A stretch of DNA of 36,603 nt from a virus. Below, piece after piece: positions 1 to 36,603 of the stretch. Position 1 is the stretch's first letter. The number at the start of each line of letters is the position of its first letter. The notes below the pieces were generated by a model that did no database searches, was not told where the DNA came from, and saw only the letters and a program-made list of their open reading frames with translations. Where the stretch lies: the IMG/VR virus record IMGVR_UViG_3300021963_000343, positions 1-36,603 of that record. One strand, written 5' to 3'. A program made the position numbers and the translations under genes.

Positions 1-1063
1 TCCCGACGCCGGGATCAGCCGGCACCGAGACAACAGAAACCTCATAAGGAGACCAGGCAGTGGCAACAAAGTCACCGCTGCCGCGCTCCTCCATTTTGTC
101 AATGGAGTAGCCAAAGGAGACATTCCGAAGAACGCCATCCTTAACATCGTTCAGGACTTCCTGAGCGAATGGATTGCGGCTGAACCGCACACGTGCATAA
201 CCGCGGCGACGTTTGCCATCGATGTATGCACGCTCCACAACACCAATCACACGATCAGGGTTGTGATTGAACAGCAGCGGTGCGCCATCATTCAGGCGGC
301 TGAGATCAGCAGCATTGCCCTCGTGGCTCAAGATCTCGTTGCCGAAGTAACGCGCAACCGGATACTCAGAGCTGAAAGGAAACTCATAGGTGCGATCTTC
401 AACCTCATCGAAGGTTGTGATCTCAGCGCGTTGGTGGCGGCCGATGCCTGGCATCGCACGCTCCTCGCCAGTTGCCTCTTCAAACATGATCGGATCCATC
501 TCGTGCTCGCTCAGCCAATCACGCGCTTCTGATGGCGTGAACTGCTGCGCATCAAACCGCACTGCTTGAATCTCGCTCTCGCCTTCCTTGATTCCGTAGA
601 TGAAATCAATCCCTTCACCGCCGGCGCCATTCTCCCGGCGCAGTTCGTCGTACTGATCGGGATCAGTCAACCTCGCGGCATGTTCATTTGGATAAGGGCG
701 CGCCTCTTCCATTTGTCTATCCTGCAATGCCTTGATTCTATCCGCCTTCTCATTCGCCCAACTCTGCCCAGCATCACCACCCCATGCGGCCCATGCAACG
801 CGGCCGGCTGATGGATAGCCATCCTCGCCAGGGCTGAATCCCTCGCCTTGCTTATCAACCTCATGGCGTGCAAACCATGCCGCCATGGTGATCACGGTGT
901 CAGGTGACAACTCATCACCGCTCAGGATCTGACGCGCCCTGGCCGCGGCAACCTCAGTGCCACCTGCCTGGCCATCAGCCTTCCAATCGCGATAGCGCTG
1001 CGCCTCTTCCCTCATGCCTTCAGTAGGCATCAGATCAACCTCAGTGCCGGCAACAGTTGCCAT
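1..1063 (-). CDS. Prohead protease, HK97 type (3' end cut by window edge)
   Basis: This would be the capsid maturation protease, which cleaves scaffold and capsid N-termini during head assembly. I translated 354 residues from the ATG at 1063 to the left edge with no stop. Residues 150-190 resemble the region ahead of the protease core in HK97/XkdF-like proteins (EIQAVRFDAQQFTPSEARDW). The core (230-354) has the putative catalytic His267 in LLFNHNPDRVIG and Ser316 in RNVSFGY. The extra N-terminal domain (50-105) contains GFSPGEDGYPS and WGGDAGQSWA, a motif I associate with phage head proteins of unknown role. The ATG overlaps the portal stop (TGATG). The gene may continue into a protease-capsid fusion outside the window; this cannot be decided here. 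Confidence 0.88.
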   Translation of the reverse strand, partial: MATVAGTEVDLMPTEGMREEAQRYRDWKADGQAGGTEVAAARARQILSGDELSPDTVITMAAWFARHEVDKQGEGFSPGEDGYPSAGRVAWAAWGGDAGQSWANEKADRIKALQDRQMEEARPYPNEHAARLTDPDQYDELRRENGAGGEGIDFIYGIKEGESEIQAVRFDAQQFTPSEARDWLSEHEMDPIMFEEATGEERAMPGIGRHQRAEITTFDEVEDRTYEFPFSSEYPVARYFGNEILSHEGNAADLSRLNDGAPLLFNHNPDRVIGVVERAYIDGKRRRGYARVRFSRNPFAQEVLNDVKDGVLRNVSFGYSIDKMEERGSGDFVATAWSPYEVSVVSVPADPGVG

Positions 1064-2643
1064 CAGTCCTCAGGCCCTTCAAGCGGATCCTCAAGAACCG
1101 ACTGCTCTTCGTAGTCCTCTTCATCCATCGGCGGTTCCGTATCCTCAAACGCCGGCTGGCCGCCCATCGTCACAGCAGGCTGCGAACCACCGCCAGCATT
1201 CACCTCACTGGGATCAGTGTCGAGCACGATATCCATCTCATCCAACATCGCCAGTTCAGCCTGACGCGCCATCAGCACATCATCGAGATCACCACCCTGC
1301 TCGCTGATCACCTGGCCCAACGTCTTGAAGCCACAGCGCACCGCATCCTTGTAGGCGTTCACTTCTTTCTGCGGGTCCACCCATTCCCAGCTGCGTGGGA
1401 TCCAGCGGCTGGCACGGTAGCGATCCGGATTTGTCTCATACGCGGGCAGGTTCAGTTCACCGCTCAGCACCGCCATCTCGAGCCAGTTCTCATACACCGT
1501 CTGGTGGAAGTTCTCGATGAAGAACCGCTGCAGCACCTTGTACGTGTCGCGCTCCTCGAGCAGGCTCAGCCGGCTGCTGCTGTAGTTGCTCTCTGAAAAG
1601 TTCTTGCTGATGCTCTCGAAGCTCACGCCAACGCCAGCCGCCACAGCACGCAGCATCGAACGTGTGAATGGTTCCAGCTGGCCATCCGGTGCATTCAGAT
1701 CCGGCACCGTCACGCTTTCGCCCGGCGCCAGATACTTGAACACACCAGGCTGAAAGTCGCTCACACGCTCGTTCTCATACACCTCATCGCCAATCAGCTC
1801 ACCCTCGGGCGATTGGATGAAGCCCATCAGTGCACTGCTCGCCCTGGCCCGCACCACCTCGGCCTCCTCATAGCCCTGCAACATGTGCAGCCGCATCAGC
1901 GCTGAGGCGAACCATGTCACGCCACGCGTCTGCCCCGGCCGCTCCGGCAGGAAGAGATGAATCACCTCATCAGCAGGCACGCGCACACGGCGCCCATTCG
2001 TGCGTGGATTGCCCGCATAGGTGTCGCCCGGATGGTTGGCATAGAAGTGGTACGCCTGCGGCCGCAGGTAGCCATCCACCTCAATGCCCATCCGCACCGT
2101 GTTACCGGCTGCGGCCTGCGGCACATCATCATCGATCAGATAATCCGCCTCGAGGATCTGCAGCGCGAACGGCACGCGCGAGCCACCGAATGGTTTGCGG
2201 ATCATCCGCACGAACACCTCGCCGCTCTCCGCCAAGCTGCGGCACAGCAGCCGCTCCATATCGTGGAAGCCCAGCAGCCCGCTCACATCACAGCGGCTCT
2301 TGTGCATCCACCGTTCCCATGCCTCGTGGATCTGGCCGTTGATCGCCTCATCCAGCCGGCCGCCACGCAGCATCCGCACCTGCGACTGGTGCTTGATGCC
2401 ATGGCCAATCACATTGTTCTGGATGCTCCGCAACGCTTGCCGCGCATAGTCGTTGTCACGGCACAGCTGACGCGCACGATTGCGCAGCGCCTTAAAGCTG
2501 CTCTTGATTTCGCTGTCGGCACTGGTGCCGCTTGTCACCCAGTCAGATGTGAGCCGGCTAACCCTCGCGCCTTGATACGCCCGCGCACGTGGCCGCATCG
2601 GCTCGAATCCCATCGCCTTGAATAGCCGCGTCCGCAATCCCAT
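1063..2643 (-). CDS. Portal protein, lambda gpB family
   Basis: The portal forms the dodecameric ring at the head vertex through which DNA enters and to which the connector and tail attach. The 526 residues match the lambda gpB family. The N-terminus carries the typical ADSEIKSSFKALRNRARQLC and DNDYARQALRSIQNNVIGHG segments (about 43-80). Further on come the RVPADEVIHLF and RPGQTRGVTWFASAL motifs of the portal core. The C-terminus is acidic and low in complexity (EDTEPPMDEEDYEEQ). The ATG at 2643 overlaps the stop of the gpW-like gene, and the stop overlaps the protease start, so the three head genes are translationally coupled. Length is normal for the family. Confidence 0.93.
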   Translation of the reverse strand: MGLRTRLFKAMGFEPMRPRARAYQGARVSRLTSDWVTSGTSADSEIKSSFKALRNRARQLCRDNDYARQALRSIQNNVIGHGIKHQSQVRMLRGGRLDEAINGQIHEAWERWMHKSRCDVSGLLGFHDMERLLCRSLAESGEVFVRMIRKPFGGSRVPFALQILEADYLIDDDVPQAAAGNTVRMGIEVDGYLRPQAYHFYANHPGDTYAGNPRTNGRRVRVPADEVIHLFLPERPGQTRGVTWFASALMRLHMLQGYEEAEVVRARASSALMGFIQSPEGELIGDEVYENERVSDFQPGVFKYLAPGESVTVPDLNAPDGQLEPFTRSMLRAVAAGVGVSFESISKNFSESNYSSSRLSLLEERDTYKVLQRFFIENFHQTVYENWLEMAVLSGELNLPAYETNPDRYRASRWIPRSWEWVDPQKEVNAYKDAVRCGFKTLGQVISEQGGDLDDVLMARQAELAMLDEMDIVLDTDPSEVNAGGGSQPAVTMGGQPAFEDTEPPMDEEDYEEQSVLEDPLEGPED

Positions 2644-3209
2644 CAGAACCTCACGAATAGGTTGTGCGGATTGCCCAGGCCGTTGGCGATCAGGTCCGCC
2701 ATCTGTTCACGTTTCACCTCAGCCTTCAGCTTAGATTCACGCTCCATCAATTCACTCAGATCTAGCTTCGTGAAACTCCGGCTGCCGATTGTGTATTGCT
2801 TCGCGCCACCGCTAACAATCGAGCGGATCGCAGCTTGCACAGCATCGAGATCCTGCTGCGCCTGTGACCTTCCATCAAATGCGCCCGGCGTGCCGGCATA
2901 ACTCAAAGCTGCCAGCACCTCAAGCTGACCAGCGCCCAGCGTTACCTTCTCACTCCCGCTAGTTGCAATCGCCTGCCAATACCAATCGCCCGCATCAAAC
3001 CCAGCACTGGTGGCCGCGGCAATCGTTAACTCCCAGCCGGTGCCATAGGCACTGCCAACGACAGTCGCACCTTCGCTAGCAGTATTAGTCCGAAGGTAGT
3101 AGGTCAGCGTCCAGCTCGCACTGGTGATCTCATTCCCCAGATTGTCAACACCAGCCTCATCACGCCACTTGATCGTGTCGCCTGCTCTGATCTGAGATGG
3201 GATCTTCAC
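2643..3209 (-). CDS. Head-tail joining protein, gpW-like C-terminus with extra N-terminal domain
   Basis: The last 65 or so residues (IRSIVSGGAKQYTIGSRSF, then LDLSELMERESKLKAEV and a short tail) have the pattern of lambda gpW, which plugs the portal after packaging. The first 100 residues form a beta-rich domain (SWTLTYYLRTNT, GWELTIAAATSAGFDAGDWYWQAIA) that lambda gpW lacks. It looks like an immunoglobulin- or tail-type domain, so this is a fusion at least twice the usual gpW length. The gene sits between terL and portal, exactly where gpW lies in lambda. The start is GTG at 3209, three bases after the terL stop, with only a weak ribosome site. Function of the N-terminal domain is unknown. 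Confidence 0.75.
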   Translation of the reverse strand: MKIPSQIRAGDTIKWRDEAGVDNLGNEITSASWTLTYYLRTNTASEGATVVGSAYGTGWELTIAAATSAGFDAGDWYWQAIATSGSEKVTLGAGQLEVLAALSYAGTPGAFDGRSQAQQDLDAVQAAIRSIVSGGAKQYTIGSRSFTKLDLSELMERESKLKAEVKREQMADLIANGLGNPHNLFVRF

Positions 3210-3212
3210 GGC

Positions 3213-5072
3213 CTACCAGTTGCTGACGAACGCAGACGGTGCGGCAGGCGCCGCTTTCTTCCTCGATCTTAGCGGTGCTTTCTTCCCTTCCTCCAGCTGC
3301 ACTCGCAACTGTTCCCACATCGTTGATTGATTCATCCGCCTGCCATAAAGCAACATCGCCGCATAGCCATACACCAAGCAATCCAATGCCTCATTCCGAT
3401 CACCTGCCTTCTTCACCCATTCCCGAATCGGAAACCCACGGTGATACCGCAGTGCCTGCCGTTCACTTGTCACCTGCTTGAAATACTCAGCGTCTGCTGC
3501 CAGCCCAAAGTGCAGTCCGCCGGTTGCCTCGTTATGGCGCAGCCGTCCGAACAGCGTCGTCTTGATTGTGTCGGTGCCCAACTGATACAGCGTGACGCCA
3601 CGCTTAATCACCCGGCCCCGCCAGTTCACGTCCTGCTTGCTGCCCTTGCCCACTGCTGCGCTATTGCGCCGGCTGCTGCCCTTAATCGCCACCACGCCCT
3701 GGCCCACCCTGTCGCGCACGTAGCGATAGACCTCGTGCGTGCAGTGGCCGCCAGAGTCCACTGCCATCTGCGCAATCTTCAGCGTCCGTCCGCTCTCGTG
3801 TTCCCACTCCGTTGCCAGCACCGTGTCCAGCTGGCCCCATACATCCGTCATCGTCGGGTCACCCATCAGCTCCTGATGCCACACCAGCCAACCCGTCTCA
3901 CCCTCGCCCCATCCCCACACACTCACCGCTAGACGGTTGTCCTGCACGTCAACGCCAGCAGTCAGCAGCACCACCCTCGCAGGGCACAGCCCGCTCCGAT
4001 AATCCAGCCGCCGTTCCATCAGACCATCGGCGCTGATCTTCGCTGCATAGTCCTCTTCCCACGTCTCCGCCAGTCGCGTGTTGACAAACGCCTTCAACGC
4101 CGGCGCATCACCCTTAGCCCTTAAAAAGTCATCCACCAGCTGCTCCCAGCTGCACCATCCCAACGGGCTATACAAGCCCGACAGCTGGAAGCCTGCAGTC
4201 CGGCCATTGCCAGCCGGTGCCGTCGCGCGCCATTCACCCGCGCGCATCATGGCCGGCTTGTGCAGCTCCTCGAATCGCTCACCGCAGTGCTCGCATTGAT
4301 AGCGCGCGCTCTCCGGCCGGCCGTTGTCCCACTTCAGCTGGCCCCACTTCAACCACTCCATCGCGCCGCAGCTAGGACACGGCACATAGAACCGCCGCTG
4401 ATCACTCCGCAAATACTCGGCCTCGATCCGGCTGAAATCCTTCACCGTTGGCGTGCTGGTCAGCAGGATCTTCCGCCGCGCAAACGTCGTCGTCCGTCGT
4501 TCCGCCAGCGCTACCGGATCGCCTTCCCCATCCACATCGCTCGGGAATCCATCCACCTCATCACAGAACAGGTATCGACACGGCGCTGAGCGCAGCCCCG
4601 TAGCACTGTTCGCCCCGGTCAGCAGCATGATCCCGCCGCTGAACTCCTTGCTGAACATCGTGTTGCCAGAATCCCGCGCCCTTGCCGGTGCGATCTTCTC
4701 GGCCAAGCACGGCGTCTCCGTGATCATGCTCTCCAGCCGCTGCTTGCTAAGACGCTTCGCCATCTCAACCGTCGGCTGCACGCACAACATCGGCCCCGGT
4801 GCATGGTCGATCACATAGCCCAGCCAGTTACTGCCTGCCTCTGTCTTGCCCGTCTGCGCTGCGAACATCATCACCACCCGCTGCACCGTGCTCTCGCTGC
4901 TCAAGCAGTCCATCGGCTCGCGTAGGTAAGGCGTCCGATCCGTGCGCCATGGCCCAGGCTCCGCACTTGCCTTGCTGCTCAATCTTCGATAACGATCCGC
5001 CCACTCACTAACCGTCAACGGCTGCTCAGGCCGCAGCCCATCCATGAAGCCATCACGCCACGCGCTACGCAT
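3213..5072 (-). CDS. Terminase large subunit, GpA family
   Basis: This is the ATPase-nuclease motor that packages DNA and cuts concatemers, equivalent to lambda gpA. From the ATG at 5072, residues 71-78 (AAQTGKTE) are the Walker A-like loop and 167-174 (YLFCDEVD) the Walker B. CPSCG (232-235) and CEHCG (260-263) form a zinc ribbon. GVDVQDNRLAVSVWGWGEGE (from 373) starts the nuclease domain, with Asp375 as a likely metal ligand. A GGAG lies 7 bases before this ATG, so I prefer it to the GTG at 5075. The start overlaps the end of terS by a few bases. The 619-residue length is typical. Confidence 0.95.
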   Translation of the reverse strand: MRSAWRDGFMDGLRPEQPLTVSEWADRYRRLSSKASAEPGPWRTDRTPYLREPMDCLSSESTVQRVVMMFAAQTGKTEAGSNWLGYVIDHAPGPMLCVQPTVEMAKRLSKQRLESMITETPCLAEKIAPARARDSGNTMFSKEFSGGIMLLTGANSATGLRSAPCRYLFCDEVDGFPSDVDGEGDPVALAERRTTTFARRKILLTSTPTVKDFSRIEAEYLRSDQRRFYVPCPSCGAMEWLKWGQLKWDNGRPESARYQCEHCGERFEELHKPAMMRAGEWRATAPAGNGRTAGFQLSGLYSPLGWCSWEQLVDDFLRAKGDAPALKAFVNTRLAETWEEDYAAKISADGLMERRLDYRSGLCPARVVLLTAGVDVQDNRLAVSVWGWGEGETGWLVWHQELMGDPTMTDVWGQLDTVLATEWEHESGRTLKIAQMAVDSGGHCTHEVYRYVRDRVGQGVVAIKGSSRRNSAAVGKGSKQDVNWRGRVIKRGVTLYQLGTDTIKTTLFGRLRHNEATGGLHFGLAADAEYFKQVTSERQALRYHRGFPIREWVKKAGDRNEALDCLVYGYAAMLLYGRRMNQSTMWEQLRVQLEEGKKAPLRSRKKAAPAAPSAFVSNW

Positions 5073-5598
5073 CACACAGCTCCACCAGCGCAGCCCGGTG
5101 CTCTTGCGTCAGCACCTGATGGATCACAGCCGGATCAGTCTCGCCAGCCAGCTGATGGCTCAAACGATCCGCCAAATTCGCCAATGCTTCCCGCACGCCG
5201 CGGCCAACCTTAAACGCCTCCTTCTTCACCTCATCAGCAGGCACCAACTCGCCGCGCTGCTGCGTCACCTGCAGCTTTGCTAGCTCCGCCTGATAGTGCT
5301 CACGCCGCGCCCTGCTCTCATTCAGATCCGGGATCGCATCATCCGGCAACCCATTCACCCGTCGCCGCAACTCATCCGCATCCCTTGCAGGTTCCTCAAC
5401 TGGGTCCGGTCGGCTCACCTTGCTAACAGCATTGGCGACCGTGTTCTTGTTCCACAGCTCCAACGCCAAATCGCGATCTAGCCAGCGCTTGCCGTCCTTC
5501 TCAACCACTGCCCCAGCAATCCTGCTCTTGGTGGCATGGGTAACAGCGGCTTTGGTGCATCCTCTGATCGCTGCAAATTCAGCGAACGTGACCAGCAC
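5065..5598 (-). CDS. Terminase small subunit, Nu1-like
   Basis: This would be the DNA-recognition subunit of the terminase. The N-terminus (LVTFAEFAAIRGCTKAAVTH, then KDGKRWLDRDLALELW) is the winged helix-turn-helix of the Nu1 family, which reads a cos-type site. The middle is a charged helical segment (SRARREHYQAELAKLQVTQQ), and the C-terminus (GRGVREALANLADRLSHQLA) would contact the large subunit. The start is GTG at 5598, since the frame upstream has a stop at 5644-5646 and no ATG. The gene lies directly downstream (in the leftward sense) of the repeat-rich segment 5601-5647, the expected place for its binding site. Confidence 0.85.
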   Translation of the reverse strand: MLVTFAEFAAIRGCTKAAVTHATKSRIAGAVVEKDGKRWLDRDLALELWNKNTVANAVSKVSRPDPVEEPARDADELRRRVNGLPDDAIPDLNESRARREHYQAELAKLQVTQQRGELVPADEVKKEAFKVGRGVREALANLADRLSHQLAGETDPAVIHQVLTQEHRAALVELCDA

Positions 5599-5600
5599 AG

Positions 5601-5647
5601 AGTTAAGTGAAACTGCACTTAACTTAACTGACCTTAAGGCGGCTTAA
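5601..5647. promoter_or_regulatory. Candidate terminase-binding (cos-like) site: inverted repeat and phased TTAA motifs
   Basis: A perfect 9-base inverted repeat (AGTTAAGTG at 5601-5609, CACTTAACT at 5616-5624, 6-base loop) is followed by more TTAA elements at 5624, 5634 and 5644. The last three are 10 bases apart, one helical turn. The palindrome CCTTAAGG spans 5632-5639. In lambda the gpNu1-binding repeats (cosB) lie just upstream of the small terminase gene, as here. That this is cosB, or alternatively an operator for terS, is inference. Confidence 0.45.
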
Positions 5648-5664
5648 ATTGGACTAGGGGACCG

Positions 5665-5878
5665 CTTATTGAGAATCCCGAAACGCCTTGCGCCGCAGTG
5701 GGTTTAGGGGGTTTGTGGGCTGACGCTAGCGGAAGCGGGTGCGAACGAATCACCCACATGTAGTTGACGGAAAGGACCCAAACTCATTGCGCCGCAGTCG
5801 ATCTTGTAATTCTTTGGCGCGGCTCAAGATGCAAACAGATTTATTTGTTCGCTTGTTGGCTTGCTCTTATTGAGAATC
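5665..5878. repeat. Two nested direct-repeat pairs in the terS-HNH intergenic region
   Basis: CTTATTGAGAATC occurs at 5665-5677 and 5866-5878, 201 bases apart; the second copy lies in the 3' end of the HNH gene. TTGCGCCGCAGT occurs at 5688-5699 and 5787-5798, 99 bases apart. The segment 5651-5823 between the two genes has no convincing ORF. Nested repeats beside terminase and an HNH gene fit a packaging-site region, but no nicking site can be located by eye. Confidence 0.5.
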
Positions 5879-6441
5879 GCTTGGATGTTGTGCCATCGCC
5901 ATGGTTCATAGAAAGGTTGTGCCATGTACCAAGTGCGTGCGTCCTTGCTGCGCTTACTGCTGTTGCATCGATGGCAAGCGGGCACGATGTTGCCAAGGTG
6001 GTGCTCGCCGCCTTTGCTGATGGGTACGACGTGCTCAACTTGCAGATCAACACTTGCCCCGCAGTAGGCGCAGGCATGCTCAAAGTCGCACCACCTACGC
6101 CATAGCTGGGTCCGTGATAGATGGGATGGACTACCCCCTATCCTGGCCACCTTGCGTGCTTTTGCTTGTGCTCTGCCATATAGCCGTGTAGCCAAATCGG
6201 TTGCACGCTTATGCGCCATACGCGCGCGGGCTTTGGCGTGATAGTCAGGATCTGTGTCTTTGCAACGGTTGCGATAACGCAACGCGCGATCATTCTCGCA
6301 TTGCACGCAATGGCCACGCTTGGCGTAGCGCAACGTCAACCCATCGGCATGAATGTGATTGCGCTTGCAAGGTGCGCCCAGCTTGAAGCGCTCAGGATCA
6401 AATGGCTCGCCTGATGCTGGCAGTTCGTAAGCTTTGGGCAT
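5824..6441 (-). CDS. HNH endonuclease beside the terminase genes
   Basis: The C-terminal half is a clear HNH nuclease: CAYCG (124-128), QVEHVVPISKGGEHHLGN (134-151, containing the metal-binding His137), then CHRCNSSK (156-163). The Cys pairs hold a structural zinc. The N-terminal half has a second Cys/His pattern (CKRNH at 25-29, GHCVQC at 43-48) common in phage HNH proteins. Phages with cos ends often carry an HNH protein beside TerL that stimulates cos cleavage; its position here, next to terS and the repeat region, suggests that job rather than homing. The ATG at 6441 is well placed; no strong ribosome site is seen. A homing role remains possible. Confidence 0.9.
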   Translation of the reverse strand: MPKAYELPASGEPFDPERFKLGAPCKRNHIHADGLTLRYAKRGHCVQCENDRALRYRNRCKDTDPDYHAKARARMAHKRATDLATRLYGRAQAKARKVARIGGSPSHLSRTQLWRRWCDFEHACAYCGASVDLQVEHVVPISKGGEHHLGNIVPACHRCNSSKRSKDARTWYMAQPFYEPWRWHNIQAILNKSKPTSEQINLFAS

Positions 6442-6463
6442 CGCCTGTTGTGTAGGTGATCAC

Positions 6464-6492
6464 GGCTCAGGGGGTTGCAGCCCCGCTGAGCC
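6464..6492. other. Strong hairpin between HNH gene and the upstream ORF
   Basis: GGCTCAG (6464-6470) pairs with CTGAGCC (6486-6492), extended inward by a G4/C4 pairing after one mismatch. No T-run follows on either strand, so it is not a standard intrinsic terminator. It could stabilise or punctuate the leftward transcript between the replication and packaging genes. Confidence 0.4.
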
Positions 6493-6498
6493 ACCACA

Positions 6499-7191
6499 TT
6501 AGCGAGCGGTCGACAACGCGCGCTCGAGTGCTGACTCGAGTTCGGCGATCCAGTTGCGGTTGATGACCTTGCTGCCCACGTCTTGGATCGGGAAACGTCC
6601 TGTGTATCGCGGTGCTGATGATGCTGCGATGAAGTAGGGGAACAGCTGCTCACGTGAGCGGCGATAGATACCAGGCGGGCGGTTGCCAGCGCCTCGTGGT
6701 GTGCCAACAAAAAAGCCACCACGTTTGTTGGTGGTGCTGAGTCCTTTGCTGATTGACCTGAGCGTTGCGATAGAGACATTGCCTTGTGCTGTGGTCTTGA
6801 CCAAGGAGGTGGGCACAAGGGCAGTACCAGGCGGGAGTGTGCCGTCGTTGTCAGCACCAGCGAAGAAGCGCTCGAAGCCCTTGGCTACACGCTGACCACC
6901 TTGTATGCCATAGCGCAGGTAGCGGGCACGGTTGCGGCCGTCTTGGTTGTTGGCAAAGACGATGGCCAGTAGGTCGGTCTTCTTGGACTTCTGAACCAGG
7001 AAGGCGGTCTCGGTGAACTTGGTAGGTGCGTTGAAGTATTGACGGGTTGAGCTGTTGAGCGATGAGCGGGCCTTGAAGGCGACCTCGTTCAGTGCGACGG
7101 ATGTGGCAAAGGGCAGCTGCTTGGCGATGAGGTCAGAGCGCCTAGCAAGGGCCTTTAGGCCGGTGGTATCGACGGTGATGGAGATGGCCAT
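6499..7191 (-). CDS. Putative virion or tail-completion protein (gpZ/gp10-like), uncertain
   Basis: I chose the ATG at 7191 (MAISITVDTTGLKALARRSD); the frame is open further upstream, but the added residues look non-coding. The start (a short beta segment, then LIAKQLPFATSVALNEVAFK) resembles proteins of the lambda gpZ or HK97 gp10 tail-completion type, which begin with a helix rich in ALN..A. The centre has RYLRYGIQGGQRVAKGFERF, and the C-terminus RFPIQDVGSKVINRN before a terminal helix. No catalytic motif is seen. It is set apart from the other connector genes, between the primase and the HNH/terminase block, so it may instead be an unrelated early protein. The ORF is sound; the function is a guess from pattern. 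Confidence 0.45.
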   Translation of the reverse strand: MAISITVDTTGLKALARRSDLIAKQLPFATSVALNEVAFKARSSLNSSTRQYFNAPTKFTETAFLVQKSKKTDLLAIVFANNQDGRNRARYLRYGIQGGQRVAKGFERFFAGADNDGTLPPGTALVPTSLVKTTAQGNVSIATLRSISKGLSTTNKRGGFFVGTPRGAGNRPPGIYRRSREQLFPYFIAASSAPRYTGRFPIQDVGSKVINRNWIAELESALERALSTAR

Positions 7192-7433
7192 GAGCCAAGG
7201 GTAGGGCGGACGCCTGGGGCCTAGGAGGTAGGCAAATAGCTGTCTCACGTGTCTCATTTGAGACAGATTTGAGACTTGCCAACCTGCCAACCTCTGCCTA
7301 CCTCCCTATACCTTTTCCTTTTTCCTCCCTCCTCCCCCTCTCCTCTCTATTTCTATTTACTCTTTAGAAGAGGTAGGAAGGTAGGAAAGGGTAGAAGAAG
7401 TCAGCCATGCCAATGGGTCTGAGGTTGCCTACC
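7192..7433. other. Intergenic region with GTCTCA/TGAGAC array, GGTWGGCA motifs and a pyrimidine tract
   Basis: Between the primase-helicase gene and the next leftward gene I see no ORF. Two GTCTCA hexamers (7242-7247, 7251-7256) are followed by two inverted copies TGAGAC (7259-7264, 7270-7275). Then come TGCCAACC twice in tandem (7277-7292) and TGCCTACC (7295-7302), and an almost pure C/T tract to about 7360. Close to the primase gene, this is a candidate replication origin or operator; which one cannot be told from sequence alone. Confidence 0.45.
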
Positions 7434-7746
7434 TCAGCTGGAAGGTAGGCAATACACCCATTTCTGAGTGCCATCGATGAGGCGGCGTCGTTTGACCAGT
7501 CCAAGCTCTCTGAGGATGGAGGCGAGCTGCATCTGGTCAGCGCGAGACTGGCGCTCAATGGGCTTTCCGATGGCATCAGTGAGCAAAACCTCGGTGGTGA
7601 CTGGGATTCCGGCGTTTCGCGCTGATGCCAACCACTCTCTAACCGGAGCAAGCCAAGGAGATTCGACAAGGTAGGCAAGGTTGGCATCCGCCACCTGGCG
7701 CTCAAGGTCGCGGGGTAGGTGATTGGGTTCACCAGCGCGGTAGGCA
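7227..7746. repeat. Iteron-like cluster of GGTWGGCA octamers
   Basis: Ten exact copies of GGTAGGCA or GGTTGGCA lie in 520 bases, on both strands: plus at 7227, 7444, 7670, 7679 and 7739; minus at 7277, 7285, 7295, 7426 and 7626. Further copies are at 8042 (minus), 9510 (plus) and 9672 (minus). The pair at 7425-7434 and 7443-7452 makes a perfect 10-base inverted repeat across the primase stop codon. Some copies are coding, several are not. The clustering suggests a protein-binding array such as an origin. Confidence 0.5.
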
Positions 7747-9464
7747 GCGACTGCAGCGGACCAGATCGCGTCGCGTTCGAGCAGCAGGCCGTCTACTTCG
7801 ATCATTCCCTGCACGTCCACGGGGATGACCCAGAAGCGGCGGTTGCCGGTGTCATCGATCAGGAAGCCGGTGTCGCGGTTAGTGGAGCCGACGATGATGG
7901 AGCGGCGTGGGAAGTCCTCCATGGCTTTGCCATAGGGCACGCGGTAGGAGTCGGTTTGGCGTGAGAGAAAGGCTTTGATTTTGCCGGCGTGGTTCTTGCC
8001 TGTGATGCGGTCGATCTCACCCCATTCGTGGATCCATGCTTTGCCAACCAGGAGTAGGTCGTCTTTGTTGTTGATGTCGCCTAGGGCATCAGAGAAGAAC
8101 GGGCCGCCGAGGTTGCGCCAGAAGGTGGACTTTCCGCAGCCTTGGGGGCCCATGAGGACGCAAGCGGCGTCGTGTTTGCTACCAGGTTCGTAGATGCGGC
8201 GGACGGCTGCGATGAGGGTGCAACGCAGCATGGCGTCGTAGAGCGTGCCGGGTTGATCTTGCGGGCGTAGGTAGCTGCTGGCGAGATGCTCAATGGATGC
8301 TGGTGGGACTTCCTCAGCAACGCGGTCTAGGTAATCGCGCACTGGATCGAACTGGTTTTCCTTGGCGACAAACACCAGGGCATCGGCTGCCAGTTCCTTA
8401 CCGACCTTGATGTTGAGCTGGGCCAACTGGAGGTAGTAGTGCTCTAGGTCTGTGATGGCCTTGCCGTCTAGCTCTACCGCTTGGGTGTAGATGTTGAAGC
8501 GCAGGCGGTCGGTTAGTTGCTGGCGCAGCAGGGTGAGCAGCTCCCCGGTTTCAAGCTTGATGGGTTTGGCAGCACCTGCGGATTGGGCAACGTCTGGACC
8601 TAGGACTGATTGAAGTGCCTTGATGGCCTGTTGACGTGGTGAGATGCCACCGGCTAGGTGATAGAGAGTGCCGAGGCCAACTCCGCCGGTGTCGGCATTA
8701 AAGGATGCCCATTTGGCTTCACATTCTCCGGGTTTGAACTTGCCGGATGCTGCGGACCACTGGCACCAGTCGCTTAGAAGCGCGTCATTACCGACGCTAT
8801 GAAGCGCCATGCCGATTTTGACCCATTCGTCGTAGTCATCAGCGATGGAGCTGGGGATGTTGGCAAGGTATTGGCGAGCGCGTTCGGTGTCATCGGTGGT
8901 GTTGGTGGGCAGTAGGGGCGGCGTTTCGATGGGCCGTTGCATCTGCTGCAGTAGGACCGATGGAGCATCTGCAATGGGCAGGTCACCAGGTGCGCGGCCA
9001 TTGAGCCAGCGGTAGGAGCCAGTGATCGGGTGCTTGCCGATGACAACTGATTGGCAGCCGGTCCAGCGCAGTTCGAGTTGTTCGCCTTTGATGCTGCTGC
9101 GGAGCTTGGTGGTTTTGATCTGATCCCAGAAAGGTTCAGGGACGCGGTAGATGATTTGGAGGCGACCATCACGGCCTGAGGTGACGGCCCAAGACTTAGG
9201 CAGTTCACGCAGTGATGTGCCGAGTGATTCGAGCACCTCTGACGCGCCGAGGCCATCGTGATCAACGAATAGGAGCCCGCCGGATGGTGGGCCTGCGAGG
9301 ACGCCAACAGCTACGGCACGGCCTGCCGATAGTTCGGATTCAATGCCGCGCTTGTTGAGGGGATGCTTTTGCCACTCGGGTTGGTAGGGGCGTTTGTCGT
9401 TGCCGACTGCGACTAAAGCCCATGAATCAGGTATGTCTTGCAGCTGATCGACGATGGTTGCCAC
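7434..9464 (-). CDS. Primase-helicase: prim-pol, PriCT-2-like and VirE/D5-type ATPase domains
   Basis: A single 676-residue protein that would prime and unwind phage DNA. Residues 1-170 form a bifunctional primase/polymerase (AEP) domain with the metal motif FVDHD (67-70) and a later GKHPITG (144-149). Residues 195-270 (DDYDEWVKIGMALHSVG, WCQWSAASGKFKPGECEAKW) match the primase C-terminal domain 2. Residues 400-600 form a helicase ATPase of the VirE type, with Walker A MGPQGCGKST (438-447), Walker B-like WIHEWGEID (477-485) and the sensor segment GSTNRDTGFL. A C-terminal winged helix is likely (LASILRELGLVKRRRLIDGT). The start is GTG at 9464. No DNA polymerase is seen in the window, so the host enzyme is presumably used. 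Confidence 0.88.
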   Translation of the reverse strand: MATIVDQLQDIPDSWALVAVGNDKRPYQPEWQKHPLNKRGIESELSAGRAVAVGVLAGPPSGGLLFVDHDGLGASEVLESLGTSLRELPKSWAVTSGRDGRLQIIYRVPEPFWDQIKTTKLRSSIKGEQLELRWTGCQSVVIGKHPITGSYRWLNGRAPGDLPIADAPSVLLQQMQRPIETPPLLPTNTTDDTERARQYLANIPSSIADDYDEWVKIGMALHSVGNDALLSDWCQWSAASGKFKPGECEAKWASFNADTGGVGLGTLYHLAGGISPRQQAIKALQSVLGPDVAQSAGAAKPIKLETGELLTLLRQQLTDRLRFNIYTQAVELDGKAITDLEHYYLQLAQLNIKVGKELAADALVFVAKENQFDPVRDYLDRVAEEVPPASIEHLASSYLRPQDQPGTLYDAMLRCTLIAAVRRIYEPGSKHDAACVLMGPQGCGKSTFWRNLGGPFFSDALGDINNKDDLLLVGKAWIHEWGEIDRITGKNHAGKIKAFLSRQTDSYRVPYGKAMEDFPRRSIIVGSTNRDTGFLIDDTGNRRFWVIPVDVQGMIEVDGLLLERDAIWSAAVAAYRAGEPNHLPRDLERQVADANLAYLVESPWLAPVREWLASARNAGIPVTTEVLLTDAIGKPIERQSRADQMQLASILRELGLVKRRRLIDGTQKWVYCLPSS

Positions 9465-9501
9465 AACGGCTATTGAAAGGAGCCGTCAGAGTGTGCGCTA
9501 G

Positions 9502-9528
9502 GTGAGCAAGGTTGGCAACCTATCTCAC
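9502..9528. other. Imperfect palindrome at the 3' end of the VRR-NUC gene
   Basis: GTGAG-N2-AGGTT-GGC-AACCT-N2-CTCAC is an inverted repeat with 5+5 paired bases on each arm. It covers the VRR-NUC stop (9520-9522) and contains one GGTWGGCA copy (9510-9517). There is no T-run after it on either strand. It may be an operator or an mRNA processing hairpin before the primase gene. Confidence 0.4.
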
Positions 9529-9870
9529 GAGATCGTTTGCGTCTTGGATTGAGCGGGCGATGCCAGCGATGCCACCAGCGCTACTGACGGTGCGCTGCCA
9601 TGCGTGTTGCTCGGGGCGTATGCGACCTGTGGGTGTCTTGACTTCGATGCTGGTGAACACAGCCAGCTGTGTGCCAACCATCTCGGGGGTGACCGTTATG
9701 GTGCGCCAGCCGATCAGGTCTGCTGAGCCACGTGCCAGGCCGAACTGCACGGGCCTGCCCGTTCGTGGATCCGGGAGACTTCCTACCTGATTCCTAAAAA
9801 GGCGCAAATTAGGAGATGTGCCGAGTGCGAGGCGGATTCGTTGCTGTAGGTCCGTCTCAGCGTTGGCCAC
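9520..9870 (-). CDS. VRR-NUC domain nuclease
   Basis: A small stand-alone PD-(D/E)XK nuclease of the VRR-NUC family. Visible family features are RLFRNQVG (23-30), VQFGLARGSADLIGW (41-55; Asp51 metal ligand), the catalytic SIEVKTPTGRIRPEQ (74-88; Glu76, Lys78, Gln88) and the terminal GGIAGIARS. The frame is open to a TTG at 9924, but that would overlap the helicase gene by 68 bases. The GTG at 9870 gives a 14-base overlap and a start ETDLQQRIRLAL typical of the family, so I use it. It lies between the helicase and the primase genes, and probably acts in recombination or replication-fork processing. Confidence 0.82.
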   Translation of the reverse strand: MANAETDLQQRIRLALGTSPNLRLFRNQVGSLPDPRTGRPVQFGLARGSADLIGWRTITVTPEMVGTQLAVFTSIEVKTPTGRIRPEQHAWQRTVSSAGGIAGIARSIQDANDLVR

Positions 9871-11209
9871 GCGCCTGATGAATCCGATACGCCCAGCCGG
9901 GACTGTAACCGCGATTCTTGGCAACCATCAGCAGTTCGGCCAACGTGCGAGCGCGGCCCACTTCAGTGCGGCGTGCGTGGCGTTCTGTGCGCTTGAGCTC
10001 TTGTAATTCACCTGCCAGCTCACGGATCACGCGCGATTTGATGGGCACGCATTGATGCCCACAGCAGGGGCAGATTGGCTGCGGCTTAAACGCTGCAAAG
10101 CATTGATCACACGTCCTTACCGATGGCGCTGGTGTGCCACGTGTGCGCCGCATCCGGTCATCAAGTGACCAGTCGCGCGGATCATCAGGGAATCCGTGGC
10201 GTGTGACGTTGCCGACGTGATCGAGGATGATCGCGGCATCTTTACCTGGCGCAGGGCGCATCACGCGGCCTACTTGCTGCAGGTAGAGGCCGAGCGATTG
10301 CGTGGGGCGCAGCAGGATCGCGCAGCTAGCGGCTGGCACATCAAAGCCCTCGCTGACCACATCGACGGTGACCAAGATGCGCGTGTGCCGGCTGGCGAAA
10401 TCGGCCACCACCTGATCACGGTCTGGCGTGTCACCTAACAGCAGCTCCGCCGTGATCCCAGCAGTCTTAAATGCGTCGCACACTGACACGGCATGTTTGA
10501 CATTGCAGCAGAACGCAATGGCCTGCTGGTCGGCTGCCAAGCGTTGGTAATGGCTGATGGCATCACCCGTCACGGTGGGCCGATCCATAGCGGCCGCGGC
10601 CTGATCATTGGCATAGTCGCCGGCACGAGATCGAATCCCAGCCAGATCAGCCACCACAGGCGGCGCATAGATCCGTGCGGGTGAGAGGTGGGCGGTTAAG
10701 ACCAGATCAGCAACGCTGGGACCAAGCACCATGGCGTCGAATGCTGCGCGCAGCCCCTCGCCTGAGAGACGGCATGGTGTGGCTGTAACGCCTAGGCGGT
10801 AAGCATCAGGCCAGTGATTGAGGATGCGCGCCCACTGGCCAGCTGTGGCGTGGTGGGCTTCATCGATGATGATCAAACCAGGCTGCCAGTCCATGCATGC
10901 AAGGCGCCGCGCGAGCGTTTGCACCGATGCGATCTGTACTGGTGCATCTGTGGCGGGCACACCGGCCGCGATGATGCCGTGCTCAAGGCCGACCCATTGC
11001 AGCTTGGCGCTGGCCTGATGGATCAGCTCGCGGCGGTGCACCAAGATCAGCACGCGGTTGCCTTTGGCTGCAGCGCTGGCGGCAATGGTGGCAAACACCA
11101 CGGTCTTGCCGCCGCCGGTGGGCAGCACTAGCAGGGGGCTGCGCGCCCCAGCTTGCAATGCCGTTCGCAGATCGCTGATTGCCTGCTGTTGGTAGGGGCG
11201 GAGATTCAC
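9857..11209 (-). CDS. SF2 DNA/RNA helicase, Res/DEAH type, with C-terminal zinc finger
   Basis: A superfamily 2 helicase. From the GTG at 11209 it opens with the Q-like motif LRPYQQQAISDL, then Walker A LPTGGGKT (29-36), DEAH box (116-119), VTATPCRLSG (motif III area, 141-150), SEGFDVP (286-292) and motif VI QQVGRVMRP (311-319). Cys residues at 367, 370, 380, 382 and 383 (CDQC, CPCC) make a likely zinc ribbon near the C-terminus. The open frame extends 53 codons further upstream, but those residues look like antisense noise; the GTG overlaps the stop of the preceding gene as GTGA. It could unwind replication or recombination intermediates. Confidence 0.9.
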   Translation of the reverse strand: MNLRPYQQQAISDLRTALQAGARSPLLVLPTGGGKTVVFATIAASAAAKGNRVLILVHRRELIHQASAKLQWVGLEHGIIAAGVPATDAPVQIASVQTLARRLACMDWQPGLIIIDEAHHATAGQWARILNHWPDAYRLGVTATPCRLSGEGLRAAFDAMVLGPSVADLVLTAHLSPARIYAPPVVADLAGIRSRAGDYANDQAAAAMDRPTVTGDAISHYQRLAADQQAIAFCCNVKHAVSVCDAFKTAGITAELLLGDTPDRDQVVADFASRHTRILVTVDVVSEGFDVPAASCAILLRPTQSLGLYLQQVGRVMRPAPGKDAAIILDHVGNVTRHGFPDDPRDWSLDDRMRRTRGTPAPSVRTCDQCFAAFKPQPICPCCGHQCVPIKSRVIRELAGELQELKRTERHARRTEVGRARTLAELLMVAKNRGYSPGWAYRIHQARGQR

Positions 11210-11538
11210 AGCGGCAACTCCAGCTGTGTGCCATCTGCAGGGGCACCGTGCATGGCGATCTGAGCCATGGTCAGAACGCGGCGCTGCTGATCGTATGCAG
11301 GGCGTGCATAACCAAGCTGGTACAGGTGCAGATCGTTTTGCAGCAGGGCGACAGCAACCGCCCGCCAAGATGGTGCACGGCCTGATGCTGCAACCTTTGC
11401 AGGCACTTCATCAGGTATCTCGTGCGAATAACAACGGGCTTTCCACATCCGCTCGTATTCCAAGACCCGCTCGGTAGCGCATTTCCCAGGAGCGAATGGC
11501 TCGATCCGCTTGTCGGTTCGCCAATGTCCGTTGCTCAT
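11206..11538 (-). CDS. Small protein sharing a domain with the IbrA-like C-terminus
   Basis: 110 residues, function unknown. Residues 56-87 (APSWRAVAVALLQNDLHLY, ending QQRR) align without gaps or nearly so with the last part of the PAPS-reductase-like protein two genes upstream (TSWKRFAITVLKND...KYLG...QQRR). Upstream of this is YERMWKARCYSHEIPDEVP (28-46), which looks like a conserved lead-in. The ATG at 11538 has a GGGG 8-12 bases ahead but overlaps the preceding gene by 128 bases. An internal ATG at 11448 would cut the overlap to 38 bases and keep the domain. The stop overlaps the helicase GTG. It belongs to the same cassette by position and by the shared domain. Confidence 0.65.
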   Translation of the reverse strand: MSNGHWRTDKRIEPFAPGKCATERVLEYERMWKARCYSHEIPDEVPAKVAASGRAPSWRAVAVALLQNDLHLYQLGYARPAYDQQRRVLTMAQIAMHGAPADGTQLELPL

Positions 11539-11833
11539 CAGTCAGAAGTCCCCATGCTTGGCGGGTGATGTCCTCAGGGCATCGCAAGGCAAGGGCGCAG
11601 GCAGCGTGGCCGATCCATGCTTTGCGGTTGAGGTTGTAATCGGTTAGTGCATTGATGCAGCTGTTGGGCCACTCGATGGTGACCCGCTGCATGTAGCGCC
11701 CATAGAGGCGGTGATTGCCGGTGAAGATCTGTGCGCGATACAGGGCAATGCGTCGATTTGGCACATCGCCCCACATGTTGAAGTGGATCTCCTCCCAGGC
11801 GTCAATGGGCAACCAAATCCTCTTGAGCTTCAC
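11411..11833 (-). CDS. Conserved helical companion of the IbrA/ParB pair
   Basis: 140 residues from the GTG at 11833, which has a perfect GGAGG nine bases upstream even though it lies 32 bases inside the ParB-fusion gene. The protein has a tryptophan-rich start (RIWLPIDAWEEIHFNMWGDV), then IEWPNSCINALTDYNLNRKA (53-72), WIGHAACALALRCPE and RQAWGLLTDEQRTLANR (91-107). I recall proteins with this WP..S/NL..NR.AW.G.AA pattern next to DUF3440/ParB gene pairs in other phages; that memory was not tested. No enzyme motif is visible. It is probably a structural or adaptor subunit of the cassette. Confidence 0.7.
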   Translation of the reverse strand: MKLKRIWLPIDAWEEIHFNMWGDVPNRRIALYRAQIFTGNHRLYGRYMQRVTIEWPNSCINALTDYNLNRKAWIGHAACALALRCPEDITRQAWGLLTDEQRTLANRQADRAIRSWEMRYRAGLGIRADVESPLLFARDT

Positions 11834-12743
11834 GTTCGAGATCCTCCGTGATGTTGTCGATCTGATCCACATCCCATGCTTTGCTGAAATCTTTGCCAAG
11901 GAACAGCGAGGCCAAACCGGTGACTTGCTTGAGGCGCAACAGCTCATCAGGGCTCATGCCGATGTGCTTGCAGATCCATGCGTCACCCTTTCCCATCTCG
12001 ATCAGTTCGGCAACGATCACGCTCATTAGCTCGATGTTGTGCGAACCACGGGCGCGGTTGTGACGGATGGTCGAAGCCATCCGGTCGTGTAGCTCCTTGC
12101 GCAGCACCACAACTGGCAGCCGGCCACCTTCGCGTTCGCGGATGCGCTCGCTGTTTTTCAGGGTCAAATAACGGTGAAAACCGTCAACGACCACATAAAG
12201 GTCACGGTCGGCATCATGCACGACAACGACAGGTTGCGTGTAACCGTCTTCCCAGATGGATGTTTCGAGTAGCGCCATTTCAGGCGGCGCCACAGAGTTG
12301 GGGTTGTAATCATTGGCGGTAACCTTCTCGATAGGAATACTGCGTACGGAGTAGACCGGGGATCGCCAAGGGTATGAATCGTTCTCGTCATGCAGTTCAT
12401 CGCCTTTGAGGGGTGGGTTGAATACACAGATCAGAGTGGTGGGCTCTAGGGCCTCAAACGTGTGCGGATCATGTTTGTCCAGCACATAGGTCACATCAGG
12501 CGAGATGGCGTGGATCTCTTGGGTTGCCTCGTTAATCAGCAGACCTTTGCCGCTGACGCAGTAACACGTTTCAAGGTGGTGTTGATAGTGCCAGCGGTGC
12601 GGCTTGCCAGGGTGCACGATGGTCTTGGTCATGCTGTATCCCATGCCGTCGTCTTCGGTTAAAAGGCGATGACTGGTGAAGCCACCCTTTGGGCAGTTCA
12701 CAATGCGTTCGGCTGGCAGTTCGGAGGCGTTAAGAATCTTCAT
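11802..12743 (-). CDS. Ectoine-synthase-like cupin fused to a ParB/IbrB-like domain
   Basis: 313 residues from the ATG at 12743, which overlaps the IbrA-like stop (ATGA). Residues 1-125 read as EctC, the cyclising enzyme of ectoine synthesis: DDGMGYS (31-37), WHYQHHLETCY (51-61), TYVLDKHDPH (85-94), CVFNPPLKGDELHDE (106-120), then SYP. Glu58, Tyr86 and His94 fall where I recall the EctC iron ligands (57, 85, 93). Residues 130-240 are a ParB/sulfiredoxin-fold domain with NDYNPNSVAP (144-153) and the signature VVVDGFHR (184-191). The rest is helical, ending EDLEREAQEDL. IbrB proteins, as I know them, are ParB domains without a cupin. No other ectoine gene is in the window, so osmolyte synthesis is unlikely and the cupin's substrate is unknown. 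Confidence 0.82.
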   Translation of the reverse strand: MKILNASELPAERIVNCPKGGFTSHRLLTEDDGMGYSMTKTIVHPGKPHRWHYQHHLETCYCVSGKGLLINEATQEIHAISPDVTYVLDKHDPHTFEALEPTTLICVFNPPLKGDELHDENDSYPWRSPVYSVRSIPIEKVTANDYNPNSVAPPEMALLETSIWEDGYTQPVVVVHDADRDLYVVVDGFHRYLTLKNSERIREREGGRLPVVVLRKELHDRMASTIRHNRARGSHNIELMSVIVAELIEMGKGDAWICKHIGMSPDELLRLKQVTGLASLFLGKDFSKAWDVDQIDNITEDLEREAQEDLVAH

Positions 12744-14056
12744 TTGGCGGAACGGTTGAGGACTTGGCTGTACTTGCGTTGGATTGACCTCTGGCGGCGT
12801 TGCTGCTCTTGCGTTGGCGCTAAACCGAGGTACTTGCAGGTGTGGTCGTTCTTGAGAACTGTGATCGCGAAACGCTTCCACGATGTAACCATGCTGTTGT
12901 GGCATGGCAGCTCGTCTAAGTGGTCTGGCGGCACTTTGATCACAACGCGCCGGAGATTGTTGCCACCATGGCGAGTGGTGCCGTTGATGTAAAAGCGAAT
13001 GCCAATGCGAGCAAGCGCATCAATGATCGAATCTGGAAGACCGCGCCCCACTCGCCCCCAGTAACGGATTGACTGAATGAAGCGCTGCTTAAAATTTGCG
13101 CTGGACTGATCTGGCAATGTGGCGAGCAAGAACTTCACGAATGATTTCCATGTGTGCCCGGCTGGCAGCTTGAAGGATTTGTAGTCAAGCTGCTTGCCGT
13201 ATGTCGCCATAAAGTTGGCACCACCAACCCTGGCGCAGAGCCGCGCCCAAATCGGCGGATCGATCACGCGATACATTGCGAGACTGGATTTGGACTCTGA
13301 CATAAAGGGCGATGCAACTCGCATCTTTTTGATCGGGATGCCAGCCATGTAGAACACGTCATAGAGACTGTTGTAATCCCACCCGAATTTTGCGTTTGCT
13401 GTCCAAATATCTTCTGTGCGCCAATCGTAGATCGGATAGCAGTTGTATGTGTGGGCTGTGTTTTTCTTAGTCCACATGCGGCCAAGCATGGTCTCTTTGT
13501 CTTGATTGAGAATTGCCCTGAAACGGTTCAGCGATTCAACGGTGCGAATGCCGATCAGGTTGGCGCATGGTTCGCCTTGGCTGTACCACTCCGCGAACAT
13601 GTCCCAGAACGTGGCGTAATCCATGTTCTCGATGAACAGGTCGCTAAAGGGATGGTTTTGGAGGTTGACGATGTAGTCCTGCTGCGGCATGGGCCTGATC
13701 CAACGGTGTTTGTCCTGTTCACCCCAGCACTGCCAGTCGATCTCGTACGAGGAGACGGTGCACGGCAGCGTGATGGGCAGGCAGCACCAATAGATGTCGA
13801 GGATGTCGCGGTTGGCTTGGAGGATGCGATGCATGAACTCCTCGCTGTGGGTGTAGTTGGCTTCGTTGTCCATGATCTGGACACCGATCTTCACTGACAG
13901 CTTGCGTTCTCGGATGTAGTCGCAAACGAGATTGAGGAGAACACCGCTGTCCTTGCCGCCTGAGAAGGAGACATAGACGCGGGTGAAGTGCTCAAAGATG
14001 AAATCCAGCCGCTCGATGGCGGCGTCGTAGACGGATTGCTCGAGGTACTGGCGCAT
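12740..14056 (-). CDS. IbrA-like PAPS-reductase-family protein (DUF3440 type)
   Basis: 438 residues. VYVSFSGGKDSGVLLNL (27-43) is the PP-loop of ATP-pyrophosphatases that adenylate a substrate (PAPS reductase, DndC, tRNA thiolases). Later motifs include IMDNEANYTHSEEF, GIRTVESLNR, YNCYPIYDWRTEDIW and MAGIPIKKMRVASPF. The order and length match the IbrA/YbdN group with its DUF3440 C-terminus (SWKRFAITVLKNDHTCKYLG, from about 392). The frame is open to a TTG at 14074; the ATG at 14056 gives the family-like start. In E. coli, IbrA and ParB-like IbrB work as a pair affecting gene expression. In phages the role is unproven: nucleic-acid modification or anti-restriction have to be considered. Confidence 0.85.
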   Translation of the reverse strand: MRQYLEQSVYDAAIERLDFIFEHFTRVYVSFSGGKDSGVLLNLVCDYIRERKLSVKIGVQIMDNEANYTHSEEFMHRILQANRDILDIYWCCLPITLPCTVSSYEIDWQCWGEQDKHRWIRPMPQQDYIVNLQNHPFSDLFIENMDYATFWDMFAEWYSQGEPCANLIGIRTVESLNRFRAILNQDKETMLGRMWTKKNTAHTYNCYPIYDWRTEDIWTANAKFGWDYNSLYDVFYMAGIPIKKMRVASPFMSESKSSLAMYRVIDPPIWARLCARVGGANFMATYGKQLDYKSFKLPAGHTWKSFVKFLLATLPDQSSANFKQRFIQSIRYWGRVGRGLPDSIIDALARIGIRFYINGTTRHGGNNLRRVVIKVPPDHLDELPCHNSMVTSWKRFAITVLKNDHTCKYLGLAPTQEQQRRQRSIQRKYSQVLNRSAK

Positions 14057-14133
14057 GGTGGGTGCCGTGGCCAACTGAACCTAGCAGCATCCGGCCACAA
14101 CTGCTAGCATCCGGGAGCAAACCGCAGTGTTTC
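14057..14133. promoter_or_regulatory. Divergent intergenic region with paired repeats
   Basis: This 77-base gap separates the leftward IbrA-like operon from the rightward recombination operon, so both promoters should be here or just inside the genes. CTAGCAGCATCCGG (14081-14094) and CTGCTAGCATCCGG (14101-14114) share a direct repeat AGCATCCGG. Their first seven bases form an inverted repeat (CTAGCAG / CTGCTAG). This looks like an operator. I could not identify convincing -35/-10 pairs. Confidence 0.4.
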
Positions 14134-14973
14134 ATGGAAAACCGCGACTACCACAAGCATTGGGCAGTCAGCAAATCCGGCTTGGATCAGATCGCCAAAA
14201 GCCCGCTTCACTACTGGGCGCGTTTCTTGGATCCAAACCGTGTCTGGCCTGAGGCGACGCCAGCAATGCGCCTTGGCACTGCTGTGCATACGCACCTGCT
14301 TGAACTCGACAAATGGGACGATCAGATCGCCGTGGCGCCTGGTGATATCAACCGCCGTACCAAGGAGGGGCGTGAGCAATGGGCGGCCTTTGAAGCGGCA
14401 TCAAAGCGCAAGACCGTTATCACCGCCGACGATGCCGAGGTGGTCATGGCAATGGGCCGCAGTGTGATGCGTCACCCCGGCGCTGCAATGCTGCTGGGCA
14501 TGGCCGGCAAGGCTGAGACCACGCACATGTGGACGGACCCAATCTATGGGCTCGAATGCAAGTGCCGGCCGGACTGGCTCACCGATGACGGCAGCATCAT
14601 CGTGGATCTCAAAACCACACGTGATGCCAGCCCGCGCGGCTTTCGGCGCAGCATTGCCGATTACCGCTACCACGTACAGGCCGGCTGGTACATGCACGGG
14701 GTGGAGCTGGCAACAGGCAAACGGCCCGATCAGTTCATCTTCATCTGTGTGGAGAGCACAGCTCCCTATGCGTGTGCGGTGTATGCCGCCGATGCTGAGC
14801 TGATCGAGCGCGGCTATGAGCAGGCAATGCTTGACCTTGGCAAGTTGGCCACCTGCAAAGCTGCCGACAGCTGGCCGAGCTACAGCGATCAGATCGAGAA
14901 CATCAGCCTTCCGGGTTGGATGACGGGCGCTCCATCTCAAACACAACTCGCAGATTCAATTGAAACTTTCTAA
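14134..14973 (+). CDS. RecE/Exo VIII-like exonuclease (PD-(D/E)XK)
   Basis: 279 residues from the ATG at 14134; the longer open frame begins before the divergent region and is unlikely. It opens with DYHKHWAVSKSGLDQIAKSP, the usual entry helix of RecE/PDDEXK_1 nucleases. RLGTAVHTHLLE (46-57) contains the conserved His53. CKCRPDWL (142-149) contains Asp147, VDLKTTRDAS (157-166) the catalytic D-L-K, and YRYHVQAGWYMHGV (177-190) the final Gln-Tyr motif. It would resect double-stranded ends to give single strands for the RecT-like protein encoded two genes downstream, as in RecE/RecT or lambda Red. It is the first gene of the rightward operon. Confidence 0.85.
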   Translation: MENRDYHKHWAVSKSGLDQIAKSPLHYWARFLDPNRVWPEATPAMRLGTAVHTHLLELDKWDDQIAVAPGDINRRTKEGREQWAAFEAASKRKTVITADDAEVVMAMGRSVMRHPGAAMLLGMAGKAETTHMWTDPIYGLECKCRPDWLTDDGSIIVDLKTTRDASPRGFRRSIADYRYHVQAGWYMHGVELATGKRPDQFIFICVESTAPYACAVYAADAELIERGYEQAMLDLGKLATCKAADSWPSYSDQIENISLPGWMTGAPSQTQLADSIETF

Positions 14974-14975
14974 AA

Positions 14976-15790
14976 ATGCAAACCCAACTTGTTGTAATGA
15001 CCCCGCAGTGGGCTACGCAGATCCTGGAAACTGCAAATCATGACAATCGGCCTATCAGACGCGGTGCTGTAAAAAGGCTTGCCGAATCCATCAAGGAAGG
15101 GATGTGGCAGATTACCCACCAAGGAATTGCAATTGATACAAATGGAAAACTGCAAGACGGGCAGCATCGTCTTAGTGCAATTGTCGAAGCCAATCAGCCG
15201 GTTGAGATACTTCTGACAACGGGCACATACCCCGCCTCTTATGGCGTACTTGATTGTGGAGTTGGTAGAACTGCAGCCGATAGTTTGGAACGGATTGGTA
15301 CCTGCAAAAACTCAGCCCGAGCTGCGGCAGGTATTAAGGTTTACTACCTTTACAAAAGACACCCAAAAAAATCTGGGGCAATACAGACGCACCTCCGCAA
15401 ACTACAATTGTTCAGTTTTACAAAGAAAACAAAACTATTGCAGACTGGGCAACGGAGCACGGCTCATCATCTTCGTCAACCTACAGATTTTTGAATCCTT
15501 CGGCTCTTATTGCTTTTCTTTTGCTTGCAGCGGAAGATAGCGAAACCAGAGAAAAGGCTAAGACTTTTGTAAAACTGCTAGCAACTCCAAGCATGCAGCC
15601 AGAAGATTCTCCGATTTTCGCTTACAGGAGGTTGCTTGAAGGCAATTCTCTCAGTAAGCAAAACTTGCAGCAGCGCTCATTGGCTTGCATTATTAAGTGC
15701 TTTAATTATTGGGCCAATGACTTTTCATTGAAACAGTTTAAGCAACCAGCAATGAATCCTATGCCCATCATTGATGCTTCAATCTTATGA
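14976..15790 (+). pseudogene. ParB-like (SRX-fold) protein interrupted by a -1 frameshift at A7
   Basis: The first frame (ATG 14976 to stop 15494) carries the ParB-like signature: NRPI (24-27), THQGIA (47-52), DGQHRLSAI (61-69) and GVLDCGVGRTAADSL (about 90-104). After residue 130 it turns to nonsense. From 15365 the -1 frame gives sensible protein (WGNTDAPPQTT, QFYKENKTIADWATEHGSSS) that continues through 15491-15790 to end IIDASIL. Joined, the product would be about 271 residues. The shift falls on A AAA AAA at 15365-15371. It may be a programmed or transcriptional slip, a real mutation, or a homopolymer read error. Base composition is more A/T-rich than the flanking genes. The stop overlaps the RecT-like ATG. 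Function unknown. Confidence 0.75.
15365..15371 (+). other. A AAA AAA slippery heptamer inside the ParB-like gene
   Basis: Read in the upstream frame the sequence is CCA AAA AAA TCT, that is A AAA AAA, a heptamer that permits -1 slippage and, as a run of seven A, transcriptional slippage. It lies exactly where protein sense passes from the first to the -1 frame. No clear stimulatory stem is seen just downstream. Confidence 0.55.
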
Positions 15791-16458
15791 CCGACCCAAC
15801 TACAGCCCTCACCACCACCCAGCCCGCGGGCTCGGTGTTCAGCGGTATCCAAGCTTTCGAGGATGCCCAGCGCATAGCCAAGGCCCTAGCCAGCAGCACG
15901 CTCATCCCGCCGCAGTTCCAGGGCCAGCAGGGGTTTGCCAACTGCTTGGTGGCCTTAGAGATCGCCGGCCGTATGGGTATCAGCCCTTTCCTGGCGATGC
16001 AGCACCTGCATGTGATCCACGGACGCCCCAGCTGGAGCAGCAGCTTCATCATCGCGATGGTCAATGGCTGCGGCCGCTTTAGCCCGCTGCGGTTTGAGAT
16101 GAGTGGCGAGGGTGACAGCCTGGCCTGCTATGCGGTCGCGACGGACCTTGCCAGCCAGCAGGAGCTCAAGGGCCCCACCATCACCATGACCATGGCCAAG
16201 CGTGAGGGCTGGGCTACCAAGGCTGGCAGCAAGTGGGCCACCATGCCCGAACTGATGATCCGCTACCGGGCCGCGGCATTCTGGGGCCGCCTGTATGCCA
16301 GCGACATGCTGCTCGGTATGCAGAGCCAGGAGGAGGCGCTGGATGTCGAACCGGTCACAGTCACGGCTGCACCAGCGGCTACCAGCGTGGCGGATCTGAA
16401 TGCAAAGCTGCAGGCTGAACCTGAGCCAGCTGTGATCGAAACCGATGAGCTCTTCTGA
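15787..16458 (+). CDS. RecT-like single-strand annealing protein
   Basis: 223 residues. The N-terminal region (FEDAQRIAKALASSTLIPPQ, then FANCLVALEIAGRMGISPF and MQHLHVIHGRPSWSSSFI) is typical of phage RecT-type recombinases that coat single strands and anneal homologues. TMAKREGWATKAGSKWATMP and ELMIRYRAAAFWGRLY (about 138-180) continue the family pattern; the C-terminal 50 residues are acidic and flexible, ending in DELF, which resembles an SSB-type acidic tail. Its start overlaps the preceding ParB-like frame as ATGA, and the RecE-like exonuclease lies upstream, making a recombination pair. Confidence 0.85.
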   Translation: MTDPTTALTTTQPAGSVFSGIQAFEDAQRIAKALASSTLIPPQFQGQQGFANCLVALEIAGRMGISPFLAMQHLHVIHGRPSWSSSFIIAMVNGCGRFSPLRFEMSGEGDSLACYAVATDLASQQELKGPTITMTMAKREGWATKAGSKWATMPELMIRYRAAAFWGRLYASDMLLGMQSQEEALDVEPVTVTAAPAATSVADLNAKLQAEPEPAVIETDELF

Positions 16459-16630
16459 TTATCTGACCGCTACACAGCTGGCAACACGATGGGGCCTGCA
16501 CCCTGACACGCTGATGCGCTGGCGTAAAGCGGGCAAGGGTCCGCCGTATTTCAGGACTCCCGGTTTCGTGCTCTATCCCCTGGCCGAGGTGGAGCAATAC
16601 GAAAAGGCCAACACCATTACCCACGATTGA
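16445..16630 (+). CDS. Small MerR/excisionase-type helix-turn-helix protein
   Basis: 61 residues. YLTATQLATRWGLHPDTLMR (6-25) and a following WRKAGKGPPYFR form the compact winged helix found in MerR and excisionase-like proteins; the end, VLYPLAEVEQYEKAN, is the usual wing and last helix. It overlaps the 3' end of the RecT-like gene by 14 bases. It could regulate the operon or act as an accessory DNA-bending factor. With no integrase in the window, an excisionase role is not supported. Confidence 0.75.
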   Translation: MSSSDYLTATQLATRWGLHPDTLMRWRKAGKGPPYFRTPGFVLYPLAEVEQYEKANTITHD

Positions 16631-16632
16631 CC

Positions 16633-16968
16633 ATGAGTTTCAAGCTGAACCTAAGCATCTTCAAAAGCACCAAGCCCGACAGCAAGATTGACTTTTCGGG
16701 AATGCTCAACGTGAAGGTGGAGGAGCTGGATGCGTTCTGCGCATTTGTACTCAGCCAGACGCCTGACCAATACGGCAGCGTTCAGGTGCCCGTGAGTGGC
16801 TGGAAGAAAACCAGCAGCAAGGGCCTCGCCTACGTGAGCGCCGTGGCACAGCCACCGCGTGATTGGGTGCCGCCCCAAGCTGCCGCACAGGTCACCGCTG
16901 CAGCGCAGAGCCTGGCCGCGGCCACTGATGGCGTGGTCACCGAGGTGATCGAGGAGCCGTTTTTCTAA
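16633..16968 (+). CDS. Hypothetical protein downstream of RecT-like gene
   Basis: 111 residues from the ATG at 16633; a TTG two codons earlier is also open. It starts with a beta-type segment (FKLNLSIFKSTKPDSKIDFS), has a central helix (VEELDAFCAFVLSQTPDQYG), a further strand (VQVPVSGWKKTSS) and an Ala-rich low-complexity stretch, and ends EVIEEPFF. The acidic-aromatic tail and the place after a RecT-like protein recall small single-strand-binding proteins, but no OB-fold signature is plain. Function unknown. Confidence 0.6.
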   Translation: MSFKLNLSIFKSTKPDSKIDFSGMLNVKVEELDAFCAFVLSQTPDQYGSVQVPVSGWKKTSSKGLAYVSAVAQPPRDWVPPQAAAQVTAAAQSLAAATDGVVTEVIEEPFF

Positions 16969-17168
16969 CGGCCCATGAGCTCGCACTCGAGGCGGGCGAT
17001 CTCGTTAACGGCCTGCTGCAGCAGCTGCTGCTGAAAGCAGGCTTGCTTCAGGAGCGCGGCAGCCATCGGGCCTGCATCCTTGCTTGTGAGCAGAGTGCGG
17101 GCCTGTTTTTCGATTTCAAACTGCTGCTCTGGCGATAGCTGGACAGCCATCCACTCACCGAAGTTCAT
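16965..17168 (-). CDS. Small helical protein, possibly NblA-like
   Basis: 67 residues on the strand opposite to its neighbours, converging with the preceding gene by four bases. It is almost all helix: LSPEQQFEIEKQARTLL (11-27), a break at SKDAGP, then AAALLKQACFQQQLLQQAVN (36-55). The LS.EQ.F start, two-helix layout and size recall NblA, the phycobilisome-degradation adaptor carried by some freshwater cyanophages. The usual aromatic and basic positions of NblA are not clear, so this is a suggestion only. The ATG at 17168 has no strong ribosome site. Confidence 0.55.
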   Translation of the reverse strand: MNFGEWMAVQLSPEQQFEIEKQARTLLTSKDAGPMAAALLKQACFQQQLLQQAVNEIARLECELMGR

Positions 17169-17204
17169 AGTGCCATAGTGGAGGGGTACACGTTCAGGTT
17201 ACCT

Positions 17205-17438
17205 ATGGAGTGTCCACGCTGCGGTAGCGGTGAGATTAGGGCGATTGCGACCAATGGAAAGCAAGCCGATAAGGTGACCCGCCAGCGGCGTTGTGTGGAC
17301 TGCCGCCACGTCTGGTACACCGTCGAGCTCTCGGTGAGTCTGGTGGCAATCGGCTGGGCACGGACACCGGACACGAAAAAAAGCGTGCCCGTCCTGCGGG
17401 TGCCAGTGGAGCTGGCGGTCGGCACCGATGCCGTGTAA
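17205..17438 (+). CDS. NrdR-like zinc-ribbon protein
   Basis: 77 residues from the ATG at 17205 (a GTG at 17178 is an alternative). It begins MECPRCGSGEIRAIATNGKQ, followed by RQRRCVDCRHVWYTVEL. That is the treble zinc ribbon of NrdR with its C..C...RRRC..C.....T.E pattern, but the ATP-cone domain of true NrdR is absent. Zinc ribbons of this kind bind DNA or RNA. It is probably a small regulator; no target is identified. Confidence 0.75.
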   Translation: MECPRCGSGEIRAIATNGKQADKVTRQRRCVDCRHVWYTVELSVSLVAIGWARTPDTKKSVPVLRVPVELAVGTDAV

Positions 17439-17458
17439 CGGGATATCACAGCGACCCG

Positions 17459-17486
17459 TTGACGTGCACCGCTGGCGGTGTATCAT
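17459..17486 (+). promoter_or_regulatory. Candidate sigma70-type promoter
   Basis: TTGACG (17459-17464) and TATCAT (17481-17486) are 16 bases apart in the 187-base gap 17439-17625. A leader of about 140 bases follows, containing the perfect hairpin TGCCGG-TTGGT-CCGGCA (17591-17607) ahead of the ATG at 17626. No ORF is seen in the rest of the gap. The promoter would drive the train of small genes. Confidence 0.5.
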
Positions 17487-17625
17487 CACAGCACGAGGGG
17501 AGCGGCCCACTCGCAAAACTCAACCGCCGGCCGAACAGCGCACACGAGGCCGTAAAACCCGAGCGCAACAGGGCCTGAATAAGCCCGCATTGCCGGTTGG
17601 TCCGGCACATCTATCCATCACCACC

Positions 17626-17781
17626 ATGAAGCACGCACTGACGAGCGACTGGGGGCCGACTCTTTACGTATGGACTGCTCAGCTCGCCGAAATCATCGTG
17701 GCCGTGTACGTGGCCGGGCTAGTGCTCGGCGCATGGCTGCATCGCCTCAACAACCGCATCGCCAAGATGGTCGCATCATAA
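17626..17781 (+). CDS. Small single-pass membrane protein
   Basis: 51 residues. LAEIIVAVYVAGLVLGAWLH (about 20-39) is a clear membrane span, followed by a short basic tail (RLNNRIAKMVAS). It is the first gene after the promoter at 17459-17486. Function unknown; it is distant from the lysis genes, which argues against a holin. Confidence 0.6.
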   Translation: MKHALTSDWGPTLYVWTAQLAEIIVAVYVAGLVLGAWLHRLNNRIAKMVAS

Positions 17782-17909
17782 TCAACCGAATCAACAACGC
17801 CATCTGTCTGCTGATCGTTGCTGGCGTGTTCGCCATGATCGGCATCGAGTCCGGTGCCCACCACCAGCCCACCCACTCCGGCACGCAGCAGGTGGTGCGG
17901 CATGACTGA
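17733..17909 (+). CDS. Possible small membrane protein overlapping its neighbour
   Basis: 58 residues from the ATG at 17733, overlapping the previous gene by 49 bases. NNAICLLIVAGVFAMIGIES is a plausible membrane span; the tail is His-rich (GAHHQPTHSG). The residues before the span look like out-of-frame noise, so the true start may be later with a non-standard codon. The next gene starts inside its stop region. Function unknown. Confidence 0.4.
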   Translation: MAASPQQPHRQDGRIIINRINNAICLLIVAGVFAMIGIESGAHHQPTHSGTQQVVRHD

Positions 17910-18141
17910 CCGCCGCGTTGGAGGTGGCGTGAGCACCATTGAATCCGTCCCTCTACCCAATCCGGACTTCTCCTTCGTCTACGCCAAAGTCGCTCGGCAT
18001 GTGGCGGCCGCTGATGCTTTCCTCTTCCATGGCGACGACCACGGAACAAGAAAAGAGTTGGAAGCCGCTATGCAGGCCATCGCAGTCTTTGAAGCGACCT
18101 TTGCGACTGTTCATTTCACCATCAAAGCCGATGGCAACTGA
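17902..18141 (+). CDS. Hypothetical protein
   Basis: 79 residues from the ATG at 17902, overlapping the previous stop. A GTG at 17929, directly after GGAGG, is the other candidate. The sequence STIESVPLPNPDFSFVYAKV followed by an alanine-rich helix and AIAVFEATFATVHFTIKA looks like a compact helical protein. No known motif. Confidence 0.5.
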   Translation: MTDRRVGGGVSTIESVPLPNPDFSFVYAKVARHVAAADAFLFHGDDHGTRKELEAAMQAIAVFEATFATVHFTIKADGN

Positions 18142-18469
18142 CCACCCGATCACACCAACTCTCAAACTGTTTCGGAAGTGGACCGAATACAGAGGCACTG
18201 ATACCGAGGATCAGTTTTGGTGGCGCATTGCCACTCAAGCCGCCCAATGGGGCGCAGACCAGGAGCTGGAGGAGTGCTGTGAAGTGCTTCAGGGCTGGAG
18301 ATACTGCAGAGTCGATGACTTGCGCGACCACCGCCGCCCGAGGCCACCGAGCTTGAAGGAGCAGGCGCTGGACGAGCTTGATCGTATTCCGACTCATGAC
18401 AACGAAGGCAGGTCAGCAGGTGTGGACATATCCATTATTCGCCGCGCACTGGAGGCGCTGCCCGAATGA
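18131..18469 (+). CDS. Hypothetical protein with PSLKEQAL motif
   Basis: 112 residues. LKLFRKWTEYRG and WWRIATQAAQWGADQELEEC (about 30-49) are followed by LRDHRRPRPPSLKEQALDEL (73-92) and a C-terminal helix RRALEALPE. I recall this last pattern from short proteins of unknown function in cyanophages and cyanobacterial prophages. It overlaps both neighbours (11 bases before, ATGA after). Confidence 0.65.
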   Translation: MATDHPITPTLKLFRKWTEYRGTDTEDQFWWRIATQAAQWGADQELEECCEVLQGWRYCRVDDLRDHRRPRPPSLKEQALDELDRIPTHDNEGRSAGVDISIIRRALEALPE

Positions 18470-18639
18470 CTCCCCGCCGCTTTTACTTCACGATCAAGTC
18501 CGCCAACGTAATCGAGTGCGTGCAGGCGCACAGCCTGACCGAGGCCAAGTTGATCGCCGCCGACACTTGGCTTGAGTGGTGGTCACAGATCGAATGGCTG
18601 AACCCTGAAACCGTCACTGATCCGAACTGCCATGTCTGA
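18466..18639 (+). CDS. Very small hypothetical protein
   Basis: 57 residues, starting MTPRRFYFTIKSANVIECV and continuing LTEAKLIAADTWLEWWSQIE, ending NPETVTDPNCHV. The beta-helix-beta look and the EAK..A.D.W pattern suggest a small alpha-beta fold. The ATG overlaps the previous stop (ATGA) and the end overlaps the next gene by eight bases, which supports it as a real gene in spite of its size. Confidence 0.6.
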   Translation: MTPRRFYFTIKSANVIECVQAHSLTEAKLIAADTWLEWWSQIEWLNPETVTDPNCHV

Positions 18640-18868
18640 CGTTGTTGGCGCCATGCTCCCGTGGCAGTGGCGCGAGGAGGAACCCACCAGCAAGCACGGC
18701 GACGGCATCAGCCGGCCGCGGCCCAAGACACGCACGCGCGAATACAGGGTGATCGTTTACCCGCAGGGTGCCCGTCCAATGACCTGGATCACCCGCGCCG
18801 AGACCAAGCGCGCCGCCATCAAGTATGCCGAGGCACGCTGGCCGGGTGCTGTGGTGGAGGTGGCGTGA
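18632..18868 (+). CDS. Hypothetical protein
   Basis: 78 residues. After a variable N-terminus (MLPWQWREEEPTSKHG) comes REYRVIVYPQGARPMTWIT and KRAAIKYAEARWPGAVVEV, a beta-hairpin plus helix similar in plan to the preceding small protein (strand, E/K-A-K..A helix, strand). It overlaps both neighbours. Function unknown. Confidence 0.6.
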   Translation: MSDVVGAMLPWQWREEEPTSKHGDGISRPRPKTRTREYRVIVYPQGARPMTWITRAETKRAAIKYAEARWPGAVVEVA

Positions 18869-19062
18869 GCGAGATCCGCCACCGCCTAGAGCAGCTGCTG
18901 AGCGACACCGGCGCTTACCGCCAAGGGAGGCAGGATGAACGCGAGCGCCTGCAGCAGCTGATCGACATCAGAATCGATCAGCTCAGCAACGTGCCCGGCA
19001 TCCGCCACCGCCATCAGCTGTGCGCTGAGCTGCTTCACGTCCGACAACTGCTTGAACCATGA
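18865..19062 (+). CDS. Small coiled-coil-type protein
   Basis: 65 residues from GTG at 18865, which overlaps the previous TGA (GTGA). It is almost all helix (IRHRLEQLLSDTGAYRQG, then QDERERLQQLIDIRIDQLS and CAELLHVRQLLEP). It may be a coiled-coil hairpin. The stop overlaps the next ATG. Confidence 0.55.
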   Translation: MSEIRHRLEQLLSDTGAYRQGRQDERERLQQLIDIRIDQLSNVPGIRHRHQLCAELLHVRQLLEP

Positions 19063-19325
19063 ACCGAGTCCAGCTGGATCAACAACGTGCCGACATGATG
19101 GAGGCGCTCTATGAACGCAGCGGCCGTACCTGCAGCACCTACACCGGGCTGTGGCAGGAGTTTGCGCTCGATCTGGCCCGCAACTTTCGCGACACCGACT
19201 ATCCCGAGATGCTCGAGCGTGTGGTGCGTGCCATGGATGCCACTGAATCGGTGATGACGCAGAAGAACGCGCAGCAGGCCATTGAGGTGTGCCGGCAGCA
19301 GCTACTGGGGGATAAGTGGAAGTGA
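19059..19325 (+). CDS. Hypothetical helical protein upstream of thyX
   Basis: 88 residues: NRVQLDQQRADMMEALYERS, then STYTGLWQEFALDLARNFRD and PEMLERVVRAMDATESVM. No motif of known function. It is coupled to the preceding gene by ATGA, and its stop overlaps the thyX GTG. Confidence 0.6.
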   Translation: MNRVQLDQQRADMMEALYERSGRTCSTYTGLWQEFALDLARNFRDTDYPEMLERVVRAMDATESVMTQKNAQQAIEVCRQQLLGDKWK

Positions 19326-19948
19326 GCGTCGAGCTAGTCCACTGCACGCCGGATGCTGAGGCGTTGATCGTGAAGATGGCCCGGGTGAGCAACCCGGCCA
19401 ATGCCGACAATCAGGCCACGGCGCCCAAGCTGCTGCGCTATCTGATCCGCCATCAGCACTGGTCACCCTTTGAGATGGCCAGCCTGTGCCTGAAGATCGA
19501 GACCGAGCGCGACATTGCGGCGCAGATCCTGCGCCATCGGTCGTTCAGCTTTCAGGAGTTCAGCACCAGGTACGCCGAAGCGCAGCGGCCAGTGATTCCG
19601 CGGCTGCGGCGTCAAGATGTAACCAATCGGCAGAACAGCGTGGATGATCTGCCTGTAGAGCTGAAGATCGAGCTGCTGGATCGCATCGGTGCGCTTTACC
19701 AAGACGCCACCAAGCTCTACGGCGACATGCTGATGGCTGGCGTTGCCAAGGAAACCGCACGCCGCATCCTGCCCCTCAGCACCCGCACCACGCTCTACAT
19801 GCACGGCACGCTCCGCTCGTGGCAGCACTACTTCGCTGTGCGCTGCGGCCCCGAGACGCAACTCGAGCATCGTGAGATCGCTCTGGCCGCGCGTGAGATC
19901 TTTGCCCAGCAGTTCCCCGTCATCGCTGAGGCTGCCTTCAATGAGTGA
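19322..19948 (+). CDS. thyX: Flavin-dependent thymidylate synthase ThyX
   Basis: Makes dTMP from dUMP using methylene-tetrahydrofolate and FAD. The diagnostic ThyX motif RHRX7S is present (Arg71-His72-Arg73 and Ser81) within QILRHRSFSFQEFSTRY. The start, VELVHCTPDAEALIVKMARV and PANADN, and HWSPFEMASLCLKIET are cyanophage-like in wording. The C-terminus contains LPLSTRTTLYMHGTLRSWQH and CGPETQLEHREIALAAREIF, the usual active-site region. I use the GTG at 19322, which overlaps the previous stop as GTGA; a GTG at 19316 is also in frame. With the dCTP deaminase at 22.4 kb it would raise dTTP supply during replication. Confidence 0.96.
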   Translation: MSVELVHCTPDAEALIVKMARVSNPANADNQATAPKLLRYLIRHQHWSPFEMASLCLKIETERDIAAQILRHRSFSFQEFSTRYAEAQRPVIPRLRRQDVTNRQNSVDDLPVELKIELLDRIGALYQDATKLYGDMLMAGVAKETARRILPLSTRTTLYMHGTLRSWQHYFAVRCGPETQLEHREIALAAREIFAQQFPVIAEAAFNE

Positions 19949-20162
19949 CCCAATCAATCCGGCCCACTACCGCCGCGGCCCAGTTGAAGCCATCGATGTG
20001 ATTGAGGCCGCCGTGAGCGATGCGCCGCATATGGTGCCCGCTTACTTGCAGGGCCAGGCGCTTAAGTATCTGCTACGCCTGTGGTGCAAAGGCAACGCCC
20101 TTGAGGATGCCCGCAAGTGCCGGTGGTATCTCGAGCGGTTGATCGGCAAACTGGGGGGATGA
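19941..20162 (+). CDS. DUF3310 family protein
   Basis: 73 residues: DPINPAHYRRGPVEAIDVIE at the start, GQALKYLLRLWCKGNALEDA in the middle and KCRWYLERLIGKL at the end. This is the DUF3310 pattern (NP.HY...E.IDVI..., KYL.R...K....ED..K...YL). DUF3310 proteins are common in phages and sometimes labelled nucleotide-kinase-like without good proof. It overlaps the end of thyX by eight bases, which fits a link to nucleotide supply, but its activity is unknown. Confidence 0.85.
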   Translation: MSDPINPAHYRRGPVEAIDVIEAAVSDAPHMVPAYLQGQALKYLLRLWCKGNALEDARKCRWYLERLIGKLGG

Positions 20163-20392
20163 TGCGCCACCTGCCAGGGTTGACACTGCTCGAGCGCTGG
20201 GCGCTTCGCATCCTTGTGCGCAGCCATCGCACCGGGTTGGTGGTGGTAAAGGCATATGCCAGCCCTGCACTGTTTGTGGCGGCTGATGCCACAGATCCGG
20301 TGGCGGCTTATGTCACCAGCGGCCCGGAGGAACCGGCCAGCATGACGCTCGAGCGCATCTTCCATCAACCGAGTTATGGGGAGATGGAATGA
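20159..20392 (+). CDS. Hypothetical protein
   Basis: 77 residues from the ATG at 20159 (ATGA overlap; GGGGG just ahead acts as ribosome site). LPGLTLLERWALRILVRSHR is followed by two strands (GLVVVKAYASPALFVAAD) and TLERIFHQPSYGEM. No known domain. Confidence 0.6.
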   Translation: MMRHLPGLTLLERWALRILVRSHRTGLVVVKAYASPALFVAADATDPVAAYVTSGPEEPASMTLERIFHQPSYGEME

Positions 20393-20736
20393 TCAGCCTG
20401 CACGCTGGCCGCTTGCTGCTGGTGTGCAGCCGATCTGATCGCACATGGCACGCCCGCGTGGTGCTCGGTCCAAAGCCTGAGCACCAGCTGGAGGCCGATA
20501 CAGGCACCGTGCAGCTGCAGGAGGCGCTGATCAGAGCGCAATCGATCTACCGCGCAGCGGTCACCAACTTGCGACCAGCTGATGGCCCGCCAATGTGCTG
20601 GGATTGTCACTATTGGGAGATGCGCCACCAGGGGTGCGGGTTGGCGTTGCCAGAATCAAAGAGAAGCGGCGGCCGTTATGCGGCCAGGTGTGAGATGTAT
20701 GTACGGGCCGGAAGTCATCAGCCGCACGGATCGTGA
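20389..20736 (+). CDS. Hypothetical protein with a Cys cluster
   Basis: 115 residues. The first half is beta-rich (SLHAGRLLLVCSRSDRTWHA). The second has a Cys pattern CWDCHYWEMRHQGCGLALPE and later RYAARCEMY (C..C..........C.......C type), which could bind zinc or a metal cluster. The ATG overlaps the previous stop. Function unknown. Confidence 0.6.
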   Translation: MISLHAGRLLLVCSRSDRTWHARVVLGPKPEHQLEADTGTVQLQEALIRAQSIYRAAVTNLRPADGPPMCWDCHYWEMRHQGCGLALPESKRSGGRYAARCEMYVRAGSHQPHGS

Positions 20737-20869
20737 TGGCGGCAGCATCGAAACGCTGATGCCGGTCAACGGCGAGATCTATTACCGCAGCTGTGTGGGT
20801 GGCGTGTGCCGTTACAGCTCAGACCTATGGCAGGCCGAGCTGTATCTGGACCACCTGCTAGGCCGCTGA
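20699..20869 (+). CDS. Very small hypothetical protein
   Basis: 56 residues from the ATG at 20699, overlapping the previous gene by 38 bases. GGSIETLMPVNGEIYYRSCV and CRYSSDLWQAELYLDHLL give a strand-helix layout. Two Cys are close together (RSCVGGVCRY). Its stop overlaps the next ATG (TGATG). Confidence 0.5.
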   Translation: MYGPEVISRTDRDGGSIETLMPVNGEIYYRSCVGGVCRYSSDLWQAELYLDHLLGR

Positions 20870-20955
20870 TGCTCCGCGACGTTCTGATCCTGATTGTTGA
20901 ATACTGGCTGACCTGCCTTATCGCGCTGTGGGTGTGCAGCAGGATCCTGCCGTAG
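20869..20955 (+). CDS. Micro-ORF, 28-residue membrane peptide
   Basis: MLRDVLILIVEYWLTCLIAL and then WVCSRILP: a single hydrophobic span with a basic end. The ATG overlaps the previous stop as TGATG, the same coupling seen through the train. Small, so moderate confidence only. Confidence 0.4.
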   Translation: MLRDVLILIVEYWLTCLIALWVCSRILP

Positions 20956-20980
20956 CCCCCCAGTAGTCGCTTCCACTTCT

Positions 20981-21139
20981 ATGTCTGCTCAACCACGGAT
21001 CTTCACAGTTGACGAACTTGATGAGTTCTGCCTTTGGTGGTGGGGCTCAGACAATGACGAGCGTACAGTCACTGATGTAATCGAAAGCGGAAGCATGGCT
21101 GCGTTTGCTGAAGCTTGCATTGCCCGCTGGGGCAAGTAG
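20981..21139 (+). CDS. Very small acidic hypothetical protein
   Basis: 52 residues: PRIFTVDELDEFCLWWWGSD, then RTVTDVIESGSMAAFAEACI and ARWGK. Codon use is like its neighbours. It is the last clear rightward gene before the non-coding region and the reversed HNH pair. Confidence 0.45.
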   Translation: MSAQPRIFTVDELDEFCLWWWGSDNDERTVTDVIESGSMAAFAEACIARWGK

Positions 21140-21282
21140 TCACCTTCCCTACAATGGGCTGGTTCCCGCTCTGCCTCGGCATCGGGCTGTGCAATGGGGT
21201 GCCCGGTGGCTGGTCCGCACGAGGTGCCAGCCTCGCCGCTGCCGGGCGCAGCGGACGACTGAGATCCGAAGATCAACAGAAC
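21140..21282. other. Non-coding, GC-rich structured region
   Basis: No believable ORF on either strand. GCCCGG (21201-21206) pairs with CCGGGC (21242-21247), and inside it GGCTGG (21208-21213) pairs with CCAGCC (21227-21232), giving a two-part stem. TACAAT at 21150-21155 could be a -10 box, but no good -35 is seen. The region sits where rightward genes meet the reversed HNH gene, so it may be a structured RNA or a bidirectional stop. Confidence 0.35.
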
Positions 21283-21594
21283 TCAAAGCGTAGCGTCGCC
21301 TGCCAACCACTGCGCGATGGCCCACTCGCCGAGTGCTGTCCAGAACGGCTGAGCGCGATACCAGTCCACCCATGGCTTATGGCCTTTGGAGGAATTGCAG
21401 CCAAGGCAGCAGGCGACCATGTTGCTGCGCACGGTGGAGCCGCCATGCACCTTGGGGATTACGTGATCCAGCGTTGGGCTGCGGCCTAGTTCATCGCCGC
21501 AGTAGGCGCAGCGGTAGTTCCAAGCCAGAAAGATCTGATCACGCGCTGATCGCCGTGTGACCAGTCGGGTGCCATCAATGTGGTGTCGATCCAC
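21283..21594 (-). CDS. HNH endonuclease (second copy type)
   Basis: 103 residues from GTG at 21594. CAYCG (29-33), TLDHVIPKVHGGSTVRSN (41-58) and CCLGCNSSK (62-70) form a complete HNH with zinc Cys pairs; Asp43-His44 and Asn58 are the metal and catalytic positions. It differs from the HNH protein beside the terminase in length and in lacking the N-terminal Cys/His part. Reversed in a rightward operon, with a partner gene overlapping its start, it looks like a mobile (homing-type) insertion, but no flanking repeat is seen. Confidence 0.85.
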   Translation of the reverse strand: MDRHHIDGTRLVTRRSARDQIFLAWNYRCAYCGDELGRSPTLDHVIPKVHGGSTVRSNMVACCLGCNSSKGHKPWVDWYRAQPFWTALGEWAIAQWLAGDATL

Positions 21595-21760
21595 TCAGGT
21601 CTGGCGGCAGGGGGACGCAGTTCACCTCGATGTCGATGATGTCCTCATCGGACGGGATGAATTCAGCCAGCTTGGAGTAGATGTCAGCCGGCAGATCGTC
21701 GGGATCCGTATCTGATCGGATGATCAGCTTGGCGGAGATCTCTAGGTAGAACGCCCGCAT
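21575..21760 (-). CDS. Small hypothetical protein upstream of HNH gene
   Basis: 61 residues: FYLEISAKLIIRSDTDPDDL, then YSKLAEFIPSDEDIIDIEVN and a Pro-rich end. It has a regular strand-helix-strand look and overlaps the HNH start by 20 bases, so the two are one transcription unit. No function can be given. Confidence 0.6.
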   Translation of the reverse strand: MRAFYLEISAKLIIRSDTDPDDLPADIYSKLAEFIPSDEDIIDIEVNCVPLPPDLSGSTPH

Positions 21761-21842
21761 GGGCTGGCCGCCGCTTGGCTAACGGTAGCGGTCGCGACAG
21801 GATTGGGCCTGTGACGGATTGTGAACGGGCCGGCCGATTAGC

Positions 21843-21870
21843 TCAGGGTGCCCCGTGGGCGGTGTATAGT
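21843..21870 (+). promoter_or_regulatory. Possible promoter before the 74-residue ORF
   Basis: TATAGT (21865-21870) is preceded by GGCGGTG, the same GGCGGTGTAT string that surrounds the -10 box at 17481. The -35 region (about TCAGGG) is poor. The ATG at 21896 follows after 25 bases. Confidence 0.35.
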
Positions 21871-21895
21871 TCACACATCGACAGCCACCACTCCG

Positions 21896-22120
21896 ATGAC
21901 CCTCCCCACCATCGCCAACCGCACCAGCCACTTCCTGATCTCCGCCGATGGCACCCAGCTGGTTCGCTTCTCTGACGCCGGCGACCACCAGATGCTGATG
22001 AATCGCTTTGCTCTCGAAGCTGGCGAATGGGCTCCCCAGGGTGGCGGCTTTGATTGGACTGGCAAAATGCGCCAGCGCTACCAAGCCCTCACTGCCAAGG
22101 GCTACCGCAAGGTCGCCTGA
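21896..22120 (+). CDS. Hypothetical protein
   Basis: 74 residues from the ATG at 21896. TIANRTSHFLISADGTQLVR is followed by HQMLMNRFALEAGEWAPQGG and KMRQRYQALTAKGYRKVA. It looks like a small alpha-beta protein with a basic C-terminus. It has its own upstream promoter-like sequence. Confidence 0.6.
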   Translation: MTLPTIANRTSHFLISADGTQLVRFSDAGDHQMLMNRFALEAGEWAPQGGGFDWTGKMRQRYQALTAKGYRKVA

Positions 22121-22159
22121 CCCCTACCGGGGCACTCCGGTGCCCCTAACCTCACCACC

Positions 22160-22372
22160 ATGCAATACATCCTCCGCATCGGTCCGTGGCACGTCGGACC
22201 GTTCCCCACCCACATCGGCGCGCAGCACTTCGCTGAAAGCCACGGCTGCGATGACTACACCATGATCCCGCTGGACGATCCGGCTGAAGCGCCCGGCAAG
22301 ATCTATCGGCTGCGCATGGCTCCGCTTGAGCACGCCATGAAAAAAGCTCCGGTTGCTCAGACCGGAGCCTAG
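22160..22372 (+). CDS. Hypothetical protein over the converging terminator
   Basis: 70 residues: MQYILRIGPWHVGPFPTHIG, then HFAESHGCDDYTMIPLDDPA and IYRLRMAPLEHAM. The last codons overlap the hairpin that ends the leftward lysis operon. It is the final rightward gene. Confidence 0.6.
   Translation: MQYILRIGPWHVGPFPTHIGAQHFAESHGCDDYTMIPLDDPAEAPGKIYRLRMAPLEHAMKKAPVAQTGA
22340..22368 (-). terminator. Intrinsic terminator of the leftward lysis/tail operon
   Basis: On the minus strand a perfect 8-base stem (GCTCCGGT at 22346-22353 with ACCGGAGC at 22361-22368, 7-base loop) is followed by six T (22345-22340). It lies 30 bases past the dCTP deaminase stop. Confidence 0.85.
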
Positions 22373-22398
22373 AGACCTCAGCTTTCACCAACCAGACG

Positions 22399-22914
22399 CT
22401 AGCCCTTGCTGCCGGCTACGCCCAGGTCTCCGTTATATCTTCCGGTTTGCGCATAACTGCGTTCAACGCAACCACTGACCAGCAAAAACTTCATCTGCCC
22501 AATGCGCAGCCCCGGCCAGATCGGTAGCGGATGCAGCCGCCGCTGATTGCGTAGCTCCATCGTGAGTCTGCTGCCAAACCATCCGGGATCCGCCCAACCG
22601 GCCTCAGCATGATCCCAGCCCTCGCGCGCGCGGCTGGACTTGAGCACGAACTGAGCGCCGACGTGATTGGGGAGGTTGAAGATCTCCTGCGTTTCAGCCA
22701 GGAAAAACTCGCCCGGCTGAATCCAGAACGGGTCGTCCTTGGTGTGCCCGTGCAGCTGCACCTTCTGCAGCTCTGGCGTCTTGGCCACCTCCATCATCAC
22801 CTGAACGCCTAGCGTCACGTCGTAGCTAGCCGGGTTCAGCTGCTCTTCGTTGTACGGGCTCAGCATTGAATGCTGCTTACACAGCCGGCGGATCTCATGG
22901 TCAGGTAGGAGCAC
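22399..22914 (-). CDS. dcd: dCTP deaminase (Dcd/dUTPase family)
   Basis: Converts dCTP to dUTP, feeding dUMP to ThyX. 171 residues from GTG at 22914. LNPASYDVTLGVQV (26-39), PGEFFLAETQEIFNLPNHVG (67-86), LKSSRAREGW (91-100; Ser/Arg active-site motif), AGWADPGWFG (105-114) and LTMELRN (117-123; catalytic Glu120) follow the family order; LRIGQMKFLLV comes near the end. No PCNA-like or bifunctional signature is seen, so it may be mono- or bifunctional. It is the last gene of the leftward lysis operon, an unusual place for an early enzyme. Confidence 0.9.
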   Translation of the reverse strand: MLLPDHEIRRLCKQHSMLSPYNEEQLNPASYDVTLGVQVMMEVAKTPELQKVQLHGHTKDDPFWIQPGEFFLAETQEIFNLPNHVGAQFVLKSSRAREGWDHAEAGWADPGWFGSRLTMELRNQRRLHPLPIWPGLRIGQMKFLLVSGCVERSYAQTGRYNGDLGVAGSKG

Positions 22915-22920
22915 AGGGCC

Positions 22921-24003
22921 TCAATATTCCCAAACGACCTTAGGCCGCCCCTGCCGGATGCCGGTATGGATGAAACCTTTAGGCGCTCCCTTGCCCGTGC
23001 TGTACGGCCAGTTCTTGATGCACCATTCCTGCAGCTTGTAGACGTCCACGCCTTCCAAGTACCAATCCACGGCGCCGACGCCAGCCGCGTTGTAGAGGTG
23101 CTCCGAGCCCGATGCGCCACCCACGCTGCGGTTCACGGCTGGCGGTCTGAAACCACTGGTGATGATCACCGGCTTACCGCCGAAAGCCGTCCGGGCACGC
23201 TCCAAGAATGCTGCCAGCTCTGCTGCTGTGTCGAGCTGGTACTGATGCTCAAATCTGCGCGCCTCCTGATCCAGCGCAAACTCACCCAGCCTGATGTGCG
23301 GCGTGATCCGTGCGCTGAATGGGCTGCTCGGCCGCAGCTTGGCGGTCTCTGGCTGCGCTGGCGCCTGATGCTGCCCCCATAGCTTGCCCTCGGCCCTGCG
23401 ACGCCGCAGCAAGCCAGCCTCAACGCTGGTGCCAGGGTTCCTGTACAACTCGAGCGCTGCAGGTACTGCCGCCCATGCACGGTCGTTCAGGTATTTGCTG
23501 ATGGTCTCAAATCCGGCCGAGCCGTAGAAGCCTGCACCAAGGTTGTAGGCGAAGCTCACCAGCGCTGAGCGCTGCTGGTCATCCATCGCCTTCCAATGCG
23601 GCACTGTGGTGCGCAGCTTGTCGGCGATGCGATCCACCTCGAGGCGCAACAGCATGTCGGCCTCGATCACATTGATCTTGTCGCCGCGCTTGACGGGCAC
23701 GCCGCCGCTGTAGCGGGTTGTGCCATACCCAATCGTCCACGGCTCACCGCCGCTCAGTGGATCGGGATAGGCGCTGAGGTGGCAACCCTCAAACTCCTTG
23801 ATCAAGCTGATCGCGGCGCTTAGGTCGCTTTGCTTGCCGTCTTGGCTCCACGTCTGAAACCATTCGCGGTCGCGACGCATCACGGCGTCGTAGCCGTTGG
23901 CGATTAGATCGGTCTCGAGCTGCTGAATCGCTGCGGTTTGATGCGGCTGGCCCTTGTAATATTTGAAGAGCTGCTGCAGTGAGATTGGCGCGTCGTTCGC
24001 CAT
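22921..24003 (-). CDS. Endolysin: GH24 muramidase fused to M15-type peptidase
   Basis: 360 residues with two lytic domains. The N-terminal 55 residues (QQLFKYYKGQPHQTAAIQQL) are a helical segment, possibly a wall-binding part. Residues 60-215 form a T4-lysozyme-like muramidase: LIKEFEGCHLSAYPDPLSGG with Glu72 and Asp81, then WTIGYGTT (Thr95/96). Residues 230-360 form a zinc peptidase of the M15 type: ITSGFRPPAVN, GSEHLYNAAG (His302), AVDW (Asp313) and FIHTG (His346). The enzyme would cut both glycan and peptide bonds of peptidoglycan. No signal peptide; it follows two small membrane-protein genes that could provide export. Confidence 0.9.
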   Translation of the reverse strand: MANDAPISLQQLFKYYKGQPHQTAAIQQLETDLIANGYDAVMRRDREWFQTWSQDGKQSDLSAAISLIKEFEGCHLSAYPDPLSGGEPWTIGYGTTRYSGGVPVKRGDKINVIEADMLLRLEVDRIADKLRTTVPHWKAMDDQQRSALVSFAYNLGAGFYGSAGFETISKYLNDRAWAAVPAALELYRNPGTSVEAGLLRRRRAEGKLWGQHQAPAQPETAKLRPSSPFSARITPHIRLGEFALDQEARRFEHQYQLDTAAELAAFLERARTAFGGKPVIITSGFRPPAVNRSVGGASGSEHLYNAAGVGAVDWYLEGVDVYKLQEWCIKNWPYSTGKGAPKGFIHTGIRQGRPKVVWEY

Positions 24004-24006
24004 GAT

Positions 24007-24153
24007 TCAGCGGCGCTGCTTTGGGAATGCAATGCGTAGCGCTTGAAATAACAGTTGCAGCCAGCTGTTGGACTTCAGCGGTGACACTGCAATGATTTCA
24101 GAGCCAGCGGCCACGATGATCGCGACGATGGCGAGAGTGGTTGCCTGTTCCAT
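24007..24153 (-). CDS. Small membrane protein, candidate holin
   Basis: 48 residues. TTLAIVAIIVAAGSEIIAVS (5-24) is a membrane span, followed by SPLKSNSWLQLLFQALRIAF and a basic end PKQRR. It sits three bases before the endolysin start, which is the usual place for a holin. One span and a second amphipathic helix would suit a small holin. Proof needs a lysis test. Confidence 0.6.
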   Translation of the reverse strand: MEQATTLAIVAIIVAAGSEIIAVSPLKSNSWLQLLFQALRIAFPKQRR

Positions 24154-24155
24154 TG

Positions 24156-24404
24156 CTAGCGGTTGGGTGATGCTTCCAACCTAGAGACCCGTTGCTCTAC
24201 CGTCGATAGCCGGGTGAATGTTTCCTTGCGGTCTTCCTTGATATCAGTGTGAAGCACCTCGAGCTGTGATGCGATGTGCTCCACAGCTGAGGTAAGACGG
24301 ATTACGGCCTCGCGGGCTTCATCAGATTTGCGGCTGAAACCAGCAGCACCCATGGCAGCAACTGATATGGAAGCGCCAGCAACGGCGGCGATGATTTCGA
24401 TCAT
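24156..24404 (-). CDS. Membrane-anchored coiled-coil protein of the lysis cluster
   Basis: 82 residues: an N-terminal membrane span (EIIAAVAGASISVAAMGAAG) followed by a long helix (AVIRLTSAVEHIASQLEVLH, then FTRLSTVEQRVSRLEA) with coiled-coil spacing. Directly upstream of the candidate holin. It may be an antiholin, spanin-like or holin-partner protein. Confidence 0.65.
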   Translation of the reverse strand: MIEIIAAVAGASISVAAMGAAGFSRKSDEAREAVIRLTSAVEHIASQLEVLHTDIKEDRKETFTRLSTVEQRVSRLEASPNR

Positions 24405-24429
24405 GGCGCCATGGGGCTACCTGTCCAGC

Positions 24430-24567
24430 TTAGCGACCCTGACCGCGTAAGGGCTTACGGCCGCGGCGGCGTGGGCGTGAGTGCTGACCGAATCCTTGAC
24501 GCGTTGTCTTAGGCGGGCCTGGCTGGTGCTCGATCCGCGCGGTGCCGGTTTTGCTACGAACGGCCAC
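24430..24567 (-). CDS. Short basic protein with RGQGR C-terminus
   Basis: 45 residues from GTG at 24567; the frame is open to 24666, but that longer form would run through the terminator at 24612-24638. The protein is strongly basic: KTTRQGFGQHSRPRRRGRKP then LRGQGR. I recall this RQG.G..S.P....RK..RGQG ending from short proteins of cyanophage genomes. Function unknown. Confidence 0.6.
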   Translation of the reverse strand: MAVRSKTGTARIEHQPGPPKTTRQGFGQHSRPRRRGRKPLRGQGR

Positions 24568-24611
24568 TAGCGATGGTCCGGTGATGTGATTGTCACCAAA
24601 CAGTAGGTCAT

Positions 24612-24638
24612 AAAAAAGCCGGCGCACTAAGCACCGGC
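24612..24638 (-). terminator. Intrinsic terminator after the fibre-companion gene
   Basis: On the minus strand GCCGGTGC and GCGCCGGC pair (one G-U) around a 5-base loop and are followed by six T (24617-24612). It lies 25 bases past the stop of the 82-residue ORF and separates the tail-fibre genes from the lysis genes. Confidence 0.8.
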
Positions 24639-24662
24639 AAGGAGCTGCAGTAGCAGTACGGG

Positions 24663-24911
24663 TCAAACAGGTTCAGCAACAGAAGCCTGATAAGCAGCGA
24701 TGATTTCAGGCGTCCACAGTGCAGCCGCTACGGCTTGCAGCTCAGCGCAATCGTCGGCCACATCGTCACCAGGGGCACGGGTATGGCGGTGATAGGTGCG
24801 GCCCACTTCAACACCATCCTTTTCGATGATGTCGGCGCGGCGACACTGCAGGATGGAGTAGGGCGGGATGATCTCGATCTTGTGTTCGTGACGCTCAGTG
24901 AATTGTGCCAT
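24663..24911 (-). CDS. Tail-fibre companion, conserved hypothetical
   Basis: 82 residues: QFTERHEHKIEIIPPYSILQ, then RRADIIEKDGVEVGRTYHRH and LWTPEIIAAYQASV. Proteins with RHEHK..I.PP and ADIIEKDG..V.RTYHRH stand beside tail-fibre genes in many phages of marine and freshwater bacteria, by my memory of such genomes. GGAGG lies nine bases before the ATG. Likely a fibre chaperone or accessory, not proven. Confidence 0.75.
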   Translation of the reverse strand: MAQFTERHEHKIEIIPPYSILQCRRADIIEKDGVEVGRTYHRHTRAPGDDVADDCAELQAVAAALWTPEIIAAYQASVAEPV

Positions 24912-24972
24912 TAGGGGAATCCTCCAGATTCAACGGGTTTAGGCGTAGTTTTGAGCCGTTGCGGGCTGGGGG

Positions 24973-25200
24973 TTAGACGCTGTAGCAGCCTGAAAACAGA
25001 AGAGAAGCGGCGGCGTCGTAATTAACAGCGGAATCTGCACCACTACCATCTGTTTTAATAACTTGCCCGTTAGTACCATCAACATTTGGTAATACAAATG
25101 TATTATTACCAGCTACTGCGAATACTGTGACGCCACGGGATCCAAAGCTGTAGGTCAAAAGCGGTTTATTAACCTGCTGCTTGATTGCTGCAAGAATCAA
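24973..25200 (-). CDS. Short fibre-like protein, possible gene remnant
   Basis: 75 residues from TTG at 25200, with a stop two codons upstream. It holds a fibre-like part (VAGNNTFVLPNVDGTNGQVI, then KTDGSGADSAVNYDAAASLL). It may be a minor fibre tip protein or the C-terminal leftover of a longer fibre. Base composition is A/T-rich, like the end of the neighbouring fibre gene. Confidence 0.4.
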   Translation of the reverse strand: MILAAIKQQVNKPLLTYSFGSRGVTVFAVAGNNTFVLPNVDGTNGQVIKTDGSGADSAVNYDAAASLLFSGCYSV

Positions 25201-25407
25201 CTGGGGTTAGATGAAGTACGTACCTTTAGTAAAGGCGGTAAACCCTTTGTCAAAGGACTTGCCATCCGTAACTCTGATCAGAAATTTAAAGATCTACCCA
25301 CCATCCTTCCTGAAGGAAAGGAAGAGTAACTGCATAAAAATAAGTCTGGCTGACAAAAAATATGTTGGCCAGACTCTTGTTGTAAAAATATTAGTGAAGG
25401 AGACTGA
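25201..25407. other. A/T-rich intergenic region after the tail-fibre gene
   Basis: Holds a leftward terminator (25336-25375). Past it, on the minus strand, a short open frame (25293-25207) without a normal start codon reads FKFLIRVTDGKSFDKGFTAF and then TKGTYFI before a stop. That looks like a real protein C-terminus, perhaps a remnant. A rightward 66-codon ORF (25211-25411) also covers the region but lacks support. Confidence 0.4.
25336..25375 (-). terminator. Terminator-like hairpin after the tail-fibre gene
   Basis: AGTCTGGC (25343-25350) and GCCAGACT (25368-25375) are perfect inverted repeats with a 17-base A/T-rich loop. On the minus strand the stem is followed by TTATTTTTA. It begins about 33 bases past the fibre stop. 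Confidence 0.6.
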
Positions 25408-27912
25408 TTAACTCAAGCGATAGGTGACAAACGTATTGGCAGCCGAACGGCGTGATGCAAAGCGGCCAGATGCTCCTGCAGTAACTGTGGCAGCCCCAAC
25501 AATCGTGTGGCCAGTGCTCGCTCCGATGGTGCAAGTGCCAGTGCCGGTATTAATCACGGACCACTCAAAGGTCATGTTGGTGTAGGCACCAAAGAAGCCA
25601 CCTTCCATCAGAGTGCCGGTAGGCAGAGTGAGGGTAGCAGCAGCACCGGTGTACTGGGTGATGCCGGTCTTCAGTTCAGAAACAGCGAGTGTTGCTGCAG
25701 CACTCCTGATTCCGGCGTTTTGCTTATAACAAAGAACACCATCATAGGTTATCCTCATCTGCTCTACTTCACTACCATAATTAGCAGTGCTGAACACCAA
25801 GCGCGATGATGGATAGCTAACAGCAGGGTTTACTTGTATTACTGTGCCAGTACCTGAATAAGGTCCAAAGACCATACAGGTAAAAAGCGTTCCAGGGGTA
25901 TTACTACCAGCGCCATACAACGTAAAATCAGTTGTGCCAACACTAGCGATGTAATAATCCTGCATAACTACCATAGAGGCAACTGGAATAGTATAATTTC
26001 CTTCCGCAACGGCTTTAATGGAAGCCGTTGGTCGAGGATACTCTCCGTTTTCTGCGTAAAAAGTGATATTCCCAACAGAGTCTCCAGGCAAAACAGGATA
26101 ATTAACATAGCTTCCATTAATATTGTTTCTACGTTTAACAAAAGCTAGAGTTGGTCCATATGTATTATCTCCGGCATTGATAAGTGAAATCACACTCTTT
26201 GTCTGGTAAACGCTAGCAACTTGTACCAATGGATCATAACCGTGAGTTTCCGTAATATATGGGCTAGACGTACCAACTAGGAGCCTGCCGGAGCTGTCGA
26301 TGCGGGCGCGTTCTGTACCGTCATTTGTTCCAAATGTAATGAAATGTGCGCTTTGACCTGCTGAGCCTGCTTTTATTGCTAACTCACCACTAAAGATATT
26401 TTGGTTAATACTTCCATACGTGGTGCCAGTACCTTGAAACAAAATACCTGGAGTACCCGTACCAGAGCTGTTAATGCCAATTTTTGGGCTTGTTTGTCCA
26501 CCAAGGTCCAATAAATTGCCAGGACTCGTAGTGCCAACCCCCACCCTGTTATTCGTTGCGTCAACAAATAGAGTGTTGGTGTCAACCGTAAGGTTGCCTG
26601 TTACATTAAGATTTCCACTAACTGTGCCGCCAGCCTTGGGCAGTGCTGCATTAGCAAGGTCGTAAGCGGTCTTCACCGAGTTGGGTGTGGCCGCCGTGGT
26701 GGTGCTTGTGCTGCTGGTGGAATCCTCTAGCTGAACAACCCCTGCAGTTGATGTTGAGGCAGCTGTCCCATTGACACTGATTGATCCGCTGCCATTTGTG
26801 ATTGTAATTCCCGTGCCAGCAGTCAGCGTAGATTTACTCAGCGTATTGCCAGTGCTATTGCCGATTAGCAGCTGTCCATCGGTGTAAGTTGTTTGCCCTG
26901 TACCACCATCAGCCACGCCAAGCGTTCCGGTGATGCTGCTTGCGCCAAGATCAACAGCAAGCGTTCCGGTCTCAGTTACAAGCCCACCATTTGTTTTCAG
27001 ACTTAAGTCGATATTTGGTGCCGTACCACCAGAGCTTGTAATTGGTGCAGTGCCTGTCACACCCGTGACTGTGCCACCACTACCTGTTGCGCTGATCGTG
27101 ATGCTGCCATCGCCGTTGGTGATGGTGATGCCAGTGCCTTGCGTGATGGTTGCCTTGGCGAGCGTGCCATCGGTCTTACCGATTAGCAGCTGGCCGTTGC
27201 TGTAAGTGGTCTGCCCAGTGCCGCCATAACCAGTGGCAACTGTTGTGCCCTGCCAAATGCCTGTGCCGATGGTGCCAACGCTCGTCAGGCTGCTGCTAAC
27301 CACCGCGCTGCCAAGACTGGTGGCATCCAGCACCTTGGTGCCAGCAATGCGGTATTCCTTAGTGCTTGCGATGTTTACATGTTCGCTCAGCGTCCACGCA
27401 TCCGTGGCATCGATCCAATTGATCGTCTTATCGGTGGTGCCTTTGAGCGTGATGCCACCACCATCGGCCGTCACATCCGATGGTGCAACGACTTTGCCGA
27501 TGACGATGTTTTTATCTTCAACGTCCAGCGTCTGAGTATTGATGATCGTCTCGGTGCCATTGACCGTCAGATCGCCTTGAATAATGACGTTATTATCAAA
27601 CGTGGCCGCACCCGTCACATCCAACGTGCCAGGTATATCGACGTTGCTTGTCCATTCAACATTCGTGCCATTGGCTGCGGTCTGCAGCAGCTGCCTAGCA
27701 GTGCCATCAGCCAAGCGTGATACGGGGATCTCAGCGCCTAAACCCGTGATATAGGCGAGTGATGTCCACGCAGTGCTGCCATCGCCCACCTTCCAATATC
27801 CGGTATCAGATTCCAGCCCGATCTCACCAGCCAGCAGTGTTGGGTTTTCAGCTGTCCAGTTGGCGGCATTGTCGCGGCGTTGCTTCTGTAGGGCTGAAAG
27901 GGTAATGGTCAT
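25408..27912 (-). CDS. Tail fibre with Mtd-like N-terminal domain
   Basis: 834 residues. The start (QRRDNAANWTAENPTLLAGE, then SDTGYWKVGDGSTAWTSLAY) is the Mtd_N-type domain of phage receptor-binding proteins. The shaft is rich in Gly, Thr and Ser and contains two copies of a repeat, GGTGQTTY.(N/D)GQLLIG followed by TGITITNG, around 230-280 and 336-386. Further motifs are VEDKNIVIGKV, GNLNVTGNLTV and ERARIDSSGRLLVGTSSPY (from about 540). The C-terminus (TGTCTIGASTGHTIVGAATV, ending FVTYRLS) is like other cyanophage fibres. From about residue 440 to 730 the DNA is visibly richer in A/T than the shaft start, suggesting exchange of the adhesive part. Confidence 0.88.
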   Translation of the reverse strand: MTITLSALQKQRRDNAANWTAENPTLLAGEIGLESDTGYWKVGDGSTAWTSLAYITGLGAEIPVSRLADGTARQLLQTAANGTNVEWTSNVDIPGTLDVTGAATFDNNVIIQGDLTVNGTETIINTQTLDVEDKNIVIGKVVAPSDVTADGGGITLKGTTDKTINWIDATDAWTLSEHVNIASTKEYRIAGTKVLDATSLGSAVVSSSLTSVGTIGTGIWQGTTVATGYGGTGQTTYSNGQLLIGKTDGTLAKATITQGTGITITNGDGSITISATGSGGTVTGVTGTAPITSSGGTAPNIDLSLKTNGGLVTETGTLAVDLGASSITGTLGVADGGTGQTTYTDGQLLIGNSTGNTLSKSTLTAGTGITITNGSGSISVNGTAASTSTAGVVQLEDSTSSTSTTTAATPNSVKTAYDLANAALPKAGGTVSGNLNVTGNLTVDTNTLFVDATNNRVGVGTTSPGNLLDLGGQTSPKIGINSSGTGTPGILFQGTGTTYGSINQNIFSGELAIKAGSAGQSAHFITFGTNDGTERARIDSSGRLLVGTSSPYITETHGYDPLVQVASVYQTKSVISLINAGDNTYGPTLAFVKRRNNINGSYVNYPVLPGDSVGNITFYAENGEYPRPTASIKAVAEGNYTIPVASMVVMQDYYIASVGTTDFTLYGAGSNTPGTLFTCMVFGPYSGTGTVIQVNPAVSYPSSRLVFSTANYGSEVEQMRITYDGVLCYKQNAGIRSAAATLAVSELKTGITQYTGAAATLTLPTGTLMEGGFFGAYTNMTFEWSVINTGTGTCTIGASTGHTIVGAATVTAGASGRFASRRSAANTFVTYRLS

Positions 27913-28415
27913 CGGGATGCACCGGAATCAATAATGTAATCACGCGCTGGAGTCGCAGCGGCGCTACCCCCATCATAGATATAGTCCACAATTGGATTTG
28001 GATTCGCGCCCATCCCTGGAAGCTCAACGTTAATATCGCCGGATTCAACTAAATAAGAAACCAGTTTAACGCTTGCAGACCACAGATCACATGATCCATC
28101 TGTAATAACTGGCGCCGTCGCATAACGCCAAGCCACATTGCTTGGTGATGGTACAGGGGCCACTGCGTAGCCAGACCATACCTCCTGTGACAAGAAGAAA
28201 ATGTTATAGCTGCCATCTTGCAAGATATAATGGTTCTTTATCTGAAGAAGCTCCGACTCGCTTATATTATTAAAAGCTAATTCTAGGGTTTGGCCAACAC
28301 GTCGATTCCCCTGCCTATACCTAAAAGACGCGCCGGATAGCGCCACCTGTTCAATCTGCGGCACGTTGCCGATAACGTAAGTCCTAGCTGAAGGAACCAA
28401 GGCGGGGAAAGTCAT
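27909..28415 (-). CDS. Minor tail protein, paralogue A
   Basis: 168 residues from the ATG at 28415. It aligns along its length with the next gene: TFPALVP.., Q.V.LSG..FRYRQGNRRV, L...SESE...I..HY..QDGS, WSGYAVAP, then W.R...P. This makes the two a tandem duplication. The C-terminal 40 residues (PIVDYIYDGGSAAATPARDY) are unique and repeat a D-Y-I-D-G/S pattern. The stop overlaps the fibre ATG (ATGA). Position between tail tip and fibre suggests a distal tail or fibre-attachment protein. Confidence 0.7.
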   Translation of the reverse strand: MTFPALVPSARTYVIGNVPQIEQVALSGASFRYRQGNRRVGQTLELAFNNISESELLQIKNHYILQDGSYNIFFLSQEVWSGYAVAPVPSPSNVAWRYATAPVITDGSCDLWSASVKLVSYLVESGDINVELPGMGANPNPIVDYIYDGGSAAATPARDYIIDSGASR

Positions 28416-28417
28416 GA

Positions 28418-28789
28418 TCAAATCGGGACTGTTGCAAGCTCAACGTTAATGTTGTATCGAGTGGGTGACGCAATGCTAACGCTTAGGGGCTCAACATATC
28501 GCCATTGATATTCAGATGAATCAACAGGCGGGCTTCCGTATCCATTCCACACAGTAGCCGATACATCAAACGGTATAAGGCTCCCCTGTTGTCCAGCATA
28601 ATGATCCAAGATTTGCTGAGCTTCTGATTCAGTCAGAAGCTCATAGCCGAGGGTCAGCTGTTGAGAGATGTAGCTAGAACCGTGCTTGAAGCGCACCTCG
28701 CCGCCGCTTGTACCAAGATACACCTGCTGAGGCGTATCACCTAAACTTAGGGCTCGAGTGCGTGGTGCTAGCGATGGGAAAGTTGCCAT
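28418..28789 (-). CDS. Minor tail protein, paralogue B
   Basis: 123 residues from the ATG at 28789, which overlaps the tail-tip stop. ATFPSLAPRTRALSLGDTPQ, then VRFKHGSSYISQQLTLGYEL, TESEAQQILDHYAGQQGSLI and WNGYGSPP correspond one for one to the neighbouring gene product. It lacks the repetitive C-terminal extension of paralogue A. Probably part of the tail tip; no enzyme motif. Confidence 0.7.
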   Translation of the reverse strand: MATFPSLAPRTRALSLGDTPQQVYLGTSGGEVRFKHGSSYISQQLTLGYELLTESEAQQILDHYAGQQGSLIPFDVSATVWNGYGSPPVDSSEYQWRYVEPLSVSIASPTRYNINVELATVPI

Positions 28790-30666
28790 TAGATAATAAC
28801 ATCCCAAATAACGTTGTTCATCTCATCAATTATTATAGATTGACCAGAGCCATTAACAGGGAAGTGCACGGCTGAAATTTTGCTTACACCATTGGTTTCT
28901 AGGGATACACTCGTTACTTGATACCACTCTGTTTCAACTCTATTGTCTCCCGCGCTATTAATACGATTTAATTGAATCCTGAAGATGTCCGTTGGCTCAA
29001 GTAAGCTAGCACTGATGGGAGTAGAAAATTCAATAGTGTGGGTTGTGTTCTTGCGCCTTGATAGTTCGTAGGCCCCTACGTAATATGCGTGAAACGCTGA
29101 TGCACATACATCTGTCATGTCAAACTGCTCAATAGGCGCATCTAATGGCGTGCCTGGGTAAGAAATTTGCAGTGAACGCTGAACGCTTACCGTGGTTTGC
29201 GACCCGTCGCGATAAATCATGCTTGCAAAGAACGGCTGCCGCTCTTCTCTTGGAATAAATGTCTTGTTTAACGAGTCAGGCAATATGTCATCTTCTATAA
29301 ATGTCGCCACTGGAGTGACCGCTGAATCATTCAAAAGGCCACCCGAAACCGGCAATAACGGTCTAAATTTATACTGTCCTCCAACAGAAATAAACGAAAG
29401 CAAGAACAACCGAGCAGTCTGCGATGCGTATTCAATTAAATTGACTGGCTGCGAGACTACCCCATTGCATAGCATAGAGTAATTTTCGCAAAAAGTGGCA
29501 ATGTCTTGTAAGTTGCTTGTGTCAATTTGTGAGCCTATTGTATTTGTAAAAATCTTGAATAGATAGCAGACCAGATCAACGAATTGATTGCTAGCACCTA
29601 CGCTTCCGCTCAGGCCAGTACTGTAAAGATCAACCGAAACCCCTTGATTGAAATATATATACGCTTGTTTTTGGCTAAAATCTTTATCTAACAAATCTCC
29701 TTTTATACCAATTAAAGTAATATCGGCATAAGCCCTGGTGTCTGACGGCGTTGGAGTTGGCGTACCGGTGCTATTTTGCCACCCTGCAACCAACACAGCA
29801 TCAACAGTATTGGTGTCGGCGGGATTGAGCGGATTGCGTTGATAATTTATCGTAGCTTGTCCGAGTCTTATAATATAGGATCCGCTATTACCCTGTGATG
29901 TGAGAAACGACCAATTTGCCGCGCTGTTGTAGCCAGCTTCGAGCCATCGGTCGCCCCCCGGAAATATAGAATCTGTAATTGTTCCTGAGTTTAATTGCGC
30001 TCCTGTAACTGCATCAATCCATTTAACGTCAATATTCACCTCAGTATTTGACAATGGACCGCTGGCGCGAATTAATATTCTATAACCAAAATAAACAACA
30101 TTGCTGCCCCGTGATTTAATATCAAATCCGTTTGCAAGTGCGTCACCGGCAAGCCATGTAACGTTTTCCGATCCACAGGGGACAAATGTCAAAGGGATTG
30201 GGCAGTAAGTAGGATTTGCCTCCATGTATGCAGCATCTCGATATTCTTTGAAAACTTGTGCGTTGGTAGCAGTATTGAGTGTTTTCAGCCCGACTTCTCC
30301 AATATATATTTGACCAACAGTGGGTGTGCTTACGATCTCTCCTTGGCTTACAGCAAAAATTGATCCATACAAAAAGTTGCCCGTGCCATTTTGGAACGTG
30401 CCATTATTTTGAGAAGGATCATCAAAGCTATATTCAACAGCTTGCCTAATCAGCGCAGGCGAAACCCATACTCCGCCAATACCAAGCGTCTCGTCATATT
30501 TGCCAAAAACAATAGGCACTGTCTCACCAGCTGTTGCAAATCGTTGAGGCTGATTAAGATCGGACCTAGGTGAACGGCTATTCGCAGGATCTTGGTCAAT
30601 CCGCAAAGCAGTCGTGCCAGGCTTTGCGGGGGGCTGAGGAACAGTAGTAAAAACAGAAAACGTCAT
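28789..30666 (-). CDS. Tail tip / central hub protein
   Basis: 625 residues, positioned after the tape measure and a small tail protein, where lambda has gpJ. It begins with a Pro-rich segment and ATAGETVPIVFGKYDETLGI, a start seen in phage hub proteins (the GE.IPIVYG type). The middle contains YADITLIGIKGDLLD and IDTSNLQDIATFCENYSMLC, the latter like the hub segment that ends in a Cys-Asn-Gly. The C-terminus (RIQLNRINSAGDNRVETEWY, QVTSVSLETNG) is beta-rich. It would form the tail tip and fibre base. Start and stop overlap both neighbours (TAATG). Confidence 0.75.
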   Translation of the reverse strand: MTFSVFTTVPQPPAKPGTTALRIDQDPANSRSPRSDLNQPQRFATAGETVPIVFGKYDETLGIGGVWVSPALIRQAVEYSFDDPSQNNGTFQNGTGNFLYGSIFAVSQGEIVSTPTVGQIYIGEVGLKTLNTATNAQVFKEYRDAAYMEANPTYCPIPLTFVPCGSENVTWLAGDALANGFDIKSRGSNVVYFGYRILIRASGPLSNTEVNIDVKWIDAVTGAQLNSGTITDSIFPGGDRWLEAGYNSAANWSFLTSQGNSGSYIIRLGQATINYQRNPLNPADTNTVDAVLVAGWQNSTGTPTPTPSDTRAYADITLIGIKGDLLDKDFSQKQAYIYFNQGVSVDLYSTGLSGSVGASNQFVDLVCYLFKIFTNTIGSQIDTSNLQDIATFCENYSMLCNGVVSQPVNLIEYASQTARLFLLSFISVGGQYKFRPLLPVSGGLLNDSAVTPVATFIEDDILPDSLNKTFIPREERQPFFASMIYRDGSQTTVSVQRSLQISYPGTPLDAPIEQFDMTDVCASAFHAYYVGAYELSRRKNTTHTIEFSTPISASLLEPTDIFRIQLNRINSAGDNRVETEWYQVTSVSLETNGVSKISAVHFPVNGSGQSIIIDEMNNVIWDVII

Positions 30667-31166
30667 TACTGGCCCTGCTTTTTTGCCAGTATAGAAGAAC
30701 TGATCTTTCTTGTCGGCACCTGCGATTTGGTTTTGCTAATCATTGGATTTACAGTCCACGAGACAGAAGTATCATTAATGGAGGCGGAATGTAGACCGCC
30801 CGAATAACTGGCGACAATCGCAGCGCTGCCTGGGTCAATGTTGTTAAAACCTATATCTTGTATAACTAAAGACGCAATCACAAATGCGTCTCCATTCATG
30901 GCTGTTTGCGTAAGATCAACAACATCGGCAACAGCGGCTAAGTTTATTGAAAGATCATTCATTGCGCCAGATTCAACCGCACCGAAACCTGAAACCTCGA
31001 AAGCCAGATAAGTATAAGTACCCGCAATGCCAGCATCAATCGCAAACTGCTGGGGGGTCTGATAGAAATTTTGCCATTTTCGAGTTGGTTGTCGGAAACC
31101 ACCGGAAGAAGTGCTATTACGGTCGGCGTAATACTCTAGAAAACACATGATGTCATAATTAGCCAT
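30666..31166 (-). CDS. Minor tail protein (distal tail region)
   Basis: 166 residues between tape measure and hub. It has beta-rich stretches (YTYLAFEVSGFGAVESGAMN, then LSINLAAVADVVDLTQTAMN and SASINDTSVSWTVNP). The shape and place suit a lambda gpM/gpL or DUF1833-type distal tail protein, though no cysteine cluster of gpL is present. The ATG overlaps the tape-measure stop as TAATG. Confidence 0.6.
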   Translation of the reverse strand: MANYDIMCFLEYYADRNSTSSGGFRQPTRKWQNFYQTPQQFAIDAGIAGTYTYLAFEVSGFGAVESGAMNDLSINLAAVADVVDLTQTAMNGDAFVIASLVIQDIGFNNIDPGSAAIVASYSGGLHSASINDTSVSWTVNPMISKTKSQVPTRKISSSILAKKQGQ

Positions 31167-32974
31167 TAGACAATCCCCACTGAGCGCCGAGTATTCAAAT
31201 CATTACGTAAAAGGTTTAGAGTTTGATTGATTCCTGATTGCACTGCTGCAGTCAAGTCATTAGTGGTGACATAGTTAGTTCCATTCATTTGTGTTACTGG
31301 TCCAGTCTGGATGCTGACATTGGCGGCAGTTGGCACCACCATGCCGCCCTCAGCAAAACGGGGAATGGCACTAGCGCCACGCTTGCCGGCTATCCAGTTA
31401 GTAGCAAATCCGCTGGCTTTGGATTGCGGCACGATGTATTCCGGCTCGCCACCCTCGCCCACCATGGCGATGGTTGGACCGCTGACAACTCCACCCTCGG
31501 CAAAGCGTGGGATCTGTGGCATTGGCAGGAATGGGATCTGTGGCAGGTTTAATTGTGCCAGGGCTCGATTGGCACCTGTGATTACGTTGTTGATTGATTG
31601 CACAACGCTGCCGATGGCGCTGCCGATGCCGTTCAGAATTTGATTCACGATGCCACGCACGGCGGTGAATGCCGCTTGGAATGGTGCAGTGATTGCCTGC
31701 GTTACAGCCTTGAACGTGTTGGCGATGCTCTGCACTAGCCCGCTGATGGCCTGTCCGATGGGTTGCACAAAGCTCACATTCACGAACTGCACAACAGCTT
31801 GAAATCCTTGAATAACCGGATCGATAAAGACGGTCTTGAATCCCTGCGCAGCCTGCTGCAGCACAAAGCCAATAGCTTGAAACGCTTGGCCGATCTGATC
31901 GCGGAAGGCGTAGATCGCCACGCCAGCAGCAACAGCAAGCGCAACCCAGCCGACCGGACCGCTGAAGACTCCGATCAGAATCTGGCCCAGTGTGCCAAGG
32001 CCAGCCACGAGCGGAGCAATCGCACCAGCCCAGCCGGCGATCAATGCCGGAATACCAACCAATGCGCCGCCGATGCCGGCTAGTAATGGACCGAGGGTGG
32101 TGGCAATCGTGAGCAGCGATGCGATGGCAGGACCAAATAGCACAAGCGCAGCAGTCAACGCACCAAAACCAGCCACCAAGTTTTGCACTGGTTGAGGCAG
32201 CGTGCTGAACCATTGCGCCCAGCCAGCAATGGCCTGCGCCACCTGCGTCAGATAGGGCAGCAGTGCCGTGACCGCTTCATTGAATGGGCCAGCAATGGAT
32301 CGCGCGATGCCATTCAACGCATCGTTGAACTTATCCGCAGCCTGCGCCATCTCCGTGTCAATAGTGGCTGAATACTGGCTGAGCGCATCACGGCCGCCAT
32401 TCAGCATCGGGATTAAGTTGGCGCCTGACTTGCCAAACAGATCCATGGCTAAAGCGGTCTTCTGCGCAGGATCTGTCATCTTCGACATTTTCTCTGCAAC
32501 GTCAAGCATGATTTGATCGACGCCACGGATCTTGCCCTGAGCATCCGTCGAGCTAACACCAATCGATCTCAGCGCTTCACTTGCTTTTGACGCAGGATCA
32601 ACAATGCCTTTCTGCAACCGCCCCATAGCCTTGGCGACTTCATCAATGCTGCTGCCTGAATCAGCAGCTGCTGCGCCGAACTTGCTCAGGATCGGCACTG
32701 CAACGCCAGTGCGCTGACTGAGATCGTTCAGGTTGTCGGCTGCATCAATGGCACGCTTGCCCATTGCAGTCAGGCCAGCGATACCAGCAGCAGGCACCAA
32801 CGCACCAAGCGCTCCGCCGATTCCAGCTGTTGCACCCTTTAACCGACCAAATGTGCCGGACAATCCGGTTGCTTCTTTATTTGCCTTGCCAAGCGCACGA
32901 TCAAGGTTCTCGATCTGCGCCAACCCGTCAACCTTGGCCCTGATCGTTAGGGCGGTTGTCATGTCCAGCGCCAT
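31166..32974 (-). CDS. Tape measure protein
   Basis: 602 residues. Sets tail length and travels through the tube. The start (ALTIRAKVDGLAQIENLDRA) and GRLKGATAGIGGALGALVPA are typical tape-measure wording. Then come the region DLNDLSQRTGVAVPILSKFG and QKTALAMDLFGKSGANLIPM, a long hydrophobic middle (LLAGIGGALVGIPALIAGWA to GWVALAVAAGVAIYAF, about 290-355), repeated A/Q-rich helices with phage tail repeats (FQAVVQFVNVSFVQPIGQAI) and the late RFAEGGVVSGPTIAMVGEGG with a second RFAEGGMVV copy. A 602-residue protein suggests a tail of roughly 90 nm at the usual 1.5 angstrom per residue; that is an estimate. Confidence 0.93.
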   Translation of the reverse strand: MALDMTTALTIRAKVDGLAQIENLDRALGKANKEATGLSGTFGRLKGATAGIGGALGALVPAAGIAGLTAMGKRAIDAADNLNDLSQRTGVAVPILSKFGAAAADSGSSIDEVAKAMGRLQKGIVDPASKASEALRSIGVSSTDAQGKIRGVDQIMLDVAEKMSKMTDPAQKTALAMDLFGKSGANLIPMLNGGRDALSQYSATIDTEMAQAADKFNDALNGIARSIAGPFNEAVTALLPYLTQVAQAIAGWAQWFSTLPQPVQNLVAGFGALTAALVLFGPAIASLLTIATTLGPLLAGIGGALVGIPALIAGWAGAIAPLVAGLGTLGQILIGVFSGPVGWVALAVAAGVAIYAFRDQIGQAFQAIGFVLQQAAQGFKTVFIDPVIQGFQAVVQFVNVSFVQPIGQAISGLVQSIANTFKAVTQAITAPFQAAFTAVRGIVNQILNGIGSAIGSVVQSINNVITGANRALAQLNLPQIPFLPMPQIPRFAEGGVVSGPTIAMVGEGGEPEYIVPQSKASGFATNWIAGKRGASAIPRFAEGGMVVPTAANVSIQTGPVTQMNGTNYVTTNDLTAAVQSGINQTLNLLRNDLNTRRSVGIV

Positions 32975-32976
32975 GG

Positions 32977-33267
32977 CTACTTCTTGCGCTTGTTGACTGC
33001 TGCAACCACTGTAGCCTCGATGATCTGAAGATCACCTAAGACATTGACCGCATCAGCGATCTGCAGCAGGTCAAACACCCATCGCACGGCGCCATAGTCG
33101 AGGCCGATCAACGTACCGGAATCAGTACGCCATTGGGTCTGCACCTTGAGGAACACGAGCACAGCCGACCATGCATCTGGCTCCACCTCATAGTTGATGG
33201 CCGCCTTACTGGGTGGTGGCTCGATGCCGAAGATCGCCGCATCCTTTGCGGTTTCATCGATCTCCAT
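32977..33267 (-). CDS. Tail assembly chaperone, T-like part (expressed by -1 frameshift)
   Basis: 96 residues from the ATG at 33267, ending VVAAVNKRKK. WSAVLVFLKVQTQWRTDSGT and LIGLDYGAVRWVFDLL match DUF1799-type proteins, the T half of lambda-style gpG/gpGT chaperones. The frame is open upstream of the ATG to the slippery site at 33300-33306, and the stretch between (LIGAAEHWLGG) reads as protein. So the natural product is probably a frameshifted fusion with the upstream ORF rather than a separate start. It lies just upstream of the tape measure, as gpT does. Confidence 0.8.
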   Translation of the reverse strand: MEIDETAKDAAIFGIEPPPSKAAINYEVEPDAWSAVLVFLKVQTQWRTDSGTLIGLDYGAVRWVFDLLQIADAVNVLGDLQIIEATVVAAVNKRKK

Positions 33268-33296
33268 TCCACCAAGCCAGTGCTCAGCGGCCCCAA

Positions 33297-33677
33297 TTAG
33301 TTTTTTCGCTTCTGCTCCACCAACGACTCGAAGTAGGCAGCCACCAGCGAGCCAGCCATCATCGGCACATCCAATAGCTGCGCCTTCACGGCATTGCTGA
33401 ATGGCACCGGCTCGCCATCGCCATCCACGATGCCATCCCAGCCAACCAAGATCTCATCAGCAATGCTCTGATCGCTGATGCCCTCGCCGTTGTCTTCACC
33501 GCGTTCTGCAGCGCTAACGCGCAGTTGCACCTCGCGCTGGATCTCATTGATGCGGCTTTGTGGCAGCCGCTTGAACTCAGCATCAAATGTCTGCCGCTCT
33601 CGTTTCCCACCGTTGGCCGGGAGCTTAATGCTCACCGGCCAGGTGTAGGAGTCCGACTGCTTGAGGACAAAAGCCAC
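33297..33677 (-). CDS. Tail assembly chaperone, G-like part
   Basis: 126 residues from GTG at 33677. A charged middle (AEFKRLPQSRINEIQREVQL, then DEILVGWDGIVDGDGEPVPF) and the end AQLLDVPMMAGSLVAAYFES fit the G half of the tail chaperone, which binds the tape measure and tube protein during assembly. The last codons, CGA AAA AAC TAA, form the slippery heptamer that allows a -1 switch into the T-like frame. It follows the tail-tube gene by six bases. Confidence 0.85.
   Translation of the reverse strand: MAFVLKQSDSYTWPVSIKLPANGGKRERQTFDAEFKRLPQSRINEIQREVQLRVSAAERGEDNGEGISDQSIADEILVGWDGIVDGDGEPVPFSNAVKAQLLDVPMMAGSLVAAYFESLVEQKRKN
33300..33306 (-). other. Programmed -1 frameshift site A AAA AAC
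   Basis: On the minus strand the heptamer A AAA AAC ends one codon before the G-like stop TAA. A -1 slip reads AAA AAA CTA ATT GGG and goes on in frame to the T-like ORF. This is the same arrangement as G/GT in lambda, where the slippery sequence is GGGAAAG. Confidence 0.88.
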
Positions 33678-33682
33678 GCGGA

Positions 33683-34621
33683 TCAGGTAAAGACAATCTC
33701 CATCTCATCATTGCCCGAATCGGTCGGGGTGGCAATGTATGGGAGGGTCAGCATCTGGATGCCATCTTCATCGCTGTAGGACGGGTTGCCCAGATCGATC
33801 TGATCAGCGGTGAAAGTCACGATGTTGCCAGCAGTCTGGCCGTGCTGGAAGGTCAGGTTTCCAGTGCTGCTGCCGGTGGCGTCGTTGAAGAAGTTGTGAG
33901 CGCTAACCGAGACGGCCTCGATCATCACCTCGCCAGCAGGGGCGCGGTTGGTGATGATCACCTCCTTGGTGCAGCCCACCAGCTCGCGATACACCAGCTC
34001 ATTGGCCAGCTCCATCGTGAAGCTTTGGAGACAGCCGGCATAGCTGAACACTTGGAAGCCAGTGGTGTTGCCCTGCTTGAACACCACAGGATCAGCCTGA
34101 TTCGCGTAGGTCGGGCTGCTGATGGCCGATGCAGTCGGGGCATTGTAGATGCCCGTGAACTCAAAGGCGATGGTGGGGATCTCGCCCACGGTGCAGTTCA
34201 GAGAGAAGGTGCCGCGGCAGCCGGTGGCCTTGTGCAGCACGCCATCGTTGTTGAAATAGATCGTGACCGAACCGGGCGAGGTGTTGCTGTTGGGCGTATA
34301 GGTCACGCTCGTGCTGGCCGATACGGTCTCAGTGAACGAACATGCTTTCAGCAGCGGGCCATAGGCGGGCGCAGTGCCAGCAGTGCCAGAACCTGCAAGC
34401 TCCACCTCAAAGTTGACTAGCACGCGAGTCTGTGCCAGCAGCTGCTCAGATTGGCCGAGATAAGGGCGGATCAGCTCACGGCTAACAGTGTCAGCCTCGA
34501 GCGGCGTCACCTCGATATTGCGCACCAAAATGGCGTTGGCGCCAACAGTTGGCGTAGGGTCAACGCCATAAGTAGTCTCGATTTCGGCCAGCAGCAGCTG
34601 GCGGCGGGAAAGCAGCGGCAT
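33683..34621 (-). CDS. Major tail tube protein
   Basis: 312 residues forming the tail tube, in the lambda gpV position. It starts with SRRQLLLAEIETTYGVDPTP and EVTPLEADTVSRELIRPYLG, a typical tail-tube N-terminus. The remainder is beta-rich (VTYTPNSNTSPGSVTIYFNN, then FSLNCTVGEIPTIAFEFTGI and CLQSFTMELANELVYRELVG). The acidic end (SGNDEMEIVFT) is usual. Larger than gpV, so it may carry an extra surface domain. Confidence 0.9.
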   Translation of the reverse strand: MPLLSRRQLLLAEIETTYGVDPTPTVGANAILVRNIEVTPLEADTVSRELIRPYLGQSEQLLAQTRVLVNFEVELAGSGTAGTAPAYGPLLKACSFTETVSASTSVTYTPNSNTSPGSVTIYFNNDGVLHKATGCRGTFSLNCTVGEIPTIAFEFTGIYNAPTASAISSPTYANQADPVVFKQGNTTGFQVFSYAGCLQSFTMELANELVYRELVGCTKEVIITNRAPAGEVMIEAVSVSAHNFFNDATGSSTGNLTFQHGQTAGNIVTFTADQIDLGNPSYSDEDGIQMLTLPYIATPTDSGNDEMEIVFT

Positions 34622-34661
34622 GGCTTGGCCGGATGGAATCTTTCAACCCATCGTAGCCGGC

Positions 34662-35090
34662 TCAGCTGATAGTCAAATTGGTGACTGAGGTGCGATAACG
34701 CACAAGATATTCGCAGCCAATCACGCCAGCCGGTTGATCAGCTTCCACCATCTCGAAGCTCACCGATTGCGGTTGCACATCAATGGCATAACCGCCAAGG
34801 GTGAGATCGGCCATCATCTTGGCGTGCAGGCTTTCAATGATCGGATCAGCCGTCTGATCCGGCACCGTGCCGCGCACGATCACCGCGATCCGTACCGTCA
34901 GGCTCCAATCCAGCGTGGGGAGGCTGGTGTTCTGCTGCGCTGTATCCGAGATCGGCTCAATCACAAGCGCCGGGCTTTCGCCGCGGCTCAGTGGTTCCAC
35001 CCTGCTGCGATAGATCCGGGTGCTGACGCCAGTGGTTCCGGTGAGCGCCGTGCGGATCGCCGTCAGTACCTGTTCGCGCTTGGTAGTCAT
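34662..35090 (-). CDS. Tail terminator protein, gpU-like
   Basis: 142 residues. MTTKREQVLTAIRTALTGTT, then VSTRIYRSRVEPLSRGESPA and SLTVRIAVIVRGTVPDQTAD follow the gpU/minor tail U pattern, where a first helix is followed by a beta sheet of a hexameric ring that stops tube growth. IESLHAKMMADLTLGGYAID comes next and the C-terminus is CEYLVRYRTSVTNLTIS. It sits immediately before the tail-tube gene in transcription order. Confidence 0.85.
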   Translation of the reverse strand: MTTKREQVLTAIRTALTGTTGVSTRIYRSRVEPLSRGESPALVIEPISDTAQQNTSLPTLDWSLTVRIAVIVRGTVPDQTADPIIESLHAKMMADLTLGGYAIDVQPQSVSFEMVEADQPAGVIGCEYLVRYRTSVTNLTIS

Positions 35091-35092
35091 GG

Positions 35093-35731
35093 TTATGCCG
35101 AGGCAACCTGCACCACTGTGCAGATGATGCCGGGGATGCTGGGATGTGCCGGGCTACTTGATGCCGGATCGGCATTTATATAGGCTGCCACATTGCTGGT
35201 CATCCACATCAGCTCAATGTAGTCACCACCTACCAAGCCCAGCACAAAGTTCACGGTGCCAATAACGTTGCCTTCCACGCCTCCATGGCTGGAAATGACA
35301 CTGAACTTGCTATCGCTTGCAGGCACATCACCACTGCTACCGCTGTCGTTCTTGCGCAACCAGACGTTCACGTCATGGATCTGCGCGTCACTATTACTGA
35401 ACTGGATCGAGAACGTAAGGCTATAGATCCCCGGATGGTCAACCGTGATACGGCTGTCCGAGACTATTCTTACGCCACGGCTTGTCAGATCAACCTGTCG
35501 TAAAAAAATCGGATAGGCAGTGTTGATCGCCGCCGCAACTTGTGAAGTCGTATCCCAGAACGATCCCCAGTAGCCAGGGCAGCCGTGGTACGGCAGCTTG
35601 CTCCATGACGTCAGGCCATTGCCGATCTTCAGATTCTGCGTATCACTTTCAAGGCCAGGCTCTCCTGCCATCAGCACAGGATTCAGCGCTGCCCATTGGC
35701 TTCTGGTGTTGACCTTGAATGGACCGCTCAT
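35093..35731 (-). CDS. Mtd_N plus C1q-like virion protein in the connector cluster
   Basis: 212 residues. The N-terminus (RSQWAALNPVLMAGEPGLES, then KIGNGLTSWSKLPYHG) is the same Mtd-type domain that begins the tail fibre 9 kb away. Residues 55-200 are a beta jelly-roll of the C1q/TNF type (FLRQVDLTSRGVRIVSDSRI, GIYSLTFSIQFSNSDAQIHD, NVWLRKNDSG, GGDYIELMW). Such domains bind surfaces or sugars. It is encoded between the FII-like connector protein and the tail terminator, so it may be a head- or neck-located fibre. The start overlaps the previous stop as ATGA. Confidence 0.75.
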   Translation of the reverse strand: MSGPFKVNTRSQWAALNPVLMAGEPGLESDTQNLKIGNGLTSWSKLPYHGCPGYWGSFWDTTSQVAAAINTAYPIFLRQVDLTSRGVRIVSDSRITVDHPGIYSLTFSIQFSNSDAQIHDVNVWLRKNDSGSSGDVPASDSKFSVISSHGGVEGNVIGTVNFVLGLVGGDYIELMWMTSNVAAYINADPASSSPAHPSIPGIICTVVQVASA

Positions 35732-36006
35732 GTCTTCTGCAATCCGAGTTGTACGAACTTGCCGTCATCCATGAGCATGGTCTCTCTGACGGTATAAGCA
35801 GCCCCATCCACAGTGATCGAATCGCCGCGGATGAGACTGCCGAAGTTTGAGGTTCTGGCCGTCAGCGTGTAGTCAGTGCTAAGCACCATCCCATTGCTGA
35901 TCACCTGGCTTGGCATGTCCAGGATTCCCTTCGCAGTAACGGCGCCAGCGGTGCAGCTGACGCCGAAGTCTGCGAGGAACACATCCAGATCCTCAGTGAA
36001 CGCCAT
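35728..36006 (-). CDS. Head-tail connector, gpFII-like
   Basis: 92 residues: AFTEDLDVFLADFGVSCTAG at the start, then LIRGDSITVDGAAYTVRETM and DDGKFVQLGLQKT. This is the lambda gpFII pattern (DLD.F..DFGV, a central variable loop, RGD.I.V.G..Y.V......DDG). It joins head to tail. It directly precedes the C1q-like gene in the operon. Confidence 0.8.
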   Translation of the reverse strand: MAFTEDLDVFLADFGVSCTAGAVTAKGILDMPSQVISNGMVLSTDYTLTARTSNFGSLIRGDSITVDGAAYTVRETMLMDDGKFVQLGLQKT

Positions 36007-36008
36007 GC

Positions 36009-36398
36009 TCAGCTGTACTTCTTAGAGCCGAGAGCCACCACGGAAACGGCGCCAGTACCGGTGCCGCCGGTCACAGTGAAGAGCACGCGAACGTAACGAC
36101 GGAGATCGTTGCTGTTCAGGTAGATCTTCTCTTGGAATGCGGTGTTAGCGGCAGCAGCGGTGAAGCCGCCACCGGTCACGTCCACGAAATCGCCGGAAGT
36201 GGTGGTGTTGCTGTGCTGAATCTTGGCAGTCAGGGTGACGCCAGAGCCGGCAGCAGCTGCATCGATGATGAAGGCAATGTCGCCCTCATAATCCACGAGA
36301 TCAACGTTGGCAGGGGTGCCAGCGCCGGTGGATGCCACAACAGCGTTGTTGTGCAGCTCGAGCAGATCGGTCTTAGATCCGAGGTTGTGGATGGTCAT
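36009..36398 (-). CDS. Small virion protein, possible head decoration
   Basis: 129 residues, rich in beta and small residues: LGSKTDLLELHNNAVVASTG, then EGDIAFIIDAAAAGSGVTLT, AKIQHSNTTTSGDFVDVTGG and YLNSNDLRRYVRVLFTVTGG. Proteins of this kind follow the major capsid gene in many siphophages. It may decorate the head or belong to the connector. The start overlaps the previous stop (ATGA). Confidence 0.6.
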   Translation of the reverse strand: MTIHNLGSKTDLLELHNNAVVASTGAGTPANVDLVDYEGDIAFIIDAAAAGSGVTLTAKIQHSNTTTSGDFVDVTGGGFTAAAANTAFQEKIYLNSNDLRRYVRVLFTVTGGTGTGAVSVVALGSKKYS

Positions 36399-36601
36399 GA
36401 TTTTGCCCTCCGTCGGGGGGTGGTTGGTTTAGGTGCAGGTTGAGCAATGGTCTCAACTGCGTCTACTACAGAGGCAACAGCCTCAACAGCTTTGCCGATA
36501 CCGATCAGGAGTTTGGCGTCAGAGGGGGAAGCCTCTAGGACTTCCCCAGTTTTGACGACCCGGCCCGCCAGCATCGTTTGCCGTAAGACCTTGATCAACA
36601 T
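36395..36601 (-). CDS. Small protein next to the missing capsid gene
   Basis: 68 residues from the ATG at 36601, at the right edge. MLIKVLRQTMLAGRVVKTGE, then VLEASPSDAKLLIGIGKAVE and a Pro/Arg-rich end (PAPKPTTPRRRAKS). I recall phage proteins with this short beta domain (an A/G.V.K.GEVLE.S..DAK.LI..GKA pattern) downstream of capsid genes. Role unknown, possibly head completion. The upstream gene, presumably the major capsid protein, lies outside the window. Confidence 0.6.
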   Translation of the reverse strand: MLIKVLRQTMLAGRVVKTGEVLEASPSDAKLLIGIGKAVEAVASVVDAVETIAQPAPKPTTPRRRAKS

Positions 36602-36603
36602 GA

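Follow-up and report, generated by a model that had tools for sequence, protein, structure and literature searches.

Positions 11206-14056 of the window (the whole stretch of 36,603 nucleotides analyzed in this study) carry an IbrA/IbrB-type cassette on the minus strand, in which the ParB-type protein is fused to an EctC-like cupin. The features are listed in Table 1. A preliminary description of this DNA had proposed such a cassette. Its coordinates, its motifs and the overlap of the ATG at 12743 with the ibrA stop were as claimed; the overlap spans 4 nt (ATGA, 12740-12743) that include the ibrA TGA, and the fusion product has 313 aa. However, the cassette consists of four overlapping conserved genes, and two of these, P4 and P3, had not been named.

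Table 1. Features of the cassette and the adjoining helicase gene (window coordinates)
Feature	Position	Strand	Evidence or remark
ibrA, DUF3440/PP-loop ATPase (SGGKDS, GIRxxES), 438 aa	12740..14056	-	first cassette gene
ectC::ibrB fusion, 313 aa	11802..12743	-	Pfam, phrog, NCBIfam and PDB-sequence matches
EctC-like cupin domain, residues 1-126	12366..12743	-	PF06339 3.5e-37; Foldseek 5bxx_B TM 0.94
IbrB (ParB/Srx-fold) domain, residues 127-313	11802..12365	-	phrog_2159 5.7e-78; 4umk profile
P4, 140 aa, GTG start, all-helical	11411..11833	-	overlaps 3' end of ectC::ibrB
P3, 110 aa	11206..11538	-	overlaps P4; resembles IbrA C-terminal tail
Glu58 codon, predicted metal ligand (PlEctC Glu57)	12570..12572	-	108/108 phage, 69/69 cellular EctC
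Tyr86 codon, predicted metal ligand (PlEctC Tyr84)	12486..12488	-	108/108 phage EctC
His94 codon, predicted metal ligand (PlEctC His92)	12462..12464	-	108/108 phage EctC
Phe22 codon, at substrate-flipping Trp21 of ectoine synthases	12678..12680	-	Trp 0/108 phage
SF2 helicase	9857..11209	-	ResIII 1.1e-28; phrog_16 3.2e-105

P3 is followed by genes for the SF2 helicase, a VRR nuclease and a VapE-like primase, in that order. RecE/exonuclease VIII- and RecT-like genes come next, on the plus strand. These neighbors place the cassette within the replication region. The inferred GTG start of the helicase (11209) overlaps the P3 stop, which ties the cassette to the replication operon. Near the cassette, a phrog_5931 protein with a DGQHR motif (14976-15494, plus strand) may be a second ParB/Srx-like protein; its similarity to DndB is very weak (Pfam E 0.064). 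Since the terminase (52%), the endolysin (75%) and the portal are close to their counterparts in Synechococcus siphovirus S-CBS3, the host of the window phage is likely a picocyanobacterium. The S-CBS3 annotation contains no IbrA/EctC::IbrB cassette.

The proteins encoded with the cupin

IbrA matched DUF3440 (2.6e-53) and phrog_2302 (6.9e-108), and the SGGKDS and GIR..ES..R motifs were essentially invariant among 14 IbrAs. The C-terminal ECGxH catalytic cysteine motif of CysH is absent from IbrA, and PAPS reductase activity was rejected for this reason. By profile, the closest solved relatives were CysD and FAD synthase, both of them adenylyltransferases. The DndC/DndB phosphorothioation pair also combines a PP-loop protein with a ParB-superfamily protein. 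However, PADLOC detected only a weak partial DndC similarity (6.6e-7) and no match to DndA, DndD or DndE among the four cassette proteins, and the cysteine pattern is different. A Dnd-type defense was rejected because of the weak DndC similarity.

The IbrB domain carries the motifs DGFHR and STIRHNRARGSH. It matched phrog_2159 at 5.7e-78, and its profile matched ParB 4umk at 9.5e-4. With Pfam ParB_N below the cut-off (22.4 vs 26.3 bits) and no ParA among the ORFs scanned in the window, the domain does not classify as a canonical ParB partition protein; as a ParB-type domain that adjoins IbrA and matches phrog_2159, it classifies as IbrB. AlphaFold confidence was low across this part, the fold assignment rests on sequence profiles, and the domain arrangement is not resolved by the model. 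The IbrA/IbrB pairs of phages and enterobacterial plasmids likewise encode a DUF3440 protein followed by a ParB-type protein with a STIRHNRARG-type motif, but ordinary pairs have no EctC and usually lack the added IbrA cysteines C91 and C99. No other fused domains were found in the search of unfused IbrBs.

In 22 of 25 diverse loci, a conserved P4 gene follows IbrB. P4 was also found in EctC-less IbrAB phages, and P4 is therefore part of a wider IbrAB system. The model of P4 was all-helical (pLDDT 90.5), and searches revealed neither a known family nor a PDB relative by sequence or fold. A P4 homologue in Microcystis phage Mwe-JY13 (4560-4985 of locus L260) is annotated as ParB/sulfiredoxin. 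P3 resembled the IbrA tail (blastp 1e-5) and was found in nearly all EctC loci.

The EctC-like domain and its active site

Residues 19-126 of the fusion matched Ectoine_synth (PF06339) at E=3.5e-37 with 127.9 bits (cut-off 27). The score against the NCBIfam ectoine synthase PRK13290 was 136.7 (cut-off 128), and EctC crystal sequences were matched at 1e-25 and 4e-23 in a PDB sequence search. The AlphaFold2 model showed a confident cupin at residues 1-110, and pLDDT was mostly 83-97 in the EctC part. In the Foldseek comparison proposed by the preliminary description, EctC crystal structures ranked at the top (5bxx_B, TM 0.94 on target, rmsd 1.3 A), and the cupin domain of an XRE regulator appeared at rank 40. 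These results confirm that 11802-12743(-) encodes a genuine EctC-ParB fusion, as had been read from the DNA. Synonymous and nonsynonymous differences from nine relatives gave a dN/dS of 0.02-0.12 for the EctC half, indicating purifying selection. In most comparisons, the EctC half showed more synonymous divergence than the IbrB half (e.g. pS 0.51 vs 0.23 with the relative L002), a hint of recombination, or of additional constraint, where the two domains meet.

The active-site residues were mapped from the structures of Paenibacillus lautus EctC (PMC6344544). The predicted metal ligands E58, Y86 and H94 align with Glu57, Tyr84 and His92 of that enzyme (PMC6344544), so the ligand offset stated in the preliminary description was right. 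All three were invariant in 108/108 distinct phage EctCs, as were S24, R26, T41, Y53 and H56, among them the family residues Arg25, Thr40 and Tyr52, and the predicted metal site is thus intact, as had been supposed. All 69 of 69 cellular EctCs have the substrate-flipping Trp, either in its canonical place or shifted upstream by three residues. In contrast, it was found in 0/108 phage EctCs, and Phe occupied one of the two positions in 103/108. Trp21 is conserved in canonical EctC, and the W21A variant retains 9.7% activity (PMC6344544). Kept ligands and core residues together with a lost Trp would be expected if the chemistry were conserved but the substrate had changed. This agrees with the earlier suggestion that the cupin probably acts on another substrate.

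Taken with known enzymes, the phage cupin shares the fold (TM 0.94), the E/Y/H ligands and the S/R/T/Y residues with EctC of Sphingopyxis alaskensis (5bxx) and P. lautus (5ono; PF06339). It differs from them by Phe in place of Trp21, by the phage-typical residues W51/K40/D83/F96, by its own clade, by the lack of ectB, by the usual ParB fusion and by the adjacent IbrA. Orphan bacterial EctCs are similar to the phage proteins in having no ectB nearby and an intact predicted metal site (PMC6344544, PMC5924519), but they keep the Trp (canonical or shifted), fall outside the phage clade and are unlinked to IbrA/IbrB.

Distribution and lineage of the phage EctCs

Of the 219 phage records in which IbrB was matched, only Gaia (two records), Nebkiss and XCL1123 had EctC. 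We then assembled 219 loci with an EctC match from IMG/VR, these named phages and two bacterial MAG contigs. EctC was fused to IbrB in 187 of them and was a separate gene at the same place in 30. The remaining two were without IbrB, one on a contig that ends before IbrB and one on a chimeric contig. IbrA lay beside EctC in all loci except the chimeric contig. A search for cupin-ParB fusions beside DUF3440 proteins had been proposed earlier. For 217 loci the EctC domain was long enough, and these gave 108 distinct sequences, the safer number because a contig was in some cases retrieved twice and counted as two loci.

Two records were set aside. L233 (4731-5536) has EctC without IbrA, and a stretch is repeated across the break; it looks like a chimeric assembly and was rejected as a real IbrA-less locus. 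L084 (MT835761, 'Bacteriophage sp.') is a bacterial canonical ectB-ectC contig, an apparent contamination, and was rejected as a phage EctC.

EctC queries yielded most of the EctC loci, and a scan by IbrB motif that was blind to EctC guards against this bias. It returned at least 80 contigs. Among the matches listed, EctC was present in at least 20 of 80 contigs, always together with IbrA and P4, and P4 occurred in 23 of the 56 contigs without EctC (Fisher p=1.8e-6). In a tblastn search with EctB, the canonical loci used as control were positive and the window and all phage loci were negative, in agreement with the earlier remark that no ectB is nearby. In 25 diverse loci, neither DNA-modification genes nor substrate-supplying genes recurred beside the cassette.

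In the EctC tree, which is built on few columns, all phage EctCs formed one clade (support 100/99) distinct from the 41 cellular EctCs, canonical and orphan, and the fused or separate state changed at least four times (starred branches). In the tree of 106 viral IbrAs, which has long branches, the 49 with EctC formed one clade against the 57 without it, with one change (SH-aLRT 100). The window IbrA falls in this single EctC-carrying clade. Its diagnostic residues include C99, P98, N64 and N67; C99 was found in 49/49 IbrAs with EctC and in 1/57 without. The simplest reading of these trees is a single EctC acquisition, with no observed loss and with co-adaptation of IbrA. At the level of sequence, we demonstrated that the phage EctCs form one clade, that fusion and splitting recurred at one and the same boundary, that the metal and core substrate residues are invariant, that the ectoine-specific Trp is lost, and that concordance with one IbrA lineage is complete.

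The fusion is already named in GenBank for phage Gaia, and a distinct phage EctC clade is described here. Gaia (gp103-104) and XCL1123 carry the same cassette under the GenBank label 'ectoine synthase/ParB multidomain protein', which is annotation only. In XCL1123, a Pseudoalteromonas phage, the EctC and IbrB halves are separate genes; the two adjacent genes (L083, 9998-10928) both bear this label. In the open-access literature, we found no functional study of an EctC-ParB fusion; the terms ectoine, cupin and Ibr are absent from the main text of a 2025 survey that covers ParB-fold fusions. In the M. abscessus prophage prophiGD21-3, a PAPS-reductase-like gene lies near the gene of a protein with cysteine-dioxygenase motifs, which mark a cupin family (PMC8092301); this may be another cupin-IbrA pairing.

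Candidate functions of the cassette

The intact pocket, the lost Trp and the link to IbrA/IbrB suggest that phages reuse a ring-closing enzyme for another reaction. The leading explanation, proposed tentatively, is a metal-dependent EctC-type enzyme that would work with IbrA/IbrB on a non-ectoine, perhaps nucleotide-related substrate. A phage IbrA-IbrB-P4 module would have gained an EctC-type metallo-cupin as an obligate partner, most simply once. The cupin would be a working Fe(II)-type enzyme with EctC-like chemistry, in which the metal activates an amide carbonyl, an amine attacks, water is lost and the ring closes. Its substrate would not be N-gamma-acetyl-diaminobutyrate but a compound made or held by IbrA and IbrB, with IbrA probably providing ATP-dependent adenylylation through its PP-loop and IbrB an NTP-binding ParB fold. 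More tentatively, this compound may be a nucleotide, a nucleic-acid base or a nucleotide-activated metabolite that receives a cyclic (amidine-type) modification. A nucleotide-type substrate is favored by the place of the module in an early replication operon and by partners whose folds handle nucleotides.

The more specific proposal, a new phage nucleic-acid hypermodification in which IbrA and IbrB prepare a nucleotide or DNA base for ring-closing dehydration by the cupin, derived from an osmolyte enzyme, is possible, if rather doubtful. The preliminary description had favored phage nucleotide or nucleic-acid modification or anti-defense. With the absent ECGxH, the CysD/FAD-synthase-like profile and the weak DndC similarity, this did not advance beyond plausibility, and modification of nucleotides or nucleic acid may be called a plausible function and the most attractive form of the leading explanation. 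Points against that explanation are that an intact site could serve binding only, that no DNA-modification gene is recurrent beside the cassette, and that the annotations and plasmid neighbors of IbrAB would suit a regulatory role just as well.

The main rival is regulation, in view of the co-activator annotation of IbrAB and its position beside GrlA/GrlR. Here, the EctC domain would use its metal site to bind a small metabolite and control IbrB, which with IbrA would co-activate prophage or host genes. IbrAB owes its name to the activation of prophage genes; annotations give the pair as co-activators acting on prophage gene expression, and on the Salmonella plasmid pATCC10717 (L263) they lie beside GrlA/GrlR-family regulators and SprB. 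These annotations and plasmid neighbors fit regulation equally well, and the Foldseek match to the XRE-regulator domain shows cupins in such a role. However, EctC is free-standing in 30 loci. In addition, 108/108 phage EctCs retain the metal and core substrate residues, which exceeds the usual needs of a sensor, and the cupin is linked to an altered lineage of IbrA and not to IbrB alone. We consider a sensor unlikely.

The invariant metal and core residues would serve equally an enzyme for a non-nucleotide metabolite, e.g. a cyclic amino-acid derivative that aids the phage or the infected cell, with IbrA for ATP-dependent activation. The nearest cellular orphan EctCs are also without ectB, and at least one of them, a Streptomyces orphan EctC (L097, 5959-6336), adjoins adenylation-domain-like and acyl-CoA dehydrogenase-like genes, which suggests a secondary-metabolite role for some orphan EctCs. 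Against this stand the nucleotide-handling folds of IbrA/IbrB and the position of the cassette among replication genes, which make it quite unlikely.

A true ectoine synthase, as an auxiliary metabolic gene fed with host or environmental N-gamma-ADABA, is very improbable, although the NCBIfam score exceeds the ectoine synthase cut-off and an H. elongata ectC mutant supplied with a solitary EctC of P. syringae produced ectoine (PMC5924519). The Trp is absent in 108/108 phage EctCs, and W21A lowers activity to 9.7% (PMC6344544); the clade is separate (100/99), and no ectB is nearby. We rejected it as a likely reading on this evidence; fusion to IbrB would also make little sense for osmolyte synthesis. 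A mere dimerization scaffold that joins IbrB copies is hardly credible, since EctC, fused to IbrB in most loci, is a separate protein in 30 and its active site is invariant.

EctC is treated as a diagnostic enzyme of ectoine makers. In this study, a distinct EctC clade was found to be resident in phages, with an intact predicted metal site and no ectoine pathway. An EctC match in a virome is thus no evidence for viral ectoine synthesis. Likewise, a 'PAPS reductase' match is no evidence for sulfur metabolism, as the window IbrA is without the catalytic cysteine motif. Phage Gaia (host M. smegmatis) and XCL1123 are cultured. Therefore, the function of orphan EctCs and of the long-obscure IbrA/IbrB pair is directly testable.
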